Shown piece after piece: positions 1-40,449 of a stretch of 40,449 bases of DNA (its first letter is position 1; every line of letters begins with the position of its first letter). The notes beneath the pieces were generated by a model that had not been told where the DNA came from, did no database searches, and saw nothing but the letters and a program-made list of their open reading frames with translations. Origin of the DNA: an uncultured Erysipelotrichaceae bacterium (GTDB taxonomy: Bacteria > Bacillota_I > Bacilli_A > RF39 > UBA660); assembly GCA_902780395.1 (NCBI GenBank), contig CACZFH010000011.1, forward strand, positions 1-40,449, in the 5' to 3' direction. The translations under genes were made by a program, and so were the position numbers.

Positions 1-247
1 TTGCATCGACGCTGTTTGCGAATCGATAAATGAAGTTCTCAACAAACTTTTCTTTATCGATTCGATACAAACCACACGTTCTTAAATACGTCATATCTAC
101 AGCATCTTCCATTGCGGCATCTGCTGTTTCCTTTACTAAATAATAATCAAGTTCACTTCCTGTAGAGAAATTAGTTAGTACATTGATTAATAGTAAAGCA
201 ATTAAACTTAATAAGATAATTCCAACTGTTAACATTCCTTTATTCAT
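1..247 (-). CDS. TadE-like/DUF5411-like membrane-anchored protein, 3' end beyond window
   Basis: This gene starts at an ATG at 247 behind a strong GAGGAGGT and runs off the left edge, so only the first 82 residues are visible. Residues 5-25 form one hydrophobic segment (GMLTVGIILLSLIALLLINV), followed by an extracellular-looking stretch with the pattern ELDYYLVKETADAAMEDAVD. That layout (one N-terminal helix, then an acidic amphipathic region) is typical of TadE/TadG-like or minor-pilin-like proteins. I recall a similar Firmicutes family named DUF5411, but this is from memory. It lies 18 bp downstream of the large cysteine-rich protein and is probably the fourth gene of the surface operon. 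The C-terminal part is unknown. Confidence 0.75.
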   Translation of the reverse strand, partial: MNKGMLTVGIILLSLIALLLINVLTNFSTGSELDYYLVKETADAAMEDAVDMTYLRTCGLYRIDKEKFVENFIYRFANSVDA

Positions 248-265
248 ATATTAATCTACCTCCTC

Positions 266-3133
266 TTATTTAGTAAGATCTTGACATTTCGTAGATGAAT
301 GATTTTCCATATTATTACAAGCTAGAGCTTGTTCATTAGGAATTTTGCTTCCATTAGAGTTAGTAAACATTGGATTACTTCCACGGAATAATGGACTCAA
401 ATAATTAACAACACTATCAACATTATAAGATCCCAAATAATCTGTATAATTACGTTTAGCATCCTTCAATAGACGAATATTTTCTCGAGTTAGAAGAATC
501 TCATAATCTAGGTATTTATCAGAATAGATTGTATAACCCTTAGATTGAACAAATCTCATATACTCACTAGGACTAGATGTATAATCCTTATCCTTATCCA
601 AATTAGTAGCATGATATCCCCAGTTAAATCCTGGACTTCTTCCACTCTCCGTTGGAGCTGTCAAAGGCGTTCCATCAGCATTAGGGAATAAGTTGTTCAA
701 ATCAACTGAACGAATTCTTTGCTTCTGTTCATCATTACATCCACCATCTAATCTAGCATAAGCATAGAAACAAGAAACATCAATATTCCACTCAAAGAAA
801 CCAAAATTACGAGCTTTTCCTAAAATATTATAGTCAACAGATATCTCAGATTGTTTTGTTGGAATACTTGGATATTTAACACTTACAGAATCAGATCCCG
901 TACGACAATATGCTTTTTCTAAATATTCTTCATCATTATAAGCAAAACTTGTATCATTACCATATTTCTGTTTATAGTAATATAACCACCAATCAGCATT
1001 AGTTTCATGAATATCAAGTGGAGTACAGAATTTATGAGCATACTGTGTCCAAGTATCTCCTTGCTTAATATAAGATATCTCACCAGATTTATTATTAATC
1101 CAAGTACCAGAGAATCCCCATTCCGTTATATAAGTTCTTTTTCCTTCATCTGTTAATTTAGATGTATTTTTATTACATGAATAACAACCACCTGTAGAAA
1201 TAATAGTTGTATTAGCCCCTTGGGAAGCTGTATTATTTGTACATCCAATTAAATTTGTAGTATTATTAACAGTAATTTTATCAGCAGTATTATTAGCATT
1301 TTTATCAAATGGTAAATGAACAACAACATCATTACCATTATTATCATAACTATTAAGAGTTACTTCCATTGAGAAAGTTGCCGTTGTAGTATTGCAAGTA
1401 GAATATTTTTTACAAATCTCTACAGCTTGATTATAAGTATTATTATTAGCATCTATATCTCTTTGAGCTTCACCAGGATTTAAATAATCATTCTTAGAAC
1501 AATCAGCCCATTTACAAACAGCATCACATCCACAATCTGAAGAAATACCACCACCCTCAGAATTAGTTTTTGTACAAGTATGGTAACCAATTGAATTAGG
1601 ATGATCTACATAATAACGTCCATAACATTGTGGTGGGTTCCAAGAAATAACACCCTTTGAATTCATAGTATATTTTCCTTTACCATCACAACTCTTATCA
1701 CGATCCATAGTATTACCACCATATAAAGCTAGTTTCGTTCCATTTATAGAACTATTCTTATTAATAGCTGTTGTCGATGCAAGTAGTAGATCATTTTCAT
1801 ATACTTCTTTATAACATTGATCAACACAACTATCAGTATATTTACCACCATCACAACCAATTACACAATCATCAAAATCTTCATCAGGACCAGCCGCTTT
1901 ACGAATTTCACCCCAATCATGTAAACATTCAGGTACTGGCGTACAATAGTCATCTTTAACATCAGGAGGAGCATTTGGAGAAGAAGCATTACATTTTACT
2001 CGCGATGTAACTTTTACATTATATTCAAAACATAATCCAGCCGTTGTAGCAACAGGAACTCCATATTCAACAGAAACAGCTTCCTTACACGTTACACTAC
2101 ATTTAACATCACCTGCGTTTACCCTATTAGTACCTTTTCCATTAGCATCTTGTCCACCATAATTAAAATAATAAGTAAGTCCGGTATCCTTGGTTGTACT
2201 AATCTCTCCAGCTAAATAGCTCTTATTAATATATTGATATTCTTTATTATTACTAATCATAGCAGCTACATTACTATCCAATACATTAAAAGCATTACAA
2301 GTAAACTTCTTCGCCGTACTGCTTACATCAGAGAATTTATTTATATTCTTTTTAGGATTAAAACTATAATAATTATTAGAATTTTTGGCATTTGTAAAAT
2401 CATAGCAAAATTTATAATCAAAGGAATCAGGATTCCAATTTTGATAACCATTACAATTGAAGGCAGTAGCCGTAGAAGATGGATAAGAATACTTAGTAAG
2501 AACCTCTTTTTTATGAATAGCTTTACCACCATGTTCGTAATTAAGAACAATAAAGAAACTACTACCCGCTCCACAATTTTGGGTAATTAATTCATCATTA
2601 AAACCATCTGGTTCTATTTTGATAGCATAACTTACATAAGAATCTGTATTTCTGTTTTTCACCAATAAATCATCATCAAAAGTTAATACGTTATAGGTAC
2701 TAGAAATATATTGTCCAACAGCAGCACCAGTTAAAACACTTTTTGTATTATGGTCCACATCAACAATCTGAATTTCAGTAACCTTAAATTTAACTAAATC
2801 AGCTGATTTTTTAACAGCATCTGCCGCCAAACTTTTATCTAGTTTAATAACCAAATTATGACTTTCATTATCATATGTAATAATAGAACCATATCGAGAA
2901 ATAAATGTACTAATATTAGTCTCTAAATAATCACAAGTCCCATTATTATTAGCATCAAAACTAGCAAAATCATTAACAACTTCACCAGCATTTTGATTAT
3001 TATCAACACCAGAAGTATTCTCTTTTGATACATAACCATCAACTGCCCAAACACCAATTAGTGACACACCAAACAAAACCAAAAGAGCACTAACTAATAC
3101 AATACTCTTTTTCTTAAACATTTTCTTCTTCAT
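266..3133 (-). CDS. very large exported cysteine-rich protein, function unknown
   Basis: A 955-residue protein. I take the ATG at 3133, three codons inside the longest frame, because AGAGGTG sits 5-6 bases upstream; it overlaps the end of the sortase gene by 20 bp. Residues 9-30 (KSIVLVSALLVLFGVSLIGV) are a signal peptide or signal anchor. The rest looks extracellular: rich in Asn, Tyr, Ser and Gly, with more than 30 cysteines, several in close pairs (CVIGC, CGCDAVC, GGCYSC). It has no C-terminal LPxTG-like sorting signal, no hydrophobic tail and no enzyme motif that I recognise. Many cysteines outside the membrane imply disulfide bonding, unusual for a Firmicute. It lies between the sortase and a TadE-like gene, so a pilus-tip, adhesin or scaffold role is possible, but that is inference. 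Confidence 0.85.
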   Translation of the reverse strand: MKKKMFKKKSIVLVSALLVLFGVSLIGVWAVDGYVSKENTSGVDNNQNAGEVVNDFASFDANNNGTCDYLETNISTFISRYGSIITYDNESHNLVIKLDKSLAADAVKKSADLVKFKVTEIQIVDVDHNTKSVLTGAAVGQYISSTYNVLTFDDDLLVKNRNTDSYVSYAIKIEPDGFNDELITQNCGAGSSFFIVLNYEHGGKAIHKKEVLTKYSYPSSTATAFNCNGYQNWNPDSFDYKFCYDFTNAKNSNNYYSFNPKKNINKFSDVSSTAKKFTCNAFNVLDSNVAAMISNNKEYQYINKSYLAGEISTTKDTGLTYYFNYGGQDANGKGTNRVNAGDVKCSVTCKEAVSVEYGVPVATTAGLCFEYNVKVTSRVKCNASSPNAPPDVKDDYCTPVPECLHDWGEIRKAAGPDEDFDDCVIGCDGGKYTDSCVDQCYKEVYENDLLLASTTAINKNSSINGTKLALYGGNTMDRDKSCDGKGKYTMNSKGVISWNPPQCYGRYYVDHPNSIGYHTCTKTNSEGGGISSDCGCDAVCKWADCSKNDYLNPGEAQRDIDANNNTYNQAVEICKKYSTCNTTTATFSMEVTLNSYDNNGNDVVVHLPFDKNANNTADKITVNNTTNLIGCTNNTASQGANTTIISTGGCYSCNKNTSKLTDEGKRTYITEWGFSGTWINNKSGEISYIKQGDTWTQYAHKFCTPLDIHETNADWWLYYYKQKYGNDTSFAYNDEEYLEKAYCRTGSDSVSVKYPSIPTKQSEISVDYNILGKARNFGFFEWNIDVSCFYAYARLDGGCNDEQKQRIRSVDLNNLFPNADGTPLTAPTESGRSPGFNWGYHATNLDKDKDYTSSPSEYMRFVQSKGYTIYSDKYLDYEILLTRENIRLLKDAKRNYTDYLGSYNVDSVVNYLSPLFRGSNPMFTNSNGSKIPNEQALACNNMENHSSTKCQDLTK

Positions 3134-3914
3134 CCAAATCACCTCTTAAAATATTTTCTATTTCTTCATAGTTTTTATTCTTGTATACCTTGTAATTTTT
3201 CATTTTCTCACCCGTACGAAGTAGTCGACCAGTCACATATAATTGAACATGTTTATCTACTCCATAAAATCTTGTGCAAGTCACCAAAGAAGCAACACTA
3301 TCATTTTCACTAACAGCTACGTTATAACGATAAAAACTACGTTTTTTTAAATAAGAAACAAAATATTTCATATCATTTTTATCATAATCTACTCCACTTG
3401 GTAAATAAAGTTCATCTGTACCATTTAAAAAAGTCACAGCAAAAATCTTATAAACATATTCATTATCTCCTATAGTTAATTGAAAATATTCATTTTCTTT
3501 AGCAAAATCATAGTAAATAAAACTCATTAATTCTTCAAATCGAAAAAACTTATCAGAAGTTAATTTAGGAGTAGCAGATAAATTATAAACATTATGTCCC
3601 ATAATCGTAATAGCATTATGAAACTTACCATCAGATATAGACGTCCAAGTATAGCTTTTTGTACCAACAGGATAATTATAATTTTGCTCATTACTATGAA
3701 CAACAGGTAAATCTAAAGATGTACCTTGAACCCTAAGCCAACCAATTGTTTTAAAATCATTCTTTTCCTCATCAAAAGTCTGCTTTGAAACAAAATCTCC
3801 TCTAGGCTGAATCTCAAACACTTCTTTCACAAAGAAACTCTTCATTAAAAGAAACCCTGTAAGAAGAATAACAAACAAAAGATAAGGGAAAGGGAATCTC
3901 CTTCGAGATTTCAT
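3114..3914 (-). CDS. class-B-like sortase with catalytic Arg apparently replaced by Gln
   Basis: A 266-residue membrane-anchored sortase; such enzymes are transpeptidases that attach or polymerise surface proteins outside the membrane. Residues 10-28 form the N-terminal membrane anchor. The class B hallmarks are visible: GWLRVQGTSLDLPVV at 58-72, catalytic His107 in IMGHN and nucleophile Cys213 in SLVTCTRF. The third catalytic residue, normally an Arg at the start of the last strand (R-x-V-V-x-G-R-L), aligns with Gln224 (QLYVTGRL), codon CAA at 3243-3245. AAGGAGAG precedes the ATG; the upstream gene stops 15 bp before and the downstream gene overlaps by 20 bp, so the three are co-transcribed. 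No protein in the window carries an obvious sorting signal. Confidence 0.85.
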   Translation of the reverse strand: MKSRRRFPFPYLLFVILLTGFLLMKSFFVKEVFEIQPRGDFVSKQTFDEEKNDFKTIGWLRVQGTSLDLPVVHSNEQNYNYPVGTKSYTWTSISDGKFHNAITIMGHNVYNLSATPKLTSDKFFRFEELMSFIYYDFAKENEYFQLTIGDNEYVYKIFAVTFLNGTDELYLPSGVDYDKNDMKYFVSYLKKRSFYRYNVAVSENDSVASLVTCTRFYGVDKHVQLYVTGRLLRTGEKMKNYKVYKNKNYEEIENILRGDLDEEENV

Positions 3915-3929
3915 AATACCCTACTCTCC

Positions 3930-5726
3930 TTACTTAATAATATATGGACTTTCGTAAGTACCTAAGCCACTTGAAATAACAGAACCCTTTTTCATATACC
4001 CAACTACTCGAACATGGAATTGTAAATAATCAGGAATATATTCATCAAAAGGAACTCCAATATCAGTAATAGCCCCTGTACGTCTATCATTACTCTTAGA
4101 CATATTTTTTAACCAATAAGATAAAGAATTAGAATGTAACTGAGTCTGAGCACTAAATACCTCATACATATCTGGAGCACTCAAAACTGCTTTATATTTT
4201 GCAATATCTACCTCTTCACCATAAATAATCTCATTTTCATAAACCGGAACTTCAATTTCATGATTAACAAAATAAGAAGTATCAACAAAAGAACTTGCTC
4301 TATTATTAATACAATAAGCTGAACTAATTTTATCTTTAGGATTATAAACAATTGTAGGACTAGTAGGAGACGCTGTACAAACAAGTTTATCATCTAATGA
4401 ACCAATAGTCGAATCAGAAATAACTTTAGTTGTACCATCTTTTTCAACTTGTATAATACGGTATATTTCACCACCAATAGATAAATATTCTCCAGTATAA
4501 CGAGTATTAATCAAATCCCCACCTTTACCAGGTTTTACATCTTCAAAAACATAAGGATCATCTATTAAACCTTTTCCTCCAGTAATTAGTAAATCTCCTT
4601 TAACAGTCATCATTGGACGAACACCAAAATTTTGTTTAGTAGGATAAGAAAGATATTCTTTTCCTTCATCTTCATTAAAGAATAAATTTCTAGTCAAATA
4701 AGCTTCTGTTTTATTCTTAGCATTAGCCGTCCATGACATCGTATATGGTTGCATAAAATTATACAATTCACCTTCAGCTAAATTTATTTGATCAACTGAA
4801 GGAATTCCAATCTTTTTAGCTTTACCATAAGAACTGCAAGTAGTAGTAGTTAACTGTTCATCATTAAGACTCATATTACAATATTTAGTATCAACAATAC
4901 TATTTTTAGTATAATCATTCAAAATACCATAAAAATAATCTAACCATTTATCTAACTTAGTATAATTAACATTAGCAATATCTTCTGCTGCTACTAAAAC
5001 AATATTTTTATTACTATCAATTCCATATATTTGAAATAAAATATTAGATAAACGAACATAGTTATTTTCAGGTGCACCTTTATAATTCTTTGCTTCTCCA
5101 AGATCCTTTTTTACCGTACTATGTAAAGTCTGAACAACATTAACAACTCTCTTAACAACACTCTTATTTTTTAAAGCATCAAAGGCCGTATAAGTAATTT
5201 CATAAGAACCTACTTTAGCAGTATTAACCGTATTATTAACATCAACATCTTCTATTTTTAACTTTCCATCAACATTATCAATTACACTTTTAATTCCTGG
5301 ATCAGAAAAATCTTCTCCCAATCCAATTTGGATAGTATCATCACCTTCTAATTTAATAGTAGGACCTTTATGATCAATTCTAGAAGATAAAATACCACAA
5401 TCTAAATAAATATAGTAATGATAATCATTATTTTCTTTTCTAACCTTTACCCAACTCTTTTCAATAGAACAAGTTTTCTTTGTAAAAGGAATAAACAAAT
5501 CATCTTTTAAATATGACTTATGATACAAAGTATTTAAAGTAAGAGTCTTAATCCTTTCTCCAGTTGGTAATTCATTTTGATTCAATTCAAAATATCTTAC
5601 AGCAGCTTCTCTTAACTTTTTTTCATTACTCAAAAAAGATAAATAAGGGGAAACTATACAAAACCACCCAAGACAACATATAACAGCAATTACCATAATT
5701 AATTTTAATTTATTAGATATTTTCAT
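3930..5726 (-). CDS. exported pilin-like protein with DUF5011 Ig-like domain
   Basis: A 598-residue exported protein, first gene of the surface operon. The ATG at 5726 follows AGGAGGAG and is preferred over a longer frame starting six codons earlier. Residues 7-27 form one hydrophobic helix, then a pilin-like alpha stretch (REAAVRYFELNQNELPTGE) without the GFTLxE prepilin site. Residues about 125-195 fit the DUF5011 bacterial Ig-like fold: a G-L-G-E-D-F-x-D-P-G-I start, then DNVDGKL, then GSYEITYTAFD. The remainder is a long Tyr/Asn/Thr-rich domain ending in GTYESPYIIK, a tail type also seen in the remnant at 22896-23060. Sequence suggests a cell-surface or pilus-associated role; no enzymatic function is visible. 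Confidence 0.8.
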   Translation of the reverse strand: MKISNKLKLIMVIAVICCLGWFCIVSPYLSFLSNEKKLREAAVRYFELNQNELPTGERIKTLTLNTLYHKSYLKDDLFIPFTKKTCSIEKSWVKVRKENNDYHYYIYLDCGILSSRIDHKGPTIKLEGDDTIQIGLGEDFSDPGIKSVIDNVDGKLKIEDVDVNNTVNTAKVGSYEITYTAFDALKNKSVVKRVVNVVQTLHSTVKKDLGEAKNYKGAPENNYVRLSNILFQIYGIDSNKNIVLVAAEDIANVNYTKLDKWLDYFYGILNDYTKNSIVDTKYCNMSLNDEQLTTTTCSSYGKAKKIGIPSVDQINLAEGELYNFMQPYTMSWTANAKNKTEAYLTRNLFFNEDEGKEYLSYPTKQNFGVRPMMTVKGDLLITGGKGLIDDPYVFEDVKPGKGGDLINTRYTGEYLSIGGEIYRIIQVEKDGTTKVISDSTIGSLDDKLVCTASPTSPTIVYNPKDKISSAYCINNRASSFVDTSYFVNHEIEVPVYENEIIYGEEVDIAKYKAVLSAPDMYEVFSAQTQLHSNSLSYWLKNMSKSNDRRTGAITDIGVPFDEYIPDYLQFHVRVVGYMKKGSVISSGLGTYESPYIIK

Positions 5727-5848
5727 AAAACTCCTCCTAACCAAACCCCAGCTATTATTACCACTATTATCATTTTATCTTATCATCGTAAAAAAGGAAA
5801 GAACTTTTAAAAAAAATAATCTTAAAAGTCCAACATATGTAGTATATC

Positions 5849-5877
5849 TTTACATAAGCAAAAGAATTAGATATAAT
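5849..5877 (+). promoter_or_regulatory. promoter of the TetR-family gene
   Basis: The hexamers TTTACA (5849-5854) and TATAAT (5872-5877) are separated by exactly 17 bp, a near-consensus sigma-A promoter. The start codon lies 20 bp downstream of the -10 box, so the leader is very short. The region is shared with the divergent surface operon. Confidence 0.75.
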
Positions 5878-5896
5878 AAGCTTGGTGGTGAGGTTT

Positions 5897-6421
5897 ATGA
5901 AAAATAAAGAAGACTTAAGAATCAGAAAAACAAAAGCAATACTATATAAAACATATTTAGATTTAATTTCCAATAAAGACTACAATCAAATAAAAATATC
6001 AGATATCTGCAAAAAAGCTAATATTAATCGTTCTACATTTTATGATCATTTTAAAGATAAAGAAGAACTTGCTTCTTCTCTACTAATTGATACTAAAAAA
6101 GAACTAGAAAATGAAATAAACTCAATAACAAATCATAATTCTCTCCAAGATTATTTATATAATATTACAATCAAAATACAAGAATTATTAGAAAATAATA
6201 TGATTATCAAAGCACTAAAAATAAGTAATCTAGATTTAATAAGAAATACTATTTCATCAATTATATATAAAAAAATAATGAAAGAATTAGAAAAAGAAAA
6301 TAATAATTATATAGATTCAGATACTTATGCAACATTTTATAGTGAAGGATTATCTTCATTATTATTAAAAGAAAATATAAAATTAGAAGAAATCAAAAAA
6401 TTATTGCAAAACAAAAAATAA
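5897..6421 (+). CDS. TetR/AcrR-family transcriptional regulator
   Basis: A 174-residue one-component DNA-binding protein. The ATG at 5897 follows GGTGGTGAGG; five upstream in-frame codons include that site and are not coding. The N-terminal TetR helix-turn-helix is clear: KTKAILYKTYLDLISNK, then ISDICKKANINRSTFYDHFK (about residues 38-57), then a DKEEL linker. The C-terminal 110 residues are helical and of unknown ligand specificity. It is transcribed away from the surface operon with about 170 bp between start codons, so control of that operon and of itself is the simplest hypothesis. Its last codons form the left arm of a terminator. Confidence 0.88.
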   Translation: MKNKEDLRIRKTKAILYKTYLDLISNKDYNQIKISDICKKANINRSTFYDHFKDKEELASSLLIDTKKELENEINSITNHNSLQDYLYNITIKIQELLENNMIIKALKISNLDLIRNTISSIIYKKIMKELEKENNNYIDSDTYATFYSEGLSSLLLKENIKLEEIKKLLQNKK

Positions 6422-6444
6422 TAGGAAAAATCCTATTATTTTTT
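6413..6444. terminator. bidirectional terminator between convergent genes
   Basis: A perfect 14-bp inverted repeat (arms 6413-6426 and 6431-6444) with an AAAA loop, A-rich on one flank and T-rich on the other, so it works in both directions. It contains the stop codons of both convergent genes (6419-6421 plus, 6436-6438 minus). Confidence 0.9.
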
Positions 6445-7884
6445 TCCAAATATATTATTAAGAATACCCTTAGTATATATCAAACTATCAATACTATTAG
6501 TATCCCAAATACAACGCAAAGCTGTATGTAAAATATCATTTGTTTCACCAGGTCGTAATCCATATTTACTTCTAGGATAAGAATAATCAAAAAAGAAAAT
6601 AGGAATTTGCATTTCATAATCAATAGTAACCATTTCTCCATTATACTGAGCAAGTGGCAACATCTTTTTAATACCATACAAAGAAGTAATAAATAATGAG
6701 TGCTTATTAACACATACATTAGCAACCATTCCTAATACTACATCAATTTGACTTAATTGAGCTTTCAAATCATTAATCGTTTTACTAACATCCATATGAT
6801 AATCAAAGATAATTAATTCATAAGGACTTTGATCAATCAAAGCCTGTATATTTTCTAAGGAATTCAAATAGGGATTATCCAATTTCATAAACTGAATATT
6901 TGGATTATTAATATAGTTTAATCCATTTGCCAAAAAATTAACTAATTGAATATTTTTATCAGAAGTAATAATTAAAGCTTTTTTATTAGCCTTAGCCAAT
7001 AAACTTGCTAAATTATTTTCATAAAAAACACTTTCTGCAAAAAAAGGGATCTCATACTTGGTATCTAAATGAATTAAAGAATAGAATGGTAGATTAACAT
7101 TATCAGTTTTATATATTTCTTTCTCTTGATCTACAATACTTTTAATAAGATTATCATAATTTGTACGTTTTGTATTAAAGAATAAAATTGCATCCCCATT
7201 TTTTAAAGCACATGAATTAACAGCACAGAACCCAGGTGCCTCACAAGGTCTCACATTACTATTTTTTAAATCCATTAATTTTTGCCCCGTATCAATCCAT
7301 CTTTCAACAGAACAATAAAAGAATAATCTTTTAGCCATATCATAATCATCTTTTGTTAATTCCAGAGGAAAAACCTCTTTTCCTAGAATAAAGCCAACTG
7401 TAATGCAAGATGATAAGTGATATTTAATATAATTAACAACATCTATTAAATTCTGATACTCATTAACAGTTTGCTGAGTCAGCAACAAATGAAGATAGAC
7501 TTCCCTTTTATCATCTAATTCTAATGATTTTACTAATGAATTAACTTCTTCTACCACTTTATTATTTGTTGGTTCTACAAAGACATGAAGACGTGTATCA
7601 GGATTATCCAAATGATTCTTCAAAGATTGAAAAGTAGCATTATTCTTAACTGTATCATTCAAAATATTATCATGAATATATTGAAGTTCTCGTTTATAAG
7701 TATCACCTAAAAAAAATGCTTCATATGCACTACGATATTCCAAAGAATTAATAATAGCCGAAGTAAAATAAGACGTTTCCTTAATCTTTGCCAAATTAGG
7801 CATACACTGATCAATCGAAATACTATAACTTCCAGCCTTTTCAATTCCTAATCCATTAATTAAAAATAAAATACTCTTTTTCAT
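6436..7884 (-). CDS. degenerate phosphoglycerate-mutase-like (alkaline phosphatase superfamily) protein
   Basis: A 482-residue protein starting at the ATG at 7884 behind GGGTGAT. Its length and landmark order match cofactor-independent phosphoglycerate mutase (GpmI), but the catalytic motifs are altered. The N-terminal metal Asp of L-x-x-D-G is Asn10 (FLINGLG). The DGRD substrate motif reads TQQT (136-139). The GDAxIFFNFRPDR block survives as GDAILFFN followed by TKRTNYD (230-244). The metal-binding D-M-V-G-H region reads DYHMDVSKT (361-369), and the ADHGN motif reads SLYGI (401-405). The C-terminal signature YGLRPGETNDILHTAL (441-456) is well kept. I infer a non-catalytic homologue, perhaps ligand-binding or regulatory. 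A true gpmI presumably lies elsewhere. Confidence 0.65.
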   Translation of the reverse strand: MKKSILFLINGLGIEKAGSYSISIDQCMPNLAKIKETSYFTSAIINSLEYRSAYEAFFLGDTYKRELQYIHDNILNDTVKNNATFQSLKNHLDNPDTRLHVFVEPTNNKVVEEVNSLVKSLELDDKREVYLHLLLTQQTVNEYQNLIDVVNYIKYHLSSCITVGFILGKEVFPLELTKDDYDMAKRLFFYCSVERWIDTGQKLMDLKNSNVRPCEAPGFCAVNSCALKNGDAILFFNTKRTNYDNLIKSIVDQEKEIYKTDNVNLPFYSLIHLDTKYEIPFFAESVFYENNLASLLAKANKKALIITSDKNIQLVNFLANGLNYINNPNIQFMKLDNPYLNSLENIQALIDQSPYELIIFDYHMDVSKTINDLKAQLSQIDVVLGMVANVCVNKHSLFITSLYGIKKMLPLAQYNGEMVTIDYEMQIPIFFFDYSYPRSKYGLRPGETNDILHTALRCIWDTNSIDSLIYTKGILNNIFGKK

Positions 7885-7939
7885 AGTATCACCCAACTAT
7901 AGTGTACAACAAAAGTTAAAAGAAAACCAAAAAAAAACA

Positions 7940-7957
7940 TAAAATCATAAGATTTTA
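7940..7957 (-). terminator. terminator after map
   Basis: A 7-bp stem (7940-7946 with 7951-7957), ATAA loop on the plus strand, followed on the minus strand by about ten T residues. It lies directly beyond the map stop codon. Confidence 0.8.
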
Positions 7958-7959
7958 CG

Positions 7960-8712
7960 TTAATCAAGTCTAGGTGTTAAAACCTCATAACCATCTTCTG
8001 TAACTAACACCGTATGTTCATAATGAGCCGCTGGGCTTCCATCTTCTGTAATAACAGTCCAATCATCATCTAATAATGAAACATATCGTTTTCCAAAAGT
8101 TAGCATCGGTTCAATGCAAATAACCATACCCGGTTTTAATCGAGGTCCTGTATTAGGAACACCATAATTAGGGACTTCTGGATCTTCATGCATATCTTTT
8201 CCAATACCATGACCACATAATTCATGAACAACCCCTAAATGATGTGCCGTAGCATACTCCTCCACAGCATGAGAAATATCACCTATTCTATTTCCTGGCT
8301 TAACCATCTTTAACCCTTCATATAAAGATTGTTCAGTATGCTTCATCAAATATTTTTTATCATCATCAATATCACCAACTGCATAAGTCCAAGCAGCATC
8401 TCCTTGATAGCCCTTATATCCAATAACAACATCAATTGTAACAATATCTCCATTCTTTAAAACTCGATTAGAAGGAATCCCATGGACAACCTCATCATTA
8501 ACTGATGTACATAAAGTTGCTGGAAATCCTTGATACCCTTTACAACTAGGAACTGCATCATTCTTTAAAATAAAATCTTCACACAATTGATCTAATTCTC
8601 GAGTAGTTATGCCTTCTTTTATATAAGGTTTAATAAATTGATGCATTAAAGAAACAAGATGCCCTGCTTTTCTCATTAATTCAATTTCTCTTTCACTTTT
8701 TATCGTTATCAT
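7960..8712 (-). CDS. map: type I methionine aminopeptidase
   Basis: A 250-residue cytosolic enzyme that removes the initiator methionine from new proteins. All five metal ligands of the family are present: Asp94 and Asp105 (TIDVVIGYKGYQGDAAWT), His168 (GHGIGKDMHEDP), Glu201 (CIEPML) and Glu232 (YEHTVLV); the substrate-binding His77 sits in VVHGIP. Length is normal for bacterial type Ia enzymes without a zinc-finger extension. GGAGG lies 7 bp before the ATG. Here it is a single-gene unit between two terminators, away from its common ribosomal-protein neighbours. A TATAAT at 8735-8740 (minus) is the likely -10 box, with the -35 region falling inside the upstream terminator. Confidence 0.97.
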   Translation of the reverse strand: MITIKSEREIELMRKAGHLVSLMHQFIKPYIKEGITTRELDQLCEDFILKNDAVPSCKGYQGFPATLCTSVNDEVVHGIPSNRVLKNGDIVTIDVVIGYKGYQGDAAWTYAVGDIDDDKKYLMKHTEQSLYEGLKMVKPGNRIGDISHAVEEYATAHHLGVVHELCGHGIGKDMHEDPEVPNYGVPNTGPRLKPGMVICIEPMLTFGKRYVSLLDDDWTVITEDGSPAAHYEHTVLVTEDGYEVLTPRLD

Positions 8713-8755
8713 AGACTTCCTCCAAACAAAAAAGATTATACAATAAAAAAATAAA

Positions 8756-8775
8756 AAAAGCTAGTAATAGCTTTT
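8756..8775 (-). terminator. terminator of the 210-residue protein gene
   Basis: An 8-bp perfect stem (8756-8763 with 8768-8775), TTAC loop on the minus strand, followed by a T-rich tract. It begins a few bases after the stop codon of the upstream gene and precedes map. Confidence 0.85.
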
Positions 8776-8777
8776 AT

Positions 8778-9410
8778 TTACTTTTTTACATAAGGTCTAT
8801 TAGAATCTGATGAAGTATTAAAAGAATATGAAACATAACAAGATAATTCATTCAATAAAGGCTCAATATATTCTCCAAATTGATATTTATTGCCTCCCTT
8901 ATAAAACTCATACAAATCAACTAATCTAGTATAATCACTAAATGATATTTCTTTATCATTAGTAAAAGAGTCATAAGCAAAAGACATTAATTTACAAAGA
9001 AAGACTTTCTTTACTAAATTACTATTACTATTATGATTTTTAGAAACAGAATACTTACCTTCATAACAACTTTTACGAATTGTACTAAGTAAAGAATCAA
9101 AATCTTCATGTTCTGTTCTTCTAACATTATTTTGATACAAATCATTTAAAGCCGATTGAACATCAGCTAATTCCTTTACAACACAACGAATAAAATGTTC
9201 ATCATATTTCTCAGTATCAATTGGAAAACCAACTTTCTTATAATAATCTATGTATTCTTCAGTTAATAAAGAAAAATTAATGTCTAAATTTAAAATATCC
9301 ATAATATCTACATTTTCACTAAGACTACTTATAGTATTAAGTAATTTTTTAGCTCTCTGAATTAATTTATTATATTTATTTTGATAATATATTTCATACA
9401 AAAAAAACAT
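8778..9410 (-). CDS. hypothetical helical protein
   Basis: A 210-residue protein that I do not recognise. It starts at an ATG behind GGGGGATT with a clear promoter upstream. It has no signal peptide and no membrane segment beyond a mildly hydrophobic N-terminus (MFFLYEIYY). Composition is charged and apparently all-helical, with a KELADVQSALNDLYQNN helix near residue 90. Three cysteines are scattered, and the C-terminal 60 residues are Tyr/Phe-rich. A cytosolic protein is likely. It is transcribed alone, so context gives no functional hint. Confidence 0.75.
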   Translation of the reverse strand: MFFLYEIYYQNKYNKLIQRAKKLLNTISSLSENVDIMDILNLDINFSLLTEEYIDYYKKVGFPIDTEKYDEHFIRCVVKELADVQSALNDLYQNNVRRTEHEDFDSLLSTIRKSCYEGKYSVSKNHNSNSNLVKKVFLCKLMSFAYDSFTNDKEISFSDYTRLVDLYEFYKGGNKYQFGEYIEPLLNELSCYVSYSFNTSSDSNRPYVKK

Positions 9411-9434
9411 CTAATCCCCCCAAAACATAGGAAG

Positions 9435-9463
9435 ATTATACCACCAAAGCCATGTAAAATCAA
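9435..9463 (-). promoter_or_regulatory. promoter of the 210-residue protein gene
   Basis: On the minus strand, TTGATT (9463-9458) and TATAAT (9440-9435) are spaced by 17 bp, with GG just before the -10 box. The ATG lies 25 bp downstream. Confidence 0.75.
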
Positions 9464-9469
9464 TAAAAA

Positions 9470-9488
9470 AGATAGATTAACTCTATCT
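9470..9488 (-). terminator. terminator of the recD2 - small protein operon
   Basis: A 7-bp stem (9470-9476 with 9482-9488), GTTAA loop on the minus strand, then six T residues. It follows the stop codon of the 51-residue protein. Confidence 0.75.
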
Positions 9489-9491
9489 ATT

Positions 9492-9647
9492 TTAATCATT
9501 ATCTAATTTTTGATACATCATCCGACTAGCTTCTTTTCCCATTTCTCGCATTTTATCTTTCATCTCTGGATGACTTTTAAGATAATAAAATCCCATCAAT
9601 CCCATTCCTCCTAATATTGCCATCATTTTCATAGACATCATTTTCAT
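9492..9647 (-). CDS. 51-residue Met-rich small membrane protein
   Basis: A small gene easily missed by ORF calling. AGAGGTGAT precedes an ATG at 9647, the frame ends at a TAA at 9492 and a terminator follows at once, so it has every mark of a real gene. The protein has a glycine-rich hydrophobic N-terminal half (residues 8-22, MMAILGGMGLMGFYY) and a charged helical C-terminal half (HPEMKDKMREMGKEASRMM). Thirteen of the 51 residues are methionine. It starts 35 bp after the recD2 stop, so it is the last gene of that operon. It resembles the small YrzQ-like/DUF3918 or YtxH-type proteins only in general build; function unknown. Confidence 0.75.
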   Translation of the reverse strand: MKMMSMKMMAILGGMGLMGFYYLKSHPEMKDKMREMGKEASRMMYQKLDND

Positions 9648-9682
9648 ATTATCACCTCTACTGTTAGTATGAAAAAAAAAGA

Positions 9683-11863
9683 CTATTTTATACCTGAAAT
9701 AAAATAATCTTGTATTGTTGTTCTTCTCGAATCTTCATTATTATTATAACAAGCCATTTCTAAAGCATTCCAATCTCCAATAATATATAGCTTTTTCTTT
9801 GCTCTCGTAACAGCTGTATAAATAAGTCTTTGGTAAAGCATCTTATGATAACCCTTAACCATAGGAATCACTACCACCTCAAATTCAGAGCCTTGAGATT
9901 TATGAATACTAATAGCATAAGCCAAACGAAATTGATGAAAACTAGAAGGTGTATATTTTACTACATTACCATCAAAATCAATATATATTTCTTTTTTAGA
10001 AAGCGAAATTTGATCAATCACCCCAATATCTCCATTATAAACATTATCATCAGGCATATTAGTTAATTGAATAACTTTATCACCCTCTTGAAAGATAACA
10101 TCACCCACTTTAATAGAATCAAGATCTTTCCTAATTGGATTATAAATAGCTTGAACACTCTTATTAATTTCATCAATCCCATTTATCCCCTTATACATAG
10201 GAACTAAAATTTGAAAATCATGATAAGACAAATCACGGTAAGTCTCACATAATTCCCCTATTTTACTTCCTATTTCGGAATCTTTACAATCTATAAAGGT
10301 TAAATCATCTTCTTGGTTAAATAAATCTTTTCCCAAATCTAACCTTCTAATATCATAAGCTAATGAAATAATATTAGAATCCTTTCCCTGTCGATATAAT
10401 TCAGTTAATTCCACAACAGGAAGCATATTACATTGAATCACATCTCTTAATACCTGTCCTGGTCCAACAGATGGCAGTTGATGATCATCTCCCACTAAAA
10501 CAATCTTACAATTACTAGATATTCCTTTTAATAAATTATTCATCAATAAAGTATCAATCATACTAGCTTCATCTACAATAATAAATTCAACATTACTTTT
10601 ATGATACTCATTAACTTGAAATCGATTAGTTTCTTTTTGCCATTTCAAAAAACGATGAATAGTACTTGCTTTAAAATTAGTAGCTTCACTCATTCTTTTC
10701 GCAGCTCTACCTGTAGGTGCTAACAAAGCAACTTTATCTAATAAATCGGTAAAAGAATAATGCTTCATCATTCGATACAACTCAAGTATTCCTCTTAAAA
10801 TTGTTGTCTTACCAGTACCAGGTCCTCCTGTAATAATTAAAAAATCTTTACAATAGCTCTTTTCAATAGCTTCTAACTGAGTAGGATTATACTGTACTCC
10901 TAAAAACTCTTCTAATTGATGCAACGACTCATCTACTAAAAGCATATCCTTTTCCTTCTTACGACTAAGATAACGAAATCTCTTCACTATAAAAGTCTCT
11001 GCCTCATACATCTCACTCAAATAATACCTATCTTCACGAATAACTATTTTCATATCTTTTTCTAAAGATAAAAGTACTTCTTTAAATCTTTCTTCAGTAA
11101 TTTCACAACCTAACACTCTAGGAAGTAATAACATTATTTCATCATAACTATAATAGCAATGACCATAAGTATTACTTACTTCACTCATCACATATAAAGT
11201 AGCAGCTTGAATACGAATAAAATCATCTTTTAAAACACCATTTCTTAAAGCAATCATATCTATCTTTTTAAAATAAAAATCAGGTACTTCATCAATAATT
11301 TGATAAATATTATCTTCTATAATTTTTCTCGTTTGCTTTTTATATTTATGATAAAGAACCATCGAATCTTTTGTAGAAAACCCCATCTCCGTTAAATATA
11401 AAATAATTTCATAACTCTCTTCATACTCTTTCAATTTACTATGTAACATATTAATATTATTTTGACTAATACCTGGTATTAATATCAAATTATTAGGAGA
11501 CTCCAAAATAATCTTTAAAGTATCCCTTCCAAGCACATCTACAATTGCTTTAGCTTTTTTCTCACCAATACCTTTAAATAAACCACTCGTTAAAAACTCA
11601 ATAATAGCATCTTTCTCAACTGGTTTACTTCGCTCATAATGATCTACTTGAAACTGCTCACCATATTTATCATGATGAACAACTTTACCGTAAAAAATAT
11701 AAGTATCAATATTATTTAATTCATGAAAATAACCAGTAAACGTAATAGTCTTACCCGTATAATCTACCTCATCATCCGTTTCTAAAACTTTAAAAAGTCC
11801 TACAAGATAACCAGTATTGCTTTCAAAAATTGTTCTAGTATAATTACCCTTAATATAACTCAT
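9683..11863 (-). CDS. recD2: RecD2-type ATP-dependent DNA helicase
   Basis: A 726-residue SF1B 5'-3' helicase, the RecD2 form that acts without RecBC in repair and replication-fork maintenance. Order of domains: N-terminal OB-like region (1-80); tandem helix-hairpin-helix segments with FKGIGEKKAKAI (97-108) and LIPGIS (128-133); Walker A GGPGTGKT (346-353); Walker B DEAS; motif III GDDHQLPSVGPG; YRQG; and motifs V/VI in SIHKSQGSEF and VTRAKKKLYIIGD near the C-terminus. Length is normal. AGGAGG precedes the ATG. An extended TTGG-TATAAT (11895-11890, minus) upstream is the probable promoter and lies beside the mtaB terminator. The 51-residue protein follows. Confidence 0.96.
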   Translation of the reverse strand: MSYIKGNYTRTIFESNTGYLVGLFKVLETDDEVDYTGKTITFTGYFHELNNIDTYIFYGKVVHHDKYGEQFQVDHYERSKPVEKDAIIEFLTSGLFKGIGEKKAKAIVDVLGRDTLKIILESPNNLILIPGISQNNINMLHSKLKEYEESYEIILYLTEMGFSTKDSMVLYHKYKKQTRKIIEDNIYQIIDEVPDFYFKKIDMIALRNGVLKDDFIRIQAATLYVMSEVSNTYGHCYYSYDEIMLLLPRVLGCEITEERFKEVLLSLEKDMKIVIREDRYYLSEMYEAETFIVKRFRYLSRKKEKDMLLVDESLHQLEEFLGVQYNPTQLEAIEKSYCKDFLIITGGPGTGKTTILRGILELYRMMKHYSFTDLLDKVALLAPTGRAAKRMSEATNFKASTIHRFLKWQKETNRFQVNEYHKSNVEFIIVDEASMIDTLLMNNLLKGISSNCKIVLVGDDHQLPSVGPGQVLRDVIQCNMLPVVELTELYRQGKDSNIISLAYDIRRLDLGKDLFNQEDDLTFIDCKDSEIGSKIGELCETYRDLSYHDFQILVPMYKGINGIDEINKSVQAIYNPIRKDLDSIKVGDVIFQEGDKVIQLTNMPDDNVYNGDIGVIDQISLSKKEIYIDFDGNVVKYTPSSFHQFRLAYAISIHKSQGSEFEVVVIPMVKGYHKMLYQRLIYTAVTRAKKKLYIIGDWNALEMACYNNNEDSRRTTIQDYFISGIK

Positions 11864-11901
11864 AAGACCTCCTAAAATAATTCAATTATATTATACCAAA
11901 A

Positions 11902-11930
11902 AAAAGAATTAAGTTCACATTAATTCTTTT
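11902..11930 (-). terminator. terminator built into the 3' end of mtaB
   Basis: A perfect 11-bp stem (11902-11912 with 11920-11930) and a 7-base loop followed by a T tract on the minus strand. The right arm and part of the loop are the last codons and stop of mtaB (11915-11917). Confidence 0.88.
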
Positions 11931-13195
11931 CCTTGACAAAAAGGATAATCTACTTTTTCAATTTTTACTGTAACAAATTCATTAATTGGATAATCTCCTT
12001 TAAATTTAACATGTAAGAAATTACCTGTATGTCCAATAGAATATCCATCTTTATGTTCTTCTACTAATACTTCTACTTCTCTATTAATAAATTTTTCCAT
12101 ATATTTTATTTCTAATTCTTCTGATACTTCTATTAATCGTCTTGCTCTATCTTTCTTTTCCCTATTATCTATTTTTTGATCCATTAAAGAAGCTTTAGTA
12201 CCTTTTCTTTCACTAAATGGAAAGACATGTAATTTAGAAAACTCTATTTCTTTGCAAGTATTAATCGTTATTTGAAATAATTCTTCTGTCTCACCAGGAA
12301 AGCCTACAATTACATCAGTACTTATAGATATTTCAGGGCGTATTTTTCTAATTTCTTTTATTTTATTTTTAAAATATTCTAAATCATACTTTCTATTCAT
12401 TGCTTTTAAAATTTCATCAGAACCAGCTTGTATTGGTATATGTAAGTGATCAACTATAACTTTTGATGCCTTTATTAAATTCAATACTTTATCATTTAAT
12501 TCAGTACATTCAATAGATGAAATTCTTAATCTTTCAAGACCTTTAATATTTACTAATTTATTTAATAAATCCCCAAAATCAGTATCTAAATCTACTCCAT
12601 AGCTACCAGTATGAATTCCTGTTAAAACTATTTCTTTATAACCATTATTTACTAAATCTGTTATTTCTTGTATTACTTTAGCTTCATCTTTACTACGACA
12701 CTTTCCTCTAACAAAAGGAATAATACAATAACTACAGAAATTATCACATCCATCTTGGATTTTAACAAAAGCACGAGTTCTACCAGGAAAAGCATCAATA
12801 TACATATCCTCAAAATCAACCAAACGCTTAGAATATTCTTTCTTAATCATTTGCTTCTTAGAAAAATACTCCTCTAATAAAGAAACTATAGAAGACTTAT
12901 CCTTATTTCCTAAAACAATATCTAACCCATTTTCCTGATAATCAAAATTAGCCGCCACAAAGCATCCCATGGCTACCACACAAGCCTCTGGATTTCTCCT
13001 AATAGCTTGCCTAATCATCTTTTTAGATTTCGAATCACTAGCATTAGTAACAGTACAAGTATTAATAATATAAACATCACAAATATCATTAAAGTCCCCT
13101 ATTTCATAACCAGCTTTCTTTAATTCATTCATAATATATTCAGATTCATATGTATTTACTTTACAACCTAGAGTACAAATACCAACAGTTTTCAT
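11915..13195 (-). CDS. mtaB: tRNA N6-threonylcarbamoyladenosine(37) methylthiotransferase
   Basis: A 426-residue radical-SAM iron-sulfur enzyme that converts t6A37 to ms2t6A37 in ANN-decoding tRNAs. The ATG at 13195 behind GAGGGG gives the family N-terminus MKTVGICTLGCKVN. The N-terminal methylthiotransferase domain has Cys7 and Cys11 plus NTCTVTN and MGCF for one cluster. The radical-SAM motif CxxxCxxC is in DGCDNFCSYCIIPFVRG. The IPIQAGSDEILKAMNRKY and STDVIVGFPGE blocks are typical, and the C-terminal 60 residues form the TRAM RNA-binding domain. MtaB is favoured over MiaB because of CTLGCKVN. Single-gene transcription unit. Confidence 0.95.
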   Translation of the reverse strand: MKTVGICTLGCKVNTYESEYIMNELKKAGYEIGDFNDICDVYIINTCTVTNASDSKSKKMIRQAIRRNPEACVVAMGCFVAANFDYQENGLDIVLGNKDKSSIVSLLEEYFSKKQMIKKEYSKRLVDFEDMYIDAFPGRTRAFVKIQDGCDNFCSYCIIPFVRGKCRSKDEAKVIQEITDLVNNGYKEIVLTGIHTGSYGVDLDTDFGDLLNKLVNIKGLERLRISSIECTELNDKVLNLIKASKVIVDHLHIPIQAGSDEILKAMNRKYDLEYFKNKIKEIRKIRPEISISTDVIVGFPGETEELFQITINTCKEIEFSKLHVFPFSERKGTKASLMDQKIDNREKKDRARRLIEVSEELEIKYMEKFINREVEVLVEEHKDGYSIGHTGNFLHVKFKGDYPINEFVTVKIEKVDYPFCQGKELM

Positions 13196-13219
13196 AAACA
13201 TCCCCTCATTCGATAACAA

Positions 13220-13248
13220 ATTATATCATAAAAAAAGAAATAGGTAAA
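13220..13248 (-). promoter_or_regulatory. mtaB promoter overlapping the preceding terminator
   Basis: On the minus strand TTTACC (13248-13243) and TATAAT (13225-13220) are 17 bp apart. The -35 hexamer lies within the terminator hairpin of the upstream gene. Confidence 0.7.
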
Positions 13249-13260
13249 CAATTACCTATT
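13239..13260 (-). terminator. terminator overlapping the stop of the acidic membrane protein gene
   Basis: A perfect 9-bp stem (13239-13247 with 13252-13260), 4-base loop, then a T-rich tract on the minus strand. It includes two bases of the stop codon at 13259-13261. Confidence 0.85.
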
Positions 13261-14161
13261 AATCTAATTTTTTTTGTAAATCCTTCAGTGTCATCAAAAA
13301 TTCATTTGTCCGTTTAATCTCAGCATCTAGCTTTTCATAATTAGCAGTATTTTCTAAAGCCATATCATTATTATCATTTCTTTCTATTCCAAATATAGGA
13401 GAAATAATAGGACTATTCTTAAACTTCTTAACAGTATCAACACCATCAACAGTTGCTTCTATTGTATTAAAATCATCCATCCTAATCTTAGTTACCTCAG
13501 GAATACTTTCCTCTACTAATTCTTCCTTAGGAACTACTTTATCAATAGAAAAATTCTCTTCAAAAGTTGGAACCGATAATACACTTTTCTCCTCTAATTC
13601 TTGTAAACTAATAGGCTCATTTCCCTCATCAACATATTGAGTCAATTCATTTTGAGCATACATATCTTTACTCTTAGCAACTAATTCTTCCAAACTAATA
13701 ATAGCATTTTCTTCTTGAGACTCTTCATAATTAGATAAATCATGATTTTCTATTTTCATTGCCTCTTCTTCTTGTTTTTTTAACTCTTCCGTTAACTTCT
13801 TTAATTCTAGTTGAGCAGTAGCTTGATCAGGCTCAATAGAAGTATATTGAAGTTCTTCAACAACAGGATTACTAAGAGGTTCTACAATAACTTCATCTCG
13901 AATAGGAACTTCTTCATTAGTTACATCTTCAATTGTCTCTAAAACAGGCTCCTCATATTGTACAACTTCATCAGGAATATTAGCTTCTTCTTTTACTTGA
14001 TTTACTAACTTATTTAATTCCCTAGTATTATGTCTTTGTTTTAAACGAACATTATTTCTCTCAATTAAATAAAAAAGTAAACACAACAAACAGGCCCCAC
14101 CAGCAACCACATATACAATAACAGCCTCTTTTGAGGTTAAAAATTCTAATAAGTCATTCAT
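13259..14161 (-). CDS. membrane-anchored acidic coiled protein, function unknown
   Basis: A 300-residue protein with one N-terminal transmembrane helix (residues about 13-32, AVIVYVVAGGACLLCLLFYL), a short basic stretch (RNNVRLKQRHNTR) and a long Glu-rich tail with predicted coiled segments (QLELKKLTEELKKQEEEAMK and a C-terminal TNEFLMTLKDLQKKLD). The topology, N-out with a large acidic cytoplasmic region, resembles envelope or division scaffold proteins such as EzrA/SepF-type partners, but no family is recognised. AGAGGTGG precedes the ATG. It is monocistronic and divergent from the flippase gene. Confidence 0.8.
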   Translation of the reverse strand: MNDLLEFLTSKEAVIVYVVAGGACLLCLLFYLIERNNVRLKQRHNTRELNKLVNQVKEEANIPDEVVQYEEPVLETIEDVTNEEVPIRDEVIVEPLSNPVVEELQYTSIEPDQATAQLELKKLTEELKKQEEEAMKIENHDLSNYEESQEENAIISLEELVAKSKDMYAQNELTQYVDEGNEPISLQELEEKSVLSVPTFEENFSIDKVVPKEELVEESIPEVTKIRMDDFNTIEATVDGVDTVKKFKNSPIISPIFGIERNDNNDMALENTANYEKLDAEIKRTNEFLMTLKDLQKKLD

Positions 14162-14281
14162 AATGCCACCTCTATTATCAGTTTAACACAAATCTTTTTA
14201 TCCTAACGATGAAACCATCAGAAAAATCGACAATTGACAATTACTTTTACAATCATAATCGTATGTTCGATTTAACAATAT

Positions 14282-14310
14282 TTGACTATCATCGACAAAT
14301 ACCATACAAA
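14282..14310 (+). promoter_or_regulatory. candidate promoter of the flippase gene
   Basis: TTGACT (14282-14287) and TACAAA (14305-14310) are 17 bp apart. The -10 box is poor, so this is tentative. The surrounding 14162-14364 region also holds two copies of ATCGACAA (14226-14233 and 14291-14298); otherwise I see nothing in it. Confidence 0.35.
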
Positions 14311-14364
14311 GAAAATATATCACACATCTTTTCATAATGGTACCTTTTTTTCATAAAATTTATT

Positions 14365-15654
14365 ATGAAAAGCAATTTATTAAAATCATCGTTAATACTC
14401 ATCATAGGTGGATTCTTTACCAAACTACTAGGAATGATAATAAAAATGGTATTAGCCAGACTTCTTCCTACTAAAATAATGGGACAATATATGATGTTAA
14501 TTCCTACTTTTATGCTATTAATAAACTTAAGTCAATGTGGTTTTCCTCTAGCAATTACCAAACTAATTGCTGAAGAAAAGAATAATAGTAAAGAAATATT
14601 CATCTCTCTACTTCCCATATTATTAGGAATAAATAGTATTCTAATACTTTCAACCATTCTTCTATCAAACATTATAAGTAATCAACTACTTCATAATTCT
14701 AACTTAACAGTACCAATCATTTCTATGGCTTTAGTAATTCCCTTTACTTCCTTATCTAGTATTTGTCGGAGCTATTTCTTTGGTAAAGAACAACTATTCC
14801 CTCATGTATTATCTAATATTACAGAAGATCTAACACGATTAATTATCTACATAATAGGAATACCTTATTTAATACATAAAAAAGATACCCTAATCATCTG
14901 TTTTTTAGTATTAGTAAACATTATAAGTGAATTTTCATCAACCCTTATATTATTCTTCTTTTTACCCAAAAAAATATCTTTTCAAAAAAAAGATTTTTAT
15001 CCTAAAAAAAAGATTATAACAGCAAGTTTAAAAATCAGTATACCCAATACATCATCTAGAATAATAGGAAGTATTGCCTACTTCTTAGAACCAATTCTAA
15101 TAGGAAGTATTTTATTAAAAGAAGGTTATAAAAAGACCTTTATCATTAAAGAATATGGTATTCTATCAGGATATGTAATACCACTAGTACTATTACCTTC
15201 TTTCTTTACCTCTGCTATCTCCCAAGCTTTACTACCCAATCTTGCTAAAGATTATAGTAGAAACAATCAAAAAAATGTTAATCAAAAAATAAAATTGTCT
15301 CTATTACTATCATTTGTCATTGGTCTTTCAGCTACCATAATTCTCATAAAGTATTCTTCTACCTTATTAAGAATTATCTATCATACCAATAAAGGAACTA
15401 ACTATGTCTTATTATTAGCCCCAATCTGTCTATTACAATATATTAGTTACCCCTTAACTACTATCTTAGAAGCAACTGGTAAAAGTCTAACTAATTTTAA
15501 AATAAGTACCATAGGAGCTATTATAAGAACCTTAGTATTATTAATAACTTCTCACTGGAAAATAGGCCTAAATTGTCTAATAATCAGTATAAATACCAGT
15601 ATTATCATAACTACAATATTACTAATAAGAGAAGTAAAACTAATAAACCAGTAA
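14365..15654 (+). CDS. SpoVB/MurJ-like MATE-superfamily lipid flippase
   Basis: A 429-residue integral membrane protein with about 12 hydrophobic segments. The N-terminus has the SpoVB/polysaccharide-exporter pattern LLKSSLILIIGGFFTKLLGM followed by VLARLLPTKIMGQYMML, and the middle has the family features PNTSSRIIGSIAYFLEP and SGYVIPLVLLPSFF. Proteins of this type export lipid-linked precursors of peptidoglycan or polysaccharide. It is somewhat short compared with the usual 500 or so residues, having lost C-terminal helices. No Shine-Dalgarno sequence precedes the ATG, which is exceptional here; the family N-terminus still fixes this start. A two-component system follows 51 bp downstream. 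Confidence 0.88.
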   Translation: MKSNLLKSSLILIIGGFFTKLLGMIIKMVLARLLPTKIMGQYMMLIPTFMLLINLSQCGFPLAITKLIAEEKNNSKEIFISLLPILLGINSILILSTILLSNIISNQLLHNSNLTVPIISMALVIPFTSLSSICRSYFFGKEQLFPHVLSNITEDLTRLIIYIIGIPYLIHKKDTLIICFLVLVNIISEFSSTLILFFFLPKKISFQKKDFYPKKKIITASLKISIPNTSSRIIGSIAYFLEPILIGSILLKEGYKKTFIIKEYGILSGYVIPLVLLPSFFTSAISQALLPNLAKDYSRNNQKNVNQKIKLSLLLSFVIGLSATIILIKYSSTLLRIIYHTNKGTNYVLLLAPICLLQYISYPLTTILEATGKSLTNFKISTIGAIIRTLVLLITSHWKIGLNCLIISINTSIIITTILLIREVKLINQ

Positions 15655-15680
15655 TTTTCATCCAAATTTCACATTTATAG

Positions 15681-15686
15681 TATAAT
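15681..15686 (+). promoter_or_regulatory. -10 box of the two-component operon
   Basis: A TATAAT preceded by TAG lies 19 bp before the response-regulator ATG. No good -35 box is seen at 16-18 bp, which would fit an activator-dependent promoter, but that is conjecture. Confidence 0.45.
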
Positions 15687-15705
15687 ATAAGTACTGGAGG
15701 TACCT

Positions 15706-16371
15706 ATGAAAATACTAATTGTTGATGATGAACAAGGAATTCGTTCAATTATAAAAGAATATTGTGAAGAAATGGGTTATGAAACAGAAGAAGCTGAAAG
15801 TGGCAAACAAGCTCTAGAAAAACTAAAAATTAAAGACTATGATTTAATGGTATTAGACATTATGATGCCTGAAATGGATGGTTATACTATGTTAAAAGAA
15901 TGTCCTAAATCTAGACGTATCCCAACTATAGTATTATCAGCAAGAGCCGAAGAATATGATAAATTAGCAGGCTTTGACTTAGGAATAGATGACTATGTAA
16001 CCAAACCATTCTCTCCTAAAGAATTAATTGCTAGAATCAAAGCCATAACTAATCGTATCAATCATGAAATATCAGATAATTATAAATATCAAACATTAGA
16101 AGTGAATTTTCTTTCTCATACTATAAAAATCAATCAAAAAATAATAGAAGTAACACCCAAAGAATTTGAAATATTAACTTATCTAATCCACAATAAAAAC
16201 ATTGCTATCTCAAGAGAACAATTACTATCCAATGTCTGGGGCTATGATTATTATGGAGATGATAGAACCGTAGATACCCATATTAAAATGCTTAGAAATA
16301 ATTTAAAAGAATACAGAAATAATATCCAAACAGTAAGAGGAATTGGTTATAAATATGTGGAAGATGAATAA
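15706..16371 (+). CDS. OmpR/PhoB-family response regulator
   Basis: A 221-residue DNA-binding response regulator. The receiver domain (1-115) has acidic residues D7/D8, phosphoacceptor Asp51 (VLDIMMPEMDG), the switch Ser78 in VLSA and Lys100 in TKPF. The C-terminal winged helix (125-221) shows the OmpR pattern LTPKEFEIL-like (TPKEFEILTYL), the recognition helix region WGYDYYGDDRTVDTHIKMLR and the final RTVRGIGYKY-type strand (QTVRGIGYKY). TGGAGG precedes the ATG. It overlaps the histidine kinase gene by 8 bp and is coupled to it. The target is unknown; the flippase gene upstream is a candidate. Confidence 0.96.
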   Translation: MKILIVDDEQGIRSIIKEYCEEMGYETEEAESGKQALEKLKIKDYDLMVLDIMMPEMDGYTMLKECPKSRRIPTIVLSARAEEYDKLAGFDLGIDDYVTKPFSPKELIARIKAITNRINHEISDNYKYQTLEVNFLSHTIKINQKIIEVTPKEFEILTYLIHNKNIAISREQLLSNVWGYDYYGDDRTVDTHIKMLRNNLKEYRNNIQTVRGIGYKYVEDE

Positions 16372-17755
16372 TAGTATCAAAAAAGAATTAATCAAATATT
16401 TTCTCTTATTTTCTATTGTAATACTAAGCATATTATGGATATTCCAATTTATCTCATTCCGTTCTTTCTACAAAGACCAAAGAAAAAAAGATTTACAGCA
16501 AGTTGCTAAAAAAATCGAAAAGAATCAATCTTCTTCTAACTTTTATGAAACAATCAATACCCTTGCTCTAGATAAAAGTGTCTGTATAGAAATCGATAAT
16601 AGTAATTATTATCAAGTATATAATTCTACTTACTTTGGAAAAGGTTGTTCAACTAGTAAAGAAGAAACCTATAAATATAAATTTGACTTTATAAATAGTA
16701 ATCAAAAAGAAAAAACATATGAACAAAGAAATCAAAAAGATCAAACAGATACCATGATAGTAGCTCTAAGACTAGATAGCAATCATTTCATCTTTATAAG
16801 CACTTCCGTAGAACCAACAGAAAGCATAACAGCATTAATTCTAAAACAACTAGTTGTTATTACCATTTTAATAGTAATTCTCTCTCTTTTTTTAGCAAGT
16901 ATCATATCAAATCACTTATCAAAACCAATTAAAGAAATGAATGAAAATGCCAAAAAACTTGCCAAAAAGGATTTCACAAGTCCCATAAAAAACACTAGTA
17001 AAATACTAGAATTATCCGAATTATCAAGTACTTTACAATATGCTCAAAAAGAATTAAGTAAAACCGAAGACCTAAGAAGAGATTTAATGGCTAATGTTTC
17101 TCACGACTTAAAAACCCCTCTAACCATGATTAAAGCCAATGCCGAAATTTGCAAAGATCTGCATCAAGGTAACAAAGAAAAAACTGAACAAGATATGAAT
17201 ACAATTATATCAGAAGTTGATCGATTAACAATCTTAGTAAATGATATCTTAACACTATCAAAAATGGAATCTATGACTGAAGAATTAAAAATTGAAAAAA
17301 TTGATTTAAAAACTATGATTAACGAAATAATAAAAAGATATAGTATTCTAGAAGAAACAGAAAAGTACACTTTTAATTGTATCTATCCAAAAGAAAAGTT
17401 AATAATATCAGCAGATAAAAAAAGATTAGAGCAAGTACTCTATAATCTAATCAACAATGCCATTAATTATACAGGAGAAGATAATAAAGTAACTATTAAG
17501 GTAACCAATAAAGATAATATCAAAGTTGAAATAATAGATACCGGTAAAGGTATTAAAGAAAAAGATATTCCTTACATATGGGATAAATACTATAAAAACC
17601 AAAAAAAACATAAAAGAAACTTAGTTGGAACCGGTCTAGGTCTAAGTATTGTAAAAAAAATATTAGAAGAACATCACTTCCCTTATGGAGTAAAATCTAA
17701 AAGTAATAAAGGAACAACCTTCTATTTTGAAATACCAAAAGAAAAAGAGAAATAA
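16364..17755 (+). CDS. membrane sensor histidine kinase
   Basis: A sensor kinase of about 463 residues. Two transmembrane helices (about 10-32 and 161-182) bracket an extracellular sensor of about 125 residues with two cysteines. HAMP follows (183-235), then HisKA with His247 in ANVSHDLKTPLTMIKANAE, and HATPase motifs: N box NLINNAINYT, G1 DTGKGI, G2 GTGLGLSIV. The start is uncertain: ATG 16364 overlaps the regulator stop, ATG 16355 is 14 bp after AGAGG, and an in-frame TTG lies at 16343. All give the same mature protein. It pairs with the regulator directly upstream. The Tyr/Lys-rich sensor domain gives no clue to the signal. Confidence 0.94.
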   Translation: MNNSIKKELIKYFLLFSIVILSILWIFQFISFRSFYKDQRKKDLQQVAKKIEKNQSSSNFYETINTLALDKSVCIEIDNSNYYQVYNSTYFGKGCSTSKEETYKYKFDFINSNQKEKTYEQRNQKDQTDTMIVALRLDSNHFIFISTSVEPTESITALILKQLVVITILIVILSLFLASIISNHLSKPIKEMNENAKKLAKKDFTSPIKNTSKILELSELSSTLQYAQKELSKTEDLRRDLMANVSHDLKTPLTMIKANAEICKDLHQGNKEKTEQDMNTIISEVDRLTILVNDILTLSKMESMTEELKIEKIDLKTMINEIIKRYSILEETEKYTFNCIYPKEKLIISADKKRLEQVLYNLINNAINYTGEDNKVTIKVTNKDNIKVEIIDTGKGIKEKDIPYIWDKYYKNQKKHKRNLVGTGLGLSIVKKILEEHHFPYGVKSKSNKGTTFYFEIPKEKEK

Positions 17756-17820
17756 AGAAGTGATTTGAAAAAAATCTACACACTTTTTATTTTGTGTAGA
17801 TTTTTTTCAAATCACTTCTT
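17755..17820. terminator. long bidirectional hairpin, 28-bp perfect inverted repeat
   Basis: Arms 17755-17782 and 17793-17820 are perfectly complementary over 28 bp with a 10-base loop. The inner half (stem with A7/T7 flanks) is a classical bidirectional terminator. The outer half, centred on GAAGTGATTTG, extends it and on the minus strand forms the last codons of a 32-residue ORF. It begins at the last base of the histidine kinase stop codon. Confidence 0.85.
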
Positions 17821-17905
17821 CTTCCGTATTATTATTTTCATAATTAACAGACTTAGTATTAAGTAAAATCTCCCTATTCTCTTCATTATCGATATTTAAA
17901 TACAT
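17807..17905 (-). CDS. 32-residue small ORF downstream of the HelD-like gene
   Basis: AGGGGGT precedes an ATG at 17905 by 6 bases. The frame encodes 32 mostly polar residues (start MYLNIDNEENREILLN, end NNNTEEEVI) and ends at a TGA at 17807 inside the long terminator hairpin. It begins 33 bp after the HelD-like stop codon and could be the second gene of that operon. No homologue is recognised, and the composition is not membrane-like. The ribosome binding site and the terminator position support translation; the length keeps confidence modest. Confidence 0.5.
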   Translation of the reverse strand: MYLNIDNEENREILLNTKSVNYENNNTEEEVI

Positions 17906-17938
17906 ATAAATACCCCCTATACAAAAAATAATAAACTA

Positions 17939-19969
17939 CTAATTATAAATATATAACTCATGTTGAGCTCTAGTACAAGCTACATATAAAAGATTTCTCT
18001 CATTCTTCCTATAAGAATTATCACGATTATTATATAAAATAACACTATCAAATTCTAATCCTTTAGCTACATACGCCGGAATAATAATTAAATCTTTTTG
18101 AAATTTAACACTATTAGCATCTACCAAAGAAATTGGAACCTCATTATGTATTAATTCATAAAGAGTCTCTGCTTCCTTATGATCTTTAGTAATCACTGCC
18201 ACACTTTTATAATTATCTTGTAAAGTATGAATATCCTGAATCAAAGTATCTTTTAAAGATTCTAAATTTTTTCTAATAACAACTGGTTTATTAGTATTTT
18301 TTCTAATCGCATTAACATGCTGCAAATGAAGTATTTTATTAGTATAATCAATTATTTCAGGAGAAGAACGATAAGTTTTTAATAATTCTAAATAACGAGT
18401 ATCTTCCCCAAATAAATCTTGTAAAGATTCCAATGAATCATAATGATAGTATGGATTAATATTTTGATTAATATCTCCTAAAATAGTAAAATCAGCTCTT
18501 TGGAAGATCTTTTTAATAATAATATATTGTAAACGATTATAGTCTTGTGCCTCATCAATAACTACTTGCTTTATATTTGCTTCATATAAAAAGCCCTCTA
18601 AAGTACCTTTAATATAAGCAAAGATTAAAGCATCTTCATAAGAAATCACATCTTTATTCATAAAAGTACGAAGTTCTTTTTCATTCATTTTCATAGAACA
18701 ATAAGAACTTTCAAAGAAATTTTTCATAATCTCTTTATAATCTTTTTTAAAATTACTATGTTCATATAACAATTTTTCATATGTTTTAATCTTTTTACGA
18801 CTACCTTTATAATTATTACTACATAGTTTTTCAGCAATCTCATGAATTCTTTCAAAAAAAGGAAAACGACTATACTTATTATGTAAATAATTATTAATTT
18901 CATCCTTATCAATATAATGAACTTCCCCTTCAAAGAAAGATTCAATAAATGAACAATTATTAACATAATCATCCAAATATTTATCTAAATCATTAATAAT
19001 TTGATCACTTTGCTTATACTCTACTAGTTCTGGATTAGTTTCTTGATAAGAATAATAACGTGAAACAAAATCAGTAAAAGACTCTACTTCTTTAAACTCT
19101 GTAATAAAAGATTCTAAATAATCTGCAAAAGTAGTTTGTAAAGTATTAGCTTCTCCTAAAGAAGGTAATACATCAGAAATATATTCAGCAAAAATCTGGT
19201 TAGGAGAAAAGATTAAAATGTTTTGACTATTTAAATTTGGAAGTCTATATAATAAGAAAGCAATCCTATGAAGAGCAACCGTTGTTTTACCACTACCAGC
19301 AATTCCTTGAACAATTATATGGCGATCTTCTAAATTACGAATTACTTTATTTTGCTCTTGTTGAATAGTATTAACAACATTCTTCATTTTTTCTGAAGAT
19401 TCAGCTGCTAAAACATCTTGTAAAACTTCATCATCAATATTTAAAGAATTATCAAATACTCCCGTTAATGTATGATTCTCTATTTTATATTGTCTTTTTC
19501 TTTTTAAAGTACCAGAAAATATCCCACCTGGAGCACTATAACTACATGGACCAATTTCATAATCATAAAAAAGACTACAAATAGGACTTCTCCAATCATA
19601 TAGAATATTATTTCCCGAATGATCTTTTAAATATGTCAAAGACATATAAATATTAAATATTTTTCCCTCTTCATCCTGAAAAACAATAGAGGCAAAATAA
19701 GGCTTATCTTGTATTTGTCTAAGTCTTTTAAAATAACGTTGTTTCTGTAATACTTTCTCAGCTTCTATACTAGTTGCTGCCATAACTTGTTGCATCTCTC
19801 CAGCATCAAAACTATGAGAATCAGACCACATCATTTTCTTAAATTCAACTAAATCTTCTTCATCTTGAAAAACATCTACTCCTAAAGATTCTAATGTCTC
19901 TCCAAGTAAAGATAATACTTTCTTTAAAATCTTCTTTTCTTTTTTTAATTCAATTTCCGAAATAGCCAT
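17939..19969 (-). CDS. helD: HelD-like (helicase IV type) UvrD/Rep-family ATPase
   Basis: A 676-residue SF1A protein of the HelD family, which in Bacillus subtilis binds RNA polymerase and removes it from stalled complexes. The start at MAISEIEL follows GTGGTGAT; four upstream in-frame codons are excluded. The N-terminal 110 residues form the charged antiparallel coiled coil typical of HelD. The HelD-specific block LYDWRSPICSLFYDYEIG then YSAPGGIFSGTLKRKRQ follows. Walker A is VQGIAGSGKTTVALHR, Walker B VIDEAQDY, motif III LGDINQNINP, motif IV LLKTYRSS and motif VI LYVACTRAQHELYI. Terminal residues are complete. Role in transcription recycling is inferred from the family. Confidence 0.9.
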   Translation of the reverse strand: MAISEIELKKEKKILKKVLSLLGETLESLGVDVFQDEEDLVEFKKMMWSDSHSFDAGEMQQVMAATSIEAEKVLQKQRYFKRLRQIQDKPYFASIVFQDEEGKIFNIYMSLTYLKDHSGNNILYDWRSPICSLFYDYEIGPCSYSAPGGIFSGTLKRKRQYKIENHTLTGVFDNSLNIDDEVLQDVLAAESSEKMKNVVNTIQQEQNKVIRNLEDRHIIVQGIAGSGKTTVALHRIAFLLYRLPNLNSQNILIFSPNQIFAEYISDVLPSLGEANTLQTTFADYLESFITEFKEVESFTDFVSRYYSYQETNPELVEYKQSDQIINDLDKYLDDYVNNCSFIESFFEGEVHYIDKDEINNYLHNKYSRFPFFERIHEIAEKLCSNNYKGSRKKIKTYEKLLYEHSNFKKDYKEIMKNFFESSYCSMKMNEKELRTFMNKDVISYEDALIFAYIKGTLEGFLYEANIKQVVIDEAQDYNRLQYIIIKKIFQRADFTILGDINQNINPYYHYDSLESLQDLFGEDTRYLELLKTYRSSPEIIDYTNKILHLQHVNAIRKNTNKPVVIRKNLESLKDTLIQDIHTLQDNYKSVAVITKDHKEAETLYELIHNEVPISLVDANSVKFQKDLIIIPAYVAKGLEFDSVILYNNRDNSYRKNERNLLYVACTRAQHELYIYN

Positions 19970-20060
19970 AAATATCACCACAATCTTTTCTCATGATACC
20001 ATAAAAAGCAGTCTAAAGGAAATATAAATTAATACAATATACACATCACTGTCAATAAAA

Positions 20061-20086
20061 AATCTGCCAATTATATTTGACAGATT
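20061..20086 (-). terminator. terminator of the phosphohexomutase operon
   Basis: A 10-bp stem with one G-U pair (20061-20070 with 20077-20086), 6-base loop, and a run of T residues on the minus strand. It follows the stop codon at 20092. Confidence 0.8.
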
Positions 20087-20091
20087 AAATA

Positions 20092-20664
20092 TTACTTTTT
20101 TCTTACTGAGTTTTGAGCATGTACTGGAGCAGGCATTTCTTTTAATTCTTCAAGATTGTCAATAAGATTAAATAAGCTAGGTAAAAAAATTCTACCACCA
20201 TAAGTTACTTCTTCACAAGTTGCTAAAGGATCAACTACTAAATCACCACATTTTTTTGCTTCTTGAGCCTGTTCATATGATTGATATTCAAAACCTACCA
20301 CCCCATACAGATACTCTCTCATATCTTCAGGGCTTGAAAATTCTTTTATATTTCCATCTTTAAAAATAAGACATCTTGCACCAATTTTTACCAGTGGGTC
20401 AACAGCTGTACTAAAGAAAAAGCAATAAGGCTTCATCATATCCGTTATTCCCTTCTTAGTTACATGTCCCTCCGCACATTCAACAAAACGAGATATATCA
20501 GATAAAAGTGCTATATCAAATAGTTTTTCTAAATACTCATCATGTTCAAGAATAATTCTAATATTACGTTCTCTTATTTCATCATGACATTCTTTAGCTT
20601 CTTCCTTTTTTTCTTCAAGTAATTCTACTAATAATTTTTTTGCTTTTTCATAATCAAAATTCAT
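20092..20664 (-). CDS. hypothetical soluble protein, partner of phosphohexomutase
   Basis: A 190-residue protein that I do not recognise. TGGAGG precedes the ATG, 15 bp after the phosphohexomutase stop, so the two are co-transcribed. It begins with a strongly charged helix (YEKAKKLLVELLEEKKEEAK), then a mixed domain with six cysteines (CHDE, VECAEGHVTKKG, YCFFF, ARCLIF, KKCGDL, ATCEEV), and ends in a basic tail (SVRKK). There is no signal peptide or membrane helix. The Cys/His content could bind metal, but no spacing matches a known zinc-binding motif. The link to sugar-phosphate metabolism rests only on operon position. Confidence 0.75.
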   Translation of the reverse strand: MNFDYEKAKKLLVELLEEKKEEAKECHDEIRERNIRIILEHDEYLEKLFDIALLSDISRFVECAEGHVTKKGITDMMKPYCFFFSTAVDPLVKIGARCLIFKDGNIKEFSSPEDMREYLYGVVGFEYQSYEQAQEAKKCGDLVVDPLATCEEVTYGGRIFLPSLFNLIDNLEELKEMPAPVHAQNSVRKK

Positions 20665-20679
20665 TTTATACCTCCAAAT

Positions 20680-22059
20680 CTATTGATTAAATTGATTAAT
20701 AACACTAATAAACTCATCTTGCAAACTCTGAAGTCTTTCAAGAGTATTTGCCTCAAATCTAGCTGTAATATTAGGTCCTGTATTAGAATAACGAACTAAT
20801 GCCCATCCATCAGTAAAGTTAACTCTAACTCCATCAATATCCAAATAGGAATAACCTTTACTTTTAACATAATCAACAACTCGTGAAACAACTTCAATTT
20901 TTTTATCATCAGTAGATGAAAATTTCAACTCTTCAGTTGCAAAATAATGGTTTATTCCATCAAGTAATTGATTAACATTTTTATCAGTATGAGACATAAT
21001 TTCTAATAAACGAAGTCCTGCATAAAGGCCACTGTCAAAACCAGGCCAACGATCATTAAAATAAACATGACCTGATAATTCTCCTCCAAAAGGAAGATTA
21101 TCACTTCTTACTTTTGCCTTTGTATAAGAATTACCAGTTCGATAGCAAATGCCCTCTCCACCTAATCTTTCAATTTCATCACTTAAACTTTTAGAACATT
21201 TAACATCATATAAAAATTTCTTATTAGAAACTTTATTAATTATATCTCGAATAATAATAATCATATAAATATCTGTAGGAATAAACTTTCCATCATTAGT
21301 AATGACTCCTAATCGATCACCATCTCCGTCAAAAGAAATACCAACATCTGCCTTTTCTTCCATAACCTTAGCTTTTAATTGTTCTAGATTAGCTTCAATA
21401 CAAGGATCAGGATGATGATTAGGAAAACTACCATCACTCTCTTCATTAATAATAATTAAATCCATTGGAAATTGTTCATAAATCTTCCGACAAATTGTTG
21501 AAGTTGCCCCATTAGCCGGATCTAAAACAACTTTTAAACGTCTAGAGCCAAATGATAAATTACTTTTAAATAAATCTAAGTAACTTGGCTCAATATTATA
21601 CTCTGAAACATTACCATTACCACTTAAGAAATCTGCCTCTATTAATTCTTGCAAAAAATCTTGAATCTCTTTTCCTTTACAATTACCACTCTCATCAAAA
21701 GCAAATTTTATTCCATTATCATCTTTTGGATTATGAGAAGCTGTAATCATTGCTCCACTAGGAATTTCCAATTTAATACAAGCATAATAATACATCGGAG
21801 TAGTACATTGTCCTAAACAAACAACATCAACCCCAGTTTCAGTAATTCCTTTAATAATTGCCTCATATAAAGCTGGCGAAGAAAGGCGATTATCATGCCC
21901 TACCACACATTTCTTTTTTCCTATTCTTTGAATATGTGTACCAAAACCTAAACCAAATGTATAAGCCGTATCCTCATCTATAGTAGTTGGATATACTCCT
22001 CTAACATCATAAGCTCTAAAAATACTATGATTGATATCTTTTTTATAATGATATTCCAT
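20680..22059 (-). CDS. phosphomannomutase/phosphoglucomutase
   Basis: A 459-residue alpha-D-phosphohexomutase that interconverts hexose 1- and 6-phosphates for cell-wall and polysaccharide sugars. Catalytic Ser108 lies in ITASHNP; the magnesium loop is SFDGDGDRLG (Asp244, 246, 248); the sugar-binding loop is GGELSGHVYF; and the phosphate-binding loop is RYSNTGPNITARFEA. The AYDVRGVYP start is typical of the PMM/PGM branch, as opposed to GlmM. GGAGG precedes the ATG. Substrate preference between mannose and glucose cannot be read from sequence. An unknown gene follows in the same operon. Confidence 0.93.
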   Translation of the reverse strand: MEYHYKKDINHSIFRAYDVRGVYPTTIDEDTAYTFGLGFGTHIQRIGKKKCVVGHDNRLSSPALYEAIIKGITETGVDVVCLGQCTTPMYYYACIKLEIPSGAMITASHNPKDDNGIKFAFDESGNCKGKEIQDFLQELIEADFLSGNGNVSEYNIEPSYLDLFKSNLSFGSRRLKVVLDPANGATSTICRKIYEQFPMDLIIINEESDGSFPNHHPDPCIEANLEQLKAKVMEEKADVGISFDGDGDRLGVITNDGKFIPTDIYMIIIIRDIINKVSNKKFLYDVKCSKSLSDEIERLGGEGICYRTGNSYTKAKVRSDNLPFGGELSGHVYFNDRWPGFDSGLYAGLRLLEIMSHTDKNVNQLLDGINHYFATEELKFSSTDDKKIEVVSRVVDYVKSKGYSYLDIDGVRVNFTDGWALVRYSNTGPNITARFEANTLERLQSLQDEFISVINQFNQ

Positions 22060-22080
22060 ATATTTTTACCTCCTATCTAT

Positions 22081-22108
22081 ATCATAACATAAAAATAATT
22101 CATAACAA
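22081..22108 (-). promoter_or_regulatory. promoter of the phosphohexomutase operon
   Basis: On the minus strand, TTGTTA (22108-22103) and TATGAT (22086-22081) are 16 bp apart, 22 bp before the ATG. Confidence 0.6.
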
Positions 22109-22112
22109 AACA

Positions 22113-22138
22113 AAAGATAATCACGATGGATTATCTTT
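22113..22138 (-). terminator. terminator formed by the last codons of the CmpB-like gene
   Basis: A 10-bp stem (22113-22122 with 22129-22138) and a 6-base loop followed on the minus strand by TTTGTTTTG. Most of it is the coding sequence for the final residues KDNPS and the TGA stop. Confidence 0.8.
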
Positions 22139-22822
22139 AGCAGATTTTTCTGAAACATTAAATAATTCTAACATACTCTTATTCTTCAAAATATTTGGGA
22201 AAGCTCTAAATAAACGCTTATGAAAGAAATGATATTTTTCCAAAGAATTCATAATTTCTTTTTTAATACGAACCGTAGAATCTTTCTCAACAAATACATT
22301 AAAATCAATCTTTAATTGAAGAAGTGTATAAGTAGAAATAATAAAATCAGCAAGCATAATAAATCCCACTGTAAAACCAAAAGTAATAACAAATAGTGAA
22401 GGTAAAGACAGTAAAATATCAATTAATAATGGGTTAAGAAACTTTACAATAACAATTCCACCAAAACCAAACATAACTCCATATTCCAAACATACTCTTC
22501 CATTAATATTAAATTTCTTTTGAGAATAATCCCACCAGCGTAATTTAAAAATCTTTTCCATAACTAAACTAGTAAAATACTCTAATAAACAACAAATTGT
22601 TAGACATAATACAAACAAAGCTATTAAATCATTTTTATAAGGAGTTAAGAAATAAGACATCAAAATAGAGCCTATACCAAAAATTGGTATATAAGGTCCT
22701 ATTAAATAACCCCTACTAAAAACAAATGCATGTTGTGAATTATATACACTTAAAACTTCTGTTACATACCCCAAAAAAGAATAAATGAAAAATATACATA
22801 ACAATAAACCAACGGAATACAA
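22121..22822 (-). CDS. CmpB-like (putative ABC-transporter type IV) membrane protein
   Basis: A 233-residue multi-pass membrane protein of the family annotated as putative ABC transporter permease (CmpB/DUF1113). Diagnostic blocks are present: YSFLGYVTEV near the N-terminus, FSRGYLIGPYIPIFGIGSI, CCLLEYFTSLVMEKIFKLRWWDYS and FNINGRVCLEYGVMFG. About five or six transmembrane helices are followed by a charged cytoplasmic tail of about 60 residues. The start is a TTG at 22822, chosen because GGGTGAT lies just upstream and no in-frame ATG occurs before the conserved N-terminus. The biochemical function of this family is unsettled; an ATP-binding partner is not present nearby. Confidence 0.85.
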   Translation of the reverse strand: MYSVGLLLCIFFIYSFLGYVTEVLSVYNSQHAFVFSRGYLIGPYIPIFGIGSILMSYFLTPYKNDLIALFVLCLTICCLLEYFTSLVMEKIFKLRWWDYSQKKFNINGRVCLEYGVMFGFGGIVIVKFLNPLLIDILLSLPSLFVITFGFTVGFIMLADFIISTYTLLQLKIDFNVFVEKDSTVRIKKEIMNSLEKYHFFHKRLFRAFPNILKNKSMLELFNVSEKSAKDNPS

Positions 22823-22874
22823 TCAAATCACCCTATACTAATTATATCAAAAATTAAAAAAAATTAGAACAAAA

Positions 22875-22897
22875 AAATAAGAGTAATACTCTTATTT
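22875..22897 (-). terminator. terminator after the surface-gene remnant
   Basis: A palindrome with at least a 9-bp stem (22875-22883 with 22889-22897) followed by seven T residues on the minus strand. It overlaps the stop codon of the 54-residue frame. Confidence 0.8.
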
Positions 22898-23060
22898 AAT
22901 CTGTAACTACATAAGGATTAGCCATAGAACCATCACCATCACGATACTCTATTCTATATTTAAGTGATATAACTAGATGTACACCATCATCAATAAAAAC
23001 AGATTGATCATTTGAATTTCCTTTTCCGGTAAAACGAACATAAGAAGAAGAAGTAAACAT
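22896..23060 (-). pseudogene. C-terminal remnant of a DUF5011/pilin-like surface protein
   Basis: An open frame of 54 codons with an ATG but no Shine-Dalgarno sequence; an in-frame stop lies two codons upstream. The translation ends HLVISLKYRIEYRDGDGSM followed by ANPYVVTD, which has the same form as the tail of the surface protein at 3930-5726 (FHVRVVGY ... GLGTYESPYIIK). An intact terminator follows. The likely explanation is the 3' stump of a deleted or decayed surface-protein gene. A genuine 54-residue gene is less likely because translation signals are missing. Confidence 0.6.
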
Positions 23061-23075
23061 AAAAAGTTAAAAACT

Positions 23076-23711
23076 TTATGTTTTCTTAAATAATTTCTTA
23101 TTGATTTCTTGAATCAAATCAACATATCCATCAAGAATATTCATGTGAGCCTCTACATCTGCTCCAACTACATCACGAGCAAATTCATAATTCCATTTAA
23201 CGTTCTCACTTTTAAGAATTACATCACCATGTTTTAAAACATCTGCTCCTTTAACATTTTTAGCAAACAAATAATTCATTCCTAAATTTCCACTATCAAT
23301 AATAACTTGTCCATGCGCTAAAACATCTGCCATAGGTATACATCTAGCATATTCATAATTCCAATATAAATTTTTACTAAATATAATTGCTAACCCATGT
23401 CCTAAAATATCAGCACCTTCAATATCCCTTGCATATAAAAAATTGATTTCCGGATCACCATACTTAATAATAACTTCTCCAAGATCTAAAGCCGAACTTC
23501 CCAAAATATTTTTAGCAAAGCGATAATTAATTCCTGGATCATTACTATTTATTACAATCTTTTCATGTTCCTTAATATTAGCACCTTTGACATTTAAAAC
23601 AAAATAATAAGATAATTCTTCATTATTTAAAGCTAAAATCTCAGGTTCATCTTCTAAAGAAAAAGAGTAGCCACCATTCTTTATTCTTTCTAAAAATTCT
23701 GAACTATTCAT
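23076..23711 (-). CDS. protein of six tandem 28-residue repeats
   Basis: A 211-residue soluble protein built from about six direct repeats of exactly 28 residues (29-56, 57-84, 85-112, 113-140, 141-168, 169-195). The consensus is G-N/D-x-x-x-N-Y-x-F/Y-A-R/K-N/D-V-x-G-A-D-V-L-x-H-G-x-V-I-I-x-S, for example GDPEINFLYARDIEGADILG followed by HGLAIIFS. This suggests an alpha-solenoid-like stack for protein binding. A charged N-terminal helix and a basic C-terminal helix cap the array. AGAGGAG precedes the ATG and a good promoter lies upstream. I know of loosely similar repeat proteins in gut bacteria and phages, without a settled function. Confidence 0.8.
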   Translation of the reverse strand: MNSSEFLERIKNGGYSFSLEDEPEILALNNEELSYYFVLNVKGANIKEHEKIVINSNDPGINYRFAKNILGSSALDLGEVIIKYGDPEINFLYARDIEGADILGHGLAIIFSKNLYWNYEYARCIPMADVLAHGQVIIDSGNLGMNYLFAKNVKGADVLKHGDVILKSENVKWNYEFARDVVGADVEAHMNILDGYVDLIQEINKKLFKKT

Positions 23712-23770
23712 ACCTAACTCCTCTAATAATTACAAACAATTATTCAATACTATTAATCTTTTTGTCTCAT

Positions 23771-23799
23771 ATTATAAGCTACATACAAAGAAAACACAA
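23771..23799 (-). promoter_or_regulatory. promoter of the 28-residue-repeat protein gene
   Basis: On the minus strand, TTGTGT (23799-23794) and TATAAT (23776-23771) are separated by 17 bp. The ATG lies about 60 bp downstream. Confidence 0.65.
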
Positions 23800-23805
23800 T
23801 AAAAA

Positions 23806-23821
23806 AGGATCCTAAGATCCT
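23806..23821 (-). terminator. terminator overlapping the stop of the multidrug-export-like gene
   Basis: A 6-bp GC-containing stem (AGGATC, 23806-23811, with GATCCT, 23816-23821) and a 4-base loop followed by six T residues on the minus strand. It contains the TAG stop at 23812-23814. Confidence 0.8.
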
Positions 23822-24330
23822 ACAACTTGTCTTAATATTCCAAAAGAAAGAATCATCATAATAATACTTGCTAAAAAGATTCCAATCATAGCAGCTAAAA
23901 AAGCCTTCTTTCGATCCATATGTAAAACAGAAGCTATCAAACATCCCGTCCATGCACCAGTCCCAGGTAAAGGAATTCCTACAAATAATACCATTCCCCA
24001 AAAACCATACATTTCAATTTGTTTTTTATGCTTTTGAACCTTTTTATCCAACCATTTAGCAACTTTAGAAAATCTTTTACTATTTCTCATAAAATCAAGA
24101 ATAGAATTAATAAACCATAAAATAAATGGTACTGGAATAATATTTCCAATCACTGAAATAACATAGCTAGGAACTGGAGCAAGTCCCAATAAAGAAGCTG
24201 CTATTAAACCTCCCCTAAGTTCTAGAATAGGCATTAAAGAAATAATAAATACAACAATTTCTTTTCCAAAAGGCATATTTAGTAATCCACTAAATAAAGA
24301 TAATAATCCTCCAACAATGGTTTCTAACAT
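23812..24330 (-). CDS. small multidrug-export protein family (Sm_multidrug_ex)
   Basis: A 172-residue membrane protein with about four hydrophobic segments. Family landmarks: ELRGGLIAASLLGL after the first helix pair, IGNIIPVPFILWF, YGFWGMVLFVGIPLPGTGAWTG and a C-terminal hydrophobic segment GIFLASIIMMILSFGIL. Proteins with this domain are annotated as small multi-drug exporters and resemble the DedA/VTT group in the repeated re-entrant-type motif; actual substrates are uncertain. GGAGG precedes the ATG, 9 bp after the pyrophosphatase stop, so they form one operon. Confidence 0.88.
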   Translation of the reverse strand: MLETIVGGLLSLFSGLLNMPFGKEIVVFIISLMPILELRGGLIAASLLGLAPVPSYVISVIGNIIPVPFILWFINSILDFMRNSKRFSKVAKWLDKKVQKHKKQIEMYGFWGMVLFVGIPLPGTGAWTGCLIASVLHMDRKKAFLAAMIGIFLASIIMMILSFGILRQVVGS

Positions 24331-24339
24331 AAAATCCTC

Positions 24340-25956
24340 CTAATTTTCAAGTATTTCCATAACAACAGGAACAATATGTTTTTTACGAGAAAGGCAACCT
24401 TCTACAAAATAACCCTCTTCCACAATATCTTGATAGATTAAATTCATAATTCCACTACCTTTACGATTAAAGATAACATAACTACCATTTTTAATAATAT
24501 CAGTAACATATAAGCAAACTAAAGTATAATTATTACTATCTACTACTCGATCTAATACTTCAACATAAGAATCTAATTCTTTTTCAATATCATCAAAATT
24601 AGTGGTAAAGAATTGTCCAATAGCAAAATTCTTATCATTAATAGAATATAGTTTATAATCATTAAATAAAACGTCTTCTTTACTCATACCTTCTAAAGAA
24701 GTACCTGACTTAAATAATTTCATTCCATAATCTTCATAGTCAACTTCTGCAATCTCAGCCAAATATTTTACACATTCTATATCTCTTGGTGTTGCCGTAG
24801 GGCTACGTAAAATTAAAGTATCTGACAAAATTCCAGATAATAGAGCACCAGCAATATCTTTAGGAACAGCAACATTTCTTTCACGAAACATTGAACAAAC
24901 AATAGTACAGGTAGAACCAACAGACATATTTCTAAAATTAATAGGATGATTAGTTGTAATACTACCCAAATTATGATGATCAAATATTTCTATAATATCA
25001 GCTTCATCCAATCCCTCAACACTTTGCAATTTTTCATTATGATCTACTAAAATAACTTTCTTAGGTGTCTTCTCACTCAAATCAGTAATTTTTAATAAAC
25101 CTAAACATTTATTATTCTTATTAATAACCGGATAATTAGTATGTTTTAATTTATTATTCATATCAATAATATCCGAAACAAAATCCGTTTCCAAAAAAGT
25201 AGTAGGTTTAAATATTTGAACCATCGTCTTAATATAATTAGTTAATCCTACTAAACGAGAAACACGATAAGTGTCATATGGAGTACGAATAATATTAACA
25301 TTATTCTTTCTAGCTAATTCAATATGTTCTTCTTTAATAAAAGAGTCTCCTGATAGAATAATCATCTTAACTCCACAATTAACAGCGTACTCAATAACAC
25401 TATGACGATCTCCTACAATTAAAATATCATTAGAATCTAGATTAACATTAGACATAAAAGTAGTACTTCGATAAGCTGCTACTAAAATTTTACCAATTAT
25501 TTCATCTTGAGAACGACAAATTTCTTCTCCCTTTAAAACATGTAATAAATTATCATAAGAGGTATACAAATCTTCTACGTTTTCATTAATCAATATATGA
25601 CTTAAATCTTTTATAGTAATTAATCCTTTAAATTGACAATCTTGATCAACTAAAGGTAATCCCGTTAATTCTTCTCTTAACATAGCTTGATATCCATCAT
25701 ATATACTAGCATTTTCAGAAAGATAAAATCCTTTATGATAACGAACATCTTTTAATTGTAATTTTACATCATTTAAGTATTTAGGCTCTGCTAATTGAAA
25801 ATAATTTAAAGCAAACTTAGATTCTTTATTAATAGTTCCTAAAACTCTAGCCTCCGTACTATCCCCTAATTGATTCTTCAAGTAAGAAAGACCTATTGCC
25901 GACATAACAGAATCTGTATCTGGTTTCTTATGTCCAAAAATAAATGTTTTTTTCAT
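24340..25956 (-). CDS. ppaC: manganese-dependent inorganic pyrophosphatase with CBS and DRTGG domains
   Basis: A 538-residue family II pyrophosphatase of the DHH superfamily that hydrolyses pyrophosphate to drive biosynthesis. The ATG at 25956 behind AGAAGGATAGG gives MKKTFIFGHKKPDTDSVMSA, the first metal-binding motif; the others are VDHNE and FDHHN. Between residues about 70 and 290 lies an insert with a CBS pair (LTGLPLVDQD and NYPVINKNNKCLGLLKI) around a DRTGG-like segment. In known CBS-pyrophosphatases this insert senses adenine nucleotides. The C-terminal DHHA2 domain carries the SRKKHIVPVV substrate-binding motif. The length matches the CBS-containing form (about 540) and not the plain 310-residue form. 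Confidence 0.94.
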   Translation of the reverse strand: MKKTFIFGHKKPDTDSVMSAIGLSYLKNQLGDSTEARVLGTINKESKFALNYFQLAEPKYLNDVKLQLKDVRYHKGFYLSENASIYDGYQAMLREELTGLPLVDQDCQFKGLITIKDLSHILINENVEDLYTSYDNLLHVLKGEEICRSQDEIIGKILVAAYRSTTFMSNVNLDSNDILIVGDRHSVIEYAVNCGVKMIILSGDSFIKEEHIELARKNNVNIIRTPYDTYRVSRLVGLTNYIKTMVQIFKPTTFLETDFVSDIIDMNNKLKHTNYPVINKNNKCLGLLKITDLSEKTPKKVILVDHNEKLQSVEGLDEADIIEIFDHHNLGSITTNHPINFRNMSVGSTCTIVCSMFRERNVAVPKDIAGALLSGILSDTLILRSPTATPRDIECVKYLAEIAEVDYEDYGMKLFKSGTSLEGMSKEDVLFNDYKLYSINDKNFAIGQFFTTNFDDIEKELDSYVEVLDRVVDSNNYTLVCLYVTDIIKNGSYVIFNRKGSGIMNLIYQDIVEEGYFVEGCLSRKKHIVPVVMEILEN

Positions 25957-26004
25957 AAACCTATCCTTCTTTCTTGAAAAGTATACCATAAAATAAAAGA
26001 AAAA

Positions 26005-26027
26005 AAAAGAGAATCTAATACTCTTTT
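26005..26027 (-). terminator. terminator downstream of the coiled-coil protein gene
   Basis: A 7-bp stem (26005-26011 with 26021-26027), 9-base loop, then at least eight T residues on the minus strand, about 40 bp beyond the stop codon at 26066. Confidence 0.75.
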
Positions 26028-26065
26028 CTTTATACTTTAGGAATAAATTTTTATACTATCTAATA

Positions 26066-26785
26066 CTATTTTCTTTTTATTTTTACCAATTTCATATCAT
26101 TGATATAACAATCTAATAAATATGAGACCTCATGCTCATTAATATTTTCTTTCTGATGATCAAAACGATATTGTATTAAATAATCGATAAAATCCATAAC
26201 ATAAGGAAATTGATTAAAATCAATATTATGCTGTATTTGATTGTTTACAATTGAATAAAAAGTAAGCTTTTTACTACAATAGTACTCTCTTTCATCTAAA
26301 ACTATTACTTTATTTTGATGAACTAATGATTTGATACAATTATCAAAAGAATTTGAATCATTATAATCACATTTATAGTAATCTTTATGAACAACTAATA
26401 AAATATTATTATATATTTTTTCTCTATCTCTTCCAAACCATGAGTCACTCCATTCATATGTAATATGTTGAGAAGATTGAAAAAAATATTCACCATTCTC
26501 AACTTTACTAACTAATATTGCAATTAGTCTTCCAATAACATAAGAATCAAATGTAGAATAATTTACTAATAATTTATAATAATCTTTTAACTGCTTATTC
26601 TGTATTTCAATATCCTCTTCAATTTCACATATCTCTTTTTGATAATCACTTTTTATCTTTTGAGTTGCTTCACTTATTCTATAACTCATCTCTCCTTCGA
26701 TACTTTTCATCTTATTGCAGCTATCTAAATAGCTATCTCTAGCTTCATCAATCAAACAGAAAATACTATTTTTTTCATTCATCAT
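26066..26785 (-). CDS. hypothetical protein with N-terminal coiled coil
   Basis: A 239-residue protein that I do not recognise. TAGGAGG precedes the ATG. Residues 15-70 are a charged helical region likely to form a coiled coil (EGEMSYRISEATQKIKSDYQ, then KEICEIEEDIEIQNKQLKDY). The middle part is rich in Tyr, Asp and Trp (ITYEWSDSWFGRDREKIYNN), and the C-terminal region continues with a helix and a basic end. No signal peptide or membrane helix is seen. It follows the XRE-CYTH gene but a strong terminator separates them. It might be an accessory or lineage-specific gene; function unknown. Confidence 0.72.
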   Translation of the reverse strand: MMNEKNSIFCLIDEARDSYLDSCNKMKSIEGEMSYRISEATQKIKSDYQKEICEIEEDIEIQNKQLKDYYKLLVNYSTFDSYVIGRLIAILVSKVENGEYFFQSSQHITYEWSDSWFGRDREKIYNNILLVVHKDYYKCDYNDSNSFDNCIKSLVHQNKVIVLDEREYYCSKKLTFYSIVNNQIQHNIDFNQFPYVMDFIDYLIQYRFDHQKENINEHEVSYLLDCYINDMKLVKIKRK

Positions 26786-26831
26786 TTTCCGTACCTCCTA
26801 CAAATTAACTATAACACTTCAAAATAAAAAA

Positions 26832-26854
26832 AAGCTCTACAATTTGTAGAGCTT
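26832..26854 (-). terminator. terminator of the XRE-CYTH gene
   Basis: A perfect palindrome with stem AAGCTCTAC (26832-26840 with 26846-26854), 5-base loop, and seven T residues on the minus strand, directly after the TAG stop at 26856-26858. Confidence 0.9.
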
Positions 26855-26855
26855 A

Positions 26856-27581
26856 CTAAATAAAATACTCAGGATATCTTTTCGAAGACAGTTGATTCAA
26901 CTTAAGATCAAACTGTTCAGCTATTTCAATAATCTTATTAAACTCCTCACAAGGATTAGAAGAATTAGGATTCAATGATTCTATTTCAATAAATAATCCT
27001 AAATGATCAACATTATCAAATGAAATAATCCATTTATCAGCATATAGATACTTAATTCGGTTCTTTTTAACCGTAACAAGAAAATGAACTCCTAAGATAA
27101 AAAGAATCTTTTCTAAATTATCTTTATTATCTATATAAACTTCATACTCATCACAATACTTATTTTGATACCACCTTTTATAAGACAAAATATTAGTAGT
27201 ATCACTAGTTCTAATTCTAATCCACTGTTTATCTTCAAAAGAGGAAGAAGAATAATAAGAATCAATTTGAGTATTATTGCTAAGAAAAACAGAACCTTTT
27301 TTTATAATACCAAGAATTCTGTCATATTCTTTTTTATCAACTTTAAATTTAGCCTCGACTTCAACATTGCTAGTATTCAAATTGCCTTGTAACAAAGAAA
27401 TAAAAGAACAATCTAAAATTTTACTAATAGAATGAACCACATCAAAATCAGGAACAGTACGTCCTATTTCCCAGCTAGAAATAGTCTTAGGAGAGATAAA
27501 TAGTAATTCTCCTAACTCCTCTTGAGTATAATTCTTTTTTAATCTTGCTTTTTTTATTCGCTCTCCAATTTCATTCAACAT
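26856..27581 (-). CDS. XRE helix-turn-helix regulator fused to a CYTH domain
   Basis: A 241-residue fusion. Residues 5-60 are an XRE/Cro-type helix-turn-helix (RIKKARLKKNYTQEELGELL, FISPKTISSWEIGRTVPDF). From residue 73 a CYTH domain begins with the ExExK signature Glu74-Glu76-Lys78 (VEVEAKFKV), followed by basic strands IRIRT, LSYKRW, DEYEVYI, VTVKKNRIKYL and the acidic strands WIISFDNVDHLGLFIEIE. CYTH enzymes bind triphosphates (class IV adenylate cyclase, thiamine triphosphatase). Most key charges survive, so a regulator that binds or hydrolyses a triphosphate is plausible; this is inference. GGGGTAAT precedes the ATG, 17 bp after the dnaB stop, suggesting read-through from dnaB. Confidence 0.82.
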   Translation of the reverse strand: MLNEIGERIKKARLKKNYTQEELGELLFISPKTISSWEIGRTVPDFDVVHSISKILDCSFISLLQGNLNTSNVEVEAKFKVDKKEYDRILGIIKKGSVFLSNNTQIDSYYSSSSFEDKQWIRIRTSDTTNILSYKRWYQNKYCDEYEVYIDNKDNLEKILFILGVHFLVTVKKNRIKYLYADKWIISFDNVDHLGLFIEIESLNPNSSNPCEEFNKIIEIAEQFDLKLNQLSSKRYPEYFI

Positions 27582-27598
27582 ATATTACCCCACTGAAA

Positions 27599-28909
27599 CT
27601 ATATTAATTCCTTCAAAATACTATCCATCTCTTCTTCATCTTCTTTAGTGGTCTCTATAACTTTCTGTTCCTGATTAAACCAAGCCGGTAAGTTTTCATC
27701 AACCTTTTTCGCTTTATCTGTTTTCTTATCATCCGTAGAATTACGAACAATTTTATGTAATTTTTTATGTTCTTTTTCCGTATACCTCATAGCCTCTTCT
27801 ACTGTTTCAATATTAAGTCTTTTCCATTGACCAGCAATAGTTTCTACATAACTTTTCTTTAATTGTTCATGATTAACCTTTAAAACATAACTAATCAATA
27901 CATTAACAACTCCCGGAGCCAATTTTTGATCAATCAAAAGACTCTCAATTAATCTCTTATCACGATCAGTTGGTTCCGCTCCTTTATACTTAGCTTTTAA
28001 TAATTCATAAGGAGAAATATTTTCAAAAGTATAAACCATCTTAGCCCATTTAGAAGAATCACCTACAGGTTTTTTTAAAAAATCAGGTTGTCTATTATAT
28101 ATTAAAGTAGGTAAATTACCAGCATGATCAAACTGATAATAATCCCGACAACTTTTTCTTAACACTGCTTTATCAATAAAACCCTTTTCATTCAAAGAAT
28201 TACGAATAATTCCTTGCATAGCAGCAGTATCTAATTGATAAATATAACTTAATTGTTGTATTAATTCTTTAATATCATCACTAAAACATTTATTATGTCG
28301 TTGATTTTTAGGAATTCCTTCAATTAAATAATCAAAATCTATTTTATTCTTAAATATCAAAGAATTAGAATGCTTATCAGAAACATCCTCTTCTAATTCT
28401 TTAATATTTCCTAAAGTAGGTGAAAACACCTCATCAAAAGGTGCTGTAACTTCTTGATAATCTTTTAAACTAATCAGAGGCACCTTAAAAAAAGATAATA
28501 CTTTTTCATATTCCTTTTTTCCTAAATTATTATATAACACAATATTTAAGATAGGATGATTAAAAAATTCTTGAGGCAATATAGGAGAATATAACATATA
28601 TACATATTGTTGAACTTCCTCTTTTTTTAAATAACTTCTTAATAATCCAACAGCCTCTAATTTTTCTCTAGCAACCACTATATCTTCTAATTTTAATTGC
28701 ATCGTACAAATCAAATGATAATGAGTTAAATCTTCACTCATTACTTCTTGCTTATCTAAATCATCTAATAAAGTATTATATAAACTAACAGCAGTATAAC
28801 CAATAATAGGCTGATATAACATCGTTAAAATCTTTTTATCTTTATCAGTTATAATAGTTTTATTAATAACTGTATATGTATCAGCAGGTAAAACCGTAAT
28901 ATGTTTCAT
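27599..28909 (-). CDS. dnaB: replication initiation/membrane attachment protein DnaB (Bacillus type)
   Basis: A 436-residue Firmicutes DnaB/DnaD-fold protein that loads the replicative helicase with DnaD and DnaI; it is not the hexameric helicase. The ATG at 28909 follows GGTGAGG. The N-terminal winged-helix domain (about 25-130) includes DKKILTMLYQPIIGYTAVSL and TMQLKLEDIVVAREKLEAVG, and the C-terminal DnaB_2/DnaD domain includes SPYELLKAKYKGAEPTDRD and the LSYVLK-like VLISYVLKVN plus IAGQWKRLNIETVEEAM. An acidic Lys-rich tail ends the protein. In many Firmicutes dnaI follows; here the next gene is the XRE-CYTH fusion. Confidence 0.92.
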   Translation of the reverse strand: MKHITVLPADTYTVINKTIITDKDKKILTMLYQPIIGYTAVSLYNTLLDDLDKQEVMSEDLTHYHLICTMQLKLEDIVVAREKLEAVGLLRSYLKKEEVQQYVYMLYSPILPQEFFNHPILNIVLYNNLGKKEYEKVLSFFKVPLISLKDYQEVTAPFDEVFSPTLGNIKELEEDVSDKHSNSLIFKNKIDFDYLIEGIPKNQRHNKCFSDDIKELIQQLSYIYQLDTAAMQGIIRNSLNEKGFIDKAVLRKSCRDYYQFDHAGNLPTLIYNRQPDFLKKPVGDSSKWAKMVYTFENISPYELLKAKYKGAEPTDRDKRLIESLLIDQKLAPGVVNVLISYVLKVNHEQLKKSYVETIAGQWKRLNIETVEEAMRYTEKEHKKLHKIVRNSTDDKKTDKAKKVDENLPAWFNQEQKVIETTKEDEEEMDSILKELI

Positions 28910-28952
28910 GGACCTCACCACCTAAAATAATCATATCATAAAATAAAAAAAG

Positions 28953-28970
28953 AGACTACTAAAGTAGTCT
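28953..28970 (-). terminator. terminator overlapping the end of the prepilin peptidase gene
   Basis: An 8-bp stem AGACTACT (28953-28960 with 28963-28970) followed by a T tract on the minus strand. It spans the TAG stop at 28959-28961 and the last codons. Confidence 0.8.
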
Positions 28971-29726
28971 TAAATATTCCATAATCATCGTAACATCTAT
29001 TCTAGTAAAAAAAACAAATGTTAAACTAATTAATAAGAAAGGTCCAAAAGGAACAATTCCTTGATTTTTTTTCATCATCAAAAACAAAGAAACAGGTAAA
29101 GCCAGAACACTTCCCAAAAAAATAGTAAACATGCCTAATAAAGGATGAAGAATAATACCAAAGACAAACATCATCTTAATATCTCCTCCACCTAATGTCT
29201 CTTTTTTAAACAAATAATTACCAAGTAGCATAATTCCATACATAGCAATAAATAAAAGAAGACCCTTACCCACTGCTAACATAAAACCATATAAGCCATC
29301 ATTTAACAAAGTTAATATGAGAAAATAAACAGAAAAAAAGATTAACAATTCATCAGGAATAATATAATAACGAATATCAGAAACTGATACAATAATAAGC
29401 ATTGTAACAATACCTAAAGCAAACAATAATTCATAAGAAAAACCAAATACAAAATAACTAAGTGCAAACAAAACACCTGTAAAAAACTCCATATAAGAAG
29501 ATAAATCATCTATTTTTGCTTTACAATATCTACATTTCCCCCTTAACAACAAAAAAGAAAAAAGTGGAACCATATCTAATAAAGAAAGTGTATGATGACA
29601 ATGATCACAATAACTCCTACTAGAAATAAAATTCTCATGATTTGGAAGCCTTAATCCAACTACAGTATAAAAAGACCCCATATATAAACCTAAAACAAAA
29701 AAGATAATCAGAAAGACTATATTCAT
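28959..29726 (-). CDS. type IV prepilin peptidase (PilD/ComC)
   Basis: A 255-residue membrane aspartyl protease that cleaves, and often N-methylates, type IV prepilins. Catalytic Asp117 is in VSDIRYYIIPDE and Asp182 in LGGGDIKMM. The cytoplasmic N-terminal loop has both CxxC pairs of the methyltransferase-type zinc site (CDHCHHTL, CRYCKAKI). About seven or eight membrane segments are visible. AAGGAGG precedes the ATG, 17 bp after the pilC stop. With PilC it implies a competence-type pilus or pseudopilus. A PilB-type ATPase and canonical GFTLxE pilins are not in this window. Confidence 0.94.
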   Translation of the reverse strand: MNIVFLIIFFVLGLYMGSFYTVVGLRLPNHENFISSRSYCDHCHHTLSLLDMVPLFSFLLLRGKCRYCKAKIDDLSSYMEFFTGVLFALSYFVFGFSYELLFALGIVTMLIIVSVSDIRYYIIPDELLIFFSVYFLILTLLNDGLYGFMLAVGKGLLLFIAMYGIMLLGNYLFKKETLGGGDIKMMFVFGIILHPLLGMFTIFLGSVLALPVSLFLMMKKNQGIVPFGPFLLISLTFVFFTRIDVTMIMEYLRLL

Positions 29727-29742
29727 ATCTGTATTACCTCCT

Positions 29743-31353
29743 TTATTTTACCTGACTATACATTGAGAACATTGGTTCAACAATAGCCATTAATATAATA
29801 CCAACAACAACTGCCAAGAAACAGATAAGTAATGGTTCTACCAAACTTTTCATCTGATCAATAACGTTCTTGTGAAGTACTTGAAAGTGGGTCGCAACTT
29901 TTTCCATCATTTGACCTAATTGACCAGTACTTTCACCAGTAACAATCATTTCATAAGCCACAACTGGAATAGCCCATTCTCCTTTAAATGCCGAAGAAAT
30001 AGAATCTCCACGTCCAAGATTTTCCATAGTTTTATTAATAATTCGAATCATAACTTCATTATTAGTAATCTTCGACAATATTTCCATACTATCTGTAATA
30101 AAAACACCATGATTTAACAAAGATGCAAAAGTCTTTGTAAAGTTAGCTATTTCATTATAAATAATAATATCCTTAATAACAGGAAGATGCATTAATATAA
30201 TTTGAATAGTTTCCCTAAACTTCTGAACTTTCTTGTACGTCACAACAAATATAGTGACAACAACAGCAACAGCTAAAATCACCAAATACCAATAATTTTT
30301 AATAAAATCACTGACTGCTAGTATTGTTCTTGTTAAAACTGGTAACTCAGCACCATTTTCTTTAAACATAGATGAAAACTGTGGAACCAAATAAGTTAAC
30401 ATAAATATCAAAACACCAAAAGCAATGATTAATACAACTATTGGATATGTCATAGCAGACTTCATTTGTTTACGAGTTTGATCCATAGATGTATAATATT
30501 CACTCATATCATCCAAAATAGATGGTAAATCTCCTGTCATTTCAGCTGTTTTTATCATATTAATTAATAATTTAGGATATACTTTATCCTGCTTTATCAT
30601 AGCTTCAGACAAACTTTCACCACGTAATAATTCATAAACTAACTGATAAAAGCTCTTCTTAATTCCAGGTTTTCTAGATTGCTTAGCCAAAATACGAACT
30701 GAATCAGCAAGTGGAATACCTGCTTTTAAATAAGTAGATAATTGGGTAAGTGAAAAAGACAAATCATTGGCTTTTAATCTTGTCCCACCAATTTCAAGAT
30801 CCATAGCACTTCTTGGTTTAACATCTAAAACTTGATAATCTAAAGAAGATAAGAAGTTACGAACATCATCTGGACTTTCAGCATCAAAAAAACCATTTTC
30901 TTTTTTACCAACACCATTAATAATAGTATATTTATAAGCATTCATAGGTCTTGCGGCCTTTGCTTTCTCCCCACCTTCAGGAATCACATTTCCTGTCTCA
31001 TCAGTCGAAGGCTGAGAAAGACTTCCTGCTGGAGGAACATTATTATAATCTGGTTGCATAGAACCAGCAGCTCCAGGAATAGTATTATTATAATTAATTT
31101 CCGGTGATACCAAAGTCGTATTATCCATTACTTGAGTATTAGCACCAGCAGTAACCTGAGTCGCAATTTCTCCTGCAGAAACAACTCCAGGGTTAACCAT
31201 AGCTTGATTAGTAGCCACAGCTTCTGGTTGTACCACCCCAGGTACATTAGGATTATTAGACACTACTGTTACACCAGTATTATTAGCATCAGCTTGTCCT
31301 GCAACATGAGCTTCAGCTGGTTTATTATTTTTTTTCGAATCAAATAAACCCAT
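29743..31353 (-). CDS. pilC: type II secretion/type IV pilus inner-membrane protein PilC/GspF with N-terminal extension
   Basis: A 536-residue platform protein for pilus assembly. From about residue 140 it is a normal PilC: an N-terminal YKYTIINGVGKKENGFFDAE region, a first T2SSF domain (LTQLSTYLKAGIPLADSVRI ... TAEMTGDLPSILDDMS), a transmembrane helix, and a second T2SSF domain (FTKTFASLLNHGVFITDSME ... VTGESTGQLGQMMEKVATHF) ending in a final membrane helix. Residues 1-135 are an unusual Asn/Val/Pro/Gly-rich low-complexity stretch with no hydrophobic segment. GGAAGGG precedes the ATG and confirms that the extension is translated. It is first in an operon with the prepilin peptidase. Confidence 0.93.
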   Translation of the reverse strand: MGLFDSKKNNKPAEAHVAGQADANNTGVTVVSNNPNVPGVVQPEAVATNQAMVNPGVVSAGEIATQVTAGANTQVMDNTTLVSPEINYNNTIPGAAGSMQPDYNNVPPAGSLSQPSTDETGNVIPEGGEKAKAARPMNAYKYTIINGVGKKENGFFDAESPDDVRNFLSSLDYQVLDVKPRSAMDLEIGGTRLKANDLSFSLTQLSTYLKAGIPLADSVRILAKQSRKPGIKKSFYQLVYELLRGESLSEAMIKQDKVYPKLLINMIKTAEMTGDLPSILDDMSEYYTSMDQTRKQMKSAMTYPIVVLIIAFGVLIFMLTYLVPQFSSMFKENGAELPVLTRTILAVSDFIKNYWYLVILAVAVVVTIFVVTYKKVQKFRETIQIILMHLPVIKDIIIYNEIANFTKTFASLLNHGVFITDSMEILSKITNNEVMIRIINKTMENLGRGDSISSAFKGEWAIPVVAYEMIVTGESTGQLGQMMEKVATHFQVLHKNVIDQMKSLVEPLLICFLAVVVGIILMAIVEPMFSMYSQVK

Positions 31354-31388
31354 AATATACCCTTCCTTTTTACCTTATCATAACTTAT

Positions 31389-31417
31389 ATTTTAGCACAT
31401 CATCGACCAAATGAAAA
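31389..31417 (-). promoter_or_regulatory. promoter of pilC - prepilin peptidase operon
   Basis: On the minus strand, TTTTCA (31417-31412) and TAAAAT (31394-31389) are 17 bp apart, with TGC forming an extended -10. The spacer holds a GTCGATGAT element also found upstream of the flippase gene. Confidence 0.55.
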
Positions 31418-31469
31418 TACAATTTTAAACTTTTTAATGATTTGACATATACTAAATAAGAGGTGACAT

Positions 31470-32853
<1,384 letters not shown>

Positions 32854-32855
32854 TT

Positions 32856-32883
32856 ATTATATCATAATTTAATATTCTAACAA
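32856..32883 (-). promoter_or_regulatory. tgt promoter
   Basis: On the minus strand, TTGTTA (32883-32878) and TATAAT (32861-32856) are 16 bp apart, 23 bp before the tgt ATG and just after a terminator. Confidence 0.7.
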
Positions 32884-32887
32884 GAAA

Positions 32888-32908
32888 AAAGAGCTTAACG
32901 AACTCTTT
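32888..32908 (-). terminator. terminator after the remnant ORF upstream of tgt
   Basis: A 6-bp stem AAAGAG/CTCTTT (32888-32893 with 32903-32908), 9-base loop, followed by a T tract on the minus strand. It contains the stop codon of the 37-residue frame. Confidence 0.65.
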
Positions 32909-33040
32909 CTTTCTTACGATTATATTCATTATCAATAGATATAATTTGTCCAAAATAATTATCATCTATTATAAAATGTTTGTTTACTTTTGAACAATAG
33001 GTTGGCATGGATAAATAAAATTGATTAACTCATCACACAT
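32895..33040 (-). pseudogene. small gene of about 46 codons broken by a frameshift
   Basis: On the minus strand an ATG at 33040 behind GGGG opens an 18-residue frame (MCDELINFIYPCQPIVQK) that stops at 32984. A second frame, open from 33008 to 32895, continues with KHFIIDDNYFGQIISIDNEY and ends in RKKERVR at a terminator. The first part has the ribosome binding site and the second has the terminator, so one small gene split by an indel is the simplest reading. Alternatively the distal frame is a 37-residue gene without a Shine-Dalgarno site. No homologue is recognised. Confidence 0.4.
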
Positions 33041-33069
33041 ATTTTTCCCCAATAAAAACTACTATCTTT

Positions 33070-34095
33070 TTACCAAATAAACATAGCATCACCAAAAGAA
33101 AAGAATCGATATCTATCCTTAACAGCTTCCTGATATGCCTTCAAAATAAACTCTTTTGATGAAAAAGCACTAACCAACATAACTAGAGTAGATTTTGGTA
33201 AATGAAAATTAGTAATCAAAGCATCAATTGCTTGAAATTGAAAACCAGGATAAATAAAAATATTAGTCCAACCAGAAGTTTCTTTAAATACTCCATATTG
33301 ATGAATAATTGTTTCTAATGTTCTAGTCGTAGTTGTCCCAACTGCAATAATTCTTTTTCCCTTTTTCTTTGTTTCATTTAATAAATCAGCAACTTCTTTT
33401 TTCATAGAATAAAATTCACTATGCATTTCATGTTCTTCTACATTTTGAACTGAGACAGGTCGAAAAGTACCTAAACCTACATGGAGAGTAATTTTACAAA
33501 TATTAACTCCTTTTTTTTCAATCTTATCAAGCAATTCATTCGTAAAATGAAGTCCAGCCGTAGGAGCAGCAGCGCTTCCTACTTCTTTGGCATAAACCGT
33601 TTGATAGCGACTTTGATCTTTTAGTTTTTCATGAATATAAGGAGGTAGTGGCATAGTACCTAATTTTTCCAGTATTTCTAATAGTATTCCATCATATATC
33701 AATTCAAAATGACGAATTCCCTCAGCAAATTCTCCAGTACAACGAGCCTTTAATTCACCATTCCCAAAAGAAACAATAGTTCCAACTTTAACACGTCTTG
33801 CTGGTTTAACCAAACATTCCCAAGAGTCTTTTTCAATATTCTTTAAAAGTAATAACTCAATAATTGCGCCAGTCTCTTCTTTTACTCCAATAATTCTAGC
33901 TGGTAATACTTTTGTATCATTTAAAACTAAAGTATCACCCTCTTCTAAATAATCAATAATATCAGTAAATTTTTTATGCTCTATTTCTCCAGTATCTTTC
34001 TTTAAAGTCATTAAACGTGAAGAGTCTCTTACCTCTAGTGGAGTTTGAGCAATTAACTCCTCTGGTAAATCATAATCAAAATCATCGGTAGACAT
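33070..34095 (-). CDS. queA: S-adenosylmethionine:tRNA ribosyltransferase-isomerase
   Basis: A 341-residue enzyme that builds epoxyqueuosine on preQ1-modified tRNA. The ATG at 34095 behind GTGGTGAT gives [20 protein letters not shown], the family start. Other landmarks are [44 protein letters not shown] and the C-terminal [20 protein letters not shown] and [11 protein letters not shown]. Length is normal. It is preceded by ruvB, with a promoter and a hairpin in between, and followed by tgt, so both steps of tRNA queuosine formation after preQ1 are in the window. Confidence 0.97.
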
Positions 34096-34116
34096 ATCAC
34101 CACTCCATTCAAAAAG

Positions 34117-34132
34117 CACTGAACTATCAGTG
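34117..34132 (-). terminator. hairpin between ruvB and queA (terminator or queA leader element)
   Basis: A 6-bp stem CACTGA/TCAGTG (34117-34122 with 34127-34132), 4-base loop, flanked by A7 and by CTTTTTG on the minus strand. It lies downstream of a TATAAT, so it is both after ruvB and inside the probable queA leader. Confidence 0.6.
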
Positions 34133-34143
34133 TTTTTTTCTCT

Positions 34144-34171
34144 ATTATACTATAAAAATAGAAATAAGCAA
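34144..34171 (-). promoter_or_regulatory. queA promoter
   Basis: On the minus strand, TTGCTT (34171-34166) and TATAAT (34149-34144) are 16 bp apart. The transcript would start near 34137, just upstream of the hairpin. Confidence 0.6.
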
Positions 34172-34175
34172 ACTC

Positions 34176-35180
34176 CTAGTCAGTCTTTCTTGGAATTCCT
34201 AATACTTCATAAGCTTTTTCTGTAACTACTCTTCCTCGAGCTGTTCTCTTTAATAACCCCATTTGTAATAGGAAAGGCTCATATACATCTTCAATTGTCG
34301 TAACTTCTTCACCAATAGAACTACTAAGTGCTTCTACTCCTACAGGGCCTCCATTAAAGCGATTAATAATAGCTAATAATAAATCTCTATCTGTATTATC
34401 TAATCCCATCTTATCAACTTTCAATCGTTCTAAAGCTTCATTCGTAATATCTAAAGTAATCGTACCATTTCCTTCTACCATTGCAAAATCTCTAACTCTT
34501 TTAAATAACCGATTAGCAATTCTTGGAGTACCTCTACTTCTTTTTGCTAATTCAAAAGCAGCATCATCTTCAATAGGAATATCAAGTACTCTAGCTGTTC
34601 TCTTAACAATATCTGTTAATTCTTCTACACTATAAAATTGTAACTTATTAATAATACCAAAACGATCTCGTAAAGGAGAAGATAAATCTCCTGCTCTTGT
34701 AGTTGCCCCTACTAAAGTAAATGGTGGTAAATCAATCTTAATATTTCTACTATTTCCTTCACTACCAACAATAATATCTAATGAAAAATCTTCCATAGCT
34801 GGATATAATATCTCTTCAATATAACGAGGCATACGATGAATCTCATCAATAAATAGAACATCCCCTGGCTCCAATGAAGATAAAATAGCTGCTAAATCTC
34901 CACTCTTTTCAATACTAGGTCCACTAGCAGTCTTAATATTAGTACCCAATTCATGAGCAATTATAAAAGCTAAAGTCGTTTTCCCTAGTCCTGGTGGACC
35001 ATATAGTAAAACATGATCCAAAGCTTCATTTCTCATCTTAGCAGCTTTTACAAAAACTCTAATGTTTTCTTTGACATCACTTTGTCCAATATACTCATCT
35101 ATCGTTTCAGGACGAATGGTATTATCTATAATATTATCATCTAATAATTCATAATTCTTAACAATACTTTCTTCTTTCAT
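34176..35180 (-). CDS. ruvB: Holliday junction branch migration ATPase RuvB
   Basis: A 334-residue AAA+ motor that with RuvA drives Holliday-junction migration. The N-terminal [13 protein letters not shown], Walker [10 protein letters not shown], Walker B FIDEIHR, sensor 1 [18 protein letters not shown] and sensor 2 [10 protein letters not shown] are all present, and the C-terminal winged helix ends with [24 protein letters not shown] precedes the ATG. It follows ruvA by 12 bp in one operon. No ruvC is visible in the window, as expected for Firmicutes, which use RecU. Confidence 0.98.
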
Positions 35181-35192
35181 AAATCCCCCTTA

Positions 35193-35756
35193 TTATTTTA
35201 ATAATAATTTTAATGCATCTTTTACTTGTTCTTCAATTGTTAAACTAGTATTTACTCTAGCTAGAACTGGTTTAATTTCTTTTTCTTTATAACCAAGTCC
35301 AATTAATACTTCTTTTAATTCATTATCAGTATCAACGACTTCATCAGAAATACCAACACCAATAAATTCAAGTTTTCCTTTCAAATCTAATATAATCTGT
35401 TTTGCTAATTTATCTCCAATCTTTGGAAATTTCTTTAAATATAAAACATTTTCTCTCTCAATAGCATCCATAATACCACTAGTAGATCCAACTGCTAGAA
35501 TAGGAAGAGCCATTTTACAACCCAACCCTTTAACACTAATTAACTTTAAAAATAAATCTTTCTCTTCAATAGTTTTAAACCCATACAAAGCATGTTCATC
35601 TTCCGTTATTTGTTGATAAACATATATTTTATATTCATTACCTATTTCAAAAGAATAAGGATTAGAAACATGAATTAAATAACCAATCCCATTATTATCC
35701 AATACAATAGCATTATTAAGAATTCGGATAACAATACCTTTTATATAATCGTACAT
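35193..35756 (-). CDS. ruvA: Holliday junction DNA-binding protein RuvA
   Basis: A 187-residue tetrameric junction-recognition subunit. The ATG at 35756 behind GGAGTTGAT gives MYDYIKGIVI, the family start; a longer frame of 16 codons upstream is excluded. The OB-fold N-terminus includes NNAIVLDNNGIGYLIHVSNP, helix-hairpin-helix motifs are in KLISVKGLGCKMALPILAVG and KFPKIGDKLAKQIILDLK, and the C-terminal RuvB-binding domain has EVLIGLGYKEKEI. Length is slightly short but complete. Confidence 0.97.
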   Translation of the reverse strand: MYDYIKGIVIRILNNAIVLDNNGIGYLIHVSNPYSFEIGNEYKIYVYQQITEDEHALYGFKTIEEKDLFLKLISVKGLGCKMALPILAVGSTSGIMDAIERENVLYLKKFPKIGDKLAKQIILDLKGKLEFIGVGISDEVVDTDNELKEVLIGLGYKEKEIKPVLARVNTSLTIEEQVKDALKLLLK

Positions 35757-35775
35757 ATAATCAACTCCATTATTT

Positions 35776-35804
35776 ATTATAAAACAAAAAATCAAGTTAA
35801 TCAA
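35776..35804 (-). promoter_or_regulatory. ruvAB promoter
   Basis: On the minus strand, TTGATT (35804-35799) and TATAAT (35781-35776) are 17 bp apart, 20 bp before the ruvA ATG. I saw no SOS LexA box in this short region. Confidence 0.75.
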
Positions 35805-35824
35805 TTATCTCAAAAAAACAAAAA

Positions 35825-35842
35825 AATATGATTACTCATATT
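35825..35842 (-). terminator. terminator of the acyl-CoA-ligase-like gene
   Basis: A 7-bp stem AATATGA/TCATATT (35825-35831 with 35836-35842), 4-base loop, and a T tract on the minus strand, a few bases after the stop codon. Confidence 0.8.
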
Positions 35843-35848
35843 CTTTTA

Positions 35849-37687
35849 CTATTTTTTTAAATTATCCATTAATGCTTCACTACTTGATTCATCTTCTACT
35901 TGTTCTAATAATTCTTCACTCTTATCATATTGCTTTTTACCATTTTTCATTTCTTCTTCATGAATTAAAACATTATAAGCAATTTTTCCTACTAATGTCT
36001 TAGGTAATTCACTCCTAAATTCATATTCATATGGCCATGAAAAACGAGCTAAATTTTGTTCTACTAATTCTTTAATAGAGCTTAATAACTCAGGAGTCTC
36101 TTTTACACCATGTCTTAATACAATAAAAGCTTTAGCAACCGTAACTTTATAAGGATGAGGAATACCTATAACACAACTCATTTTAACATCCGGATGAGAA
36201 TCGATAACATTCTCAATATTAGTAGGATAAACACAATAACCAGATGTAATAATCATTCGTTTAAGACGACCTTTAAAATACACAAAACCGTCTTCATCCA
36301 TAAAACCTTCATCACCTGTATGCAACCAAATACGACCATCTCGATGTTTTTTTAAAGTCTGCTTAGTTTCTTTTCGATTACGGATATAACCTTCCATTAC
36401 AGTAGGACCATGAATCACTATTTCCCCACTATTTCCATAAGCAAGCTCTCGATCAGTTCCTTCTTGCACAATCTTATAATATGTATCAGGATAAGGAATT
36501 CCAATGCTACCTGGACGATAATCATATAATGGAGTAAAACAACTTGCAGCACAACATTCAGTTAAACCATATCCTTCACGAATAGTTGTTGGAGAATGAT
36601 GTTTACTAAGCCATTCATCAAATCTTCTTTTTAAATCAGTAGATAAAGAATCTCCTCCAGATATGACACAAGTTAAATATGATAAATTCATATGAGAGAA
36701 ATTCTTATTACTTAGCATTGCTTCAAATAAAGTAGGTACCCCAACAATAACATTAGGCTCATATTTTTTCATAATTTTATCAAATGTTTTAGCATTAAAC
36801 TGAGGCAGTAATATACTTGTTCCTCCAAAATATTGAACACAATGAATACAAACACTTAATCCAAACCCATGAAAAATAGGCATAATTGCTAACACTTTAT
36901 CTTTAGCCTTTAAACAACCAACATGTTCAAAATTTTGCATAGCTGATGCATTTAAATTCAAATTAGTTAGTTTAACCCCTTTAGGAGTACCCGTTGTTCC
37001 ACCAGAATATAAAATAGTTGCTAAATCTTTTCCTTTAAATTCATCATCTATTTCTTTTGAATAATTCTTTCCAATCTTAATAAACTCTTTCCAACTAATC
37101 TTTTTACGATTAGTAGAGTTATTAATATAAGTACCAGGATTCAATGTTTTAATTGTTTTTGGAATAATATTCTTAGGTATTGTTAAAGTCGCATATAAAG
37201 ACTTACTAATAGGTGGCATAGATTCACCTACTCCAACAAAAACAACCTTTTTTACTTTTGTATCATGAATAATCTTATCTACTTTTGGAATAGCAAAATC
37301 TATAGAAATTAACCATTCAGATTTTGAAATATTTAAATATTTCTTAATTTCATTCTCTGCTGATAAAGGATGAATCATAGAAGAAACAGCCCCAATTTTA
37401 TTTACAGCATAAAAAGCAATAATACCTTCCGGAGTATTAGGCATACAAATAGATACTACATCTTTATGTTTAACACCTATTGCTTTTAATGACCTAGCTA
37501 CTTCATCAATCTGTTTTAAAAATTCATGATAAGTCTTTTGATTCCCATAATAATTATAACTAATATTATTAAGATGCTTTGAAGCTGTATACTCAATTAA
37601 TTTATAAGCTGAAAAATCAGGATATTCTAGATGATCCTTCTCATTCCGATAATACTTTCTCCAAGGAGCACGAATTGCTTTACTCAT
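35849..37687 (-). CDS. AMP-dependent acyl-CoA synthetase/ligase
   Basis: A 612-residue ANL-superfamily adenylating enzyme, most like long-chain fatty-acid-CoA ligases. The phosphate loop is LYSGGTTGTPKGVKLT; the A5 motif is REGYGLTECC; the A7-A8 motifs are HTGDEGFMDEDGFVYFKGR followed by LKRMIITSGYCVYPTNIE; and the catalytic Lys near the C-terminus is in KTLVGKIAY. No acyl-carrier domain is attached. An acidic, Ser-rich tail of about 25 residues ends the protein. AAGGTGAT precedes the ATG. It is monocistronic, flanked by terminators, with TATAAT at 37705-37710 (minus). Substrate is not readable from sequence; exogenous fatty-acid activation is a guess. Confidence 0.9.
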   Translation of the reverse strand: MSKAIRAPWRKYYRNEKDHLEYPDFSAYKLIEYTASKHLNNISYNYYGNQKTYHEFLKQIDEVARSLKAIGVKHKDVVSICMPNTPEGIIAFYAVNKIGAVSSMIHPLSAENEIKKYLNISKSEWLISIDFAIPKVDKIIHDTKVKKVVFVGVGESMPPISKSLYATLTIPKNIIPKTIKTLNPGTYINNSTNRKKISWKEFIKIGKNYSKEIDDEFKGKDLATILYSGGTTGTPKGVKLTNLNLNASAMQNFEHVGCLKAKDKVLAIMPIFHGFGLSVCIHCVQYFGGTSILLPQFNAKTFDKIMKKYEPNVIVGVPTLFEAMLSNKNFSHMNLSYLTCVISGGDSLSTDLKRRFDEWLSKHHSPTTIREGYGLTECCAASCFTPLYDYRPGSIGIPYPDTYYKIVQEGTDRELAYGNSGEIVIHGPTVMEGYIRNRKETKQTLKKHRDGRIWLHTGDEGFMDEDGFVYFKGRLKRMIITSGYCVYPTNIENVIDSHPDVKMSCVIGIPHPYKVTVAKAFIVLRHGVKETPELLSSIKELVEQNLARFSWPYEYEFRSELPKTLVGKIAYNVLIHEEEMKNGKKQYDKSEELLEQVEDESSSEALMDNLKK

Positions 37688-37722
37688 AAAAAATCACCTT
37701 TTCTATTATACTATAGAAAAAA

Positions 37723-37746
37723 AAAGAAATCTATTTAAATTTCTTT
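37723..37746 (-). terminator. terminator formed at the 3' end of the 184-residue membrane protein gene
   Basis: An 8-bp stem AAAGAAAT/ATTTCTTT (37723-37730 with 37739-37746), 8-base loop containing the TAG stop (37731-37733), and a long T tract on the minus strand. Confidence 0.8.
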
Positions 37747-38285
37747 CTTATACTTCTTAAATAATCTTTTGCCATAATAATCCTATTCTGTAAACTATTT
37801 TTAAACTTAGGAACTATAATTGGTACAATAACAAACAAAAACCATAAACAATCAAAATAATTGCCTCTTAAAAAAGCAATAACTCCTAATAAGAAAATCC
37901 CAATAGCAGCCAAAAAGATAAGAATCACAAATAATAAATTGATTAAATGATTAAAGTTACGTTTTGAATCAAAATCTATTTCTTTCTTTTTTATTAAATG
38001 ATCAGCTTTTTCTTGAAAACGATGATATTTTTCTTCCAACTCTTCTAAAGAGGAAATAACTTCATCAGGAATATAAACATCATCCCGATAAGAAATAGTA
38101 AAATCATCTAAAATAACTAAATCAACATTTTGATATCTCCCAATATCTAAAGATACCTTAAACTCTTCTTCAAAAAAACTAAGCATTTTATTACGACATT
38201 TCTGAGAAATAAAACTAGATTCATTAATATAAACTTTTAATTCCTTATTAATTTGATTTAATACGTTTTGTATATTTTTATCCAT
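37731..38285 (-). CDS. hypothetical membrane protein
   Basis: A 184-residue protein that I do not recognise. The N-terminal 110 residues are soluble and charged (ELEEKYHRFQEKADHLIKKK, likely coiled). They are followed by two transmembrane helices at about 113-138 (LINLLFVILIFLAAIGIFLL) and 145-160 (FDCLWFLFVIVPIIV), and a basic C-terminal tail (AKDYLRSIRKKFK). The topology puts both ends in the cytoplasm. GAGG overlaps the yebC stop, and the ATG is 4 bp after it, so the gene is translationally coupled to yebC. This conserved-looking coupling is the only functional hint. Confidence 0.8.
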   Translation of the reverse strand: MDKNIQNVLNQINKELKVYINESSFISQKCRNKMLSFFEEEFKVSLDIGRYQNVDLVILDDFTISYRDDVYIPDEVISSLEELEEKYHRFQEKADHLIKKKEIDFDSKRNFNHLINLLFVILIFLAAIGIFLLGVIAFLRGNYFDCLWFLFVIVPIIVPKFKNSLQNRIIMAKDYLRSIRKKFK

Positions 38286-38289
38286 ATAA

Positions 38290-39012
38290 TCATTCCTCTT
38301 TTAAATTATAATAAACATCTTGGACATCATCTAAATCTTCTAAAGAATCTACTAACTTTAATACTTTTTCCATACCTTCTTCATCAAGTGTTACTTCCAT
38401 CGTTGGAAGATATGTAAGTTCACATTCTAAAAATTCTAAAACCGAATTTTCTTCTAAAGCATCTCTAACAGCTGTAAAGCTATTTTGATCAGTAGTAATA
38501 ACATAAGTATCTTCTACTTTTTCAAAATCATTAGCGCCAGCATCTAATGCGACCATCATCATAGTATCTTCATCATACTCAGCAGGAATCACAATAGAAC
38601 CCTTTCTTTCGAACAAATAACTAACCGAACCATCTGTTCCTAAATTACCTCCTGCTTTAGTAAAACAGCTTCTAACTTGAGATGCTGTACGATTACGATT
38701 ATCTGTCAAACAGTCAACCATAAAAGCCACTCCACCATGACCATATCCTTCATAACGAACTGTTTCATAATTAGCGCCATCTACACCACCTGTGGCTTTT
38801 TCAATAGCCTTTTGAATATTATCTTTAGGCATATTTTGAGCTTTAGCCTTATCTACTGCTAAACGAAGTGCTGCATTTTGATTAGGATCAGGACTTCCTC
38901 CTTTAGCTGCAACCATTATTTCTTTTGCTAATTTTTGAAATACTTTTCCACGTTGTTGATCTAACAATCCCTTTTTTCTATGAATTGTAGCCCACTTAGA
39001 ATGTCCACTCAT
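38290..39012 (-). CDS. yebC: YebC/PmpR-family transcriptional or translational regulator
   Basis: A 240-residue YebC-family protein. The ATG at 39012 behind GAGGAGG gives MSGHSKWATIHRKKGLLDQQ, the invariant start; 18 upstream in-frame codons are excluded. Other blocks are FQKLAKEIMVAAKGG, NAALRLAVDKAKAQNMPKDN, YEGYGHGGVAFMVDCLTDNR and GGNLGTDGSVSYLFERKG. Family members were described as DNA-binding regulators, and the YebC2 branch as acting on ribosomes at proline runs; which branch this is cannot be decided here. It heads a two-gene unit with the membrane protein. Confidence 0.96.
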   Translation of the reverse strand: MSGHSKWATIHRKKGLLDQQRGKVFQKLAKEIMVAAKGGSPDPNQNAALRLAVDKAKAQNMPKDNIQKAIEKATGGVDGANYETVRYEGYGHGGVAFMVDCLTDNRNRTASQVRSCFTKAGGNLGTDGSVSYLFERKGSIVIPAEYDEDTMMMVALDAGANDFEKVEDTYVITTDQNSFTAVRDALEENSVLEFLECELTYLPTMEVTLDEEGMEKVLKLVDSLEDLDDVQDVYYNLKEE

Positions 39013-39037
39013 ATTATTCCTCCTCACATTCGTATTT

Positions 39038-39066
39038 ATAATATCATATTTTTGAAAAAGTTCCAA
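39038..39066 (-). promoter_or_regulatory. yebC promoter
   Basis: On the minus strand, TTGGAA (39066-39061) and TATTAT (39043-39038) are 17 bp apart. It is back to back with the divergent promoter at 39076. Confidence 0.6.
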
Positions 39067-39075
39067 GTCATTATC

Positions 39076-39104
39076 TTTTCAAATATCAAAGTATCTGTTA
39101 CACT
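39076..39104 (+). promoter_or_regulatory. promoter of the DUF192-like gene
   Basis: TTTTCA (39076-39081) and TACACT (39099-39104) are 17 bp apart, 16 bp before the ATG at 39121. The -35 boxes of this and the yebC promoter are separated by only 9 bp. Confidence 0.5.
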
Positions 39105-39120
39105 AATAGAGGTGAAGGAT

Positions 39121-39450
39121 ATGTATCTAAAATGTCAAAATAAAAATATAGAAATAAAAGAATGCAAAACAATCAAAGAAAAATTGAAATCTTTAAGATT
39201 CGTCTTAGTTCCTATAGACTATGGAATTAAAATAGCCAACCAAAGAATATGGAGTACTTATTATTTCTGTCAAAAAGTAGATATTTTAATAACTAACAAA
39301 GACGAAAAAATTATAAAGATAATAGAAAATGTTAAATCCGAAAAAAGAAAAATCTTATGGAAAAAATATAATATTTATTATTTACCATTAAATACTGTAA
39401 AATATCTAAAAATTGGAGATACGTTAAAATTAAAGAAAAAAGACCAATAA
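39121..39450 (+). CDS. DUF192-like small protein
   Basis: A 109-residue protein starting at the ATG at 39121 behind GAGGTGAAGG; the longer frame upstream overlaps yebC and is not used. The pattern KIANQRIWSTYYFCQKVDIL, then ITNKDEKIIKIIENVKSEKR, then IYYLPLNTVKYLKIGDTLKL follows the DUF192 layout (cysteine-containing strand, 'D-x-x-x-V' strand, then L-P-x-x-x-x-x-x-x-x-x-G-D). It lacks an export signal, unlike many DUF192 proteins. Function unknown. It converges with the HPt-REC gene. Confidence 0.72.
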   Translation: MYLKCQNKNIEIKECKTIKEKLKSLRFVLVPIDYGIKIANQRIWSTYYFCQKVDILITNKDEKIIKIIENVKSEKRKILWKKYNIYYLPLNTVKYLKIGDTLKLKKKDQ

Positions 39451-39461
39451 ATGGTCTTTTT
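39437..39461. terminator. bidirectional terminator between convergent genes
   Basis: A perfect 10-bp stem (39437-39446 with 39452-39461) with an ATAAA loop. It contains the plus-strand stop (39448-39450) and touches the minus-strand stop at 39460-39462. Confidence 0.9.
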
Positions 39462-40272
39462 AAATGACATCTTTTCCACTATATATTAATGTTTTTTCAA
39501 CTACAGATTTAATATTTTGTTCATTGAAAGGTTTTCCTAACATATCAACAATTGGATATGTAAAAGCCTTATCAATAGTTTCTTTAGAAGAATCTCCTGA
39601 AATAATAGATACTGGCATCTTTCTAAATAAATGATTTTCCTTCATATAATCAAGAACCGCAAACCCATCAACTTTTGGCATATTTAAATCAAGTAATATT
39701 GTTTCTATAAAATCATTATCTTGATTAGCTTTAATAACTCTAATAGCTTCTTCGCCATCTTCTGCTGTTGCTACATAATATTTTTCGCTAAAAATACGTT
39801 TTACAAAGTTACGAATAATATTAGAATCATCAGCAACTAAAATAGTTTTTCTAGTAAAGACATCTTCATTTACGATTTCCTTTTCTTCTTTTGGTGCTTC
39901 TACTCCACCAGTACTATCGCCCATATAATCTTGTAATAAAAGAATAGCCTTATTCGTTTCTGTAATCAAATCATTAATATGCGTAGTTACATAGTAATAA
40001 TCACCTGCTTTACTCTTCAATTCATGTTCATAAGCAACATCAGCTAAAGAAGTAAAACCAAATGTCTTAGCATCACTTTTCATAGAATGAACTGTTACAG
40101 AATAATTAGCGAAGTCCTTATTATTCATTTGTTGAATTAATTGATTTATTTTAGTATGAATGCCAACTAAAAACTCACCTATTGTTTCATTATAGGTATC
40201 TGCATCTCCAAATAATTCTAAACTTTTTGGTATATCTACACCGTTTTCTTCTAAAAAATGGATATCTTTCAT
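39460..40272 (-). CDS. HPt-REC phosphorelay protein
   Basis: A 270-residue cytosolic protein. The ATG at 40272 follows AGAGGTG; a 20-codon hydrophobic-looking extension of the longest frame is not coding. Residues 1-115 form a histidine phosphotransfer domain with His62 in VHSMKSDAKTFGF, compared with the usual H-x-L-K-G. Residues 143-270 form a receiver domain with D148/D149, phosphoacceptor Asp195 (LLDLNMPKVDG), and Lys247 in GKPF. There is no DNA-binding or enzymatic output domain and no kinase next to it. It probably shuttles phosphate in a multistep relay whose kinase lies elsewhere. Confidence 0.9.
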   Translation of the reverse strand: MKDIHFLEENGVDIPKSLELFGDADTYNETIGEFLVGIHTKINQLIQQMNNKDFANYSVTVHSMKSDAKTFGFTSLADVAYEHELKSKAGDYYYVTTHINDLITETNKAILLLQDYMGDSTGGVEAPKEEKEIVNEDVFTRKTILVADDSNIIRNFVKRIFSEKYYVATAEDGEEAIRVIKANQDNDFIETILLDLNMPKVDGFAVLDYMKENHLFRKMPVSIISGDSSKETIDKAFTYPIVDMLGKPFNEQNIKSVVEKTLIYSGKDVI

Positions 40273-40296
40273 ACTACGCACCTCTACTCTAAAAAC

Positions 40297-40325
40297 ATTA
40301 TATAATAAAAAAAAAGAAAATACAA
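40297..40325 (-). promoter_or_regulatory. promoter of the HPt-REC gene
   Basis: On the minus strand, TTGTAT (40325-40320) and TATAAT (40302-40297) are 17 bp apart. The -35 box lies inside the palindrome at 40317-40340. Confidence 0.7.
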
Positions 40326-40340
40326 TGAACATTGTATTTT
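40317..40340. repeat. 11-bp palindrome over the HPt-REC promoter
   Basis: Arms 40317-40327 (AAAATACAATG) and 40330-40340 are perfectly complementary with two bases between. It is followed by T residues on the plus strand, so it looks like a terminator, yet no plus-strand transcript needs ending here. An operator is an alternative. Confidence 0.65.
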
Positions 40341-40410
40341 TTTATCTTTGCGTTAATTTTTATTTGGATGTCCGTTTTTAATTAAATAACGGAATTAAGT
40401 CTGATTATAG

Positions 40411-40449
40411 TATAATATTACATGTTTCTATGCAGTTATAAGGAGGAAT
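40411..40449 (+). promoter_or_regulatory. -10 box and ribosome binding site of a gene starting beyond the right edge
   Basis: A TATAAT at 40411-40416 is followed by AAGGAGG at 40440-40446, with three bases left before the window ends. A plus-strand gene therefore most likely starts at about 40453-40456. The -35 region is poor; an inverted pair CCGTT/AACGG flanks an AT-rich spacer just upstream (about 40372-40392). Confidence 0.6.

Follow-up and report, generated by a model that had tools for sequence, protein, structure and literature searches.

A class-B-like sortase module at the 5' end of a composite Tad/T4SS locus in uncultured gut Bacilli

Sortases are enzymes that normally weld proteins to the cell wall, and the substrate of a class B sortase has a sorting signal and is usually encoded in the operon of its enzyme. 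Two members of the class, Spy0129 and the pneumococcal PI-2 SrtB, act in pilus assembly. Pili built by sortases and type IV-type pili, which depend on a prepilin peptidase, are treated as separate worlds. The closest published relative of the locus described here is a predicted secretion-related operon of 8–9 genes in Roseburia, Ruminococcus and Eubacterium, which contains CpaF, PilC/GspF, DUF5411 and an InlB-like protein (PMC9523054, Fig. 5a). Both occur in gut Firmicutes and hold a CpaF-type ATPase and DUF5411 in one operon; however, the published description names no sortase, VirB4/VirD4/VirB6 or Cys-rich protein, while the present locus comprises about 22 genes and belongs to Bacilli. A search of the open literature gave no paper joining sortase, Tad pilus, type IV secretion and Firmicutes, and none joining PrgI, VirB4 and CpaF.

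The surface module in the window and its relatives

The window is the whole 40,449-nucleotide stretch of DNA that was analysed and forms the start of contig C11 in a genome of 1.83 Mb and 73 contigs. An earlier note had described four adjacent genes, overlapping or closely set, at its beginning, and all four open reading frames were confirmed on the minus strand. They encode a surface protein (SURF; 3930..5744; 598 aa from the ATG at 5726 or 604 aa from a TTG at 5744), a class-B-like sortase (SRT; 3114..3914; 266 aa), a secreted Cys-rich protein (CYS; 266..3142; 958 aa, or 955 aa from the ATG at 3133) and a pseudopilin-like DUF5411 protein reduced here to 82 N-terminal residues (2..247; Pfam PF17424, E 1.6e-27), the gene of which is broken by the end of C11. 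The ATG at 5726, previously taken as the SURF start, is right, because a AGGAGGAG ribosome site stands in front of it. SURF and SRT are separated by 15 bp, SRT and CYS overlap by 29 bp, and 18 bp lie between CYS and DUF5411. In homologous loci the median gaps within the module are 12, −23 and 11 bp (75–81 gene pairs), with a fourth median of 18 bp, and this conservation of small gaps and overlap shows that the packing did not arise by chance. The description of the genes as one four-gene unit thus stands as far as the packing is concerned, but canonical copies of the module run on beyond four genes.

Among 84,980 genomes scanned, 181 relatives were found, and the best 78 loci were compared. 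SURF adjoins SRT in all 78, accompanied by CYS in 75, DUF5411 in 73, RcpC in 65 and CpaF in 64, and the overlap between SRT and CYS is present in 75; the genes that are absent coincide mostly with contig ends or satellite copies. The co-occurrence of the four genes in a fixed order, proposed earlier as a check, is therefore borne out. Two results had been named as refuting ones, homologues of the sortase beside ordinary LPxTG proteins and a gene order that is not conserved, and neither appeared: no LPxTG protein was found beside SRT in any homologous locus, no LPxTG pilin occurs among the neighbours of SURF, SRT, CYS and DUF5411 in these 78 loci, and the order is conserved.

All of these best 78 loci come from uncultured gut Bacilli MAGs of RF39/UBA660 type, including Candidatus Faecimonas gallistercoris, which has been assigned to the order RF39 (PMC8035907) and the family UBA660 (PMC12661832). 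With both sortases as query, SRT orthologues were detected in 24 of 145 family genomes at E < 1e-46, the next matches lying at about 1e-14, and a class-wide sample gave 8 of 395, restricted to the RF39/UBA660-type family. DUF5411 is more widespread, being present in 119 of the 145 family genomes. Gene order was the same in all fetched neighbourhoods up to the limits of the contigs, and it is conserved in 22 family genomes and 78 independent loci. VirB4 and VirD4, the T4SS part, come next in all 11 of the 11 loci that are long enough to show them.

The model of SURF (pLDDT 92.7) starts with a 52-residue N-terminal helix (residues 3–54). Behind it come a small beta region and an Ig domain, and two beta-rich domains make up the C-terminal part. 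Big_3 and Ig-like domains were matched by fold, the Ig-like domain lying at 5136..5357 on the minus strand (residues 130–203 of the 604-aa frame; Pfam PF16403, E 2.1e-15). Because the Foldseek matches cover mainly this Ig-like part, the first part of SURF can be termed pilin- or pseudopilin-like only from its modelled secondary structure. An LPTG tetrapeptide just past the N-terminal helix (5559..5570, minus strand; residues 59–62) was considered as a possible internal site only. It is conserved across 61 sequences (L59 in 60, P60 in 61, T61 in 48 and G62 in 54), but a similar LPxxxG is present in the related pseudopilin-like protein P402, which has no sortase. The tetrapeptide may thus be structural, and for this reason was rejected as a sorting site and not taken as evidence.

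CYS contains 33 cysteines, with 21 Cys columns conserved in at least 90% of sequences, and matched no Pfam family. Its C-terminal domain (about residues 770–900) is common to the large protein of sortase-free relatives, and a search of the conserved C-terminus for a substrate motif gave none. The fourth gene had been called TadE-like; Pfam assigns it to DUF5411 only and gives no TadE match, although a TadE-like role for the protein is reasonable because of its Tad context.

The canonical Tad/T4SS locus and its satellite copy

In related genomes SURF-SRT-CYS-DUF5411 forms the 5' end of a single chromosomal locus of ~30 kb and about 22 genes. The genome under study carries a second copy of the module on contig C9, with protein identities to the window copy of 58% for SURF, 46% for SRT and 42% for CYS, which breaks in the same DUF5411 gene; the C9 SURF paralogue also matches DUF6273 weakly. 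Contigs C42 and C10 each have the C-terminal half of a DUF5411 gene at one end. We infer the join of C9 to C10 from relatives, and C11 would likewise join C42.

On C10 the DUF5411 half is followed by RcpC/CpaB, a CpaF-type ATPase, two platform-sized membrane proteins, two pseudopilin-like proteins and a TadZ-sized protein. Further on lie two T4SS_pilin-like proteins, TrbL/VirB6, a PrgI-like protein, VirB4 in two genes and a SpoIID-domain protein, and after these a 258-aa protein, VirD4 and a DUF6273 pseudopilin-like protein. The ATPase is of TadA/CpaF type (T2SSE, E 1.2e-27), with FlaI and CpaF as its best PDB relatives. RcpC/CpaB has a SAF domain above the cut-off and an RcpC match just under it (4e-6). 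VirD4 matches T4SS-DNA_transf (9.7e-57) and VirB4 matches P-loop_TraG (1.4e-12), while the TrbL_4 match (3.7e-6) is just under the cut-off. The two candidate platform proteins have the place and size of TadB/TadC after the ATPase and no significant T2SSF match; all tests of a TadB/TadC identity by sequence were negative. The conserved TadZ-sized protein gave no Pfam or PDB match, and a TadZ role is suggested by its position. Since the canonical copies run straight into these Tad-pilus and T4SS genes, the module belongs to a pilus-type apparatus. The earlier proposal of a surface appendage with pilin-like subunits is to this extent upheld, but not as a stand-alone four-gene operon.

Two further features of the locus were observed. 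A conserved hydrophobic ORF of 50–90 aa, MK[AE]A[ST]GEL..., follows the TadC-like gene, ahead of the pseudopilins, in 56 of 58 loci and matches no curated family; in the present genome it is an unlisted Flp-like ORF of 56 aa on contig C10 (L021, 7959-8129), and it is likely to encode the major Flp-type pilin. VirD4 (L022, 12532-14949, and the VirD4 of relatives) ends in an acidic tail, ...DDDDFFDDFFDN, that is strongly conserved from genus to genus.

The canonical locus is flanked by dGTPase/GreA/DUF4352 and by rhodanese/RmuC, the same across genera, and this constancy identifies it as a fixed chromosomal unit and not a mobile element. No relaxase match was obtained among the cluster proteins examined. 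A mobile conjugative element was rejected in view of the fixed synteny and the lack of a relaxase among these proteins.

Of the two copies of the module, that on C9 is the canonical one, and that in the window duplicates the 5' end of the locus as a satellite. Upstream of the window copy are TetR, a 486-aa protein and MetAP, an arrangement shared with locus L088, whereas canonical genes lie upstream of the C9 copy. On C42 the DUF5411 half is followed by a gene for a 347-aa protein and by ABC transporter genes. In the sortase tree the window SRT groups with that of L088 (support 1.0), and the C9 SRT with that of L091 (0.999), which comes from the same MAG as L088; the duplication of the module is therefore older than these species. 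Tandem duplicates of the module were also seen in L089, L090 and L100.

The DUF5411 copies differ from the rest of the module in their similarity. The window fragment is 98.8% identical in DNA to the C9 copy, and in a group of cases (window 1-247; L013 12229-12475; L088, L091, L097, L101) DUF5411 copies within one genome share 98–99.6% of their DNA sequence, while the adjoining SURF, SRT and CYS copies share 57–68%. In other genomes the DUF5411 copies differ, at 69–77%. Near-identical DUF5411 copies beside diverged SURF, SRT and CYS suggest gene conversion or recombination at DUF5411, which could swap surface modules.

The four genes had also been linked to a prepilin peptidase and a PilC protein in the same window. 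The prepilin peptidase (A24; 28959..29726, minus strand; Pfam PF06750 and PF01478) is the single match in the whole genome and is located outside the Tad/T4SS locus, which leaves it as the one candidate for processing these Tad-type pilins. It would thereby be linked in function to the module. The link to PilC at 29743 is not supported, since the partner machine is the separate Tad/T4SS locus on other contigs and this PilC belongs to a GspF/ComGB-type system. The PilC/GspF protein (29743-31353; 536 aa) carries ~200 residues before its first T2SSF domain, an N-terminus longer than usual. An independent four-gene surface appendage operon served by the PilC and PilD of the window would fit the fact that the window copy ends in DUF5411, with no Tad genes after it by synteny with L088 and C42, and the prepilin peptidase would be shared by necessity. 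This explanation is nevertheless very improbable, because the same four genes start the Tad/T4SS operon in every canonical locus and the PilC is of the other type.

Chemistry and candidate substrates of the sortase

The assignment of SRT as a class-B-like sortase was substantiated. The protein has an N-terminal membrane helix at residues 9–27, matches NCBIfam SrtB (E 3.1e-13) and, as a profile, matches SrtB chains in the PDB (E 2.6e-20). Its AF2 model (pLDDT 91.8) retrieved class B sortases at Foldseek ranks 1–19, which places it in class B by fold, and the helical insertion of the class between strands 6 and 7 is present in the model as a helix at 179–192 between strands 151–164 and 207–214. 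The LxTC signature is present with Cys and His. The putative catalytic His107 (GHN; codon 3594..3596, minus strand) and Cys213 (TCTR; codon 3276..3278, minus strand) are conserved in 73 of 73 relatives, as is Thr212.

The canonical Arg of class B sortases, which stands where strand 8 begins and is catalytic, is not kept among the 73 relatives. Arg217 of C. difficile SrtB aligns in the profile alignment to Gln224 of the window SRT, in a column occupied by E/D/S/Q/N and by Arg in just two of the 73. In sequence terms the Cys-His pair is thus retained and the canonical Arg is not, and ordinary sortase chemistry is for this reason not assured. Three other basic positions are conserved: residue 125 is R or K in all relatives, residue 215, directly after the Cys, is R in 69 of 73, and residue 230 is R or K in all. 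The altered Arg position, and a module without a visible substrate motif, could mean that transpeptidase activity has been lost or changed, SRT having a structural or chaperone-like role in the machine instead, or carrying out simple proteolysis. This is considered unlikely, as the invariance of Cys213, His107 and Thr212 argues for retained catalysis and R125 and R215 are candidate substitutes for the Arg.

The absence of a sorting motif with a hydrophobic tail, reported earlier for the visible C-termini, extends to SURF and CYS in the window and in the relatives read, and to the DUF5411 C-terminus obtained from C42 and C10. A genome-wide search with PF00746 and TIGR03063 gave no match above the cut-off. 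Elsewhere in the genome, at least four further sortases adjoin proteins ending in PNTG/PDTG and a hydrophobic stretch (contigs C49, C31, C27 and C38; L006, L007, L009 and L205).

Sortases can act on substrates encoded far away, and SRT might be an ordinary anchoring enzyme whose PxTG-type substrates lie elsewhere in the genome, with its place in the Tad/T4SS locus reflecting co-regulation only. The PNTG/PDTG proteins would provide such substrates; however, those found adjoin the four other sortases. In addition, the SRT gene always stands next to SURF in the best 78 loci, and family members that have no SURF also have no SRT. This explanation is regarded as rather doubtful.

The partnership of SRT and SURF was examined further in 13 DUF5411-positive genomes without SRT. 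Where these gave enough sequence, the Tad/T4SS genes are present and SURF and SRT are both absent, so SURF and SRT are gained or lost together while the CYS-type protein and DUF5411 stay. In such loci (L189–L199) the place of SURF and SRT is taken by a secreted protein of 208–263 aa that has a membrane helix and a basic tail at its C-terminus. The large Cys-rich protein that follows it has only the C-terminal domain in common with CYS; a thioester domain considered in this protein (AYCVDPG, L189) gave no Pfam match. In one locus, L060 (4215-5024), a degenerate satellite sortase has both His and Cys replaced, and SURF is absent with an RcpC-like gene in its place. In L162 a SURF-CYS pair lacks a sortase gene of its own, and a complete copy follows it. 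The joint gain and loss, together with the single case of L060 and with L162 as an exception, make SURF most likely the partner of SRT.

The identity of the module and its position in the locus are established by these results. The explanation favoured, with moderate confidence, is that the window contains a satellite 5' surface module of a composite Tad/T4SS locus, in which SRT would covalently fix SURF and/or CYS without a classical sorting signal. The sole prepilin peptidase would mature the Flp-like and DUF5411 pilins, which the CpaF-type ATPase and platform proteins would then assemble. CYS and SURF would form the exposed part, CYS docking through its conserved C-terminal domain. SRT, held in the membrane beside SURF and CYS, would link either or both to peptidoglycan, or to each other, with no need of a hydrophobic C-terminal tail. 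From the satellite copy the same machine, which may serve adhesion, secretion or contact with other cells, would receive alternative surface subunits in trans. More tentatively, the locus may encode a hybrid Tad/T4SS machine in which a class-B-like sortase, with its Arg relocated or missing, covalently joins pilin-like or Cys-rich subunits that have no C-terminal sorting signal. The sortase may work together with the pilin-like subunits, as suggested earlier.

Comparison with known systems

In many genera of abundant, uncultured gut bacteria with small genomes, a dedicated sortase is a fixed part of a Tad-type operon, and Tad and T4SS genes share a single fixed chromosomal unit. SRT may join pilus-like parts in a manner not yet described, and if the hybrid-machine reading is true, a single appendage would combine helical type IV-type pili with sortase chemistry. 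The locus is a testable candidate for the contact of RF39-type bacteria with hosts or other microbes.

When compared with the Tad (Flp, type IVc) pilus, the locus has in common a CpaF/TadA ATPase and RcpC/CpaB, and it has candidates for further Tad components in a small putative Flp-like pilin, pseudopilin-like proteins, two membrane proteins of platform size and a protein of TadZ size. It differs in that TadB/C and TadZ are assigned by position only, in having no prepilin peptidase of its own, and in containing a sortase and T4SS genes. With Gram-positive T4SS it shares VirD4 (1e-56), the VirB4 P-loop, TrbL_4, T4SS pilin matches and a SpoIID-domain candidate cell-wall enzyme, while no relaxase is present among the genes examined, the synteny is fixed and chromosomal, and Tad genes are embedded in the locus. 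Sortase-assembled pili have LPxTG pilins beside the sortase, unlike the present module. SRT shares with the class B sortases (SrtB of C. difficile, C. perfringens and S. aureus, Spy0129 and PI-2 SrtB) the fold, the LxTC signature with Cys and His, the helix between strands 6 and 7 and the N-terminal membrane anchor. It departs from them at the canonical Arg position, which is not Arg, and in an operon without a sorting-signal substrate. These class B sortases are encoded in iron-uptake or LPxTG-pilus operons, whereas the SRT gene lies in a Tad/T4SS locus.
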